From the NCBI GenBank assembly GCA_036389795.1, contig DASVWD010000230.1:1-43844 (forward strand): a stretch of 43,844 bases of DNA, given 5' to 3'. Source of the DNA: Longimicrobium sp. Lineage in GTDB: Bacteria > Gemmatimonadota > Gemmatimonadetes > Longimicrobiales > Longimicrobiaceae. Shown piece by piece: positions 1-43,844 of this stretch. Positions within the stretch are counted from its first letter, which is position 1; each line of letters begins with the position of its first letter. Both the position numbers and the translations under genes were made by a program. Below the pieces are notes generated by a model. The model was not told the origin of the DNA, did not search any database, and saw nothing but the letters and a program-made list of their open reading frames with translations.

Positions 1-20
1 GGCGAGCAGCAGCCGCGGGG

Positions 21-48
21 CGGCGCGCGCCCGCGCAGGCGCGCGCCG
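21..48. terminator. GC-rich hairpin downstream of the 65-1063 gene
   Basis: An 11-bp perfect inverted repeat (arms 21-31 and 38-48, 6-nt loop) lies 16 bases past the stop codon of the minus-strand gene. There is no T-tract on either strand, so it may be a rho-independent-like stop or simply mRNA 3'-end protection. Confidence 0.4.
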
Positions 49-64
49 CCGCGCGGGCGGGAGG

Positions 65-1063
65 TTACCGGATCCCCATGCCCGAGCGCATGAAGAAGTA
101 GCCGCAGAAGTCGCGGTAGCCGCCACGGTTCGCCGTCTCCGGGTTGGTGATCACCACGCCGCTGTTGTCGGTGTTCTTCGCGGCCGTCTGGCCGGGCTTG
201 TGCCCCCAGAAGCCCTCGGCCGACTTGCGGTACCAGTGGTAGTCCACGCCGGGCCAGATCACCATGGCCGTGTACCAGCGCGGCTCCTGCCCCGCCGCCA
301 CGCAGTTGGGCGACTGCTGGGCCCCGTCGGCCAGGGCGCCGTTGGTCACGTCGGCGCAGCGCATGCGCGTGGCCTGCTGCCCCGCCGCGCGCCCCGGCTG
401 CGCGAAGGTGTCGGTGCGCCGGTTGCTCGCGTAGTTGTAGCAGTTGTTGTTGGTGATGACACCCGAGGCGTTCCAGAAGTTGGGGTTGAACGTCGCCACC
501 TCGATCTGGCACGACCCCTGGGTGAGGGTGCTGTACGACGAGGCGTCGGTGCCGAGCACCGGCGCCGGGTTGAGCGCCTGGATCCCGCCCGTGGCGTCGG
601 TCGTGGCGGTGTCGCCCGAGACGGTGGCCGTCTCGGTCGAGGCGTTGGTGGAGCGGGTGGCCGTGCCCGAGTCCGCGTCGGCTTCGAGGCTCTCGCGGAT
701 GAGCCCGGGCAGGTCCAGCGCCTCCAGGGGCGCCAGCCCCTCCGGGAGCTCCTCCTCCGGCCCGGCCACGCCGTGCGGGGTGCCCAGGCGGCCCAGCAGG
801 CGGATGGCCAGCTCGGCGCCGCGCCGGTCGTCGCCCGAGACGCGCACCAGGCCCGGAGCGACGCCCAGGCCGCGCACGGCGTCGCCGCTGAGCCCTTCCA
901 GCAGCAGGCCGCGGAAGCCCAGCTTGCCGCTGCCGGACTCGGGGCCGCCCACCAGGTCGCGGGCGGAGCCGAGCTCGCGGAGCAGGCTCTGCGCCTCGTC
1001 GTCGTCCAGCTCCCACACGGGGTTCGGACGGCCGGAGAAGATGTCGAGGATTACGCGTGCCAT
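65..1063 (-). CDS. Conserved protein of unknown function, CYNYA/TDTFAQPG C-terminal domain
   Basis: 332 residues. The start at 1063 is chosen because GGAGG lies just upstream (GGAGGAAACG-ATG); the longer open frame to 1435 is not supported by a ribosome site. Residues 1-18 (ILDIFSGRPNPVW) form a motif I recall from other uncharacterised bacterial proteins. Residues 131-160 are a Ser/Thr/Ala-rich linker. The C-terminal part carries CYNYA at about 208-212, TDTFAQPG just after it, and several cysteines. There is no signal peptide or membrane segment. The layout suggests two domains joined by a flexible linker. No enzymatic motif is recognisable. It is transcribed away from its right neighbour and is probably monocistronic. 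Confidence 0.75.
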   Translation of the reverse strand: MARVILDIFSGRPNPVWELDDDEAQSLLRELGSARDLVGGPESGSGKLGFRGLLLEGLSGDAVRGLGVAPGLVRVSGDDRRGAELAIRLLGRLGTPHGVAGPEEELPEGLAPLEALDLPGLIRESLEADADSGTATRSTNASTETATVSGDTATTDATGGIQALNPAPVLGTDASSYSTLTQGSCQIEVATFNPNFWNASGVITNNNCYNYASNRRTDTFAQPGRAAGQQATRMRCADVTNGALADGAQQSPNCVAAGQEPRWYTAMVIWPGVDYHWYRKSAEGFWGHKPGQTAAKNTDNSGVVITNPETANRGGYRDFCGYFFMRSGMGIR

Positions 1064-1510
1064 CGTTTCCTCCTTGCTTTCGAAGCTCGTGGTTTCGATA
1101 GCCGGGAGGAAGGCGGGGGGCGCCTCCCCCCCGGGTGATTCCCCGGGTCGCCCGCAACGGGCGAAGGGTGAGGCGCCCCGGGCGGGGCGGCGGCGGAACG
1201 GGACGAGGGGCTCGGCCGGGGGACGGCCCATCCGGTGCGTCGCGCCGGCCGCGGGGAAGGCGGGCGGCCGCGCGGAGGCCTCTGTGCACCGGGTGCTCTC
1301 GTCCCGGGATCCCGCCGGCCGCGCCGCCCGGTTCTGGCGACGGGTCGCTGTGGGCTGACCCGGGAACCTAAGTTTATCCGAATGGAACCCGTAGGTCAAT
1401 ATACCGTCGCAAAAAGATTGCATGTGGACGCCCACGACGCCGTGGACGGCTGGGAATGCGGATTAAGGTTGCAACTTCGTACGCGGACCACGACTCAGTC
1501 AGGAGGCAGA
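1064..1510. other. Divergent intergenic region, no gene seen
   Basis: 447 bases between divergent genes. The left two thirds are extremely GC-rich. From about 1370 base composition drops sharply (runs such as AAGTTTATCC and CAATATACC), marking the left border of the GC-poor DUF5677 gene. A promoter for that gene is likely in 1370-1500, but no well-spaced -35/-10 pair is convincing. No gene or repeat copy was recognised. Confidence 0.5.
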
Positions 1511-2509
1511 ATGACCAACCCGCTGAATCCGCTGACGCCCCCGGATGCTCCACTGGGAGCACATCCGCTAGTGCTGGACCGTCTCGGAGTGGCGCGGGAG
1601 GTTCAGAGATACTTCGGCCAGAGCCTGGATGTACTCAAAGAGCTAATCGATTATGCCACAAACTTGGAAGTGAGAATTCATGGGATGGGAGTGGGAGAGA
1701 CGGATCGGGTTGTAGCCGTCGGAGTGCTATTCCATCGAATAATCGCACTTTTAGATGCGACTGAACTGCTGCTCCGAGCCGGTCAGGTCTACAGTGCGCG
1801 GATCCAAACGCGTGCCTTGATAGAGGCAAGCTGGAATTTGGAGTGGATGCTGAAAGCCGACGTAAGCCGGCGCGCGTGTCAGTACTACGTGTTGGACCTT
1901 CGGAACAGAGTAGCGGAACTGGAGCGGTTTATTCCAGGCACCGCGTCAAATAAGGAATTTGAAAAGGTCATCGAGAGCGCGAAGTATCTCGATGCGAAGA
2001 ACATCTTCTCAATGACACCCGAAGATCTGGCGGCGATACGGAAGAGTCGGGACGACATACTTCAGCGCATTGAAGAAGTATCGGAATTCAAGGCGATTAG
2101 CATAGAGATCGACAAGCGCAAGAAACTCGTTGGTTTAAAGTGGTTCCAATTGTTTGGTGGTCCCAATGAGACGCGAGATCTCGCAATAAAGCTGAGTCAT
2201 CTACATGAGTATGAGGTGTTTTTCAGACTAGATTCGAACGCAGTACACGGCACGTGGGTGCAGGACCATATCTCTATTAAGAATGAGATCGCACGAGCGG
2301 TCCCAATCCGTAGTCTCAGGGAGTTCGTCCGAGTAGGAGACGTAGCTTGGGATGTAGGTTTTCGCACTACAGAGCAGGTGATCAGGCATTTTCGTGAAGG
2401 GGAAATGCTTGCATTCGTACGGCAGTTCGTCCCTAACGGGAAGCTACGATGGAATCCTCCAGAGGTGGAGGTCGACATCGAGGCAGTCGTACCGTATCGC
2501 AACGGATAA
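1511..2509 (+). CDS. DUF5677-like protein
   Basis: 332 residues. The ATG at 1511 follows a consensus AGGAGG at 1501-1506. The protein is largely helical. It carries an RALIEASWNLEWML stretch (101-114) and a SNAVHGTW motif (242-249), which together resemble the DUF5677 family (function unknown; sometimes found near defence or mobile genes). Codon use is clearly different from the neighbours: many A/T-ending codons and low GC for this window, suggesting horizontal acquisition. Only 6 bases separate its stop from the rtcB start, so the two are probably co-transcribed. A functional link to RNA repair would be speculation. Confidence 0.75.
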   Translation: MTNPLNPLTPPDAPLGAHPLVLDRLGVAREVQRYFGQSLDVLKELIDYATNLEVRIHGMGVGETDRVVAVGVLFHRIIALLDATELLLRAGQVYSARIQTRALIEASWNLEWMLKADVSRRACQYYVLDLRNRVAELERFIPGTASNKEFEKVIESAKYLDAKNIFSMTPEDLAAIRKSRDDILQRIEEVSEFKAISIEIDKRKKLVGLKWFQLFGGPNETRDLAIKLSHLHEYEVFFRLDSNAVHGTWVQDHISIKNEIARAVPIRSLREFVRVGDVAWDVGFRTTEQVIRHFREGEMLAFVRQFVPNGKLRWNPPEVEVDIEAVVPYRNG

Positions 2510-2515
2510 CGAGAG

Positions 2516-3790
2516 ATGCGAATCTTCGGGCAGCACGATGAGAACACGCTACGGCAGCTCCACGACGTGGCGAGCCGCGCCGAGCGCGCCGCGCTGATGG
2601 CGGACGGGCACGTCGGCTTCACGATGCCGATCGGCGGGGTGGCGGCGTACCGGGGCCGGGTGTCGGTGGTGGGCGTGGGCTTCGACATCGCCTGCGGGAA
2701 CGCGGCGATCCGCACGGACCTGTCGGTCGAGGACGTGACGAAGGGGCTCACGCTGGACGAGGTGCGGCGCAACCCGCACCGGCTCACGCAGGACCGGCGG
2801 CTGATCCGGCTGGCCGACGAGATCGCGTCCACGGTGTCGTTCGGGCTGGGGCGGAGGAACCTGGCCGACGACGCGCCGGTGGACGATCCGCTCTTCCAGG
2901 ACCCGGCGTGGTACGCCATCCCCAACACCGGCGGCGACCGCGACACGCTGCGCGACAAGGCGCGCCGCCAGCTCGGCACCGTGGGGAGCGGCAACCACTA
3001 CGTGGACGTCTTCGCCGACGAGGCGGGCGCCGTGTGGGTGGGGGTGCACTTCGGCAGCCGCGGCTTCGGGCACACCGTGGCGTCGGACTTCCTGTCGCTG
3101 TCGCAGGGCGGCGGCTGGGGGCAGCGCGCCCGCGAGAAGGAGGTGCTGCTCGAGCTGGAGCAGCCGATCGGGCACGACTACTGGCACCTGATGGAGCTGG
3201 CCGGGCGCTACGCCTACGCCGGGCGCGAGTGGGTGGCGCGCAAGGTGGTGGAGCTGATGGGCGGTTCGGAGCTGGAGCTGGTGCACAACCACCACAACTT
3301 CGCCTGGAAGGAGACGCACCTCTCGCCCGAGGGCGAGCCGGTGGAGTACGTGGTGGTCCGCAAGGGCGCCACGCCGGCCTTCCCCGGGCAGAAGGGCTTC
3401 GTCGGCGGCTCGATGGGCGACGACGCGGTGATCGTGGAGGGCGCGGCCGCGCTGGAGGGCAGCGAGGTGGCCCAGGTGCAGCGCGAGGCGCTCTTCTCCA
3501 CGGTGCATGGCGCGGGGCGGGTGATGAGCCGCACCGAGGCCGCGGGGAAGCGCACCCGCCGCGGCGAGGTGAAGAAGCGGGGGAAGATCGACCCGCGCAT
3601 GGTGGAGGAGTGGCTGCAGAAGAAGGGAGTGGTGCTGCGCGGCGGCGGCCTGGACGAGGCGCCGCAGGTCTACCGGCGCCTGACGAAGGTGCTGGACGCG
3701 CAGGGCCCCACCATCGAGGTGAAGCACGTCCTCCACCCGCTGGTCGTGGTGATGGCCGGCGCCGGCGAGATCGATCCGTACAAGGATTGA
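2516..3790 (+). CDS. rtcB: RtcB family RNA ligase
   Basis: 424 residues. RtcB joins RNA 2',3'-cyclic phosphate or 3'-phosphate ends to 5'-OH ends using GTP and Mn2+. All signature motifs are visible: FDIACG (Cys60 metal ligand), GSGNHY (His161), HFGSRG (His178), HNHHNF (His260 region), RKGATPAFPG (283-291), and HGAGRVMSR (331-339), whose His331 matches the guanylylated histidine. Motif order and spacing follow the short E. coli-type enzyme (about 408 residues). No archease gene is adjacent. It follows the GC-poor DUF5677 gene by 6 bases but has host-like high GC, so the pair is compositionally mixed. Assignment is very secure; its physiological substrate here is not known. Confidence 0.95.
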   Translation: MRIFGQHDENTLRQLHDVASRAERAALMADGHVGFTMPIGGVAAYRGRVSVVGVGFDIACGNAAIRTDLSVEDVTKGLTLDEVRRNPHRLTQDRRLIRLADEIASTVSFGLGRRNLADDAPVDDPLFQDPAWYAIPNTGGDRDTLRDKARRQLGTVGSGNHYVDVFADEAGAVWVGVHFGSRGFGHTVASDFLSLSQGGGWGQRAREKEVLLELEQPIGHDYWHLMELAGRYAYAGREWVARKVVELMGGSELELVHNHHNFAWKETHLSPEGEPVEYVVVRKGATPAFPGQKGFVGGSMGDDAVIVEGAAALEGSEVAQVQREALFSTVHGAGRVMSRTEAAGKRTRRGEVKKRGKIDPRMVEEWLQKKGVVLRGGGLDEAPQVYRRLTKVLDAQGPTIEVKHVLHPLVVVMAGAGEIDPYKD

Positions 3791-3878
3791 TCCGCCGGCT
3801 CCGGCCGCCGGATTCTCCGGTCGATGTTCATTGCGAATCCGACCCGGCGATCGATCCTGGTCTCGACGCGGTGTGTTG

Positions 3879-3982
3879 CGTAGGGGCGAGCATGCGAGTC
3901 CGAACACAGGCGGCCCCGGCGCAGGAGGCCGCTTGCCGCGCGTGGGCCGGCATCGCCGGTCGAGGCAGGCCTCGCCCCTACG
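3879..3982. repeat. Dispersed repeat family A, copy 1 (GTAGGGGCGAG ends)
   Basis: About 104 bp bounded by CGTAGGGGCGAG and CTCGCCCCTACG, i.e. terminal inverted repeats. The internal part shares GCGAGTCCGAA and GGCCCCGGCGC with copy 2 at 10908-11012. The right end overlaps the 3' end of the ECF sigma gene, whose stop codon (3978-3980) lies inside the terminal repeat. Confidence 0.8.
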
Positions 3983-4547
3983 GATCGGGCGCGCGCAGGA
4001 GGCGGCGCAGGGCGGCGAGGCCGTACGCCAGGCGGGACTTGACGGTGCCGGGCGGGAGGTCGAGCACGGCGCCGGTCTCGTCGAGGGTGAGGCCGTCGAG
4101 GTAGTGCAGCGCCAGCACGGCGCGGCTGGCGGGGGAGACGTGCTCCAGCAGCGCAGGGAGCCGCTCCAGCAGGCCGTCGGAGGCGAGCGGCTCCACGGAG
4201 TCGGCGGGGAGGTCGGGCGGCAGCTCCTCGTGCGTGCGCTCGCGCTCGCGGGAGTCCCGCAGGGCGCGGAAGATCTCGCGGGCGGCGATGCGGCGCGCCC
4301 ACGCTCCGAAGGCGCGGGGCTCGCGCAGCGTACCCAGCTTGCGGTAGACGAGCACGAGGACCTCCTGGAGCACGTCGCTCCGGAGGTCCTCGTCCGGGAT
4401 CATGACGGCGGCGTACGGGCGCAGCTCGGCCTCGGCGTGGCCCAGCAGGGCCTCCAGCGCGGCGCGGTCGCCGGCCTGCGCGCGGAGCACCAGCCAGGGC
4501 ACCTCGCGCGGGTCGCGCCGCCCCGCCGCCGCCGTCCCGGACACCAT
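3978..4547 (-). CDS. ECF-type RNA polymerase sigma factor
   Basis: 189 residues. Region 2 is seen around SDVLQEVLVLVYRKLGTL and the following AFGAWARRIAAREIFR. Region 4 is seen in SPASRAVLALHYLDGLTLDE followed by GTVKSRL, the helix-turn-helix that reads the -35 element. Start ATG 4547 has an AGGA ribosome site. Length and domain order fit extracytoplasmic-function sigma factors. It is the last gene of a minus-strand cluster with two small membrane proteins (4556-4849 and 4885-4995), which may act as its membrane signal input, although neither has a recognisable anti-sigma domain. The stop codon lies inside a dispersed repeat, so the original C-terminus may have been altered. Confidence 0.9.
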   Translation of the reverse strand: MVSGTAAAGRRDPREVPWLVLRAQAGDRAALEALLGHAEAELRPYAAVMIPDEDLRSDVLQEVLVLVYRKLGTLREPRAFGAWARRIAAREIFRALRDSRERERTHEELPPDLPADSVEPLASDGLLERLPALLEHVSPASRAVLALHYLDGLTLDETGAVLDLPPGTVKSRLAYGLAALRRLLRAPDP

Positions 4548-4555
4548 CGGCGGTC

Positions 4556-4849
4556 CTATCTCGCCAGCCGCTCGTCGAGGAGCTGGATGGCGTGCAGGAG
4601 CCGCGCGTTGGCGGCGCTCGCCCGCGCGCCCAGGGCCAGCAGCCCCAGGGCGAGCGTGGTGTAGGTGAGGATCGCGAGCACCAGCATCAGCAGGTGGGTG
4701 CGCTCCGAGAAGTCCATCAGCAGCAGCGCGGCCGCCAGGCAGACGGCCTCGACGAGCGCGGCGGCGTAGACCGCCAGCCGGGCCGAGCGGTCGCGGCGAT
4801 CGGCCTCGGCGAGCGCGGTGCGCACCAGGGCGGAGGAGTCGGCGGACAT
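4556..4849 (-). CDS. Small two-helix membrane protein
   Basis: 97 residues from ATG 4849, chosen because GGAG lies 7 bases upstream. A GTG at 4888 would add 13 residues and overlap the upstream peptide stop as GTGA, so translational coupling at that codon is also possible. Two hydrophobic segments (residues about 24-44 and 54-75) flank a short acidic loop. The C-terminal tail (LLHAIQLLDERLAR) is amphipathic. It ends 8 bases before the ECF sigma gene. No family is recognised. Its position between a 36-residue membrane peptide and a sigma factor suggests a membrane partner or sensor for that sigma factor, but this is inference from context. Confidence 0.75.
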   Translation of the reverse strand: MSADSSALVRTALAEADRRDRSARLAVYAAALVEAVCLAAALLLMDFSERTHLLMLVLAILTYTTLALGLLALGARASAANARLLHAIQLLDERLAR

Positions 4850-4884
4850 GGGTCGCTCCGGGTTGGGAGTCGGGTGCGATTCGG

Positions 4885-4995
4885 TCACGAGTGCAGCAGC
4901 TTCAAGACGACGCCGGCGGCCATGACGGCCGCTTCGACGATGGCGAAGATGATGATCGCGCGCTTCTGGATGGTGCCGAGGTCGGGGTTGCTCAT
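4885..4995 (-). CDS. 36-residue predicted single-span membrane peptide
   Basis: ATG 4995, stop TGA 4885-4887, with GAGGA about 6 bases upstream of the ATG. The peptide reads MSNPDLGTIQKRAIIIF, then a hydrophobic run AIVEAAVMAAGVVLKLL and HS at the end: one membrane helix with a short charged N-terminus. The TGA overlaps an in-frame GTG of the downstream membrane-protein gene (GTGA). The strong ribosome site, membrane-helix composition and tight coupling argue that it is a real small protein rather than a chance frame. It heads the cluster ending in an ECF sigma gene. Function unknown. Confidence 0.6.
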   Translation of the reverse strand: MSNPDLGTIQKRAIIIFAIVEAAVMAAGVVLKLLHS

Positions 4996-5016
4996 CGTGC
5001 GGTCCTCGTGAGGGTG

Positions 5017-5045
5017 ATGCGGGCCGCGGCGCTCGCGGCCCGCAT
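5017..5045. other. 12-bp perfect hairpin upstream of the small membrane peptide gene
   Basis: ATGCGGGCCGCG (5017-5028) and its exact complement (5034-5045) enclose a 5-nt loop. It lies in the presumed 5' leader of the minus-strand cluster, about 20 bases ahead of the 4995 start. It could control translation or stop upstream transcription; there is no T-tract. Confidence 0.5.
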
Positions 5046-5082
5046 GGATCAGGAGGCGCGGGGCGGGCCAGGTGTTCGAATC

Positions 5083-5128
5083 GGAGGAAAAGATGCGTCC
5101 CTCCCCCGGCGGGCCGGGAGAGGGACGC
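5083..5128 (-). terminator. Intrinsic terminator of the lipoprotein gene
   Basis: Arms GCGTCCCTC (5095-5103) and GAGGGACGC (5120-5128) enclose a GC-rich inner stem. Read on the minus strand the hairpin is followed by ATCTTTTCC. It lies 77 bases past the lipoprotein stop, separating it from the sigma-factor cluster. Confidence 0.65.
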
Positions 5129-5204
5129 GGGGCGGGACGGGGGAGGACTTCCGTCGCGCGCCGTCAGAATCGGGCGGGCTCGCGCATTGGTGGGGGCGCC
5201 GGCG

Positions 5205-5678
5205 CTACGGCACCCGCGTGAGGACGAAGGTGCCCATGGTGTCGACGAGGATCTCCTCGGAGGGGTGCCGGGACCAGTAGCTCTCGACGTGTCCCTCGAT
5301 CCGGTCCGGATGCACCTCGCCGAAGCTGTGGTAGTTCCCCGCGATGGAGAAGTGGACGCGGCCGTCCTCCACCTCGCCGTCGACCACGAGCAGGTTGGGC
5401 CCGTTGGGGAGCGTGATGGGCTCGCGCCCCTCCTGCCAGCAGGTCACATGCTCCTCGTTCAGGCGGGTGATCCCGCGCAGCTTGTCGTCGGTGTGCGTCA
5501 CGTCGAAGACGTACTCCACGTTGCAGGACACGTCGTCGGAGAGGCCGTGCTGCACCAGGCCGAGGGCCTGGTAACGCCAGGTGCCGGTGAGCAGGCCGTC
5601 GGCGCCGGTGGAGGCCTGGTCGCACGCGGCCAGGGCGAGCAGCCCGGCCAGTGCGGCGATGGAGAGGGTGGTGCGCAT
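5205..5678 (-). CDS. Putative lipoprotein
   Basis: 157 residues from ATG 5678. The N-terminus MRTTLSIAALAGLLALAACD is a type II signal peptide with lipobox LAAC (Cys19 becomes the lipidated residue), so the mature protein should sit in a membrane facing the periplasm or the surface. The rest (GTWRYQ, then alternating hydrophobic strands, HFSIAGNYHSFGEVHPDRIEGHVESYW) reads as a small beta-rich fold like a lipocalin or lipid-binding barrel, but no family is certain. Two cysteines (in VSCNVEY and VTCWQEG) could form a disulfide. It is divergent from the 5910 gene. Confidence 0.8.
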   Translation of the reverse strand: MRTTLSIAALAGLLALAACDQASTGADGLLTGTWRYQALGLVQHGLSDDVSCNVEYVFDVTHTDDKLRGITRLNEEHVTCWQEGREPITLPNGPNLLVVDGEVEDGRVHFSIAGNYHSFGEVHPDRIEGHVESYWSRHPSEEILVDTMGTFVLTRVP

Positions 5679-5909
5679 CGGTGTGCCTCGTGGGTGTGGA
5701 GTGGCTCGGTGGCGGTGCGGGGCTCCGGAACCCGTGCCGCGGCGGCTCGTCCGCAGCGGCGGCCGGAAGACGATGCCCCAGCCGGGCCGTTTCTGACGCG
5801 GGCGGCCGGCGCCGCGGCGGCGCTCCCGGGAAGGGACCGCCGCGCGCCGGGACTCCATGTGTTTGGCCGCAGCAAGCTACCTTGTCACACTCGACCCGGG
5901 AACCTCCGC

Positions 5910-6836
5910 ATGCCGCTCGTCCCACGCCGCCGTGCCGCCGCGCTCGCCCTCCTCGTGCTGGCCGTTGCGCCGGCCGCCCTCCCCGCGCAGTGCGGCGTCT
6001 GCGACGAGCACGAGCCGCGGCTGCGCGGCGAGGCGGTGACGCTCCTCTCCAACGCGCTCCTGGGCGGGGTGACGGTGGGGGTGCGGCGGGCGCTGGCCGG
6101 CGGCTCGTTCGGCGACGCCTTCGCGGCGGGGGCGGCGGGGGGCGCGCTGACGTACGCGGGGAAGCGGATCGCGGTGGAGGGGTTCGCGGGCGCGGGGCTG
6201 CTGGGGCGCGAGGTGGCGGCGGTGGGCTCGTCGGTCTCGCGCAACGCCGCCGACGGACGCGCGCCCCTGGAGACGGTGATGCTCCCCGCGGGCCCGGTGC
6301 GCCTGTACCTGGGCGGGGGCGCGCCGGTGCGCGCCAGGCTGGACCTGGCTGCGGTGGCCGCCGCCGCGTACACCTCGCTGCAGCCCGGCGCCCGCCTGGA
6401 CGCGGGCGAGAGCCTGTCGTCGGGCGCGCTGGTGTTCCGGCGCGAGGGGGCGCCCGACGAGGTGGGGTTCAACGGGATGCAGCTGGCCGGGGTGGTGCAG
6501 GTGCGCTGGAGCGCCGACACCCTCGGCGGGCCGCCCGACGACTTCCAGGAGCAGCTGGACCGCATCGCCCGGCACGAGCGGGTGCACGTGCTCCAGTACG
6601 ACCAGGGCTTCCTCCTCTGGGCCGCTCCCGCCGAGGAGGCGCTCCTGTCGCGGGCCGGCTGGACGCGCGGGGTGCACCGGTGGGTGGACCTGGGGCTCCA
6701 CCTCCCCGTGCAGGCCGGCCTGAGCGCCGCGCTTCCGTACGAGGCGCGGCCGTGGGAGCTGGAGGCGTACTTCCTCTCCCGCACCCGCGCCGCCCCCGGC
6801 GCCGACGCCTGGGGCGCCATCACCCGGCAGGAATGA
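5910..6836 (+). CDS. Exported protein with HExxH motif, possible metallopeptidase-like
   Basis: 308 residues. Residues 1-27 form a Sec signal peptide ending LPAQ. Residues 41-110 include glycine/alanine-rich hydrophobic stretches. HERVHVLQYDQ at 222-232 contains HExxH (His222, Glu223, His226), the zinc-binding pattern of many peptidases; a downstream acidic pair in WELEAY (283, 285) might supply a third ligand. The motif alone is weak evidence of catalysis. It is encoded just upstream of the TonB receptor in the same orientation, about 175 bases away. A TACCTT box (5878-5883) lies 26 bases ahead of the start; no clear ribosome site is visible. Likely periplasmic or outer-membrane; function unknown. 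Confidence 0.75.
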   Translation: MPLVPRRRAAALALLVLAVAPAALPAQCGVCDEHEPRLRGEAVTLLSNALLGGVTVGVRRALAGGSFGDAFAAGAAGGALTYAGKRIAVEGFAGAGLLGREVAAVGSSVSRNAADGRAPLETVMLPAGPVRLYLGGGAPVRARLDLAAVAAAAYTSLQPGARLDAGESLSSGALVFRREGAPDEVGFNGMQLAGVVQVRWSADTLGGPPDDFQEQLDRIARHERVHVLQYDQGFLLWAAPAEEALLSRAGWTRGVHRWVDLGLHLPVQAGLSAALPYEARPWELEAYFLSRTRAAPGADAWGAITRQE

Positions 6837-7012
6837 ACGGAAGGGCCTCTCACGGAGGACCCGGAGGAACAGCGGATCGGATGAAGTTCTCTGTGTTCTC
6901 CGTGTCCTCTGCGAGAGCCAGATCTCCTGGACATTCGTCAGAACTCCGGCCGTCCGCGCATCGTGAAGTGCGCGACGGAGGCATCGCCGGACAGAACTCC
7001 CATGCAAGCGAC

Positions 7013-9511
7013 GTGAAGCCGTCTTTCTCCGTTTTCCCCGTCCTCGCGACGCTCGTCGTCCTGATCGCTCTCCTTCCCCTGCCGGCGGCGGGGCAGGCGG
7101 GCGTGGTGTCGGGCACCATCGTCGACGCGGAGAGCGCGGCGCCGCTGGCCGACGCGTCGGTCACGCTGGAGCCGCGCGATGCCGGGGCGCTCCCGGCGGG
7201 CGGCCGGGCGGGCGAGGGGCCGCTGCGCGCCGCGCGCACCGGGCGCACCGACGCGGCCGGGCGCTACTACTTCGGCGCCGTGGCCGAGGGCGAGTACCGG
7301 CTGCTGGTGCGGCGCATCGGCTACCGCCCCGCCACGGTGGAGATCGCGCTGCGCGGCCCCGCCGAGTCGCGCCTGTCGGTGGGGCTCACCGTGCAGCCGG
7401 TGGCGCTGGAGCCCGTGCGCGCCGGCGCCCCGGCCCGCGCGGCCAACCCGTACGCGGGCGGCGGGGGCGGCGCGGAGGGCGCCGGCGCGCGCCGGGTGGA
7501 GGTGGAGCGGATGCGGCAGCGCGAGCACCTGGCGCCCGATGTGCGCGCCGTCACCCGCGCCGACGTGGAGGAGGGGGTCACCCTGGCCGAGACCGACCTC
7601 TTCCGCGCCCTGCAGCGCCTTCCCGGCGTGGGCGCGCGCGACGACTACAGCGCCGAGCTCCTCACCCGCGGCGCGCCGTGGGACCACACGCGCGTCTACT
7701 GGGACGGCGTGCCGCTCTACCACCCCGTGCACACGCTGGGGATCTTCTCGGGGGTGAACGCCGACGCGGTGGGCGGCGTCTTCCTCCACCCCGGCGCGCA
7801 GCCCGTCTCCTCGGGCGGCGGCGCGGCGGCCACGCTCGACGTGCGCTCGCGCCGCGGGGGAACCGCGGGTGCGCGCGCCGGCTCGGCCGAGTTGTCGATG
7901 GCGTCGCTGCGCGTGGCGGCCGACGGGGAGACGGACGACGGGCGGCACGCGTGGATGCTGGCGGCGCGGCAGAGCCACGTGGCCTGGCTCACCCGGCGGA
8001 TGGAGGACCGCACCCGCGACAAGGACTTCTGGGCCACCAGCCGCTTCGCCGACGTGGCGGGGCGCTACGACCTGCGCCTGGGCGGCGGCGGCGCCCTGGA
8101 GGCGAGCGCGCTCTGGCAGCGCGACGTGGTGAGCGACGGCCCCGACGGCGACTGGCTGGGCGGCACCCGCCCGCGCTGGGGGAGCCTGGCCGCCCGCGCG
8201 ACCCTGCGCGCGCCGCTCGGCCCCTGGCGCGCCGAGCTGGCGGCCGGGACCAGCCGCTTCGACGCCGACGTGCGCGAGCGCGAGGACGCGGCCCGGCTGC
8301 GGGGGACGCTGCTGTCGTGGCCCACCCTGTTCAGCTCGGGGAGCCGGGTGCGCCACCTGGCGCTGGAGGGGCGCCTGGAGCCGCCGGCGGCGGGGGCCCA
8401 GCCGCCGGTGTGGCGCGCGGGCGCGGGGGCGGTGCGGCAGTCGGTGGCGTTCCACGGCCCGCCCGCCTACCCGCTGGACCTGTCGCTCCCGCCCGCCACG
8501 GTGCGGCTGGAGGAGGCGCTCGCGTACGGCTTCGCGTGGGCCGAGGGGCGCTGGGACGCCCCCGGCGCCCGGCTGGGGGTGGAGGCGGGGGTGCGGGTGG
8601 AGGGGGGCGAGCCCGTCCGCGGCGGCGGCGCGCTGCGCTGGGCCCCGCGGGCGGCCGTGCGGCTGCGCGCAGGTGCGGGGCTCACCTTCTCGGCGGCGGC
8701 GGGGCGGAGCTGGCAGTACGTGCAGGCGGGCCCGCAGCTCGGCGAGCAGGCCGTCACCCAGCACCTGTGGATGCTGGCGGGCGACTCGGTCCCGGCGCTC
8801 GTCTCCGACGTGGCCACGGTGGGCGCCGAGGCGTGGCTGGGAGGCGCGTGGCTGGCCTCGGTGGCGGCGTACGAGCGGCGCTCGGCGGGGCTTACGGTGA
8901 CCGACCCGCGCCCGGGCGAGGTGGTGGGGCGCCCGCTCTACGCCGAGGGGAGCCTGCGGGCGGAAGGGGTGGAGCTCTCGGTGCGCCGGCTGGCGGGGCG
9001 GTGGACGGGCTCGGCCTCGTACTCGTGGGGCGTCTCCACGACGCGGGCGGCGGGGCTCGAGTACGCGGGCGAGGGCGACCAGCGCCACGCGCTGGACCTG
9101 GCGGTGCGCGGGCGGCTGGGCGGCGGCTGGAAGGCCGGGGCGGCGTTCACGGCGGCGTCGGGGCCCGCCTTCACCCGCTTCTACGGCGGGAGCGCGCACT
9201 GCGTGGAGAGCGGGCGCTGCACGTGGGCGGAACTGCCGCGGGCGGGCGAGCCGGGGACGCTCCGGGCGCCGGCGTACGCCTCGCTGGACCTGGACGCGGA
9301 GTGGAGCCGCGACTTCGGCGGCTGGCGGCTGGCGGCGTTCCTCCAGGTGCACAACGCGCTCGCCCGCAGCAATCCCGCGCGCTACAACCACAGCGTGCAC
9401 TACGCGCGCTGCGGGGTGGGCGTCCCCGACCCGGCGGGCGGGTGCGTGGACGACGTGTGGAGCCGGGGGCTTCCCCTGCTCCCGGTGCTGGGGCTGCGCG
9501 CGGCGTTCTAG
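7013..9511 (+). CDS. TonB-dependent outer-membrane receptor with carboxypeptidase-regulatory-like domain
   Basis: About 832 residues if GTG 7013 is the start; this gives a clean signal peptide (MKPSFSVFPVLATLVVLIAL, ending PAAGQA). An upstream ATG at 6881 stays in frame but reads through a low-complexity intergenic repeat. Residues about 28-125 form a carboxypeptidase-regulatory-like beta domain (VSGTIVDAESAAPLADASV, AGRYYFGAVAEGEYRLLVRR). A plug domain follows (ALQRLPGVGARDDYSAELLTRG, VYWDGVPLYHP), then a long beta-barrel of alternating Gly/Trp/Tyr strands ending in PVLGLRAAF with a C-terminal Phe. The class imports chelated metals or oligomers using TonB energy; the ligand is not evident. 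It is followed after 3 bases by an ECF sigma gene, suggesting co-regulation. Confidence 0.9.
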   Translation: MKPSFSVFPVLATLVVLIALLPLPAAGQAGVVSGTIVDAESAAPLADASVTLEPRDAGALPAGGRAGEGPLRAARTGRTDAAGRYYFGAVAEGEYRLLVRRIGYRPATVEIALRGPAESRLSVGLTVQPVALEPVRAGAPARAANPYAGGGGGAEGAGARRVEVERMRQREHLAPDVRAVTRADVEEGVTLAETDLFRALQRLPGVGARDDYSAELLTRGAPWDHTRVYWDGVPLYHPVHTLGIFSGVNADAVGGVFLHPGAQPVSSGGGAAATLDVRSRRGGTAGARAGSAELSMASLRVAADGETDDGRHAWMLAARQSHVAWLTRRMEDRTRDKDFWATSRFADVAGRYDLRLGGGGALEASALWQRDVVSDGPDGDWLGGTRPRWGSLAARATLRAPLGPWRAELAAGTSRFDADVREREDAARLRGTLLSWPTLFSSGSRVRHLALEGRLEPPAAGAQPPVWRAGAGAVRQSVAFHGPPAYPLDLSLPPATVRLEEALAYGFAWAEGRWDAPGARLGVEAGVRVEGGEPVRGGGALRWAPRAAVRLRAGAGLTFSAAAGRSWQYVQAGPQLGEQAVTQHLWMLAGDSVPALVSDVATVGAEAWLGGAWLASVAAYERRSAGLTVTDPRPGEVVGRPLYAEGSLRAEGVELSVRRLAGRWTGSASYSWGVSTTRAAGLEYAGEGDQRHALDLAVRGRLGGGWKAGAAFTAASGPAFTRFYGGSAHCVESGRCTWAELPRAGEPGTLRAPAYASLDLDAEWSRDFGGWRLAAFLQVHNALARSNPARYNHSVHYARCGVGVPDPAGGCVDDVWSRGLPLLPVLGLRAAF

Positions 9512-9514
9512 CGG

Positions 9515-10009
9515 ATGGACGCCGGCCGCCTGTTCGCGGAGCACCACGCCTCGCTCTTCCGCTACCTGTCGCGACTCACGGGCGACCCCGACCTGGCGGA
9601 GGACGCGGCGCAGGAGGCGTTCGCGCGGCTGGTGGAGCGGCCGCCCCCGGCCGAGCACGCGCGGGCGTGGCTCTTCCGGGTGGGGACCAACGCGGCGCGG
9701 ATGTCGGCGCGCACGGGGACCAGGCGGCGGCGCCTGCTGGAGGCGGCTCCCGGGCGGGCGCCGGTGGGAGATGCGCCGAGGGCCCCCGACGACGCGGCGG
9801 AGCTGGCGGAGCTGAGGGACCGGGTGCGGCGCGCGCTGGGCGCGCTCCCCGAGCGCGACCGGGTGGTGCTGCTGATGCGCGAGGAGGGGTTCACGCACCG
9901 CGAGATCGCCGCGGCGGTGGGGACCACCACGGGGTCGGTGGGGACGATGGTGGCGCGGGCGCTGGCCCGGCTCGCGCCCGTGCTGCGACTGGACGAGGAG
10001 GAGCCATGA
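9515..10009 (+). CDS. ECF-type RNA polymerase sigma factor
   Basis: 164 residues. Region 2 starts at FAEHHASLFRYLSRLTGDPD and includes LAEDAAQEAFARLV, the -10-binding helix. Region 4 is LPERDRVVLLMREEGFTHRE followed by IAAAVGTTTGSVGTMVARAL, the -35-reading HTH. The gene starts 3 bases after the TonB receptor stop and overlaps the anti-sigma start by ATGA, so all three are probably one transcript. The arrangement receptor - sigma - anti-sigma recalls cell-surface signalling systems, but the receptor lacks the usual N-terminal signalling domain and the order is unlike FecIR-FecA, so the sigma may respond to something else. Confidence 0.92.
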   Translation: MDAGRLFAEHHASLFRYLSRLTGDPDLAEDAAQEAFARLVERPPPAEHARAWLFRVGTNAARMSARTGTRRRRLLEAAPGRAPVGDAPRAPDDAAELAELRDRVRRALGALPERDRVVLLMREEGFTHREIAAAVGTTTGSVGTMVARALARLAPVLRLDEEEP

Positions 10010-10776
10010 CGGCCGCACCGCTGACCGGCGCCCACCCCGACGACGGGGTGCTGCTGCGCCTGCTGGACGGCGAGGAGGACGCGCCCGGCGCCGGGGAGCA
10101 CGTGGCTGCCTGCGCCGCCTGCCGCGAGCGCCTGGACGCGCTGCGCCGCCGGGGCGCCCGCCTGGCCGCCGTCCTGGCGCGCGCCGATTTCCCCGTGCCG
10201 GACTCCGCCCCCGCGGTTCCTTCCCCGGACGCGAGGGTGATCCCGCTGCGGCGCCCCGAGCGGTCCGCGGCGATGCGGCCGTGGCTGCGCGCGGCGGCGG
10301 TCGTGGCGCTGCTCCTGGGGATCGGGGTGCTGGCGACGCCGGCGCGGGCGCGGGTGGCGGCGTGGGTCTCGGAGCGCTGGGGCGAGGTGTTCGGGCGCCA
10401 GGCCGGGGCCCCGGCGCCGGCGCCGCCGTCCGCGCCCGCTCCCGCCCCGGCGGCGGCGCCCGCCGCGGCGAGCGTGCGCTTCGTGCCGGCGGGGAGCACC
10501 TTCACGGTGGAGGTGGAGCACGCGCAGGGGGCGGGCGGGCTCACGCTGGTGCGGGTGGCAGGTGAGAACGCCACCGCCGAGGTGGCGGCCGGCGAGGCCG
10601 AGCTCCTCGTGCTCCCCGCGGGGCTCCGCATCCGCAATGCGGCGGGCTCGGCGGCGGAGTACCGGGTGGGCGTCCCGGCCGGCGTGCGGCGCGTGACCGT
10701 TCGGGTGGCGGGAGGAAGGACGACGACGGTCGAGGCGTCGCGGATCGGCGCGGAGGGGAGGCGGATCGGGCTGTAG
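10006..10776 (+). CDS. Anti-sigma factor (zinc-finger type), single-pass membrane
   Basis: 256 residues, start overlapping the sigma stop as ATGA (translational coupling). HVAACAACRE (about 32-41) is the HxxxCxxC zinc motif of ZAS-domain anti-sigma factors. One transmembrane helix follows at about 88-106 (WLRAAAVVALLLGIGVLATP). A proline/alanine-rich tether (APAPAPPSAPAPAPAAAP) precedes a beta-rich periplasmic domain of about 100 residues. The protein is expected to hold the 9515 sigma factor at the inner membrane until a periplasmic signal releases it. The periplasmic domain is not from a family I recognise. Confidence 0.88.
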   Translation: MTAAPLTGAHPDDGVLLRLLDGEEDAPGAGEHVAACAACRERLDALRRRGARLAAVLARADFPVPDSAPAVPSPDARVIPLRRPERSAAMRPWLRAAAVVALLLGIGVLATPARARVAAWVSERWGEVFGRQAGAPAPAPPSAPAPAPAAAPAAASVRFVPAGSTFTVEVEHAQGAGGLTLVRVAGENATAEVAAGEAELLVLPAGLRIRNAAGSAAEYRVGVPAGVRRVTVRVAGGRTTTVEASRIGAEGRRIGL

Positions 10777-10798
10777 CGGACGAGAGTCCCGCGAGCCC

Positions 10799-10833
10799 GG
10801 AGCCCGCTCCCCGACCGGCCGGGGGCGGGCTCC
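10799..10833 (+). terminator. Hairpin after the receptor-sigma-anti-sigma operon
   Basis: GGAGCCCGC and GCGGGCTCC arms with a C/G-rich interior loop, about 25 bases past the anti-sigma stop. Only short T content follows (CGTTTGTG), so it is a plausible but weak intrinsic terminator. Confidence 0.5.
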
Positions 10834-10907
10834 TCCGCGTTTGTGCGTCCCGGCGATGCATGCCAGGTTGTCGCGACCGCGCCGTCTCCGATCGGCGCGA
10901 GGTGTTC

Positions 10908-11012
10908 CGTAGGGGCGAGCCTGCGAGTCCGAAGACGGCCGGCCCCGGCGCGAGAGGCCGCCTCCGGCGCAGGTGCCTGCACCTGCCGGGCGAGGCAGGC
11001 CTTGCCCCTACG
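10908..11012. repeat. Dispersed repeat family A, copy 2
   Basis: About 105 bp with the same CGTAGGGGCGAG left end and CTTGCCCCTACGG right end as the copy at 3879-3982, sharing the internal GCGAGTCCGAA and GGCCCCGGCGC blocks while the middle diverges. Terminal inverted repeats suggest a small non-autonomous element or a structured RNA. Confidence 0.8.
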
Positions 11013-11036
11013 GTTGTTCAGGTCCGCCAGGGACCC

Positions 11037-11180
11037 GCGTGAGGGATGCGCGCCCGGAGGGCCGGGACCGTGGCGGCCGGGCAGTTTCGGCCGACGCGGG
11101 CCCGGCGCGGTTGGGCAGCGTCGTTTGCTGCCTTACCGCGCGCGCAGCCCGGCCCGGAGCGCAGCGGAGGGACACGCCCG
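11037..11180 (+). repeat. Dispersed repeat family B, copy 1
   Basis: Begins GCGTGAGGGATGCGCGCC and ends GGAGGGACACGCCC. Copies of the same ~145-bp unit lie at 28245-28391 (inverted) and 36193-36340 (direct). The ends and the block CCCGGCGCGGTTGGGCA are best conserved; the middle varies. It is followed immediately by AGTGCGAAG 8-mer repeats that run up to the hen1 ribosome site. Confidence 0.85.
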
Positions 11181-11238
11181 AAACCGCAGTGCGAAGTCCT
11201 GAGTGCGAAGTGCGAAGTGCCGACGACGAGAGAGGAAG

Positions 11239-12660
11239 ATGCTGCTGACCATCCGCACCACGCACCGTCCGGCGACGGACCTGGGCTACCTGCTGGGGAA
11301 GAACCCGGCGCGCGCGCAGAGCTTCGAGCTGGCGTTCGGGCACGCGCACGTCTTCTACCCGGAGGCGACGGACGAGGCGTGCACGGCGGCGCTGCTGCTG
11401 GACGTGGATCCCATCGGCCTGGTGCGCGGGCGCGGCTCAGGCGAGGGCGCGATCGACCAGTACGTGAACGACCGGCCGTACGTGGCGTCGTCCTTCCTGT
11501 CGGTGGCGATCTCGCGCGTGCTGAGGAGCGCGCTGGCGGGGACGAGCCGCGAGCGGCCGGAACTGGCCCAGGCGCCGATCCCGCTGGAGGCGAAGATCGC
11601 CGTGCTCCCCTGCCGCGGGGGCGAGGACTTCCTGCGGCGCCTGTTCGAGCCGCTGGGCTACACCGTCCGCGCCGAGCCGCACCCGCTGGACGAGGGCCAG
11701 CCGGAGTGGGGCGGGAGCCGCTACTCCACGGTGACGCTCTCGGGCGTGGCGCGGCTGTGCGACCTGCTGGCGCACGTGTACGTGCTGGTGCCGGTGCTCG
11801 ACGGGCGGAAGCACTACTTCGTGGGCGACGACGAGGTGGCCAAGCTGCTGCGCCACGGCGAGGGGTGGCTGGCCGCGCACCCGGAGCGCGAGGCGATCGC
11901 CCGGCGCTACCTGAAGCACCGGCACTCGCTGGTGCGCGAGGCCATCGCCCGGCTGGTGGAGCAGGCGGAGCCGGACGACGGGGAGGAGGCTCCGGAGGCG
12001 GCGCGCGACGCGGAGGAGGCCGTCGTCGAGCGCACGCTGAGCCTCAACGAGCAGCGGCTGGCGGCGGTGCTGGCGGCGCTCCAGGCGAGCGGCGCCCGGC
12101 GCGTGCTGGACCTGGGGTGCGGCGAGGGCCGCCTGCTGCGCATGCTGCTGGGCGACCCGCGGTTCGCCCAGGTGGTGGGGGTGGACGTGTCGCACCGGGC
12201 GCTGGAGATCGCGGCGGACCGGCTGCGGCTGGACCGGCTGCCGGAGCGGGCGCGCGAGCGCGTGAAGCTGCTGCACGGCTCGCTCATGTACCGCGACCGG
12301 CGGCTGGAGGGCTTCGACGCGGCGGCCGTGGTGGAGGTCGTCGAGCACCTGGACCCGCCGCGGCTGGCGGCGTTCGAGCGCGTGCTGTGGGAGCGGGCGC
12401 GGCCGGGCACGATCGTGCTCACCACGCCCAACGCCGAGTACAACGTGCGCTGGCCCTCGCTCCCGGCGGGGAAGTTCCGCCACCGCGACCACCGCTTCGA
12501 GTGGACGCGCTCCGAGCTCCGGGCGTGGGCCGAGGGCGTGGCGGGCCGCTTCGGCTACGCGGTGCGCTTCCTCCCCGTGGGTCCCGACGACCCGGAGGTG
12601 GGCCCGCCCACGCAGATGGCGGTCTTCACCCGGGGCGACGGGGGAGGGACGGACGGATGA
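11239..12660 (+). CDS. hen1: 3'-terminal RNA ribose 2'-O-methyltransferase Hen1
   Basis: 473 residues. Bacterial Hen1 methylates the 2'-OH of the 3' end of broken RNA before Pnkp reseals it, so the repaired RNA resists the same ribotoxin cut. The N-terminal ~240 residues match the Hen1 N-terminal (Pnkp ligase-activating) domain. The SAM site is VLDLGCGEGRLL (289-300). The metal site shows ExxEH (Glu366, Glu369, His370) with a downstream His418 in RHRDHRF, the arrangement known for bacterial Hen1. Start ATG 11239 follows AGAGGAAG. The stop overlaps the HEAT gene start as ATGA, and pnkp lies 1.8 kb downstream, giving a full repair locus. Confidence 0.95.
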   Translation: MLLTIRTTHRPATDLGYLLGKNPARAQSFELAFGHAHVFYPEATDEACTAALLLDVDPIGLVRGRGSGEGAIDQYVNDRPYVASSFLSVAISRVLRSALAGTSRERPELAQAPIPLEAKIAVLPCRGGEDFLRRLFEPLGYTVRAEPHPLDEGQPEWGGSRYSTVTLSGVARLCDLLAHVYVLVPVLDGRKHYFVGDDEVAKLLRHGEGWLAAHPEREAIARRYLKHRHSLVREAIARLVEQAEPDDGEEAPEAARDAEEAVVERTLSLNEQRLAAVLAALQASGARRVLDLGCGEGRLLRMLLGDPRFAQVVGVDVSHRALEIAADRLRLDRLPERARERVKLLHGSLMYRDRRLEGFDAAAVVEVVEHLDPPRLAAFERVLWERARPGTIVLTTPNAEYNVRWPSLPAGKFRHRDHRFEWTRSELRAWAEGVAGRFGYAVRFLPVGPDDPEVGPPTQMAVFTRGDGGGTDG

Positions 12661-14288
12661 GCTTCGGCGCGTGGGTGGAGGGGCTGCGGCGCTGGGTTCG
12701 CGACGTGGTCGAGGCGCCGCCGGCACCGCCGGCGCCTCGGGACGTCGTGGTGAAGGGGGAGCCCGTGGACTGGTTCACGCCGGCTCCGGCCGGGGACCGG
12801 GCGCTCGGCCTCGTCGACCTGCTGGAGGGGGCCGGGCCGGGCGCAGGAGCGGGCGCGGCGGCGGCGGCGTGGGAGATCCGCGCCACGCTCGCCACGCTCC
12901 CCCGCCGCGAGCTGGCGCGGGTGGACGAGGAGGTGCGCCGCGCGCTCCGCCACTGGCCGCGCGACCGGCTGGACTGGCTCACGCGGCCCGCCTGGGTCCG
13001 GTGGGAGTACCCCACCGCGGCGGCGCCGTGGGTGCTGGGGCTGATCAGCTTCCACCCGTCCGGCTTCACGCGCGAGGTCGCCGTGCGGCGGCTGGCGGAG
13101 CTCACGGGCGGAGACGAGCTCCCCTTCCTGCTGCTGCGCGCGAACGACTGGGTGGAGCCGGTGCGCCGCCACGCGGCAGGGGCCGTGCGGGCGCGCCTGG
13201 TGCCGGAGAACGCCGCGCTCTTAGTCCGCGAGCTGCCGCTGGTGCTGCGGCTGCGGGAGAGCGGGCGCGGCGGCCACGCCCCGCTGGTCGAGGCCGTGCT
13301 GGCGCTGCTCGGGACGCCGGACGCGCGCCCCGCCCTCCTCGCCGGGCTGGATTCCGGCGACGCGCCGGTGCGGCGCGCCTGCTTCCAGGTGCTCGCCGGG
13401 GCGGGGGAGGGGCTGCGCGAGGTGGTGCAGCTGGGGCTGCGGAGCGCGGACCCGGTGGTGCGGCGGCGGGCGGCGTGCGAGGCGCCGCGGCTGGACGACG
13501 CGGCGCTCGCGGAGCTCGTCCCGGCGATGATGCGCGACGGCTCGGCCGCGGTCCGCCTGGAGGCGGCGCTGCTGGCGCGGCGGATCGGGGCCGACGGAGA
13601 GCGGTGGCTGCGCGAGGCCGCCTTCGACCGCAACGCCACGGTGCGCGCGGCCGGGCGGGCGGCCCTGTCGCCCGGCAGCCCGAAGGACTTCGCCGGGGAG
13701 TACCGCGCGGTGCTGGAGTCGGTCGGCGGCCCGCGGGTGGGCGCCCTCCTGGGCCTGGGCGAGACGGGGGGCGGGCTGCGGGACGCGGTGCTGGTCGCGG
13801 GCTTCCGGGGGGACTGGATCACCCGCGTGCGCGAGGCGGCGGTGGAGGCCCTGGCGCGGCTGGAGCGCGCCGACCTCGTCTCGCTGCTGGCGCCGCTGCT
13901 GGGGGACCCGAGCCGGCGCGTGTCGCGGGCGGCGCGGGTGGCGCTGGAGCGGCACGCTGCGGCGGTGGACGAGGGCCTGCTGGCCGAGCTCTTCGCGGCG
14001 GACCGCCCGGCGCACGTCCGCTGCAGCGCTCTGGCCCTGCTGGCGCGCCGGACCAAGTGGGAGGCGCTCCCCTGGATCCTGCGCGCCCTGGCCGACGCCG
14101 ACCCGGCGGTGGCCGCCGACGCCCGCGCCTGGCTCGGCCGCTGGCGCGCGCGCTTCAACCGCTCGTTCGTGGCGCCCGCGCCCGACCAGCTCGCGCGCGC
14201 CGCCGCCGCCCTGCGCGACGCCGGCGGCAGCGTGGACGGCGAGACGAGAGACTGGCTGCGGACGGTGCTCCCCGGGGACACGGCTTGA
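12657..14288 (+). CDS. HEAT-repeat protein coupled to hen1
   Basis: 543 residues, start overlapping the hen1 stop (ATGA). After a ~60-residue Pro/Gly/Ala-rich N-terminal part, residues about 115-500 consist of consecutive helical pairs typical of HEAT/PBS-lyase-like repeats (for example LRSADPVVRRRAACEAPRLD, DPSRRVSRAARVALERHAAA, DADPAVAADARAWLGRW). Such arrays bind proteins or nucleic acid and rarely catalyse. No catalytic motif is present. Its tight coupling to hen1 and position just before pnkp suggest a scaffold or RNA-end recognition role in RNA repair. This is inference: the canonical bacterial cassette consists of Pnkp and Hen1. It could also be a regulator unrelated to repair. Confidence 0.85.
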   Translation: MSFGAWVEGLRRWVRDVVEAPPAPPAPRDVVVKGEPVDWFTPAPAGDRALGLVDLLEGAGPGAGAGAAAAAWEIRATLATLPRRELARVDEEVRRALRHWPRDRLDWLTRPAWVRWEYPTAAAPWVLGLISFHPSGFTREVAVRRLAELTGGDELPFLLLRANDWVEPVRRHAAGAVRARLVPENAALLVRELPLVLRLRESGRGGHAPLVEAVLALLGTPDARPALLAGLDSGDAPVRRACFQVLAGAGEGLREVVQLGLRSADPVVRRRAACEAPRLDDAALAELVPAMMRDGSAAVRLEAALLARRIGADGERWLREAAFDRNATVRAAGRAALSPGSPKDFAGEYRAVLESVGGPRVGALLGLGETGGGLRDAVLVAGFRGDWITRVREAAVEALARLERADLVSLLAPLLGDPSRRVSRAARVALERHAAAVDEGLLAELFAADRPAHVRCSALALLARRTKWEALPWILRALADADPAVAADARAWLGRWRARFNRSFVAPAPDQLARAAAALRDAGGSVDGETRDWLRTVLPGDTA

Positions 14289-14361
14289 CGCTCCGCGGCC
14301 CGCGCCCGGAGCAACCGCGCGAGGCCGCCATCCGCGCCGACCCTTTCCCTCGCGCCGAAGG

Positions 14362-14410
14362 AGCCTGCGAAGGCAGGCTTTTCGCCGTTGTTGCTGCGCC
14401 TTCAGGCGCC
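14362..14410 (+). terminator. Double-hairpin terminator cassette (family F, copy 1)
   Basis: First hairpin AGCCTGC (14362-14368) / GCAGGCT (14373-14379) runs into TTTT. A second hairpin GCGCC-TTCA-GGCGC follows at 14396-14409. The same two-hairpin cassette, with the same connecting TTTTCGCCGTTGT, occurs at 39461-39508. It would terminate hen1-HEAT transcription, leaving pnkp to start from its own promoter or by read-through. Confidence 0.7.
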
Positions 14411-14455
14411 CTCGAGCAGCCGGAAGCCCGAGATGAATCGAATCTCGACCGATAG

Positions 14456-17065
14456 ATGACCGACCCCATCGTTCAGCCGATCCGGCCCGCGCCGCCCGCC
14501 CGCGCCCCCGCCGGGCCGCGCACCCTCACCATCCCCGACCTGTCGCTGGTGGTGCTGGTGGGCGTGTCCGGCTGCGGGAAGTCGACCTTCGCGCGCAGGC
14601 ACTTCCTGCCGACCGAGGTGCTCTCGTCCGACTGGTTCCGCGCGCTGGTCTCCGACGACGAGACCGACCAGTCGGCCACCACCGACGCCTTCGACGCGCT
14701 GCACTTCGTCGCCCGCCGGCGGCTGAAGCGCGGGCGGCTCACGGTGATCGACGCCACCAACGTGCAGTCCGCCGCCCGCAAGCCGCTGGTGGCGCTGGCG
14801 AAGGAGCACCACGTCCACGCCGTCGCCATCGTGCTCGACATCTCCGAGCGCGTCTGCTCCGAGCGCAACCGCTCGCGCGCCGACCGCCAGGTGCCGGGCC
14901 ACGTCATCCCCCAGCAGCACGCGCAGCTGCGCCGCTCCCTGCGCGACCTGCGGCGCGAGGGCTTCCGCCACGTCTTCGTCCTCGAATCTCCCGACGAGGT
15001 CGACCAGGCGGTCGTCGTCCGCGAGCCGCTGTGGACCGACCGCCGCGGCGACCCCGGCCCCTTCGACGTCATCGGCGACGTGCACGGGTGCGCGGACGAG
15101 CTGGAGGAGCTGCTGGACCGCCTCGGCTACGTCCCGGGCGAGGACGGCGTGCGGCGCCACCCGGAAGGCCGCAAGGCCGTTTTCCTGGGCGACCTGGTGG
15201 ACCGCGGCCCGCGCGTGGCCGACGTGCTGAAGATCGCGATGCCGATGGTCGAGGCGGGAGCGGCGCTCGCCGTCCCCGGCAACCACGACGTCAAGCTGGT
15301 GAAGGCGCTGCGCGGCCGGAACGTGCAGGTCCGGCACGGGCTGCAGACCTCGCTCGACGACCTGGCGCGCGAGACGCCCGAGTTCCGCGAGCGGGTGGCC
15401 GCCTTCCTGGACGGGCTGGTGAGCCACTACGTGCTGGACGGCGGCCGGCTCGTCGTCGCCCACGCGGGGATGAAGGAGGAGCTGCAGGGGCGCGCCTCGG
15501 GCCGCGTGCGCGAGTTCGCCCTCTACGGCGACACCACGGGCGAGACCGACGAGCTCGGGCTGCCGGTCCGCAACGACTGGGCGGCCGAGTACCGGGGCCA
15601 GGCGGCGGTGGTCTACGGCCACACCGTGGTTCCCCGCGCCGAGTGGCTGAACCGGACGATCAACATCGACACCGGCTGCGTCTTCGGCGGGAGCCTGACG
15701 GCGCTGCGCTGGCCCGAGCGCGAGCTGGTGTCCGTCCCCGCGCGGCAGGTCTACGCGGAGCCGGCGCGGCCCTTCCTCCCCGAGCCCGGCGCGGAGGCGG
15801 TGGCGAGCGCCCAGCACGCCCACGACGAGCTGCTGGACCTGGAGGACGTGGCGGGGAAGCGCATCGTCGAGACGCGGCTGCTGCGCACGGTCACCATCCG
15901 CGAAGAGAACGCGGCGGCCGCGCTGGAGGTGATGAGCCGCTTCGCCGCCGACCCCCGGTGGCTCGTCTACCTCCCGCCGACCATGTCGCCCTCGGAGACC
16001 AGCCGGCGCGAGGGGCTGCTGGAGCACCCGGCCGAGGCGCTCGACCATTACCGCCGCGAGGGCGTGGCGAAGGTGGTGTGCGAGGAGAAGCACATGGGCT
16101 CGCGCGCCGTGGTGGTGGCCTGCCGCGACGAGGCGGCGGCCCGGCGGCGCTTCGGGGTCGACGGCGAGGCGGGGATCGTCTACACCTGCACCGGCCGCCG
16201 CTTCTTCGACGACCCGGCGCTGGAGGCCGGGGCGCTGGCGGTGCTGCGCGGCGCGCTGGCGGCGTCCGGCTTCTGGGAGACGATGGAGACGGACTGGGTG
16301 GTGCTGGACTGCGAGCTGATGCCCTGGTCGGCCAAGGCGCAGGAGCTGATCCGCGGCCAGTACGCCGCCGTGGGCGCCGCCGCCCGCGGCGCGCTCTCCG
16401 AGGCCACGGCGGCGCTCCGCGCGGCCGCCGAGTCGGGCGTCGACGTGGGCCCCCTGCTGGCGCGCTACACCGACCGCGAGCGGCTGGTGGAGCGGTACGC
16501 GGCCGCCTACCGCCGCTACTGCTGGCCGGTGGCCTCGCTCGACGACCTGCGCCTGGCGCCGTTCCACGTGCTGGCCACCGAGGGAGCCGTCCACGTGGAC
16601 CGCGACCACCTGTGGCACCTGGAGACGATCGCGAAGGTGCGCGGCGCGGCCGGGCGGCTGCTGTATCCGACCGAGTACCGCGTGGTGGACCTGGACGACC
16701 CGGCGGGCGAGGAGGAGGCGACCGCCTGGTGGGAGGAGATGACGGAGCGGGGCGGGGAGGGGATGGTGGTGAAGCCGCTCGGCTTCGTGGCGCACGGCCG
16801 CCGCGGCCTGGCGCAGCCGGCGGTGAAGTGCCGCGGCCGCGAGTACCTGCGCATCATCTACGGCCCGGAGTACACGCTGCCGGAGAACCTGGAGCGCCTG
16901 CGCAGGCGCGGGCTGGGCGCCAAGCGCTCGCTGGCCCTGCGCGAGTTCGCGCTCGGCGTCGAGGGCCTGGAGCGCTTCGCCCGCGGCGAGCCCCTGCGCC
17001 GCGTGCACGAGTGCGTCTTCGGCGTCCTGGCGCTGGAGTCGGAGCCGGTCGATCCGCGGCTGTGA
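14456..17065 (+). CDS. pnkp: Polynucleotide kinase-phosphatase-ligase Pnkp
   Basis: 869 residues in the order kinase - phosphatase - ligase/adenylyltransferase. Kinase P-loop: GVSGCGKS (36-43). Phosphatase of the calcineurin type: GDVHGC (207-212), GDLVDRG (245-251), GNHD (275-278), plus distal VAHAG and YGHT. Ligase motif I is KHMGSR with Lys545 as the predicted AMP-accepting lysine. This enzyme heals 2',3'-cyclic phosphate and 5'-OH RNA ends and seals them together with Hen1. Length agrees with the Clostridium thermocellum enzyme (870). A terminator cassette separates it from the HEAT gene, so independent expression is possible. A clear ribosome site is lacking. Confidence 0.96.
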   Translation: MTDPIVQPIRPAPPARAPAGPRTLTIPDLSLVVLVGVSGCGKSTFARRHFLPTEVLSSDWFRALVSDDETDQSATTDAFDALHFVARRRLKRGRLTVIDATNVQSAARKPLVALAKEHHVHAVAIVLDISERVCSERNRSRADRQVPGHVIPQQHAQLRRSLRDLRREGFRHVFVLESPDEVDQAVVVREPLWTDRRGDPGPFDVIGDVHGCADELEELLDRLGYVPGEDGVRRHPEGRKAVFLGDLVDRGPRVADVLKIAMPMVEAGAALAVPGNHDVKLVKALRGRNVQVRHGLQTSLDDLARETPEFRERVAAFLDGLVSHYVLDGGRLVVAHAGMKEELQGRASGRVREFALYGDTTGETDELGLPVRNDWAAEYRGQAAVVYGHTVVPRAEWLNRTINIDTGCVFGGSLTALRWPERELVSVPARQVYAEPARPFLPEPGAEAVASAQHAHDELLDLEDVAGKRIVETRLLRTVTIREENAAAALEVMSRFAADPRWLVYLPPTMSPSETSRREGLLEHPAEALDHYRREGVAKVVCEEKHMGSRAVVVACRDEAAARRRFGVDGEAGIVYTCTGRRFFDDPALEAGALAVLRGALAASGFWETMETDWVVLDCELMPWSAKAQELIRGQYAAVGAAARGALSEATAALRAAAESGVDVGPLLARYTDRERLVERYAAAYRRYCWPVASLDDLRLAPFHVLATEGAVHVDRDHLWHLETIAKVRGAAGRLLYPTEYRVVDLDDPAGEEEATAWWEEMTERGGEGMVVKPLGFVAHGRRGLAQPAVKCRGREYLRIIYGPEYTLPENLERLRRRGLGAKRSLALREFALGVEGLERFARGEPLRRVHECVFGVLALESEPVDPRL

Positions 17066-17101
17066 GGGGAGGGCGTAAGAGGATCTCGGAGACCGAGGAT
17101 C

Positions 17102-18025
17102 TCACGCATTCCTTCCGCCGAGAACTGCTGCTTCAGGGCCGCCGGACGTTCCTGGTGCCGCGTTCTTTGTCCGCTTCGCCTCCGCCGGCGCCGTTTCCTG
17201 TGCGCTGCGCAACTGACCGGCGCGGCGTGCGACTTCGTTCAGCAGATCGCCGAGCGGCATCGCGAACGCCTCGGCGAACTTCCGCGCAGTGTCGGCGCGA
17301 AGCCGTGAGATCCCGTCTTCGATGCGCCGCACCTGCCGTTCGCTCAGGCCGCGGATGTCGCTCTGTCTCACCCGTTTCTCTTCGCGAATCGACCGCAGTG
17401 CCGCCCCGGTGTGGTCATTGGAGTACCGCTCGATCTCAATCTCGGCCAGGTACATCGGGTCGACCGCCTGCAGGAGTTGGGAGACCCCCATATGGAGGTC
17501 GCCGGCGGGCCAGTGTAGATACGAGCCGTCCTCGTCGATCTCGAACTCACGCGCCGCCACGTCCCCCAGCGCGTCGAGGCCAGGCACCCGGTCCAGTGGA
17601 AACGAGCGGAGGACGAAGTCCCCGGTCACCACGTCGAGAGTGTTCCCGACGATATAAGCGTCCACGATCCCGAGGAACGGATCCCGCCGGGAGAGCGAGA
17701 TGATCAGCCGACGGATTGCCCCCGGGTCGCGTGTTGCATGGATACGATCGTCAGCCCGGCGGAGTCCGAGCAATTCGGGAAGACGGATGATCGCTGGCTC
17801 CGGCACATCGATGATGATCAGAAAGCGGGTATCCGGTCGTGAATGCCACCGGGGCAGTGCGGTCCCGTTCCCGAGGATCAACTCGGACGCGTACGCAACC
17901 ACCAGAGGAGCCGCCATTTCATCAGGAGGTAACGAGCCGGCAAGCGTCTTCACCAGCCTGCGCAAGCGTGCAGGCAGTTCGGCTTCGTTCAAAACCTTCT
18001 CAGAAAAGTGAAGGAGCGCGGGCAT
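17102..18025 (-). CDS. DUF2442-like/HTH (XRE) fusion protein
   Basis: 307 residues from ATG 18025 (the frame opens 78 bases earlier but overlaps the upstream gene). Residues 1-130 are an uncharacterised alpha/beta region (LVVAYASELILGNG, FLIIIDVPEPAIIRLPELLG). Residues 135-190 contain LDALGDVAAREFEIDEDGSY followed by LHWPAGDLHMGV, the signature end of DUF2442. Residues 205-265 form a Cro/CI-type HTH (ALRSIREEKRVRQSDIRGLS, VRRIEDGISRLRADTARKFA). The tail is low complexity. DUF2442 genes commonly sit beside DUF4160 genes, exactly as here (13 bases downstream of one). The HTH suggests it represses its own operon. Toxin-antitoxin function is possible but unproven. Confidence 0.8.
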   Translation of the reverse strand: MPALLHFSEKVLNEAELPARLRRLVKTLAGSLPPDEMAAPLVVAYASELILGNGTALPRWHSRPDTRFLIIIDVPEPAIIRLPELLGLRRADDRIHATRDPGAIRRLIISLSRRDPFLGIVDAYIVGNTLDVVTGDFVLRSFPLDRVPGLDALGDVAAREFEIDEDGSYLHWPAGDLHMGVSQLLQAVDPMYLAEIEIERYSNDHTGAALRSIREEKRVRQSDIRGLSERQVRRIEDGISRLRADTARKFAEAFAMPLGDLLNEVARRAGQLRSAQETAPAEAKRTKNAAPGTSGGPEAAVLGGRNA

Positions 18026-18038
18026 GCGATGACGGCGG

Positions 18039-18305
18039 TCAGGGATCCTGTTCCTGGACTTTGGCGTCCCACTCTTCGAAGAGCTTCTGACGGTTTTCGG
18101 CAACCTCTTCGAGAAAGCGCCTCAGCTTCTTCCCCGGGATTTCATGGACCTGCCACAGGACGTCGTACCACGGCGGCTCTTCACCGAAGAACACGCGGAT
18201 CTCCCACTCGCCCGCAGACTTGACGTGGAAGTGCGGCTCTCGGTGGTCCTTTGGCCAGAACCAGCACTTGCATCCGGGCCAGCTTACGCAGTCGACACGG
18301 CCCAT
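18039..18305 (-). CDS. DUF4160 domain protein
   Basis: 88 residues. The N-terminal strand ending CWFWPKDHREPHFHVKSAGE is the DUF4160 signature (H-x3-PHxHV). Start ATG 18305 gives the usual distance to that motif. The C-terminal half (KKLRRFLEEVAENRQKLFEE) is a charged helix. The partner gene starts 13 bases downstream, so the two are co-transcribed. DUF4160-DUF2442 pairs occur widely as small mobile two-gene units and have been suggested to be toxin-antitoxin-like; no activity can be read from the sequence. Confidence 0.85.
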   Translation of the reverse strand: MGRVDCVSWPGCKCWFWPKDHREPHFHVKSAGEWEIRVFFGEEPPWYDVLWQVHEIPGKKLRRFLEEVAENRQKLFEEWDAKVQEQDP

Positions 18306-18326
18306 CCGGGAGACGCTCCGGGCAGA

Positions 18327-18548
18327 TCAGCCTTTGGGGGGATGCGGATCGTTCCCGTAGCTGCTCTTCTCCCGGATTCTGCCATCGCGGCCGTGGATCA
18401 CCAATTCCGAGCCATACTTCCTGGCGATCTCACGCGCGGCCTTGATCGCTTCATCCTGGGTGCCGTGCACACTCGTGTTCGTCCTCGCGCCTGGCTCACG
18501 AACAGCCCACTTTCCCTGCTGCGGCACGACGTGCTGGTTCTTGCTCAT
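18327..18548 (-). CDS. DUF2188 domain protein
   Basis: 73 residues from ATG 18548. It spans a complete DUF2188 domain: HVVPQQGKWAVREPGA at the N-terminus, DEAIKAAREIARKYGSELVI in the helix, and the conserved ending HGRDGRIREKSSYGNDPHPP. The family folds as a small alpha/beta domain; function unknown. A good promoter (18592-18620) lies upstream. The downstream DUF4160 gene starts 21 bases after its stop, so the three genes DUF2188 - DUF4160 - DUF2442/HTH probably form one transcript. Confidence 0.9.
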   Translation of the reverse strand: MSKNQHVVPQQGKWAVREPGARTNTSVHGTQDEAIKAAREIARKYGSELVIHGRDGRIREKSSYGNDPHPPKG

Positions 18549-18591
18549 CAGTCCAATCGGGGTGCAGATACACTTACCGGACACATACAGT

Positions 18592-18620
18592 AGAATAAAG
18601 TACGAGCGATGTCCGGTCAA
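18592..18620 (-). promoter_or_regulatory. Promoter of the DUF2188-DUF4160-DUF2442 operon
   Basis: Reading the minus strand: TTGACC (-35, 18615-18620), a 17-bp spacer, TATTCT (-10, 18592-18597), about 43 bases before the DUF2188 start. The local sequence is AT-rich relative to its surroundings. Confidence 0.65.
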
Positions 18621-18740
18621 CGCGCGAGAGTCGCCGCCGCGTCGCGCCGAACTCCGCCACGTCTACTGACCGATCCTACCAGATTCGGAGGCCGATCCCG
18701 GCCTCCTCCCCGTCCGGGGTGCCGGACACCAGCTTCTCGA

Positions 18741-18990
18741 GTGGAGGGTGAGACGATAGGCGAGAAGAAGAACCGCGGGCAGCTCCACCTCGACGCGCCG
18801 TCCTTTTGAGCGCACCAGCAAGCGGCGCAAGGGCTTCCCGTCCGAGACGCGGGTGAAGCGCGGAGTGCGCGTCGTCCACGGCGACAAGGAGCTGGTCGAG
18901 AAGCTCGGGCGCAACGACCTGTGCCCCTGCGGCTCCGGGCGCCGCTTTCAAGAAGTGCTGCATGCCGTCGAAGCGCTTTCGACGGCGCCC
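18741..18990 (+). pseudogene. Decayed SEC-C zinc-motif protein gene
   Basis: A good ribosome site (GGAGG, 18743-18747) is followed 8 bases later by ATA (18756) where a start ATG is expected. Reading on gives [16 protein letters not shown] and a stop. A one-base frame change at the TTTT run 18804-18807 continues [20 protein letters not shown] and then [19 protein letters not shown] further extra T at CGCTTTCAAG breaks the KKCC end of the SEC-C motif (CxCx8CC). A third T-run shift at CGCTTTCGAC would restore [12 protein letters not shown]. Three T-run shifts plus a lost start mean it is not translated as a whole. Homopolymer sequencing error could explain the shifts but not the ATA. Confidence 0.65.
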
Positions 18991-19185
18991 CCCGCCAGCA
19001 CTACTTTCAGGGAGTGAGATGCGGCGGCGCACCCCGCTCGGGTGCGCTGCTCTTCTTTTCACCTCTTTCTAATCCTCCCCGCCGAACGCGAGGCCCCGCG
19101 CCGGGTCTCACGAAGTCACGCTCCCCTTCCTCGTGATCGCCGAGCGCTGGATCCGGCCCCAAACGGGCGCGCCGGGTCGCCGTGC

Positions 19186-19214
19186 TTTCGCGCCGCGCGC
19201 GACGGCACTACCTT
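19186..19214 (+). promoter_or_regulatory. Candidate promoter of the kinase gene
   Basis: TTTCGC (19186-19191), 17-bp spacer, TACCTT (19209-19214). Matches the spacing and -10 shape of other promoters in this window; 39 bases before the leader ORF start. Confidence 0.4.
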
Positions 19215-19252
19215 GTCCATCTTCTTCGCCAGCCTGGGAAATGGAGGTCTTC

Positions 19253-19297
19253 ATGGCCGCAGCGCACACGGCGCGGTATCGCGTGCCGGCATCATGA
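19253..19297 (+). CDS. 14-residue leader ORF coupled to the phosphoribulokinase-like gene
   Basis: ATG 19253 has a strong GGAGG 5 bases upstream and encodes MAAAHTARYRVPAS. Its TGA overlaps the ATG of the kinase gene (ATGA), while the kinase itself lacks a good ribosome site. This looks like a leader that delivers ribosomes to the kinase start. There is no run of a single amino acid that would indicate amino-acid attenuation. Confidence 0.45.
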   Translation: MAAAHTARYRVPAS

Positions 19298-20247
19298 GCG
19301 GCGTTCAGTTCGACGCGGGGGCGCAGGAGCACCTCCCCTTCGTGCTGGGGATCGTCGGCGACTCGGGGAGCGGCAAGCACACCGTGGCCGAGGGCGTGGG
19401 CGCCCTGCTGGGCCCGGACCGCGTCTCGACGCTGGAGCTGGACGACTACCACCGCTACACCCGCGCCGAGCGGGCCGAGCTGGGGCTGACGTCGCTCAAC
19501 CCGACGGTGCACAACCTGTCGCTGATGCAGGAGCACCTGCAGCTCTTCCGGCGCGGGCGGCCGGTGCGCATGCGGCGCTACGACCACTCCGACGGCACCT
19601 TCGGCCCCATCCGCACCGTCGAGCCCAATGAGGTGGTGATCGCGCGCGGGCTGCTGGGCTTCCCCAGCGACGAGCTGCGCGCGGCGTACGACCTGGCCGT
19701 CTTCCTCCAGCCCGAGCCCGAGCTGCTCTTCCGCTGGAAGCTGCGCCGCGACGTGAAGACGCGCGGCTACACCGAGGCCGAGGTCCTCAAGTTCATCGCC
19801 CAGCACCTCCTCGACTCCAAGCAGTACGTCCTCCCGCAGGCCGAGCGCGCCGACCTGGTGGTGTGCTACGAGATCCCCGAGTGGGACTCCCCCGACTCGG
19901 AGGTGCGCGCCACGCTGACGCTGCGCCGCGCCGCCGCCGAGGCCGTGCGCGGCAACGGGGTCTGCGAGCGCTTCGGCGGGCAGGTGTGCTCCGACGAGGA
20001 GGGCGAGGGCGTGCTGGTGGTGCGCGTCCCCCACGACCTGCCGGCCGAGGCGGTCGACGACTGGGCGGCCGAGCGCTTCCCCGACACCTTCGTGCCGGGA
20101 CAGACCGGGCGCATCATGCAGGACGACGGCAGCGACGGCCGGCTGGTGCCGCTCGCCTTCACCCAGGTGCTGATCGCCGACCTGGCCCAGAAGCTCCGCC
20201 GCCGCGCCGGCGCCGCCCACGAAGCCCCGGTGCGCGCCGCCGTCTGA
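19294..20247 (+). CDS. Phosphoribulokinase/uridine kinase-like P-loop protein
   Basis: 317 residues. It aligns by eye with phosphoribulokinase: GIVGDSGSGKHT (19-30) as P-loop, LELDDYHRYTR (47-57) with the catalytic-base Asp pair, LNPTVHNLSLMQEHLQ, RRYDHSDGTFGP (PRK has NHETG here) and NEVVIARGLLGF. The P-loop residue after the invariant Lys28 is His instead of Ser/Thr, the Mg2+ ligand, though a Thr follows next. The C-terminal ~120 residues differ from Calvin-cycle enzymes. No RuBisCO or other Calvin gene is near. It may phosphorylate another sugar or nucleoside, or have a regulatory role. Translation appears coupled to the 14-residue leader. Confidence 0.85.
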   Translation: MSGVQFDAGAQEHLPFVLGIVGDSGSGKHTVAEGVGALLGPDRVSTLELDDYHRYTRAERAELGLTSLNPTVHNLSLMQEHLQLFRRGRPVRMRRYDHSDGTFGPIRTVEPNEVVIARGLLGFPSDELRAAYDLAVFLQPEPELLFRWKLRRDVKTRGYTEAEVLKFIAQHLLDSKQYVLPQAERADLVVCYEIPEWDSPDSEVRATLTLRRAAAEAVRGNGVCERFGGQVCSDEEGEGVLVVRVPHDLPAEAVDDWAAERFPDTFVPGQTGRIMQDDGSDGRLVPLAFTQVLIADLAQKLRRRAGAAHEAPVRAAV

Positions 20248-20345
20248 GCGGAGTGCGGAGTGCGAAGTCCTGAGTCCTGAGTGCTCTCGCACCGCCGGGT
20301 GAGCCGAAGCGGGCGCCGTCGCGAACGATGGCGCCCGCGAGCGTT
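20248..20345 (+). repeat. Stop-anchored AGTGC/AGTCC repeats and hairpin
   Basis: From 20251, just after the kinase stop, GGAGTGC / GAAGTCCT / GAGTCCT units recur every 8 bases or so to about 20284. A 9-bp hairpin GCGGGCGCC (20309-20317) / GGCGCCCGC (20330-20338) follows and may terminate transcription. Confidence 0.55.
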
Positions 20346-20366
20346 CGGCCTCCCGTCCGGCGACGG

Positions 20367-20395
20367 TTGTTCCCGCCGCGCCCGGTATTTATCTT
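20367..20395 (+). promoter_or_regulatory. Promoter of the zinc-ribbon gene
   Basis: TTGTTC (20367-20372), 17-bp spacer, TATCTT (20390-20395), about 70 bases before the ATG. Confidence 0.6.
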
Positions 20396-20465
20396 TCCGG
20401 TCCGCAGCCGTCTGCCGCTTCCGCACGCCCGTCCCTCGTCCCCCGCCTTTCCCGAGGTTTCCCTG

Positions 20466-21089
20466 ATGAGCGAGATCCAGTTCTCGGACAACTACAACGA
20501 CCTGTCCACCGACCAGGGGTTCCAGTTCGAGTTCTACTGCGAGCACTGCCACGACTCGTGGCGGTCGCCGTTCGACCGCTACGCGGCGGGGACGGCCGAG
20601 AGCGTGCTGGGGGCGGCGGAGGGGCTGTTCGGCGGGTTCTTCGGCACGGCGCGCAACGCCATCAGCCAGGTGCGCGGCGCCGGCTGGTCCAAGGCGCGCG
20701 ACGCGGCGCTGCGCAAGGCGGTGGAGCAGGCGAAGGAGCACTTCCACCGCTGCCCGCGCTGCGCCAACCACATGTGCGACAACTGCTGGAACGAGGACGA
20801 GGGCACCTGCATCTCCTGCGTGCCGCGGCTCGACCCCGAGCTGGCCGCCATCCGCCGCGAGGCCAAGCTGAACCGCGCGCGCGAGGTGGCGTACGCCAGC
20901 GCCGAGGTCTCGCAGGCCGACCTGCAGGAGCGGGTGGTGAGCTGCCGCGACTGCGGCGCGCCCGTGGGCCGCGGCAAGTTCTGCCCGGAGTGCGGCACGC
21001 CCACCTCGCTCAACCGCACCTGCTCCGGCTGCTCGGCCGAGGTGCCGTCGTCGGCCAAGTTCTGTCCGGAGTGCGGCGCGAAGGCGTGA
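20466..21089 (+). CDS. Multi-zinc-ribbon protein
   Basis: 207 residues, ATG 20466. Three zinc-binding blocks are visible. The first is CEHC near residue 22 paired with CPRCANHMCDNCW (about 96-108) and CISC. The second is VSCRDCGAPVGRGKFCPECG. The third is TCSGCSAEVPSSAKFCPECG at the C-terminus (double zinc ribbon as in many bacterial zinc-ribbon proteins). Between the first Cys pair lies a ~60-residue Gly/Ala-rich helical region (AGTAESVLGAAEGLFGGFFG) that could be membrane-active or a helical hairpin. Such proteins are usually binding adaptors. No catalytic motif. Preceded by a TTG-N17-TATCTT promoter and followed at once by AGTGC repeats. Confidence 0.85.
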   Translation: MSEIQFSDNYNDLSTDQGFQFEFYCEHCHDSWRSPFDRYAAGTAESVLGAAEGLFGGFFGTARNAISQVRGAGWSKARDAALRKAVEQAKEHFHRCPRCANHMCDNCWNEDEGTCISCVPRLDPELAAIRREAKLNRAREVAYASAEVSQADLQERVVSCRDCGAPVGRGKFCPECGTPTSLNRTCSGCSAEVPSSAKFCPECGAKA

Positions 21090-21155
21090 GTCCTGGGTGC
21101 TAAGTGCTAAGTCCTGAGTCCTTAGTGGCTTAGTCCTTAGTGCTTAGTCCTTGGT
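21090..21155 (+). repeat. Stop-anchored AGTCCT/TTAGTGC repeat tract
   Basis: Beginning directly at the zinc-ribbon stop: GAGTCCTGGGTGCTAAG, then units AGTCCTGAGTCCTTAG and AGTCCTTAGTGCTTAG to about 21150. Same family as at 20251, 21943, 36104 and 42540. Confidence 0.8.
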
Positions 21156-21204
21156 GGCCCGCTTCCGAGCTTCACCTGGCTCCTGGATCACGCTGACGCG
21201 GCCC

Positions 21205-21942
21205 ATGGACGACGCGCGGGACAGGCTCGGCGAGCTGGAGGAGAGGGGGTACTGCGTGCTTCCCCGGCGCTTCGCGCGGCCGCTCGTCGACGCCTGCCGG
21301 ACGGCGGTGTGGCCCGTGCTGCTCGCGCACGTCGAGCGGCACGAGCCGAACCGGGGAGCGAACCGCCACTTCTTCCCGATGCCGTTCGAGGCGCCCTGCT
21401 TCGCGCCGGACTTCTTCTTCGACGACACGGTCCTGGGCATCGTCCGGGGCGCGATGGACGACCGCGTCGTCGCCGACCAGTGGGGATGCGACGTGCCGCT
21501 CCAGGGCTCGGGCTACCAGGGCGTGCACGCGGACTACGCCAGGCCCCTGTTCGGCGAGGCACCCGACCTCTCCCTGCCTCCGTACATGCTGGTGGTCAGC
21601 TTCGGCCTGTCGCGGATCACGAGGGAGAACGGCCCGATCGAGATCGCGCCCGGCACCCACCGGCTGCCGCGCGCCGAAGCGATGCGCGCGGTCGAAGCGG
21701 GCGAGATCCAGCTGCGGCCCGTCGTGCTGGAGGTCGGGGACGTGCTGATCCGGCATCCCTGGGCGCTGCACCGCGGCACGCCGAACACGACCCCGGTCCC
21801 CCGGGCGCTGGTGACGATCCGCTACGTGCGGCGCTGGTACGCCGACGACAGCCGCGAGGTGAGCGCCATCCCCCGCGCGGTCTGGGACGCGCTGACCGCC
21901 GAGCAGCAGCGCGTCATGCGCTTTCCCGTCGCGAACGCATAG
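21205..21942 (+). CDS. Phytanoyl-CoA dioxygenase (PhyH) family Fe(II)/2-oxoglutarate oxygenase
   Basis: 245 residues from ATG 21205 (an upstream GTG lies in the repeat tract). The facial triad is clear: HAD (His108, Asp110) and the distal histidine in WALHRGTPN (His189), with Arg200 placed to bind 2-oxoglutarate. The segment SFGLSRITRENGPIEIAPGT (132-151) and LEVGDVLIR are typical of PhyH family jelly-roll strands. The family hydroxylates varied small molecules, including phytanoyl-CoA, ectoine and natural products; the substrate cannot be told here and no pathway neighbours are present. Confidence 0.88.
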   Translation: MDDARDRLGELEERGYCVLPRRFARPLVDACRTAVWPVLLAHVERHEPNRGANRHFFPMPFEAPCFAPDFFFDDTVLGIVRGAMDDRVVADQWGCDVPLQGSGYQGVHADYARPLFGEAPDLSLPPYMLVVSFGLSRITRENGPIEIAPGTHRLPRAEAMRAVEAGEIQLRPVVLEVGDVLIRHPWALHRGTPNTTPVPRALVTIRYVRRWYADDSREVSAIPRAVWDALTAEQQRVMRFPVANA

Positions 21943-22028
21943 TCCTTAGTGTTTTAGTCCTTAGTCCTGAGTCTGCTCTCGCGTTCAGCACTAAAGCACT
22001 AAGGACTCAGGACTAAGGACTAAGGACT
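21943..22028. repeat. Inverted AGTCCTTAGT repeat tails shared by two convergent genes
   Basis: On the plus strand the dioxygenase TAG runs straight into TCCTTAGTGTTTTAGTCC and on to about 21972. On the minus strand the YeaQ-like gene TGA runs straight into AGTCCTTAGTCCTTAG. The two tails are reverse complements of each other, so the 85-bp gap forms a long imperfect hairpin that probably terminates both transcripts. Confidence 0.8.
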
Positions 22029-22304
22029 TCAAAGCCTTCGCCTTCGCGTGGCGCCCATCAGCAGCCGCAGGATCAGCAGCAGCACCACGGCGCCGATGAA
22101 GGCCACCAGGATCTGCCCGGCGATGCCGCTGATCCCCGCCGAGATGCCGAGCGCGCCGAAGAGCCAGCCGCCGATGAAGGCGCCGACGATGCCGACGATG
22201 ATGTCGCCGATGAGGCCGTAGCCGATGCCGCCCACCACCATCGAGGCGAGGGCGCCGGCCACCAGCCCCACCAGCAGCCAGATCAGGATTTCCGTAAGTC
22301 CCAT
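22029..22304 (-). CDS. GlsB/YeaQ/YmgE-type small membrane protein
   Basis: 91 residues with GGAG ahead of ATG 22304. Three hydrophobic segments cover nearly the whole length. The family hallmark is visible: WLLVGLVAGALASMVVGG followed by GLIGDIIVGIVGAFIGGWLF. The C-terminus is a short basic tail (RRRRL). Transglycosylase-associated/GlsB-like proteins are linked to stress responses; the molecular role is unknown. Divergent from the 22390 membrane gene. Confidence 0.92.
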   Translation of the reverse strand: MGLTEILIWLLVGLVAGALASMVVGGIGYGLIGDIIVGIVGAFIGGWLFGALGISAGISGIAGQILVAFIGAVVLLLILRLLMGATRRRRL

Positions 22305-22389
22305 GGGACTCCGCCGGTAGAAGGTTGGAACGATCCCCGGCACGCGTATGGGCAACGCGCGTGCCCTCACCGCGAGAGGACGGCGAGCG

Positions 22390-22791
22390 ATGAGCATGGA
22401 CGAGCAGGTTCCCGGCGACGCGAACCCGGGCGCGGGCGGCACCGCGGGCGGGGTGGGGATGTTCGTCTTCGGCCTGGGGCTGGCCACGGCGGGGGCGTAC
22501 ATGCTCACCAGCCGGGTGATGGTGCATACCGGCGGCTGGCGGCTGTGGGGCTACAACGCCTTCGGCCTCTCGCTGGTGCCGCTCCTGATGGGGATCGGGC
22601 TGCTGGCCTTCAACGGCCGCTCCATCGCCGGGCGGCTGCTCACCTTCATGGGCCTGGTGATCATCTTCGCCGGGATCATCCTGAACCTCGACATCTACTT
22701 CCAGACCACCAGCCTCTTCGAGACGCTGATGATGCTGGGGATGCTCGCCGTCGGCGTCGGCCTCATCGCCCGCGCCATCCGGCCGATGTAG
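22390..22791 (+). CDS. Four-helix membrane protein of unknown function
   Basis: 133 residues, ATG 22390 with upstream GAGAGGA; a second in-frame ATG lies at 22396. After a flexible Gly/Pro-rich N-terminus, four hydrophobic segments appear at about 21-41, 55-72, 82-100 and 108-128, separated by short loops. There are no charged catalytic motifs. It may be a small integral membrane protein of the DUF type found across this lineage. It lies 13 bases upstream of the 22805 gene and is likely co-transcribed with it. Confidence 0.75.
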   Translation: MSMDEQVPGDANPGAGGTAGGVGMFVFGLGLATAGAYMLTSRVMVHTGGWRLWGYNAFGLSLVPLLMGIGLLAFNGRSIAGRLLTFMGLVIIFAGIILNLDIYFQTTSLFETLMMLGMLAVGVGLIARAIRPM

Positions 22792-22804
22792 AACGGGTGA
22801 CCCA

Positions 22805-23164
22805 ATGACCCCGACCACGCTCGAACCCGACCACGTCGTCTACCTCCTGGAGCGCGACGTCTCCCACACCCTCGGAGATGGCTTCCACGAGGACGTGCTC
22901 TCAATTGCCGAGAACACGCGCTCGATCGCGCTGAGCGACGAGGCGGTGGAGGCGGACGGCCTCGAGAAGGCCCAGCGATACTTCGGCCAGATGGTCGTCG
23001 ACGACTTCCAGCAGTACGTCCAGGACACGTTCGTCGATACGACGTGGCCCGCCTGCCCGCGGCACCCGAACCATCCGCTGGACTACGATCACGAGACCGG
23101 CGCCTGGTGCTGCCCTCGCGACGGAGCGGCGATCTTCCCGCTGGGGGAGCTGCGGCGTTCGTAA
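22805..23164 (+). CDS. Small protein of unknown function with Cys/His-rich C-terminus
   Basis: 119 residues, ATG 22805. The first ~75 residues are acidic and helical (LERDVSHTLGDGFHEDVLSI, EADGLEKAQRYFGQMVVDDF). Residues about 79-105 contain WPACPRHPNHPLDYDH and WCCPRDG, a plausible zinc-binding knuckle (two Cys plus His, then CC). No family recognised. It closes a two-gene unit with the 22390 membrane protein and is followed by a strong terminator. Confidence 0.75.
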   Translation: MTPTTLEPDHVVYLLERDVSHTLGDGFHEDVLSIAENTRSIALSDEAVEADGLEKAQRYFGQMVVDDFQQYVQDTFVDTTWPACPRHPNHPLDYDHETGAWCCPRDGAAIFPLGELRRS

Positions 23165-23195
23165 AGTCCGGGTATGATGATCATCCCAGGAGGAC

Positions 23196-23235
23196 GCCGG
23201 GCGCGCCACAGCGGCGCGCCCGGCGCTCTCCTTTT
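23196..23235 (+). terminator. Strong intrinsic terminator
   Basis: Perfect 12-bp stem GCCGGGCGCGCC (23196-23207) / GGCGCGCCCGGC (23213-23224), 5-nt loop, then CTCTCCTTTT. Ends the 22390-23164 unit. Confidence 0.88.
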
Positions 23236-23240
23236 CCCCC

Positions 23241-23268
23241 TTGCATCGCTCCGCCCGCCGGGTATGAT
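23241..23268 (+). promoter_or_regulatory. Candidate promoter of the phosphatase-kinase pair
   Basis: TTGCAT (23241-23246), 16-bp spacer, TATGAT (23263-23268), 138 bases before the phosphatase start. A repeat-D copy lies in the leader. Confidence 0.5.
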
Positions 23269-23285
23269 CCTCGCCACCCGGGCGC

Positions 23286-23328
23286 TGTCATCCCGAGGGG
23301 AGCGGTAGCGACCCGAGGGATCTACTCC
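23286..23328 (+). repeat. Dispersed repeat family D, copy 1
   Basis: TGTCATCCCGAGGGGAGC followed by GGTAGCGACCCGAGGGATC and TACTC. A near-identical copy lies at 37788-37829. It resembles the widespread bacterial interspersed motif of the TGTCAT...GAGGGATCT type. Confidence 0.75.
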
Positions 23329-23406
23329 GCCTCCGCTGGTGGGTCGCTCTTCGCGTAGGAGCCCGACGAGCGCCGGCCCAGCATCGCATGAGCCGCAACG
23401 ACCGAC

Positions 23407-23901
23407 ATGGCTGCGACGGAACCGACGCGCGTGCTCTTCGTCTGCCTGGGCAACATCTGCCGCTCGCCGCTGGCGGAGGCGGTCTTCCGGCACGAGGTGG
23501 AGAAGCGCGGGCTGGCGGAGTCGTTCGAGATCGACTCGGCGGGGACGTCGGGGTGGCACATCGGCGAGCCGCCCGACCGCCGGAGCACCGAGACCGCGCG
23601 CCGCCGCGGCGTGGAGCTGACGGGGAAGAGCCGCAAGGTCGCCCCCGACGACCTGCGCCGCTTCGACTACGTGGTGGCGATGGACACCGACAACCTGGAA
23701 GTCGTCCGCTCGCTCCAGGCCGCCACGCGCGGCACGGCGAAGGTGCACCTGCTGCGCGAGTTCGAGCCCGCCGCCGACGCGCTGGACGTGCCCGACCCCT
23801 ACTACGGCGGCCCGCGCGGATTCGAGGACGTGCACGACATCGTCGAGCGCGCCTGCGCCGGGCTGCTGGACCACATCCTGGCCGAGCGCGGGGGCCGCTG
23901 A
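23407..23901 (+). CDS. Low-molecular-weight protein-tyrosine-phosphatase family protein
   Basis: 164 residues. The P-loop CLGNICRS (13-20) near the N-terminus carries the nucleophilic Cys13 and phosphate-binding Arg19. The general-acid Asp lies in DVPDPYYGG (about 126-134). These are complete, so the enzyme should be active. Its stop shares one base with the start of a fructosamine-kinase gene (TGATG). Some bacterial and plant members of this family are known to act on ribulosamine- or erythrulosamine-phosphates rather than phosphotyrosine, and this gene pairing suggests that role here. Confidence 0.93.
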   Translation: MAATEPTRVLFVCLGNICRSPLAEAVFRHEVEKRGLAESFEIDSAGTSGWHIGEPPDRRSTETARRRGVELTGKSRKVAPDDLRRFDYVVAMDTDNLEVVRSLQAATRGTAKVHLLREFEPAADALDVPDPYYGGPRGFEDVHDIVERACAGLLDHILAERGGR

Positions 23902-24782
23902 TGCTCCCGGACGCCGTCCGCCGGGAGGTCGAGGCGCGCCTCGGCGCCGTCCGCTCGGCCGAGCCCGTGGGCGGCGGGTGCATCAACGAGACGCTCCGGA
24001 TCGACACGGAGCGCGGCCCCGCCTTCCTCAAGCACCACGGCAGCGCCCCCGCGCGCTTCTTCACCGCCGAGGCGGAGGGCCTCGCCGCGCTCGCCGCCGC
24101 CGCGGGAGACGAGGTGCGCGTCCCCGCCGTCCTCGCCGTCTCGGACGACAGGGCCCCCGGGCCGGCGTGGATCGCGCTCGAATGGCTGGAGCCCGCCCCC
24201 CGCGCCGCGGACTTCGCCGAGCGCCTGGGCCGCGGCCTGGCGGCGATCCACCGCGCGCGGACGGGCCGGTGGGGGTGGGACGCGCCCAACTTCATCGGCT
24301 CGCTCCCGCAGGAGAACCCCGCCGCACCCACCTGGGCCGACTTCTGGCGCGACCACCGCCTGACGCCGCAGCTGGACCTGGCGCGCTTCAAGGGCCGCGT
24401 CCCCGCCACCCCGCCCGAGTGGGAGCGCCTCTTCGACCGCCTCCCCGAGCTGCTGGCCCCGGCGGAGGAAGACGGCCCCTCGCTGCTGCACGGCGACCTG
24501 TGGGGCGGGAACGTGCTCTCCGCCGGCGGCGCCCCCGCGCTCATCGACCCCGCCGTCTACCGTGGCCACCGCGAGGCCGACCTGGCGATGAGCGAGCTGT
24601 TCGGCGGCTTCGACGCCCGCTTCTACGCCGCGTACGAAGAGGCCTGGCCGCTCCTCCCCGGCTACCGCGACGTCCGCCGCGGCATCTACCAGCTCTACTA
24701 CCTGCTGGTGCACGTCAACCTCTTCGGCGGCGGCTACGTCTCCCAGACCGCCGAGACCCTGCGCCGCGTGCTGGCGGCGTAG
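23901..24782 (+). CDS. Fructosamine/ketosamine 3-kinase family protein
   Basis: 293 residues. It has the aminoglycoside-phosphotransferase-like fold: GGGCINETLRIDT (28-40), the ATP-lysine in FLKHH, the catalytic loop LLHGDLWGGNVLS and the metal-binding IDPAVYRGHREADLAM. The motif PNFIGSLPQENP is diagnostic for fructosamine kinases. The family phosphorylates ketoamine adducts on proteins so they fall off, repairing glycation. Bacterial members often prefer ribulosamines and erythrulosamines. One-base overlap with the phosphatase gene indicates one transcript and coupled function. Confidence 0.93.
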   Translation: MLPDAVRREVEARLGAVRSAEPVGGGCINETLRIDTERGPAFLKHHGSAPARFFTAEAEGLAALAAAAGDEVRVPAVLAVSDDRAPGPAWIALEWLEPAPRAADFAERLGRGLAAIHRARTGRWGWDAPNFIGSLPQENPAAPTWADFWRDHRLTPQLDLARFKGRVPATPPEWERLFDRLPELLAPAEEDGPSLLHGDLWGGNVLSAGGAPALIDPAVYRGHREADLAMSELFGGFDARFYAAYEEAWPLLPGYRDVRRGIYQLYYLLVHVNLFGGGYVSQTAETLRRVLAA

Positions 24783-25141
24783 AAGACCCCTCTGCGCTCC
24801 CACCGGCATCGGCACGGCCGCGGGTGGGCGCGCCCCCTCCCCGGTCCTCCCCCGCTTCGCGGGAGAGGGAGAACAACGCTCATGGCCCGGATCCGTGCGA
24901 GTGGCCGCCGCACGCGCGGATCCCGGCGTGGGAGTCCGCGCAGGCGGACTTCGTGTGGTTGTTGCCGCGAATTCCATTCGCCCGATCCACCCGCGCCGGG
25001 CGCTCTTCCTTCCGCCCCCCGCCGCACGCTCCTATCATTCCCACAGCACGCCGGTGGCCGGGTGTTTGCGCCCGGCCCCGGCCGAACGCGGTTTTACGCA
25101 CTCACGCACTCACGCACTTACGCACTTTTCTCCCGGAACGC
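24783..25141. other. Repeat-filled intergenic region
   Basis: 359 bases without a convincing gene. It holds repeat family E (24834-24873; CCGGTCCTCCCCCGCTTCGC then GGGAGAGGGAGAA), found inverted at 28499-28540. It also holds the antisense 8-nt repeat ACGCACTCACGCACTTACGC at about 25096-25130, which ends just before the cardiolipin-synthase-like start. Between them, nothing recognised. Confidence 0.65.
24834..24873 (+). repeat. Dispersed repeat family E, copy 1
   Basis: Imperfect inverted repeat built on CTCCCCCGC-TTC-GCGGGAGAGGGAG. The copy at 28499-28540 is in opposite orientation. Confidence 0.75.
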
Positions 25142-26713
25142 GTGAGCGACCCGATCCGCGAAGCGAGCCTCCCCGCGCCCCTGCCGGCTCTCCCCGACGA
25201 GCCGCGCGCGCTCCGGGCCCCGGGGCACCCCGCGGCCATGCGCACGCTGGTGCGCTACGCCGAGCGGGCCATGGTGCGCGCCTCCGACGCCCTCCAGGTG
25301 CGCGGCAACACCGCGCGCCTGCTGGTGGACGGCAGCCGCGCCTTCCCCGCGTGGCTCGAGGCCATCGGCCGCGCCGAGCGCTGGGTGCACCTGGAGAACT
25401 ACATCCTCCGCCCCGACAAGACGGGGCGCCTCTTCCGCGACGCGCTCTGCGAGAAGGCGCGCGAAGGCGTCCCCGTCCGGCTCCTCTACGACTGGTTCGG
25501 CTGCTGGGCCACCCCGCGGCGCTTCTTCCGGCCGCTGAAGGAAGCCGGCGTCGACGTGCGCGCCTTCGCCCCGCCGCAGCTGCAGAACCCGCTCTCGTTC
25601 CTGCGCCGCGACCACCGCAAGGTGCTGGCGATCGACGGCGAGTACGCCTCGGTGACCGGGATGTGCATCGGCGACGAGTGGGCGGGCGACCCCGAGCTCG
25701 GCATCCTCCCCTGGCGCGACACCGGCGTCGACTTCCGCGGCCCCGTCGTCGCCGTGCTGGACCGCGCCTTCGCCCGCACCTGGGAGGCCGCCGGCGCCCC
25801 GCTCCCCCCCGACGAGATCCCCGACCCCGCGCAGGTCGAGCGCGTGGGCGACGTGGGCGTGCGCGTGGTGGAGGGCGAGCCGGGGAAGAGCCGCATCTAC
25901 CGCCTCTCGCAGTTCGTGGCCGTGGGCGTCGAGCGGCGCTTCTGGATCACCGACCCCTACTTCGTCCTCCCCCCCGCCATGGCCGAGGCGCTCGCCGCCG
26001 CCGCCCGCGACGGCGTCGACGTGCGCGTGCTGGTCCCCGCCTACAACAACTGGCCGATCGTGGGCGGCATGTCGCGCGCCGGGTACCGCCCGCTCCTGGA
26101 GGCCGGGGTGCGCATCTTCGAGTGGGAGGGGCCCATGATCCACGCCAAGACCGCCGTGGCCGACGGCCTCTGGGCGCGGGTGGGCTCCACCAACATGAAC
26201 CTGGCCTCGCTGATGGGGAACTGGGAGATGGACGTGGCGGTGACCGACCGCGACTTCGCCGCCGCCATGGAAGACCTCTTCCTGGACGACCTGGCCAGCG
26301 CCGTGGAGATCAGCCTGGTGCGCACCCGCGTGGCCGGCGGGCTCGGCTTCCGCGAGCGGCGCGCCGTGGAGCGGCTGGTGCTGGAGCACCCCGACGACCG
26401 CGCCAAACCCGGCCGCGCCGAGGCCCGCGAGGCGCGGCGCCGCTCCTACCGCGGCAGCGAGGTGGGGCGCACCGTGGGCCGCCTGGCCCGCGCCGGCTCC
26501 GTGCTGGTGCGCGCCCTGGTCGGCGAGCGGATGATCGGGCGCGAGGACACCGGCTGGATCGCCGCCCTGGCCGTCCTCCTCTTCGGCTTCGCCGCGCTCG
26601 GCATCTTCCTCCCGCGGCTGCTCGCCTGGCCCGCCGCCTTCTTCCTCTTCTGGCTGGCCGTGGCCGCCCTGGTACGCCTCTGGACCCAGCGCCGCCCCCC
26701 CGGCGCCCCGTAG
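25142..26713 (+). CDS. Cardiolipin synthase-like phospholipase D family protein
   Basis: 523 residues from GTG 25142; ATG 25238 would remove 32 residues and is possible, as neither has a clear ribosome site. Two HKD motifs are intact: HRKVLAID followed by GEYASVTGMCIGDEW (about 159-181), and IHAKTAVADGLWARVGSTNMN in the second domain (about 335-355). The C-terminal ~60 residues contain two transmembrane helices (IAALAVLLFGFAALGIFLP; AWPAAFFLFWLAVAALVRLW). Cardiolipin synthases usually have N-terminal helices, so the C-terminal anchor is unusual. Expected to make cardiolipin or a related phosphodiester lipid at the inner membrane. Confidence 0.85.
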   Translation: MSDPIREASLPAPLPALPDEPRALRAPGHPAAMRTLVRYAERAMVRASDALQVRGNTARLLVDGSRAFPAWLEAIGRAERWVHLENYILRPDKTGRLFRDALCEKAREGVPVRLLYDWFGCWATPRRFFRPLKEAGVDVRAFAPPQLQNPLSFLRRDHRKVLAIDGEYASVTGMCIGDEWAGDPELGILPWRDTGVDFRGPVVAVLDRAFARTWEAAGAPLPPDEIPDPAQVERVGDVGVRVVEGEPGKSRIYRLSQFVAVGVERRFWITDPYFVLPPAMAEALAAAARDGVDVRVLVPAYNNWPIVGGMSRAGYRPLLEAGVRIFEWEGPMIHAKTAVADGLWARVGSTNMNLASLMGNWEMDVAVTDRDFAAAMEDLFLDDLASAVEISLVRTRVAGGLGFRERRAVERLVLEHPDDRAKPGRAEAREARRRSYRGSEVGRTVGRLARAGSVLVRALVGERMIGREDTGWIAALAVLLFGFAALGIFLPRLLAWPAAFFLFWLAVAALVRLWTQRRPPGAP

Positions 26714-26752
26714 CGGAAATCGTTAGGAATCCCTGAAAATCACCCCCGGTGG

Positions 26753-26781
26753 TTGTGTAACCCTTTGTTCCCCATTATCTT
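26753..26781 (+). promoter_or_regulatory. Promoter of the LysM transglycosylase gene
   Basis: TTGTGT (26753-26758), 17-bp spacer, TATCTT (26776-26781) in a locally AT-rich stretch; about 135 bases before the ATG. Confidence 0.6.
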
Positions 26782-26916
26782 GGGAAGCACAAAGGGCAAA
26801 TGAGCAGCGTTCATCCGCGGTCGTTGCCCTCCCCGTGTCTCCAGATCCCAGGCAGTTCCCGAGCTTCTGCCGAACCGCAGGTCGCGGTGCCCCGTGGTGC
26901 CCATCCCGGAGGTAGC

Positions 26917-28131
26917 ATGCAGTTCAGGACGGCATTGCCGGTCGCCCTTCTCGTGGGGAGCGTGCTCGGCGCGGCGCTGACCGCCACGGGCGGCTCCAGC
27001 CCGGTCCGCGCCGGCGAGCGCTCCGGCCTCATCTCCACCGCCCTGGTGCGCGAGGCCGCCGCCGCGACGACGTCGGCGCGGTGGGACATCCCCATGACGC
27101 GCAACGCCTCGGTCGAGCACTTCGTGGACGTGCTCACCGGGTCGCAGGCCGACGAGATGGCCCGCTACCTCAAGCGCTCCGGCCGCTACGAGGCCATGAT
27201 CCGCGCCAAGCTGCGCGCGCGGGGGATGCCCGAGGACCTGGTCTACCTCAGCATGATCGAGTCGGGGTTCAACCCCAACGCCCGGTCGCGCGTGAGCGCC
27301 GTGGGCCTCTGGCAGTTCATGGCCGGCACCGCGCGCGACTACGGCCTGCGGGTGGACGGCTACGTCGACGAGCGGCGCGACCCCGAGAAGTCCACCGACG
27401 CGGCGCTGCGCCACCTGCGCGACCTGTACGGCGAGATGGGCTCGTGGTACCTGGCGGCGGCCGCGTACAACGGCGGCTCGGGCCGGGTGGGGCGGGCCAT
27501 GAAGGCCGGCCTGGGGCGCCAGCAGGGGCGCGACGCCGACTTCTGGCGCATCCGCCACCGCCTGCCGAAGGAGACGCGCGACTACGTGCCGCTGATGCTG
27601 GCCGCCGCGCTCATCGGCAAGGAGCCGCAGAAGTATGGGCTGGGGAAGGTGGAGCGCTGGCTCCCGCTGGAGTACGAGACCGTGCGCGTCCCCGGCGGCA
27701 CCGACCTGGACGTGGTGGCCCGCGCCATCGGCGTCGAGGAGAAGGACCTGGCGCGGCTCAACCCGCACCTGGTGAAGAAGATGACCCCGCCGGGGAGCAA
27801 GCCGTACCCGGTGCGCATCCCCGCCGGCCGCGGCGAGCGCTACGCCGGCGCCGTCGAGGGCATCCGCAGGGAGGCCGAGGCCCGCGCCGCCGAGCGCGCC
27901 CGCGCCGAGCGGGTGGCCGAGGCCAAGCGCGCCGAGGAGCGCCGCGCCGAGGTCCGCCGCTCCGCCGCCCGCCGCACCAGCTCGGCCCGGACGCACACCG
28001 TCCGCCGCGGCGAGTCGCTGTGGACGATCGCCCGGCGCAACGACACCACGGTGAAGGCCATCCAGCGCGCCAACGGCCTGGGCGCCCGCAGCCGCATCCG
28101 CCCCGGCCAGAAGCTCCGCATCCCCCGCTGA
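26917..28131 (+). CDS. Lytic transglycosylase with SLT and LysM domains (MltD-like)
   Basis: 404 residues; ATG 26917 is fixed by a perfect GGAGGT at 26908-26913. Residues 1-33 are a signal peptide. The SLT domain (about 95-235) shows LVYLSMIESGFNPNA with catalytic Glu115, VGLWQFMAGTARDYGL and YLAAAAYNGGSGRV. A short region LDVVARAIGVEEKDLARLNP (about 270-289) looks like a degenerate first LysM. An Ala/Glu/Arg-rich charged helix (about 310-355) leads to a clear C-terminal LysM (THTVRRGESLWTIARRND to LRIPR). It cleaves peptidoglycan glycan strands in the periplasm. Followed by a strong terminator. Confidence 0.94.
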   Translation: MQFRTALPVALLVGSVLGAALTATGGSSPVRAGERSGLISTALVREAAAATTSARWDIPMTRNASVEHFVDVLTGSQADEMARYLKRSGRYEAMIRAKLRARGMPEDLVYLSMIESGFNPNARSRVSAVGLWQFMAGTARDYGLRVDGYVDERRDPEKSTDAALRHLRDLYGEMGSWYLAAAAYNGGSGRVGRAMKAGLGRQQGRDADFWRIRHRLPKETRDYVPLMLAAALIGKEPQKYGLGKVERWLPLEYETVRVPGGTDLDVVARAIGVEEKDLARLNPHLVKKMTPPGSKPYPVRIPAGRGERYAGAVEGIRREAEARAAERARAERVAEAKRAEERRAEVRRSAARRTSSARTHTVRRGESLWTIARRNDTTVKAIQRANGLGARSRIRPGQKLRIPR

Positions 28132-28158
28132 GCGCCGTCGCGAAAGACGATCGGAAAG

Positions 28159-28190
28159 GCCGCTGCCGGAAGTCCGGCGGCGGCTTTTTT
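28159..28190 (+). terminator. Intrinsic terminator of the LysM transglycosylase gene
   Basis: Stem GCCGCTGCCGG (28159-28169) / CCGGCGGCGGC (28174-28184), 4-nt loop, followed by TTTTTT (28185-28190). Confidence 0.92.
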
Positions 28191-28202
28191 GTGGCTCCGA
28201 AG

Positions 28203-28391
28203 GACGCACTTCGCACTTCGCACCTCGCACTTCGCACTGCAGTTCTGGGCGTGTCCCTCCGCTGCGCTCCGGGCCGGGCTGCGCGCGCGGTAGGGCACGA
28301 TACGACTGTGCCCAACCGCGCCGGGCCACCGCCGCGACGATACCCCGTGTCGCGGCGGCGTCCCGGCCCTCCGGGCGCGCATCCCTCACGC
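28203..28391. repeat. Antisense 8-nt repeats plus dispersed repeat family B, copy 2 (inverted)
   Basis: At 28203-28240 CGCACTTCGCACTTCGCACC units recur every 8 bases. From 28245 to 28391 lies a copy of family B in reverse orientation relative to 11037-11180: it begins GGGCGTGTCCCTCCGC and ends GCGCATCCCTCACGC. Confidence 0.85.
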
Positions 28392-28416
28392 AGCATCGGT
28401 AGCGAACGACGGCACT

Positions 28417-28662
28417 CGTAGGGGCGAGACATGTCTCGACCGCCCCTGCCGCCGCGCCGATCCGTCCTGTCCGCGCCGAACCCATTTCCCGCGCTGAGTT
28501 CTCCCTCTCCCGCGCAGCGGGGGAGGGCCGGGGAGGGGGCATCCCCCTCGCCGCCGCGCCGATCTCGCCCAACCACCACGAATCCTTCCGCTTTCCTGTC
28601 GCCCCTCCCCCTCGCACGCTAGGTTTCCGCCTCCCGATCCCGCCCCCCGCACCCGGTCCGCC
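28417..28662. other. Repeat-rich gap before the metalloenzyme gene
   Basis: The 531-base gap from 28132 holds no gene. Besides the terminator and family B it has a partial family-A end, CGTAGGGGCGAGACATGTC (from 28417), folding on its own as a hairpin closed by CGACCGCCCC. A family-E copy in reverse orientation follows at 28499-28540. A TAGGTT box (28620-28625) is the only hint of a promoter. Confidence 0.6.
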
Positions 28663-29598
28663 GTGCCGCCCGACCGCCCGCAGCGCGCGCTCCTGGTCTT
28701 CCTCGACGGCGTCGGCGTCGGCGAGGGCGACCCGGAGCGCAACCCGTTCGCCCGCGCGCACCTGCCGAACCTGCGCCGGCTCCTGGGCGGCCGCCTCCCC
28801 GTCGCCGACGACCTGGACGCGGAGGGCCGCATCGCCACCGACACCGCCGTCCTCGCCGTGGCGGACGCCACGCTGGGAGTGCCCGGCGTGCCGCAGAGCG
28901 GGACGGGGCAGACCGCGCTCCTCACCGGGCGCAACGCCGCGGAAGCCTACGGCCGCCACTTCGGCCCCTGGGTCCCCACCGCGTTGCGCGACCTGCTGGC
29001 CGCCGAGAACCTGCTGAGCCGGGCCGTGGCCGCCGGCGCGCGGGCCGCCTTCGCCAACGCCTACCCGCTCGCGGGCGTCGCCGCCGACCCGCGCATCTTC
29101 CGCCGCCCCGCCGCGCCCCCGCTCGCCGCCCGCGCCGCCGGCGTGCTCACCCGCGACCTCCCCGAGCTCGCCGAAGGACGCGCCGTGGCCTCGTCGATCA
29201 CCAACGAGCACTGGCGCGCCCGTGTCGGCGACGCGCTCCCCGACGTCGCCCCCGCCGAGGCCGGCCGCCGCCTCGCCCGCATCGCCGCCGACGCCGAGGT
29301 GACGCTCTTCGCCCACTACGACACCGACTACGTAGGCCACCGCGGCGGCATGCCCGGCGCCGTGGCCGCCCTGGAGAAGGTCGACGCCTTCCTCGGCGGC
29401 CTGGTCGAGGCGCTCCCCGAGGACGCGCTCCTGGTCGTCTCCAGCGACCATGGCAACCTGGAAGACGTCACCGGCGAGCACACGCGCAACCCCGTCCCCG
29501 TGCTCGCCCTCGGCCCGGGACGCGACGCCGTGGTCGAGCGCGCGTCGCGGATCGACCACGTCGCCCTTGGAATCTTGACACTTCTGGACTTTTCGTGA
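28663..29598 (+). CDS. Metalloenzyme of the phosphoglycerate mutase/alkaline phosphatase superfamily
   Basis: 311 residues from GTG 28663. FLDGVGVGEG near the N-terminus carries the first metal-binding Asp. SGTGQTALLTGRNA contains the nucleophilic Ser/Thr region. Distal metal ligands lie in HYDTDYVGHRGG and SSDHGNLEDVTGEHT. This is the PF01676 (metalloenzyme) pattern, shorter than true iPGM because the inserted transferase domain is replaced by a small one. Substrate unknown; phosphoester hydrolysis or transfer is expected in the cytoplasm. The last codons (ILTLLDFS) lie in the AATCTTGACACTTCTGG promoter segment that starts the downstream duplication, so the native C-terminus may have been altered. 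Confidence 0.87.
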   Translation: MPPDRPQRALLVFLDGVGVGEGDPERNPFARAHLPNLRRLLGGRLPVADDLDAEGRIATDTAVLAVADATLGVPGVPQSGTGQTALLTGRNAAEAYGRHFGPWVPTALRDLLAAENLLSRAVAAGARAAFANAYPLAGVAADPRIFRRPAAPPLAARAAGVLTRDLPELAEGRAVASSITNEHWRARVGDALPDVAPAEAGRRLARIAADAEVTLFAHYDTDYVGHRGGMPGAVAALEKVDAFLGGLVEALPEDALLVVSSDHGNLEDVTGEHTRNPVPVLALGPGRDAVVERASRIDHVALGILTLLDFS

Positions 29599-29603
29599 AT
29601 CTT
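29575..29603 (+). promoter_or_regulatory. Promoter of module 1
   Basis: TTGACA (29575-29580), 17-bp spacer, AATCTT (29598-29603), overlapping the end of the metalloenzyme gene; 48 bases before the small gene. Conserved in unit 2. Confidence 0.6.
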
Positions 29604-29650
29604 ACGTCTCATCCAAGGCGGTTCCTCCTTTCACGGTCGCTGACGATGAG

Positions 29651-30025
29651 ATGCCTCGAGACGGGAGTGGTGAGGAAGAACCGGCCTGCGCCTCGGCGCT
29701 GGGCCCGGTCTGGAGGCGGACCTACGAGCCGAATCCGAAGCACGGGCCGGAGGAACGGGGGCGCATCGCCCGGCAGCCGCGAGACGGGCAGGAGGCGCTT
29801 GACTTCTCCGTGGCTGTGAAGGCTTCTTTTCCGGTGCGGGTTGGCCTGGATCAGGAAAAGGGAACGTTCGTCGTGTTGCGTTGGCACGGTGCCGGCGAGT
29901 TTCGAGGCCGTCCGAACTCCGAAAAGTTCCATGGGTATGCGGTGCCTTGGAAGACTCTGTCGCAGGAGTTGCGGAACGCGCTGATCAGGGCGGGTATTGC
30001 TGACCGTCGCGGGAGGATACTGTGA
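29651..30025 (+). CDS. Unknown small protein, module 1 (paralogue of 30845-31225)
   Basis: 124 residues. It shares with its copy in unit 2 the blocks MPRD/EGxGEEEPA, LGPVWRR-YEPNP, GQEALD-SV-VK, the near-terminal FHGY-VPW, and the end ADRRGRIL. The N-terminal 25 residues are acidic and low complexity; the C-terminal ~100 look like a compact alpha/beta domain. The conservation pattern (protein-level similarity with many base changes) supports real coding. The stop overlaps the next start as GTGA. Its size, single-domain form and coupling to a HEAT-repeat gene resemble toxin/immunity or toxin/antitoxin pairs, but I do not recognise a toxin family, so the function is left open. Confidence 0.75.
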   Translation: MPRDGSGEEEPACASALGPVWRRTYEPNPKHGPEERGRIARQPRDGQEALDFSVAVKASFPVRVGLDQEKGTFVVLRWHGAGEFRGRPNSEKFHGYAVPWKTLSQELRNALIRAGIADRRGRIL

Positions 30026-30585
30026 AGACGAAGTCGCTGGTGAACCAGGGTTTTGGACCGATTTCGCGGGAGCGGGCGGAGGCGGCGTTCGCCACGGGAA
30101 AGCCCGAGGAGATCCTGCGTGCGTTGCTGCGGCTCGCGATGAACGGTCCCGACTTCGAATACGCGGAGCGTCTCGCCCTGGAGTACGCCCGGCACGATGA
30201 CGTATGGGTGCGGCGGAATGCGGCTACGTCGTTGGGGCACATCGCGCGCGTACACGGCAACTTGGACCTGGCCCGGGTACTTCCTGCGCTACTGGAGCAG
30301 ATGATGGATTCCGAAGTGAGAGATTGGGCCGACGCGGCGCTGGACGACATCCAGATCTACCTGAAAGTCGATCCGCGGAAGCCCAAGCGCATCGGCGGGA
30401 AGCGCTTCACGTACAATCCAGAGCGTCGGACGCTCCGGGTGTCGGAGAAGGGTGGTAGGCCGTACGAGTATTCCGAAGTCACCCCGCAGGAGTTCATTCG
30501 CCTGTTCCTGCGCGACCCCGCGCGCGACGAGCCGGCTGAGGACGAGATCGCCACGCACGAGCGCCGCCTGCTGCGCTCGGCCTGA
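30022..30585 (+). CDS. HEAT-repeat protein with KTSC-like tail, module 1
   Basis: 187 residues from GTG 30022, overlapping the previous stop (GTGA). Residues 20-115 are helical pairs of the HEAT type (YAERLALEYARHDDVWVRRN, AATSLGHIARVHGNLDLARV, LLEQMMDSEVRDWADAALDD). Residues 120-165 form a small beta unit (KRFTYNPERRTLRVSEKGGR, PYEYSEVTPQEFIRLFLRD) faintly similar to KTSC domains. The copy in unit 2 has identical length and an almost identical last third. HEAT proteins often serve as immunity or binding partners, consistent with a two-gene module. Confidence 0.82.
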   Translation: MKTKSLVNQGFGPISRERAEAAFATGKPEEILRALLRLAMNGPDFEYAERLALEYARHDDVWVRRNAATSLGHIARVHGNLDLARVLPALLEQMMDSEVRDWADAALDDIQIYLKVDPRKPKRIGGKRFTYNPERRTLRVSEKGGRPYEYSEVTPQEFIRLFLRDPARDEPAEDEIATHERRLLRSA

Positions 30586-30606
30586 CCAGGAAGCAGACGG
30601 AAGCAG

Positions 30607-30792
30607 TTGACCGCCCCGACCCCCATCCGCGCCGTACTCTACGACTTCGACGGGACGCTGGCGGACGGCACCGAGCTGATCATGCGGTGCTACCGCCACA
30701 CCATGCGCACGCACCTGGGCGAGTGCCCGCCCGACGAGGAGTGCTGCGTGGCTTCGGGACCTGTAATCTTGACACTTCTGGACCTTTCGTGA
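30607..30792 (+). pseudogene. Truncated 5' copy of the HAD phosphatase gene
   Basis: The first ~47 codons match the intact gene at 31807 almost exactly (DFDGTLAD motif included). After CCCGACGAGGAGTG a single-base deletion shifts the frame, and about 15 bases later the sequence jumps to AATCTTGACACTTC, the start of unit 2. The product would be a 61-residue fragment lacking all later HAD motifs, so it is a duplication remnant. Confidence 0.9.
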
Positions 30793-30797
30793 ATCTT
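30769..30797 (+). promoter_or_regulatory. Promoter of module 2
   Basis: TTGACA (30769-30774), 17-bp spacer, AATCTT (30792-30797). Same as in unit 1 with one base changed in the spacer. Confidence 0.6.
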
Positions 30798-30844
30798 ACG
30801 TCTCATCCAAAGCGGTTCCTGCCTTCCCGGTCGCCGACGATGAG

Positions 30845-31225
30845 ATGCCGCGAGAGGACGGTGGTGAGGAAGAACCGGCCCGTGCCCCCGCGCGGCCGCT
30901 GGGCCCGGTCTGGAGGCGCGTCTACGAGCCGAATCCAGGCAAGCACGCCGAGGAGGAGCACGGGATCGTCAGCCGCGAGCCGCGCGAAGGACAGGAGGCA
31001 CTTGACTACTCGGTACGGGTGAAGCCTACTTCCTTCGCCCGGATCAGCGTCGACTGGGAAGAGCGTGTCTTCGTGGTGTTGCGGCGTCACCTCTGGGCAG
31101 TCGACCAATGGCCGAACGCGGAGTGTTTCCACGGGTATGTGGTTCCCTGGGAAGCGTTGCAGCAGGACATGAGAAATCGACTGATCGCAGCGGGCATGGC
31201 GGATCGCCGCGGGAGGATCCTGTGA
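30845..31225 (+). CDS. Unknown small protein, module 2 (paralogue of 29651-30025)
   Basis: 126 residues. It has the same N-terminal acidic/Pro stretch and the core VWRRVYEPNPGKHAEEEHG, GQEALDYSVRVK, FVVLRRHLWA, CFHGYVVPWEALQQDMRNRL and ADRRGRIL. Compared with its module-1 copy the middle differs heavily (KASFPVRVGLDQEKGT versus KPTSFARISVDWEERV) while ends are kept, so the pair has diverged under protein-level constraint. The stop overlaps the HEAT gene start as GTGA. Role unknown; see module 1. Confidence 0.75.
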   Translation: MPREDGGEEEPARAPARPLGPVWRRVYEPNPGKHAEEEHGIVSREPREGQEALDYSVRVKPTSFARISVDWEERVFVVLRRHLWAVDQWPNAECFHGYVVPWEALQQDMRNRLIAAGMADRRGRIL

Positions 31226-31785
31226 GCGCGGAGACGCTGGTCAACCAGGGATTCGGACCGATCTCGCGGGAGAGGGCGGAGCGTGCTTTCGCTTCGGGTG
31301 ATCCTCAGGAAATCCTGCGTGCGCTGCTGCGGCTTTCGCTGCACGGCCCCGATTTCGAGGAGGCGGAGAGCCTCGCGCTCGACTACGCGCGCCACCCGAA
31401 CCTGTGGGTCCGCTGCAACGCCGCGACTGCGCTGGGCCACATCGCGCGCGTCCACGGCAAGCTGGACCTGGCGCGCGTGCTCCCGGTGCTGCTCGAGCAG
31501 ATGGCGGACCCCGAGGTGCGGCCCTATGCCGAAGACGCGCTGGACGACATCGACAACTACCTTAAGGTCGATCCGCGCAAGCCCAGGCGCATCGGCGGGA
31601 AGCGGTTCACCTACGACCCCGAACGGCGCGCGCTCAGGGTTTCTGGGAAGGGCGGCAAGGCGTACGAGTATTCCGAAGTCACCCCGCAGGAGTTCATTCG
31701 CCTGTTCCTGCGCGACCCCGCGCGCGACGAGCCGGCCGAGGACGAGATCGCCACGCACGAGCGCCGCCTGCTGCGCTCGGCCTGA
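31222..31785 (+). CDS. HEAT-repeat protein with KTSC-like tail, module 2
   Basis: 187 residues from GTG 31222. The HEAT part (EAESLALDYARHPNLWVRCN, AATALGHIARVHGKLDLARV, LLEQMADPEVRPYAEDALDD) has many substitutions relative to module 1. From YEYSEVTPQEFIRLFLRD to HERRLLRSA it is identical to module 1, and the DNA there is nearly identical too, which points to gene conversion or to replacement of only the 5' part. It is followed after 21 bases by the intact HAD gene in the same orientation. Confidence 0.82.
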   Translation: MSAETLVNQGFGPISRERAERAFASGDPQEILRALLRLSLHGPDFEEAESLALDYARHPNLWVRCNAATALGHIARVHGKLDLARVLPVLLEQMADPEVRPYAEDALDDIDNYLKVDPRKPRRIGGKRFTYDPERRALRVSGKGGKAYEYSEVTPQEFIRLFLRDPARDEPAEDEIATHERRLLRSA

Positions 31786-31806
31786 ACAGCAAGCAGACGG
31801 AAGCAG

Positions 31807-32460
31807 TTGACCGCCCTGACCCCCATCCGCGCCGTACTCTACGACTTCGACGGGACGCTGGCCGACAGCACCGAGCTGATCATGCGGTGCTACCGCCACA
31901 CCATGCGCACGCACCTGGGCGAGTGCCCGCCCGACGAGGAGTGGCTGCGCGGCTTCGGCACGCCGCTCGACGTGCAGCTGGCCCGCTTCGCCCGCACGCC
32001 CGGCGAGGCGTCCGCCATGCTGGACACCTACCGCGACTACCAGCTCCAGCACCACGACGACCTGCTGCGCCCCTTCCCCGGCGCCGCCGAGACGGTGGCC
32101 GAGCTGGCCCGCCGCGGCGTCGCGCTCGCCATCGTCACCAGCAAGTACCGCCGCGCGACGATCCGGGGGATGGACCTCTGCGGCATCACGGAGCACTTCG
32201 GCCTGATCGTCACCCCCGAGGACGTGGCGAACCCCAAGCCGCACCCCGACCCGGTGCTCTTCGCGCTCGCCAGGCTGGGCGTCGCCCCCGCGGAGGCGCT
32301 CTTCGTGGGCGACTCGCCGCACGACCTGGCCGCCGGCCGCGCCGCCGGCACCCGCACCGCCGCCGCGCTCTGGGGCCCCTTTCCCCGCGAGGCGCTGGAG
32401 CGCGAGCGCCCCGACGCCCTGCTCACCCGCCAGGAGGACGTGCTGGAGCTGGTGGGCTGA
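31807..32460 (+). CDS. HAD-family phosphatase (PpaX/Gph-like)
   Basis: 217 residues, most likely from TTG 31807. All four HAD motifs are present: DFDGTLAD (nucleophile and acid Asp), VTSK, the Lys in NPKPHPDP, and GDSPHDL. The helical cap between motifs I and II fits subclass I phosphoglycolate phosphatase / pyrophosphatase PpaX-like enzymes. Its likely job is small-molecule phosphate hydrolysis in the cytoplasm. Its 5' end was copied upstream in the tandem duplication. It is followed by a 15-bp perfect hairpin. Confidence 0.92.
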   Translation: MTALTPIRAVLYDFDGTLADSTELIMRCYRHTMRTHLGECPPDEEWLRGFGTPLDVQLARFARTPGEASAMLDTYRDYQLQHHDDLLRPFPGAAETVAELARRGVALAIVTSKYRRATIRGMDLCGITEHFGLIVTPEDVANPKPHPDPVLFALARLGVAPAEALFVGDSPHDLAAGRAAGTRTAAALWGPFPREALERERPDALLTRQEDVLELVG

Positions 32461-32483
32461 CGGCGGGAACCGAAGGAAGTCGT

Positions 32484-32518
32484 CGAGCGGAGCATGCCCG
32501 GGCGGCATGCTCCGCTCG
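32484..32518. terminator. Large perfect hairpin after the HAD gene
   Basis: 15-bp perfect stem, CGAGCGGAGCATGCC (32484-32498) and its complement (32504-32518), 5-nt loop. No T-tract, but position 23 bases past the stop suggests a transcription end or mRNA 3' protection. Confidence 0.6.
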
Positions 32519-32588
32519 ATGCTCCGGGTAGCGTGGTGGGACCCCACGATCCGCTTGGGCGCCCCCACCCGCGTCCGGTCCGGCGCTT

Positions 32589-32617
32589 TTGCGCCACCCG
32601 CGGCCCTCCACTATCTT
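32589..32617 (+). promoter_or_regulatory. Promoter of the saccharopine-dehydrogenase-like gene
   Basis: TTGCGC (32589-32594), 17-bp spacer, TATCTT (32612-32617); 105 bases before the ATG. Confidence 0.6.
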
Positions 32618-32722
32618 CCCGCGCTTTCCGCCCGCCGCCCTGGACCGCGCGCGGGCCGCCGCGTCCCGGACGCCTGGCGGCCGGGACTTCCGTCTCTCTT
32701 GCCAGCGAAGGAGTTGCCAGAC

Positions 32723-33886
32723 ATGCGGATGCTCGTGCTCGGCGCGGGTCAGCAGGGCAGCGCGTGCGCCTACGACCTGCTCGCGAACACCGATCACGAG
32801 GTGGTGATCGCCGACCTGGCCGTCGACGCCCTCCCGGACTTCCTGCGGCCGTACCTGGGCGGGCGGCTCACGGCGCTCAGGCTGGACGCCAACGACCGCC
32901 AGGCCGTGCGCGACGCCATGGAGGGCGCGGCCGCCGTGATGAGCGCCTTCCCCTACTACTTCAACCTGGGGATGGCGGTGGCCGCCGTGGACCAGGGGGC
33001 GCACTTCTGCGACCTGGGCGGCAACACCGAGATCGTGCTGCAGCAGAAGGCGCTGCACGAGCGCGCCCAGGCCCAGGGCGTGAGCGTCGTCCCCGACTGC
33101 GGCCTGGCGCCCGGGATGGTGAACATCCTGGCCGAGCACGGCATCCGGCAGCTGGACGCCGTGCGCGCCGTGCGCATCAAGGTGGGCGGCCTGCCGCAGC
33201 ACCCCGAGCCGCCGCTCAACTACCAGATCGTCTACTCCCTGGAGGGCGTGCTCGACTACTACACCACGCTCTCCTGGGTCCTGCGCGACGGCAGGCCCGC
33301 GCAGGTGAAGGCGCTCTCCGAGGTCGAGGAGCTCGACTTCCCCGGCGTGGGCATGCTGGAGGCCTTCCACACCGCGGGCGGGCTCTCGACCATGGCGCAG
33401 CGCTACGAGGGGAAGATCCCCACCATGGAGTACAAGACGCTGCGCTACCCCGGCCACGCGCGCATCATGGAGGCCGTCCGCGAGCTGGGGATGCTGGGCC
33501 AGGAGCCGGTGAGCGTGAAGGGCGTGCAGGTGAAGCCGCGCGACGTGTTCATCGCCGTGGCGGCTGAGAAGCTGCGCAAGGACCCGCGCCAGAGCCCGGA
33601 CCTGGTGGCGCTGCGGGTGGAGGTGGAGGGAGAGAAGGACGGCGAGGAGCTGCTGCTGCGCTGGGACCTGCTCGACCGCTTCGACCCCGAGGCCGGCATC
33701 ACCGCCATGATGCGCACCACCGGCTACTCGCTGGCCATCACCGGCGCGCTGCAGGCCGCCGGCGAGATCGAGCCCGGCGTCTGGACCCCCGACGAGTCCA
33801 TGCCCGCCGCGGCGTACATTGACGCGCTGGCCCGGCGGGGCGTCGTGATCTACGAGCACCGCCTCTCGCCCGCCGCCGCGCGGTAG
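32723..33886 (+). CDS. Saccharopine dehydrogenase-like NAD(P)-dependent oxidoreductase
   Basis: 387 residues; ATG 32723 has GAAGGAG ahead of it. The N-terminal Rossmann motif is MRMLVLGAGQQGSACAYDLL (GxGxxG type), followed by an acidic strand end VVIADL. Later landmarks: SAFPYYFNLGMAVAAVDQGA, HFCDLGGN, VPDCGLAPGMVNILAEH. These are typical of saccharopine-dehydrogenase-like and carboxynorspermidine/lysine-epsilon type enzymes. The C-terminal domain continues the family fold. The true substrate is uncertain: homologues act in lysine or polyamine metabolism. It has its own promoter and terminator, so it is probably a single-gene transcript. Confidence 0.9.
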   Translation: MRMLVLGAGQQGSACAYDLLANTDHEVVIADLAVDALPDFLRPYLGGRLTALRLDANDRQAVRDAMEGAAAVMSAFPYYFNLGMAVAAVDQGAHFCDLGGNTEIVLQQKALHERAQAQGVSVVPDCGLAPGMVNILAEHGIRQLDAVRAVRIKVGGLPQHPEPPLNYQIVYSLEGVLDYYTTLSWVLRDGRPAQVKALSEVEELDFPGVGMLEAFHTAGGLSTMAQRYEGKIPTMEYKTLRYPGHARIMEAVRELGMLGQEPVSVKGVQVKPRDVFIAVAAEKLRKDPRQSPDLVALRVEVEGEKDGEELLLRWDLLDRFDPEAGITAMMRTTGYSLAITGALQAAGEIEPGVWTPDESMPAAAYIDALARRGVVIYEHRLSPAAAR

Positions 33887-33892
33887 TACGGG

Positions 33893-33945
33893 AGTACGAA
33901 AGTACGCAAACGCGAACGCCCCCGGAGCACGGTGCTCCGGGGGCG
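33893..33945 (+). terminator. Stop-adjacent repeat and strong hairpin terminator
   Basis: After the TAG, AGTACGGGAGTACGAAAGTACG is a variant of the stop-anchored repeat. Then a 13-bp perfect stem CGCCCCCGGAGCA (33917-33929) / TGCTCCGGGGGCG (33933-33945) with a 3-nt loop follows. No long T-tract. Confidence 0.7.
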
Positions 33946-34045
33946 GTCTCGTATCGTCAGGTCATTGAGTTGAAGGCGGAGGACAAAGAAACGGGCAGGC
34001 CACATGACGGACCTACCCGTACATCTCCTGGGACGGTTCTGCGCG

Positions 34046-34261
34046 CTACTCGTTCTGGACCTTCGCCTGCTCCGCATCCAGCATCTCGCGGACGACGGCC
34101 TGTATCACCCGCATGCGCTCGAAGGTGGCCCGCCGCTCGGGAGTGTCCGCGGGTGGGCGCTCCATCTCCTCCAGGATGGCCTCCGAAGCCTCGACGGAGA
34201 GCGGAGGCGTGGGCCGCAGGCTGGGGTGGCGGGGCCGCTGCAGGCGCGCTGGATCAGACAT
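34046..34261 (-). CDS. Small unknown protein, paralogue of its upstream neighbour
   Basis: 71 residues. A basic/proline-rich N-terminus precedes a helical region: SVEASEAILEEMERPPADTP then ERRATFERMRVIQAVVREML. The second gene at 34254-34448 shows the same pattern with DTPER and a helical tail. The two coding sequences overlap by 8 bases. No family recognised. The proteins look like small helical dimerising domains of the kind seen in antitoxins or adaptor proteins; nothing more can be said from sequence. Confidence 0.65.
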   Translation of the reverse strand: MSDPARLQRPRHPSLRPTPPLSVEASEAILEEMERPPADTPERRATFERMRVIQAVVREMLDAEQAKVQNE

Positions 34262-34448
34262 GGGGTTCCTCTTCCACCGGCGTTTGCTGCCGGATTCTCT
34301 CGAACAGCCGGTCCACCGCGGGCCGCATCACTCGTGCGTGCTCAAACATAGCCTGCCGCTCCGGAGTGTCAGGCGATCCGTGCTCGATCTCGTGAAGGAC
34401 TTCCAGCGTACCTTCGTAGGACAGAGTCGGCCTGGATCTCGTGCTCAT
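34254..34448 (-). CDS. Small unknown protein, first of a paralogous pair
   Basis: 64 residues from ATG 34448. The order of features is LSYEGTLEVLHEIEHGSPDT, PERQAMFEHARVMRPAVDRL and a short acidic tail EEEPHV. It is clearly related to the downstream gene by the SxE...xxExE...DTPERxAxFExxRV pattern. A TTTACA-N17-TATCTT promoter lies 41 bases upstream in an AT-rich patch. The pair probably arose by a local duplication. Confidence 0.7.
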   Translation of the reverse strand: MSTRSRPTLSYEGTLEVLHEIEHGSPDTPERQAMFEHARVMRPAVDRLFERIRQQTPVEEEPHV

Positions 34449-34488
34449 GGCGGCGCGCTTCGGGTTCTGGCGATGCTTTCCGGCAGAC

Positions 34489-34517
34489 AAGATAGCGAAT
34501 CCAAAACGGGTTGTAAA
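34489..34517 (-). promoter_or_regulatory. Promoter of the small paralogous pair
   Basis: Minus strand: TTTACA (34512-34517), 17-bp spacer, TATCTT (34489-34494). Confidence 0.65.
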
Positions 34518-34542
34518 GTTCGTCCGTTTTGTCCTCCGCTCC

Positions 34543-34926
34543 CTACGCCGAGTAGGTGCGCAGGAGGAAGTGGGGGATCTCGGCCCGGAAGCGGGAGCCG
34601 TCGGGGCGGCGGAACTCGTAGGAGCCTTCCATGGAGCCCTGGGGGCCCTCCAGGATGCAGAAGCTCTGGTACTCGTGCACGTCGCCGGGGCCGATGGTGG
34701 GCTGCTCGCCCACCACGCCCTCGCCCTCCACCTCGCTGTTGCCGGCCACGGGGTCGTGGATGATCCAGTGCCGCCAGACGAGCTGCGCCGTCTCCTGCCC
34801 CACGTTCTCGATGCGCATGCGGTAGGCGTACACGTAGCGCGCCTCCTCGGGGTCGGAGTGCTCGGCCACGTAGAACGGCTGCGCGCTGATGCGGATCCCT
34901 TGCGTCTCCCGGTGGAAGAACATCAT
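34543..34926 (-). CDS. apaG: ApaG-domain protein
   Basis: 127 residues; GGAAGG precedes ATG 34926. It is a complete ApaG domain: ISAQPFYVAEHSDPEEARYV, YRMRIENVGQETAQLVWRHW, GEGVVGEQPTIGPGDVHEYQ, and SMEGSYEFRRPDGSRFRAEIP near the C-terminus. The Gly-rich GEGVVGEQP loop and the fibronectin-like strand pattern are diagnostic. The family's biochemical role is unresolved (once linked to Co2+/Mg2+ efflux; recent links to NAD-capped or Ap4A metabolism come from gene neighbourhood). It is divergently transcribed from mreB. Confidence 0.93.
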   Translation of the reverse strand: MMFFHRETQGIRISAQPFYVAEHSDPEEARYVYAYRMRIENVGQETAQLVWRHWIIHDPVAGNSEVEGEGVVGEQPTIGPGDVHEYQSFCILEGPQGSMEGSYEFRRPDGSRFRAEIPHFLLRTYSA

Positions 34927-35104
34927 CGTCGCCTTCCCGTTTGCAGGAGGTGAGCCCGTAAGTCTATGCTAAGCCCGCTTCCGCGGACGGTCAATCGCAT
35001 CGTTCTACCCCGCGCGCTCCTGTCCGCTCCCGCGGGCGCGCGTTAGATTCCGCCCCTCGCGCGTCCGCAGGCCGCACTCCACGCACCCGACAGCCGCCGC
35101 ACCC

Positions 35105-36103
35105 GTGCCCGACATCGCGGTAGACCTCGGCACCGCCAACACGCTGATCCAGGTCAAGGGGCGGGGGATCGTCCTCAACGAGCCCTCGGTGGTGGCCGTG
35201 GAGCGCGGCTCGGGGAAGGTGCGCGCCATCGGCCTGGAGGCCAAGCGCATGCTCGGGCGCACCCCCGAGGGGATCGTGGCCATCCGCCCCATGCGCGACG
35301 GCGTGATCGCCGACGTGGACATGGCCGAGCTGATGCTGCGCCACTACCTGGGCACGGTGCTCCCGCGCGGCCTCTTCCGCATCAAGCCCCGGGTGGTGAT
35401 CGGGGTGCCCTCGGGGATCACCGAGATGGAGCGGCGGGCGGTGCGCTCGGCGGTGGCGGCGGCGGGGGCCAAGGAGGTGTTCCTGATCTCGGAGCCGATG
35501 GCGGCGGCGATCGGGGTGGGGCTGCCGGTGCTCTCCCCGCACGGGAGCATGGTGGTGAACGTGGGCGGCGGGACCACCGAGATCGGGGTGATCGCGCTGT
35601 CGGGGATCGTGGCCGACGCGTCGATCCGCGTGGGCGGCAACGAGTTCGACGAGGCGATCATGGCCTTCGTCCGCAAGAGCTACAACCTGCTGATCGGCGA
35701 GGCGACGGCGGAGAGCATCAAGATCCAGGTGGGCTCGGCGCGGGCCACGGGGCAGGAGCGCGAGATGGACGTGAACGGCCGCGACCTGGTGAGCGGCATC
35801 CCCAAGACCATCCGCGTCTACTCGGAGGAGATCCGCGAGGCGATCCAGGAGCCGGTGCAGGCCATCGTGGGCGCCGTCCGCCGCGCGCTGGAGGTGACGC
35901 CGCCGGAGCTGGCCGCCGACATCGTGGACGAGGGGATCACCATGACCGGCGGCGGCGCGCTGATCAAGGGCCTCGACGCGCTGCTCGCCGACGAGACGGG
36001 GCTGCCGATCCACCTGGACAGCGAGCCGCTCTCCTGCGTGGTGCGCGGCGCCGGGATGGTGCTGGACGAGTGGGAGAAGTACCAGAGCGTGCTGACGCGG
36101 TAG
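35105..36103 (+). CDS. mreB: Rod shape-determining protein MreB
   Basis: 332 residues from GTG 35105. Actin-fold signatures: AVDLGTANTLIQVKGRGIVL (phosphate 1), GMVVNVGGGTTEIG-type phosphate 2 (here SMVVNVGGGTTEIGVIAL), and adenosine-binding TMTGGGALIKGLDALL. It polymerises on the inner membrane and directs lateral peptidoglycan synthesis, which agrees with the transglycosylase and L,D-transpeptidase genes elsewhere in the window. mreC/mreD do not follow, so this is an isolated copy and possibly not the main cell-shape operon. Followed immediately by AGTGC repeats and family B copy 3. Confidence 0.95.
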   Translation: MPDIAVDLGTANTLIQVKGRGIVLNEPSVVAVERGSGKVRAIGLEAKRMLGRTPEGIVAIRPMRDGVIADVDMAELMLRHYLGTVLPRGLFRIKPRVVIGVPSGITEMERRAVRSAVAAAGAKEVFLISEPMAAAIGVGLPVLSPHGSMVVNVGGGTTEIGVIALSGIVADASIRVGGNEFDEAIMAFVRKSYNLLIGEATAESIKIQVGSARATGQEREMDVNGRDLVSGIPKTIRVYSEEIREAIQEPVQAIVGAVRRALEVTPPELAADIVDEGITMTGGGALIKGLDALLADETGLPIHLDSEPLSCVVRGAGMVLDEWEKYQSVLTR

Positions 36104-36340
36104 GGAAGTGCGTGAGTGCGAAAGTGCGAAAGTAATGCCTCGCGCACTCCGCTGAGATTCGCGCGGCAGCGGGGTCGATACGACGGAACCCCGCGTGAGG
36201 GATGCGCGCCCGGCAGGGCCGGGACGCCGGCGCCACAGGGGTATCGTGGCGGCGGTGGCCCGGCGCGGTTGGGCACGGTGGTATCGTGCCCTACCGCGCG
36301 CGCAGCCCGGCCCGGAGCGCAGCGGAGGGACACGCCCAGA
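36104..36340 (+). repeat. Stop-anchored AGTGC repeats and dispersed repeat family B, copy 3
   Basis: From the mreB stop: GGAAGTGCGTGAGTGCG, then GAAAGTGCGAAAG to about 36131. Family B in direct orientation spans 36193-36340 (GCGTGAGGGATGCGCGCC to GGAGGGACACGCCC). It ends 25 bases before the apt ribosome site, as the 11037 copy ends near hen1. Confidence 0.85.
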
Positions 36341-36381
36341 CCAGGCAGTTCGCCGTTCCCGAACCGGAGAGGAGTGAGCCC

Positions 36382-36897
36382 GTGGACCACCTGAAGGCGC
36401 TGATCCGCGACGTGCCGGACTTTCCCGTGGAGGGGATCCTCTTCCGCGACGTGACGCCGCTCTTGCGCGACGCGGCGGCGCTGCGCGAGGTGGTGCACCT
36501 GTTCGCCCAGCGCTATCGCAAGGCGAACGTCGACGTGGTGGCGGGGATCGAGTCGCGCGGGTTCATCTTCGGGGCGCCGCTGGCGGTGGAGCTGGGGGTG
36601 GGGTTCGTACCCATCCGCAAGCTGGGGAAGCTGCCGGCGGAGCGGGTGCGCCGCGAGTACGCGCTGGAGTACGGCACCAACGTGCTGGAGATGCACGTCG
36701 ACGCCATCCGGCCCGGCGAGCGGGTGCTGCTGGTCGACGACCTGCTGGCCACCGGCGGCACCGCCCGCGCCAGCGTGGAGCTGATCCAGCACGTGGGGGG
36801 CGAGGTGGTGTCGGTGGCCTTCCTGATCGAGCTGGAGTTCCTGAACGGGCGCCGGGGGCTGGAGGGACACGACGTGTTCTCGCTCGTCCGGTACTGA
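36382..36897 (+). CDS. apt: Adenine phosphoribosyltransferase
   Basis: 171 residues from GTG 36382, with GAGAGGAG 8 bases upstream. The protein shows IRDVPDFPVEGILFRDVTPL at the N-terminus (typical of Apt), GIESRGFIFGAPLAVELGVG, and the PRPP-binding VLLVDDLLATGGTA. It makes AMP from adenine and PRPP in purine salvage. The next gene overlaps its stop by one base (TGATG). Confidence 0.96.
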   Translation: MDHLKALIRDVPDFPVEGILFRDVTPLLRDAAALREVVHLFAQRYRKANVDVVAGIESRGFIFGAPLAVELGVGFVPIRKLGKLPAERVRREYALEYGTNVLEMHVDAIRPGERVLLVDDLLATGGTARASVELIQHVGGEVVSVAFLIELEFLNGRRGLEGHDVFSLVRY

Positions 36898-37736
36898 TGC
36901 GCCCGCCCGGCGAGGTCGCGACGGCCCACCTCTTCCCCCGGCTGCACGAGAAGCTCCTGGAGGTGCTGCGCGCCCTGGCGCCAGACGACTGGGAGCGGCC
37001 GACCGCCTGCTCGCTCTGGACGGTGAAGGACGTGGCGGCGCACCTGCTGGACGGCGACCTGCGCCGCATCTCGGTGCAGCGCGACGGCTGGTTCGCCACG
37101 GCGGCGCCGGAGCCGATCCGCTCCCACGGCGAGCTGGTGGCGTTCCTGAACGCGCTAAACGCGGAGTGGGTGGCGGCGGCGCGCCGGATCAGCCCGGCGC
37201 TGCTGACGGAGCTGCTGGGCTTCACCGGGCGCGAGGCGGCGCGGATGTTCGCCGCCGCGGACCCGCGCGGGCCGGCGCTCTTCCCCGTGGCCTGGGCGGG
37301 CGAGGAGCGCTCGGCGATGTGGCTCGACGTGGCGCGCGAGTACACGGAGCGCTGGCTGCACCAGCAGCACGTCCGCGACGCGGTCGGCCGGCCGGGGATC
37401 GAGTCGCGCGAGCTCTACCACCCCGTCCTCGACGCCTTCCTGCGCGCGCTCCCGCACACGTACCGCCACGTCGAGGCGGCGGACGGGACGGCGGTGACGG
37501 TGACGGTGGAGGGCGAGGCGGGGGGCGACTGGACGGCGGTGCGCGAGGGCGGCGCGTGGCGGCTCTACCTGGGCCGCCCGGAGCGTCCGGCGGCGCGGGT
37601 ATCGATGGACGGCGACGCGGCCTGGCGCCTGTTCACGAAGGCCTCGCGCGGGCCCGACCCGAGGCCGCGGGTGAGGATCGACGGCGACGAGGCGCTGGGG
37701 CGGCCGGTGCTCGGGATGGTATCGGTGATGGCGTGA
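36897..37736 (+). CDS. Maleylpyruvate isomerase/DinB-like protein
   Basis: 279 residues, start sharing one base with the apt stop. The N-terminal ~150 residues are a DinB-like four-helix bundle of the maleylpyruvate isomerase N-terminal type: LLEVLRALAPDDWERPTACS, VKDVAAHLLDGDLRRIS with a metal-type His, and later YTERWLHQQHVRDAVGRPG with a His pair. The C-terminal ~90 residues are a small beta domain (TAVTVTVEGEAGGDWTAV, ARVSMDGDAAWRLF). Such proteins are often thiol-dependent metalloenzymes. The specific substrate is unknown. Co-transcribed with apt. Confidence 0.8.
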   Translation: MRPPGEVATAHLFPRLHEKLLEVLRALAPDDWERPTACSLWTVKDVAAHLLDGDLRRISVQRDGWFATAAPEPIRSHGELVAFLNALNAEWVAAARRISPALLTELLGFTGREAARMFAAADPRGPALFPVAWAGEERSAMWLDVAREYTERWLHQQHVRDAVGRPGIESRELYHPVLDAFLRALPHTYRHVEAADGTAVTVTVEGEAGGDWTAVREGGAWRLYLGRPERPAARVSMDGDAAWRLFTKASRGPDPRPRVRIDGDEALGRPVLGMVSVMA

Positions 37737-37787
37737 CGATGAGTGATCCCGATCCGTTCACGAGCGATCATTCGATCAGCACACCGA

Positions 37788-37829
37788 TGTCACCCCCAGG
37801 GGAGCAGTAGCGACCCGAGGGATCTACTC
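37788..37829 (+). repeat. Dispersed repeat family D, copy 2
   Basis: TGTCACCCCCAGGGGAGC then AGTAGCGACCCGAGGGATC and TACTC; matches 23286-23328 at all but a few bases. Confidence 0.75.
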
Positions 37830-37909
37830 GACGGTCCTGGTGGACGGCGAGTCGCGCGGATCCCTGGCGCCACGCCTTCCCGATCGACCGCAGTCCATCC
37901 CGATCGCTC

Positions 37910-38905
37910 TCAATTCCACGGGAGGCCGGAGCGCTCCGACCAGTAGCGCTCCCGCTCCTGCGCGAGGCCGCGGAGGCGATCCGCGGCTTGTTCGTCCCAG
38001 GCGACTTCCAGCGCGCGCAGGTTCGACGCGAGCTGGTCATCGGTCGCGGCGCCGCTCAGGACGACGTCGGCCCACGGCTCGGCGAGGACGGCGGCGAGCG
38101 CGAGCGCGTCCACGCTCGTCTCCAGGCGCGCGGCTTCGCGGCGGAGGATTGCCAGCCGCGGGGCGAAGGCGGGGTCGGCGTTGCGCTCGGTGAGCCGCCC
38201 GTTCGCGAGCGCTTCCTTGACGATGACGCCCAGCCCGGCGGCGTGCGCCTCGGCGAGGGCGGGGCCGGCGGAGGGCTCCAGCAGGTTCCAGGTGGCCTGT
38301 ACGGCGTCGAAGAGGCGCGCCCCCTCCCACTCCACCTCCAGCGCGCGCCGGAGGGTGTCGGCCTGCGCCGCGCCGGTGAGCGAGAGACCGATGCGCACGC
38401 CCCCGGCCCTGAGCCGCGCCAGGCCGGCGATCACCTCGCGGTTCTCCAGCACGCCGCTCTCCCGAGTGGCGGAGTGGATCTGGTAAAGGTCCAGGTGCGG
38501 CCCCAGCAGCGCGCGCGTCTCGCCGAGCTGGCGGGCGAGCACGGCGGCGGAGTGCTCCTTGACCTCGTGCACGGGGGCGTCGGTGCGCCAGCCGGCGGTG
38601 TAGGTGTAGCCCCACTTGGAGCCGACCGTCACCGCCTCCGGCGCGATCCCCCGCGCGCCGAGCCACGAGGCGAGGAACGCCTCGGCGCGGCCGTACGAGC
38701 GCGCGGCGTCGAAGTAGCGCACGCCGGCCGCCCACGCGGCGTCCAGCACGCGGTGGGCGCGCGCCTCCATCTCCTCCACCGAGGTGCGGCCCGCCAGGTC
38801 GCGCGCGTGGCCCAGGTTGATGTACCCGGGCCGGCCCAGCGCCGCGAGCCCCAGCCCCAGGCGCGACACGGCGAGCCCGGTGCGGCCGAGCTGTCGTTGC
38901 TCCAT
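37910..38905 (-). CDS. Aldo/keto reductase
   Basis: 331 residues; GGAGGAGG directly precedes ATG 38905. Family motifs: LGRTGLAVSRLGLGLAALGR, YFDAARSYGRAE with the catalytic Asp and Tyr, VGSKWGY with the catalytic Lys, and LYQIHSA with the catalytic His. NADPH-dependent reduction of aldehydes or ketones in the cytoplasm is expected. The C-terminal SLTGAAQADTLRRALE and VVLSGAATDDQLASNL are like those of the YajO/Tas-type enzymes. Divergent from the CoA-binding protein gene. Confidence 0.94.
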   Translation of the reverse strand: MEQRQLGRTGLAVSRLGLGLAALGRPGYINLGHARDLAGRTSVEEMEARAHRVLDAAWAAGVRYFDAARSYGRAEAFLASWLGARGIAPEAVTVGSKWGYTYTAGWRTDAPVHEVKEHSAAVLARQLGETRALLGPHLDLYQIHSATRESGVLENREVIAGLARLRAGGVRIGLSLTGAAQADTLRRALEVEWEGARLFDAVQATWNLLEPSAGPALAEAHAAGLGVIVKEALANGRLTERNADPAFAPRLAILRREAARLETSVDALALAAVLAEPWADVVLSGAATDDQLASNLRALEVAWDEQAADRLRGLAQERERYWSERSGLPWN

Positions 38906-38966
38906 CCTCCTCCACCCGCTACCATCAGCGGCCCGGAGTCATCCGTTCCCGACCGCCGAGCCGCCG

Positions 38967-39392
38967 ATGAGCACCGTTCCCGATCTCCCCGCTACCATCC
39001 TCCGCGACGCCCGCACCATCGCCGTACTGGGGATGAAGGGCGACGACCAGCCCGAGGCGCCCGCGCACAACGTCCCGGCGTACCTGCAGGCGCAGGGCTA
39101 CCGCGTCGTCCCCGTCAGCCCGAAGCTGGCCGGGCGCGGCTACCCCGGCGCGGTCGCCAGCCTGTCGGAGCTGACGGAGCCGCCCGACGTGGTCGAGGTC
39201 TTCCGCCGCCCCGAGGCGATCGACGGGCACGCCGACGAGCTGCTGGCGTTGAAGCCGAAGTACGTCTGGTTCCAGCTCGGCATCCGCAACGACGCGGTCG
39301 CGCGGCGGCTGGAGGAAGCCGGCATCCGCGTCGTCCAGGACCGCTGCATGTTCCGCGACCACCGCGAATTGCGCGAAGCGGGCGAGCTGTAG
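38967..39392 (+). CDS. CoA-binding domain protein
   Basis: 141 residues. The single Rossmann-like CoA-binding domain is of the YccU type: ILRDARTIAVLGMKGDD, NVPAYLQAQGYRVVPVSPKL, DVVEVFRRPEAIDGHADELL, VWFQLGIRNDAVARRLEEAG and the conserved Cys motif DRCMFRDHRELR. It probably binds CoA or an acyl-CoA; no catalytic activity is established for the family. A double-hairpin terminator cassette follows. Confidence 0.92.
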   Translation: MSTVPDLPATILRDARTIAVLGMKGDDQPEAPAHNVPAYLQAQGYRVVPVSPKLAGRGYPGAVASLSELTEPPDVVEVFRRPEAIDGHADELLALKPKYVWFQLGIRNDAVARRLEEAGIRVVQDRCMFRDHRELREAGEL

Positions 39393-39460
39393 GGCGGCAT
39401 CGCTGCCCTCGCTCGCCGGACTTCGCCCCTCGGCGCCGCAGCTGCGTCTCGCACCGGAGG

Positions 39461-39508
39461 AGCCCGCGCAGGCGGGCTTTTCGCCGTTGTAGCCGCGCCT
39501 TCAGGCGC
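39461..39508 (+). terminator. Double-hairpin terminator cassette (family F, copy 2)
   Basis: AGCCCGC (39461-39467) / GCGGGCT (39472-39478) then TTTT, followed by TCGCCGTTGT and a second hairpin GCGCC-TTCA-GGCGC (39495-39508). Same architecture and linker as 14362-14410. Confidence 0.75.
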
Positions 39509-39552
39509 CCCGGGCCGGCGCCACCCCGAAGCTCCTCACCCCTCCACGCGCG

Positions 39553-40317
39553 TCAGGCGTGCGCCGGCGCGGGCCTGCCGCCGGTGCGCAGGTACTCGGC
39601 GAAGTCGTCCGGCAGCGCGCTCCGGCGGATGGCGTCCATCGCCCGCTCCACGTCGTACTCCACCCGGACGAATTCGACGGACGGGTCTCCTTCCCCGACG
39701 GCCAGCAGCACGTAGCCCGCGCGCCAGTCGCCGTCCTTCGGGCGCCCGACGGAGCCGGCGTTCACGAAGTGGATGCCGCCGATCTCGCGGTGCCAGGGGA
39801 CGTGCGTGTGGCCGAAGCAGACCACGTCGCCGGGGCGCGCGCCCGCCTGTTCGGCCATCTTCAGGCAGAAGTCGTCGGGCCGGTCCGCCGTCCAGTAGAC
39901 GGTGTTGAGCGCCGGGCTGCCGTGCACCAGGACCACCCGCGGCCCCGGCGCGTGCCCGCCGAGCGGCCGCAGGTCGACGCGGAAGGGGAGCGCGCTCAGG
40001 AAGCGCTTCGTCCCGGGCGTGACGTGCTCGCGCGTCCACGTGTACGACAGGTGCGAGAGCGCCTCCTGCCGCGGGTCCTCGTACCGGCAGCCGCAGTGCC
40101 TGTAGTCCGCCGCCACGGTCGAGTCGTAGTTCCCCGCCACCCCGCCGATGCCGCGCTCGCGCAGCAGCTCCACCACCTCGTTCGGCCACGGCGCGTAGCC
40201 CACCAGGTCGCCCAGGTGCCACACCGAGTCCACGCCCGGCCGCGCGTCGACGTCCGCCAGGACCGCCTCCAGCGCCGGCAGGTTCGCGTGGATGTCGGAG
40301 ATCAGCGCGTATCGCAT
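39553..40317 (-). CDS. Metallophosphoesterase (YfcE/MJ0936-like)
   Basis: 254 residues. Calcineurin-like metal-site motifs: [20 protein letters not shown] (D-x-H), [27 protein letters not shown] (GN-D, as GNHD relative), VVLVHGSP and [11 protein letters not shown]. It is a soluble two-metal phosphodiesterase; substrates in this group include cyclic and linear phosphodiesters. Start ATG 40317. Gap on its upstream side contains an inverted repeat. Confidence 0.93.
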
Positions 40318-40333
40318 CGCGTCCTCGAGCGCT

Positions 40334-40409
40334 CACACGGAGGAAACGGAGTCAACGGAGGACAAACGAAGGGGTTCCTCCGTTGCCTCCGTTGACTCGT
40401 GTGAGACAT
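40334..40409. repeat. Large imperfect hairpin between metallophosphoesterase and arsM genes
   Basis: TCACACGGAGGAAACGGAG and CAACGGAGGA on the left are mirrored by CCTCCGTTGCCTCCGTTGAC and TCGTGTGA on the right, with a 14-nt loop. It lies in the gap between two minus-strand genes and may end arsM transcription. Confidence 0.7.
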
Positions 40410-40425
40410 GCGGTTTGGATCTGGA

Positions 40426-41358
40426 TCACGCTTCCAGCGGCTTCCGCGCGCGGACGAAGGCGCTCATGAAGCGGCCGTCCACCTGCGGCGCGACCGCCTC
40501 CACGTCGATCCCCGCCTCGGCCAGGAAGGCGCGGGCGTCCTCGACACGGTACACGCGCGTGGGCTCGATGTCGACGTCCACGAAGCCGTTCTCCTCCAGC
40601 AGCCGCCGGAACTCGCCCTCCTCCAGCGCGCCGGCCACGCACCCCACCCACAGCTCCACGCTGCGCTTCACCTCGGGCGGCACCGGGCCGCGCACCACCA
40701 CGTCGGAGACGGCGAAGCGGCCGCCCGGCTTCAGCACGCGGAACGCCTCGGCCAGCACGCGGCGCTTGTCGGCCGAGAGGTTGATCACGCAGTTGGAGAT
40801 GATCACGTCCACCGAGGCGTCGGGGAGCGGCACCTCCTCGATGTGCCCCTGGAGGAACTCCGCGTTCGCCACCCCCGCCTCGGCCTGGTTGCGCCGCGCC
40901 AGCTCCAGCATCTCGTCGGTCATGTCGAGCCCGTACGCCTTCCCCGTGGGCCCCACCCGCCGCGCCGAGAGGAGCACGTCGATCCCGCCGCCCGAGCCCA
41001 GGTCCAGCACCGTCTCGCCCTCGCGCAGCTCCGCCAGCGCCGTGGGGTTGCCGCACCCCAGCGAGGCGAGCACCGCCTGCTCGGGGAGCCCGGTCGTCTC
41101 CGCGGCGTCGTACAGGTTGGAGGTGATCGGGTCGGCGCACCCGCACCCGGCCGCCGCGCCGCAGCAGGAGCTGCCGCCGCCCGCCGCCGCGCGCAGCGCC
41201 GCCCGGCCGTACTTCTCGCGCACCGTGGCGCGGATCGCCTCGGCGCCCTCCGGCGTGGGCGCGTCCAGCACCGCCGCCGCGGCGCCGCTGGTGGTCGATG
41301 CAGCCGCGCCGCCGCAGCAGGAGGTATCGCAGCAGCCGGCGTTCTCGGTCGTGCTCAT
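40426..41358 (-). CDS. arsM: Arsenite S-adenosylmethionine methyltransferase ArsM
   Basis: 310 residues. SAM motif I is [20 protein letters not shown]. The three cysteines needed for As(III) binding are apparent in [18 protein letters not shown] and VGCVAGALE. The N-terminus is Cys-rich ([10 protein letters not shown] and [12 protein letters not shown]), likely extra metalloid binding. It methylates arsenite to less toxic or volatile species. A perfect 22-bp palindromic ArsR operator lies 18 bases upstream of the start, and the arsR gene lies just beyond. Confidence 0.95.
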
Positions 41359-41375
41359 CTCGGGCCTCCGAATCT

Positions 41376-41397
41376 CGCATCAAGAATTCTTGATGCG
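41376..41397. promoter_or_regulatory. ArsR operator upstream of arsM
   Basis: Perfect 22-bp palindrome, core ATCAAGAATTCTTGAT, in the 58-base gap between arsR and arsM. Fits the ATCAA-N6-TTGAT type of ArsR-family operators. Confidence 0.85.
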
Positions 41398-41401
41398 TTG
41401 G

Positions 41402-41437
41402 GGAAAAAGAAAAGGCTCACGCGCAGCAGCGCGAGCC
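41402..41437 (-). terminator. Terminator between arsR and arsM
   Basis: Minus strand: GGCTC-GCGC / GCGC-GAGCC stem (2-nt bulge) overlapping the last arsR codons, then TTTTCTTTTT. Implies arsM is also transcribed from its own operator-controlled promoter. Confidence 0.7.
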
Positions 41438-41740
41438 CACCGCCGACTCCGCGTCGAGCCGCAGCTCGCCCGCGAAGTCCTCGACCTCCGCGATCGCCTC
41501 CGGGTCCAGCGCATAGTACACCCAGCGTCCCTCGCGGCGGTCGACCACCAGCCCGGCCTCCTTCAGCGTCTTCAGGTGGAACGAGAGGAGCGACTGCCCC
41601 GCCTCAATCACCCCCGTGAGCTCGCAGACGCACCGCTCCCCCGAGCGCAGCAGCTCGACGATGCGCAGCCGCTTCTCGTCGGAGAGCGCGTGGAACAGCT
41701 TCGCCATGCGGCCCGTCGCTGCGGGAGTCCGGGTAGCCAT
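41417..41740 (-). CDS. arsR: ArsR-family arsenic-responsive repressor
   Basis: 107 residues from ATG 41740 (an alternative ATG is at 41707). The winged-helix core runs from [29 protein letters not shown] carries the CxC metalloid-binding pair at the start of the recognition helix region, [18 protein letters not shown] is the DNA-reading helix and [10 protein letters not shown] the wing. The C-terminus has a further CC. It represses by binding palindromic ATCAA/TTGAT sites; one overlaps its own promoter and one precedes arsM. With this promoter the mRNA would start close to the ATG, so translation may be leaderless. Confidence 0.94.
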
Positions 41741-41746
41741 GGCGGA

Positions 41747-41776
41747 ACGATACATCAATGGAAGTTGATCTGTCAA
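41747..41776 (-). promoter_or_regulatory. arsR promoter with embedded ArsR operator
   Basis: Minus strand: TTGACA (41771-41776), 18-bp spacer, TATCGT (41747-41752). The spacer is filled by ATCAACTTCCATTGAT (41754-41769), an ATCAA-N6-TTGAT operator, so bound ArsR would block polymerase. Confidence 0.85.
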
Positions 41777-41907
41777 GCCCGGCGGCGCGCGGTGCTCCAG
41801 GCGGACCGGGCGCGCCGGGAAACGGATGGCATAATCCTGGCTTTACGGACCGCGGTGGATTAAGTTGGGTCCGGGCTGGTAACTTCCTGCGCAACAGGGG
41901 GATGCGA

Positions 41908-42537
41908 ATGAAGCAGAGATGGTGCGCGGCAGGGGCGCTGGGGCTCGGCCTGGCGGCGGGGCCGCTGGGCGCGCAGCAGGCGCGGCCGCCGCTGGAGCGC
42001 GGCCTGATCGTGAGCACGCTGGAGGCCGCCGTCGAGCAGCCGGCGCCGCGGCTGGAGAACTTCGCCATCACCGTCGACCTGTCCGACCGCATGCTGTACG
42101 TGACGAACGGCGACGAGGTGGTGCGGAGCTGGCCGGTGTCGGTGGGGCTGGAGTCGTATCCGACCCCCACCGGCGAGTTCCGCATCCGGCACCTGATCTG
42201 GAACCCCAGCTGGCGGCCGCCGCCCTCGGACTGGGCGCGCGACAAGGAGCCCGAGGCGCCCGGCTCGCCGGGGAACCCGATGGGGCGGGTGAAGATCTTC
42301 TTCCGCGAGCCCGACTACTACATCCACGGCACCGGCCTGGCCGGGTCGCTGGGGTACGCCCGCTCGCACGGGTGCATCCGCATGCGCAACGTCGACGCGG
42401 TGGAGCTGGCGCGCTGGATCATGGTCAACGGCGGCGCGGACCGCTCGCAGGAGTGGTACCAGGAGACGATCGAGAAGAAGGAGACCTCCCGGGACGTGAC
42501 GCTGTCGAAGCCGGTGAAGGTGCGGATCCGGCGGTAG
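41908..42537 (+). CDS. L,D-transpeptidase (YkuD family)
   Basis: 209 residues from ATG 41908 (ATG 41902 also possible; GGGGG lies just before). Signal peptide about 1-24 ending LGAQQ. The YkuD domain contains NFAITVDLSDRMLYVTNGDE and the catalytic block YIHGTGLAGSLGYARSHGCI followed by RMRN, with catalytic Cys in SHGCIRM. It makes 3-3 peptidoglycan crosslinks or attaches lipoproteins in the periplasm. Confidence 0.94.
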   Translation: MKQRWCAAGALGLGLAAGPLGAQQARPPLERGLIVSTLEAAVEQPAPRLENFAITVDLSDRMLYVTNGDEVVRSWPVSVGLESYPTPTGEFRIRHLIWNPSWRPPPSDWARDKEPEAPGSPGNPMGRVKIFFREPDYYIHGTGLAGSLGYARSHGCIRMRNVDAVELARWIMVNGGADRSQEWYQETIEKKETSRDVTLSKPVKVRIRR

Positions 42538-42539
42538 AT

Positions 42540-42635
42540 TCGAAGTGCGAAGTGCGAAGTGCGAAGTGTGTGAGTGGCGGCGCCGCGGGCGATCCCCTAC
42601 TTTCGCACTCTCGCGCTTTCGTACGTTCGCACCCG
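42540..42635. repeat. Sense and antisense 8-nt repeats filling the gap between two genes
   Basis: After the L,D-transpeptidase stop comes TTCGAAGTGCGAAGTGCGAA repeated to 42575. Just before the next start comes TTTCGCACTCTCGCGCTTTC and GTACGTTCGCAC. The two sets are opposite in orientation, giving a long imperfect hairpin. Confidence 0.8.
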
Positions 42636-42645
42636 CCGTCCAGCC

Positions 42646-42954
42646 GTGTACCTGATCCAGATCCTGCTCCCGGTCCGCGACAACCAGGGAAGGCCCTTCC
42701 CCCGCTCCGACCTCGACGCCGTGCGGAAGGAGCTGACCGAGCGCTTCGGCGGCGCGACGGCGTTCCTGCGCGCGCCCGCGGCGGGGCTGTGGAAGGACGA
42801 GGAGGGCGACGTCGCGCGCGACGACGTGGTGGTGGTGGAGGCGATGGCGCCGCACCTGGAGCGCGAGTGGTGGCGCCTCTACCGCGAGGAGCTGGAGCGC
42901 CGCTTCCGCCAGGAGGAGATCGTCATCCGCGCCATGCACTGCGGCCTGCTGTAG
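42646..42954 (+). CDS. Small conserved protein of unknown function
   Basis: 102 residues from GTG 42646. It starts VYLIQILLPVRDNQGRPFPR and continues with a regular alpha/beta pattern: LDAVRKELTERFGGATAFLR, AGLWKDEEGDV, VVVVEAMAPHLEREWWRLY, and EIVIRAMHCGLL at the end. The size and ferredoxin-like strand order suggest a small dimeric alpha/beta-barrel-type fold (similar proteins are annotated only as hypothetical). No active-site motif. Confidence 0.78.
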   Translation: MYLIQILLPVRDNQGRPFPRSDLDAVRKELTERFGGATAFLRAPAAGLWKDEEGDVARDDVVVVEAMAPHLEREWWRLYREELERRFRQEEIVIRAMHCGLL

Positions 42955-42986
42955 CGGGCTCGAACCCCGCGGCGCGACGAAAAGAA

Positions 42987-43017
42987 GAGGGGCGCCCCCG
43001 CATTGGGGGCGCCCCTC
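42987..43017 (-). terminator. Terminator of the cold-shock gene
   Basis: 13-bp perfect stem GAGGGGCGCCCCC (42987-42999) / GGGGGCGCCCCTC (43005-43017), 5-nt loop. On the minus strand it is followed by TTCTTTTCG, so it ends the cold-shock transcript and also faces the convergent 42646 gene. Confidence 0.85.
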
Positions 43018-43038
43018 TCGGCGGTCGGTGGCTCGGGC

Positions 43039-43248
43039 TCAGCCCAGGCGGACGACGTTCTCGGCCGCGGGGCCCTTGGTCCCCTGGACGATGTCGAACT
43101 CCACGCGGTCACCCTCGTTGAGCGAGCGGAAGCCCTGGGACTGGATGGCGCTGTGATGGACGAAGCAGTCCTTCTGGCCGTCCTCGGGCGTGATGAAGCC
43201 GTAGCCCTTCTCCGAGTTGAACCACTTGACCGTGCCGGTGGTACGCAT
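43039..43248 (-). CDS. Cold-shock domain protein (CspA-like)
   Basis: 69 residues; GGGAG precedes ATG 43248. RNA-binding motifs RNP1 (KGYGFI) and RNP2 (DCFVHHS) sit in the usual order: [53 protein letters not shown]. It acts as an RNA chaperone or antiterminator. The gene is encoded beside rpsU. Confidence 0.96.
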
Positions 43249-43340
43249 TGCGGTACTCCCTGTGGGGTGCTGAAACGTTGCTGTCGGGGTCCGGATACGC
43301 CGTACCAGCCGACCTGACTCCGCCGAGTTCCCGGCCGCGC

Positions 43341-43544
43341 TCAGTCGCGGCGGCGGGCGTTGCGGCGGTCCTTCGCGCGGCGACGCTGCGCAGCCTTCGA
43401 CTTGGCCTTACGCGCCTCGCTGGGCTTCTCGTAGAACCGCTTGCGGCGCATGTCCTTGAACAGGCCGGAGCGGATCATCCTGCGACGGAACTGCTTGAGC
43501 GCCCAGTCCAGACGATCGTTCTCACCAAGCTGAATCTCGACCAC
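43341..43544 (-). CDS. rpsU: 30S ribosomal protein S21
   Basis: 67 residues from GTG 43544 with GGAGG upstream. Typical S21: [40 protein letters not shown], and a Lys/Arg-rich C-terminal tail. S21 sits on the 30S platform near the anti-Shine-Dalgarno. The 5' leader contains a promoter and an intrinsic terminator, so expression is probably controlled by attenuation. Confidence 0.97.
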
Positions 43545-43571
43545 GCAATCCTCCAGTGCCGGTTTCGAGGG

Positions 43572-43604
43572 GAAGAAAAAGGGACCCCGACCTGCCCGGG
43601 TCCC
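43572..43604 (-). terminator. Attenuator-like terminator in the rpsU leader
   Basis: Minus strand: GGGACCC (43598-43604) / GGGTCCC (43581-43587) with a 10-nt loop, then TTTTTCTTC. It lies between the rpsU promoter and the rpsU start, only 28 bases before the GTG. Confidence 0.8.
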
Positions 43605-43652
43605 CTCTCAGTCTTGAGCAAGACCGCTTGAGGCGGGTTTCTCGGAAACCAC

Positions 43653-43681
43653 AAAATAAACGCACTCCGCGCAACCGTCAA
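43653..43681 (-). promoter_or_regulatory. rpsU: rpsU promoter
   Basis: Minus strand: TTGACG (43676-43681), 17-bp spacer, TATTTT (43653-43658). The leader between this promoter and the gene contains small hairpins (GGTTTC-CGA-GAAACC; TCTTG-CT-CAAGA) before the terminator. Confidence 0.75.
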
Positions 43682-43723
43682 CCCCGAACGGCCAGTGCCC
43701 AGGATCAAGTGCCCAGTGCCCAG

Positions 43724-43844
43724 GAGTGCGAGAGTGCGAGAGTGCGAGAGTGCGAGAGTGCGAGAGTGCGAGAGTGCGAGAGTGCGAGAGTGCGAGAGTG
43801 CGAGAGTGCGAGAGTGCGAGAGTGCGAGAGTGCGAGAGTGCGAG
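43724..43844 (+). repeat. 8-bp tandem repeat running to the window end
   Basis: GAGTGCGA repeated about 15 times without variation, from 43724 to the last base. It is a homogeneous expansion of the unit found as a few copies after several stop codons elsewhere. The array is open at the right edge. Confidence 0.97.

Follow-up and report, generated by a model that had tools for sequence, protein, structure and literature searches.

Two CdiA-CT/CdiI-type gene pairs in a Longimicrobium genome are probably pre-diverged alleles recently joined in tandem

Results

A doubled segment between a metalloenzyme gene and a HAD gene

The window analysed here, a 43,844-nucleotide stretch of Longimicrobium sp. 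DNA, carries two units of about 1.2 kb that can be seen in the sequence to lie head to tail between a metalloenzyme gene and a HAD gene. Both units read, in this order, a small gene for a putative toxin and an overlapping gene for a HEAT-repeat protein, the putative immunity gene, and the duplication also takes in the ends of both flanking genes, 3' for the upstream one and 5' for the downstream one. A sequence-only reading of this DNA had described the two units with their small gene, GTGA-coupled HEAT gene and HAD 5' end, as well as a truncated and frameshifted HAD copy in unit 1, and all of these are present. The features are as follows.

28663-29598, + strand: metalloenzyme-superfamily gene (phosphopentomutase / cofactor-independent phosphoglycerate mutase-like), upstream neighbour; Pfam PF01676, E=2.8e-22
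29572-30762, + strand: unit 1, metalloenzyme 3' end, toxin 1, immunity 1 and HAD 5' fragment; aligned to unit 2
29651-30025, + strand: putative toxin 1, 124-aa stand-alone CdiA-CT-like domain; phmmer against PDB, 5t87_E, E=8.2e-11, residues 41-122
30022-30585, + strand: putative immunity 1, 187 aa, CdiI-like HEAT domain (~16-114) and putative C-terminal KTSC domain (~122-161); 5t87_A, E=2.4e-8, and Foldseek
30461-30743, + strand: low-divergence tail of unit 1; 6 substitutions in 283 bp (2.1%) relative to 31661-31943
30607-30762, + strand: truncated HAD 5' fragment; matches the intact gene at 134/137 bp (98%) as far as 30743, beyond which come a 1-bp deletion and the join with the second metalloenzyme 3' end
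30766-31963, + strand: unit 2, metalloenzyme 3' end, toxin 2, immunity 2 and HAD 5' part, running on into the intact HAD gene; from the alignment
30766-30792, + strand: duplicated metalloenzyme 3' end, reading ...ILTLLDLS*; from the alignment
30845-31225, + strand: putative toxin 2, 126 aa, 62% identical to toxin 1; 5t87_E, E=1e-10, residues 43-124
31222-31785, + strand: putative immunity 2, HEAT-KTSC, 81% identical to immunity 1 overall, last 40 residues identical
31807-32460, + strand: intact HAD-family phosphatase gene, downstream neighbour; PF13419, E=4e-45

The toxin stop and the immunity start share a GTGA at 30022-30025 in unit 1 and at 31222-31225 in unit 2. Immunity 1 begins with GTG and has a GGGAGGA just upstream, within the last codons of toxin 1; a good Shine-Dalgarno sequence was not seen for toxin 1 itself. 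The last ~9 codons of the metalloenzyme gene form the 5' edge of unit 1. Within the genus, metalloenzyme orthologues can be aligned as far as the C-terminus, where ...VALGILTLLDFS* aligns with ...VAPAILGALG... of module-less relatives, and in most genus relatives the HAD orthologue adjoins the metalloenzyme gene. The stretch repeated upstream of the small genes had been taken for the same promoter in both units, a proposal we reject: the sequence is the metalloenzyme 3' end, and a sigma-70 scan, which covers one promoter type only, found no site in it. The truncated HAD copy in unit 1 is frameshifted and non-coding, and the HAD-metalloenzyme junction (30743-30766) has a sequence of its own, with a deletion and mismatches absent from both parents. 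Among the window genes scanned there is no cdi or rhs gene; the neighbours of the pairs are the metalloenzyme and HAD genes.

Both genes match chains of one CdiA-CdiI complex

Searched singly against the PDB, each small protein had the CdiA toxin chain 5t87_E as its sole significant match, and a profile of both reached the same chain at E=2.6e-13 with 24 positions common to all three sequences. There was no usable match in Pfam, NCBIfam, PHROGs or PADLOC. Because the fold was modelled poorly (AlphaFold pLDDT 48, too poor to use), the homology of the toxins rests on sequence; on this basis the small genes evidently encode homologues of the Cupriavidus taiwanensis CdiA toxin (PDB 5T87). At 124-126 aa, the ORFs comprise the toxin domain without a delivery part, and the VENN motif is absent from both. 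We found no published activity of the 5T87 toxin in the papers searched; the small proteins are putatively toxic, possibly as RNases.

The HEAT proteins matched CdiI, which is chain 5t87_A of the same complex (E=2.4e-8), and a Foldseek search of 350,542 chains ranked 5t87 C, B and A as the top three for the HEAT protein, with TM-scores by target of 0.77-0.79. The match to CdiI is one 98-residue stretch, while those to designed repeat proteins are pieces of ~20 residues. The putative KTSC domain (PF13619) scored 20-21 bits against a curated cut-off of 25, and its fold matched 7x8c and 4rgi at E ~0.1 (Foldseek). Taken with the predicted fold, the sequence matches indicate that the HEAT genes encode homologues of the CdiI immunity protein, with a putative KTSC domain added. 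That two neighbouring genes match chains of one CdiA-CdiI crystal complex bears out the earlier guess of a toxin/immunity locus, which had been made without a search. The PADLOC model HEAT_CxxC_PDDEXK was matched weakly and over 57 residues only (E=0.005), short of full length. A classical type II toxin-antitoxin system was considered and rejected, as the toxin comes first and its HEAT plus KTSC partner has no DNA-binding family match.

Divergence between the units is a mosaic

Alignment of the two units places the best single breakpoint at 30461 (partner 31661). Up to 30460, 140 of 549 aligned positions differ (25.5%); the tail that follows has its six substitutions in unit 1 at 30537, 30586, 30590, 30617, 30663 and 30667, plus a 1-bp deletion near 30743. 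The contrast gives a Fisher p of 3.4e-21, which is optimistic since the breakpoint was picked on the same data, yet the contrast is far beyond chance. In the HEAT gene, the third position differs in 64 of the 146 codons from 1 to 146 versus 1 of the 41 from 147 to 187 (p=6e-8). Between units 1 and 2 (NG86, with dS comparisons affected by strong GC3 bias), dS and dN are 0.34 and 0.22 in the toxin N-terminus, 1.47 and 0.33 in the toxin domain, 0.96 and 0.15 in HEAT codons 1-146, and 0.03 and 0.01 in the HEAT tail. Over the 79 bp preceding the small genes, 73 positions agree (92%). The GC content of the HEAT gene is 63.9% in unit 1 versus 68.5% in unit 2, and that of the flanking genes 72-77%. 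Two observations made from the letters alone, that the last ~290 bp are nearly identical and that the small genes and HEAT 5' halves are far more diverged (dS ~1 versus 0.03 in the HEAT tail), are both confirmed by these figures.

Since dN/dS is 0.16-0.32 in both genes despite a dS of ~1 in the fronts, both pairs were maintained as proteins, which shows that purifying selection acted on both. Furthermore, HEAT codons 1-146 have reached a dS of 0.96, against 98% identity in the non-coding HAD fragment, so the fronts diverged before the junction or the tail formed. The alignment and dN/dS analysis agree with the earlier argument that a simple recent duplication does not fit such non-uniform identity, and the divergence pattern rules out a uniform recent, or neutral, tandem duplication.

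The same site in relatives, and wider searches

The sequence-only reading had called for a comparison of module number and order at the HAD locus across the genus. In relatives G001-G010 we found the site empty, immunity-only or decayed. The metalloenzyme-HAD interval is empty in G003-G006 and G009; G001 reads metalloenzyme-HEAT-HAD with the toxin absent; G002, G008 and G010 have, in part, an immunity-type gene without a toxin, and the toxin-less HEAT protein of G008 matches CdiI at E=3.6e-9. In G007 both genes survive at this site as decayed remains, the 3' end of the toxin gene coming first and part of the HEAT gene after it. The match to the toxin end in G007 scored above every one of the 44,834 other 50-nt windows in a position-fixed 3'-end test, which was devised once the match was already known. 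When the G007 intergenic DNA was aligned freely to the whole toxin gene, the result was no better than chance (188/4652 controls as good), and only the position-fixed test is used as evidence.

No donor of the diverged front was found in 395 genomes of the phylum. Two extra phylum matches of a three-row toxin profile (E 0.002 and 0.008) were rejected as unrelated sequence with no HEAT gene. Two scans of a genome contig collection yielded no toxin relatives, and neither did phages or, with the window toxin as query, plasmids; the 5T87 toxin as query retrieved three distant plasmid records, among them one from Nonomuraea in which a toxin fragment lies next to an Rhs gene. This genome contains T6SS sheath, Rhs-repeat and eCIS-core genes, the Rhs genes sitting on other contigs than the pairs. 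A TPS search of the genome gave no match, and the controls of that search were also silent.

Discussion

We consider it probable that the locus holds two stacked stand-alone pairs of the C. taiwanensis CdiA-CT/CdiI type, pre-diverged alleles recently joined in tandem. Such a pair appears to have occupied the metalloenzyme-HAD interval from an early point in the history of the genus, with relatives later losing either the toxin, an immunity-type gene being kept, or both genes. From the sequence we infer stacking as the route: a copy carrying flanking gene ends may have been linked to the resident copy in a shifted register, with HAD codon ~50 of one fused to the metalloenzyme 3' end of the other, leaving two diverged alleles in tandem. 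The flanks and the immunity 3' end would then look recent because they are shared backbone, while toxin and partner had already diverged.

The sequence-only reading had offered front replacement or tail conversion; the mosaic underlying both is supported, and of replacement, stacking and conversion, weighed here on one genome per species, stacking is the best-fitting route. A recent tandem duplication, after which homologous recombination exchanged the toxin-immunity front of one copy for a diverged allele of a different strain or species, is possible though unlikely. It would likewise give a sharp 3' edge at 30461 and an intermediate 5' part, as seen in the upstream stretch and toxin N-terminus; the lower GC of the unit 1 front is consistent with a newer arrival, and earlier work on CDI and Rhs loci has proposed duplication and then recombination (PMC3150448, PMC4927057). 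However, it takes two events where stacking takes one, and the phylum search found no donor. An old tandem duplication whose fronts diverged in place, with the HEAT 3' end and HAD 5' end homogenised later by gene conversion, is improbable. The edge is as sharp as that of a conversion tract, and the non-coding HAD fragment would need such refreshing, but the tract must extend into this useless fragment nearly to the junction, and the raised identity at the left edge needs a second explanation.

That the HEAT protein serves an ordinary function in the cell, the small gene being an unrelated passenger and the CdiI match generic HEAT similarity, is very improbable: the HEAT gene does persist without toxin in G001, G002 and G008, and its repeats also match unrelated designed repeat proteins, but two neighbouring genes match both partners of one complex, CdiI is matched over one unbroken stretch and comes first by fold, and toxin-less immunity genes are expected remnants of such loci. 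Least credible is an assembly artefact joining contigs of two strains. The assembly has 285 contigs and 3.75% estimated contamination, and a shared tail of this length could confuse an assembler, but the deletion and mismatches of the junction do not arise in assembly without reads that contain them.

Within the stacked-allele reading, the first gene would encode a cytotoxic C-terminal domain alone and the second a HEAT-repeat immunity protein, with a putative KTSC domain added, that would bind and block the toxin; inhibition is presumably cognate and the two pairs may differ in specificity. Most likely, two immunities are held against toxins delivered by relatives, the toxin halves being silent or rarely used cassettes. 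As a doubtful extension, we suggest that the metalloenzyme-HAD interval might serve the whole genus as a site at which a polymorphic toxin-immunity pair is exchanged, without involvement of CDI/Rhs loci, with alleles older than the species, under balancing selection and stackable to widen immunity, and with KTSC broadening or altering what the immunity inhibits.

An unexplained mosaic thereby becomes the readable history of a stand-alone CDI-type pair outside any delivery locus, and a single genus displays an empty site, an immunity-only gene, a decayed pair and a stacked allele pair at one conserved address. Allele gain and loss by orphan toxin-immunity cassettes becomes directly testable at one locus, and names can be given to two gene families to which, HEAT repeats aside, no Pfam, NCBIfam or PADLOC model had been assigned above cut-off.

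Among the closest known systems is the C. taiwanensis CdiA-CT/CdiI pair (PDB 5T87), to which toxin and immunity are both homologous by sequence, the immunity also by predicted fold, and which has the same gene order. Its toxin is the end of a >3000-residue CdiA, whereas here it is a stand-alone protein; the immunity here bears an extra, putative C-terminal KTSC domain, and two alleles stand in tandem. The 5T87 toxin domain belongs to class cd20695 (PMC9111745). Rickettsia CRCT/CRCA-3 toxins were modelled on the same CdiA-CT and likewise form small modules, decayed to varying degrees across the genus and recombined between loci, but modelling of their antidotes on 5T87 CdiI did not succeed (PMC9111745), whereas the partner here matches that protein. 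The T6SS immunity protein Tdi5a (PMC13392607) is likewise HEAT-like, helical and bound to its toxin. Orphan cdiA-CT/cdiI and rhs-CT modules (Poole 2011, PMC3150448; PMC9086364) share the detached toxin tip with its own immunity gene, the tandem arrangement, and a Shine-Dalgarno sequence that is strong for the immunity and not obvious for the toxin. Those modules lie downstream of full-length cdiA or rhs and their CT fragments carry VENN (Poole 2011), whereas the pairs described here do neither and occupy a genus-conserved site with a housekeeping-type gene on each side.

Two neighbouring genes match both partners of a CdiA-CdiI complex

The locus consists of a tandem pair of ~1.2 kb units flanked by two other genes:

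28663-29598: metalloenzyme-superfamily gene, 5' neighbour of the tandem units
29572-30762: unit 1
30766-31963: unit 2
31807-32460: intact HAD phosphatase gene, 3' neighbour of the tandem units

Used as a lone query, each of the two small proteins (124 and 126 aa) gives a sole significant match, the CdiA toxin of PDB 5T87, and 24 positions shared with CdiA are kept in both. Residues 17-114 of the HEAT protein encoded next to it match the CdiI immunity chain of the same crystal, and its predicted structure (mean pLDDT 75) matches all three CdiI copies in 5T87 ahead of every other PDB chain. Since adjacent genes match both partners of one complex, there is strong evidence that they form a toxin-immunity pair. 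Beyond residue ~120, the HEAT protein resembles a KTSC domain (sub-threshold Pfam score; structure matches 7x8c and 4rgi), an extension absent from the 116-residue 5T87 CdiI and from the HEAT proteins of relatives in the genus.

By homology, the toxin domain would act in a cell's cytosol, where the HEAT protein would bind and block it. No account of what the 5T87 toxin does as an enzyme was found in the accessible literature; because most characterised CdiA-CTs are nucleases (PMC9086364), our guess is an RNase. Ribotoxin-cut RNA is repaired by Pnkp-Hen1-type systems (PMC4411300), and the cassettes lie 12 kb downstream of RNA repair genes, any functional link being speculative:

2516-3790: RtcB ligase
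11203-12660: Hen1 methyltransferase (profile match Hen1_L, E=7e-113)
14456-17065: Pnkp (profile match PNKP_ligase, E=1.6e-182)

The toxin protein has no delivery part. A T6SS sheath gene is present in the genome, together with several Rhs-repeat genes and 19 eCIS_core (DUF4157) matches, many of them clustered (contigs C249, C115, C21, C114, C263 and others), and none of its Rhs C-termini examined is this toxin. At extracted loci L053 (C21:20000-32000) and L062, a long Rhs-type ORF has a ClpV-like ATPase nearby, and the contig also holds the sheath gene TssC; this region is likely a T6SS locus. We think the main benefit of the cassettes is immunity to relatives' toxins, two alleles giving wider cover. 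Judging by the low dN/dS of both toxins, these too were of use as proteins for most of the time over which they diverged.

The duplicated segment is a mosaic

The pairwise alignment of the units has 140 differences over 549 ungapped positions upstream of 30461, against 6 over 283 downstream of it. Divergence (NG86) is high in the toxin domain (dS 1.47, dN 0.33) and HEAT codons 1-146 (dS 0.96, dN 0.15), and dS falls to 0.03 in codons 147-187. Silent sites in the first half of the KTSC-like domain (dS 1.03) have diverged as far as those in the HEAT repeats, which places the low-divergence edge inside this domain rather than at a domain boundary. The left side is graded, with 79 bp upstream 92% identical and a dS of 0.34 at the toxin N-terminus. 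This sharp two-rate pattern bears out the non-uniform mosaic proposed in the sequence-only reading and excludes a uniform recent duplication.

The same reading took the repeated upstream sequence for a shared promoter; it is instead the metalloenzyme gene's 3' end. Unit 1 starts with the last metalloenzyme codons (ending VALGILTLLDFS, then stop), which align to C-termini in relatives lacking the module, and unit 2 repeats this C-terminus, reading ILTLLDLS before the stop. Unit 1 ends in the first ~50 HAD codons, which carry a 1-bp deletion and run into a fused junction. The repeat therefore reaches from the end of one neighbour gene into the start of the other, the outcome expected if two copies of the locus were joined out of register. 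Although it serves no coding purpose, the HAD fragment is identical to the intact gene at 134 of 137 positions, which makes the joining or the tail recent compared with the fronts. Compared with relatives, the fragment has changed by a Ser-to-Gly substitution and the deletion, and the intact gene by GCG-to-GCC.

One illegitimate joining would stack two alleles and account for both flanks and the tail together. Duplication followed by front replacement would explain these data too but takes more events; GC content, lower in both toxins (65-66%) and HEAT 1 (64%) than in HEAT 2 (68.5%) and the neighbours (72-77%), hints that the unit 1 front is the newer arrival. An old duplication followed by tail conversion would likewise fit at the cost of more events than stacking, all routes being compared on one genome per species.

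Probable toxin loss and immunity loss in relatives

Among 41 related genomes, the HEAT gene occurs in this genus and one same-family genome (G010), and among 395 phylum genomes it is confined to the genus. The toxin gene was found in neither set outside this genome. We compared loci through the surroundings of the orthologous HAD gene.

States of the locus in related genomes
G003, G004, G005, G006, G009: metalloenzyme and HAD genes adjacent, module absent
G001: metalloenzyme gene, then a 122-aa HEAT gene, then HAD
G010: end of a HEAT gene 5' of HAD, at a contig end
G002, G008: HEAT gene 3' of the metalloenzyme gene; HAD elsewhere
G007: 300 bp of decayed sequence with a HEAT segment (DVWVRRNAATSLG), directly preceded by a toxin 3' end and Shine-Dalgarno sequence

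In G002 and G008, metalloenzyme-HEAT (L036, L037) and HAD (L025, L026) lie on different contigs, the break in the conserved neighbourhood falling exactly at this interval. Short tandem repeats directly follow the toxin-less HEAT gene, of GTGCGGAA type in G002 (L036 5500-5600) and GTGCCCA in G008 (L037 5645-5690). Similarity to CdiI persists in the toxin-less HEAT protein of G008 (E=3.6e-9).

The G007 toxin match covers 33 nt at the 3' end, and none of 44,834 other 50-nt windows scores as high, in a test designed after the match had been noticed. As the whole-toxin alignment is not significant, the case for an ancestral toxin consists of this match at the 3' end and of its lying in the correct position. 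The simplest reading is that an old toxin-immunity pair occupied the site, that relatives would have lost the toxin first and then the immunity gene, and that two alleles were stacked in this genome.

Comparison with known systems

By eye, GGGAGGA lies just 5' of the immunity GTG starts, within the last toxin codons, and the toxin starts of both units lack a site of this type. The same Shine-Dalgarno asymmetry is seen in orphan cdiA-CT/cdiI pairs, whose immunity protein is made and whose toxin usually is not (Poole et al., PMC3150448). In Nonomuraea gerenzanensis, a 5T87-type toxin fragment (L041 4977-5198) lies ~1.4 kb 3' of an Rhs gene whose present C-terminus is a different one; it is possibly a displaced cassette. 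Precedents exist for orphan toxin-immunity cassettes, for tandem arrays and for allele displacement (PMC3150448, PMC4927057, PMC3482391), and for stand-alone toxins of the 5T87 type in Rickettsia (PMC9111745). What is new is the position between two housekeeping-type genes and apart from delivery genes, the fusion of the immunity protein to a KTSC-like domain, and the range of locus states within one genus.
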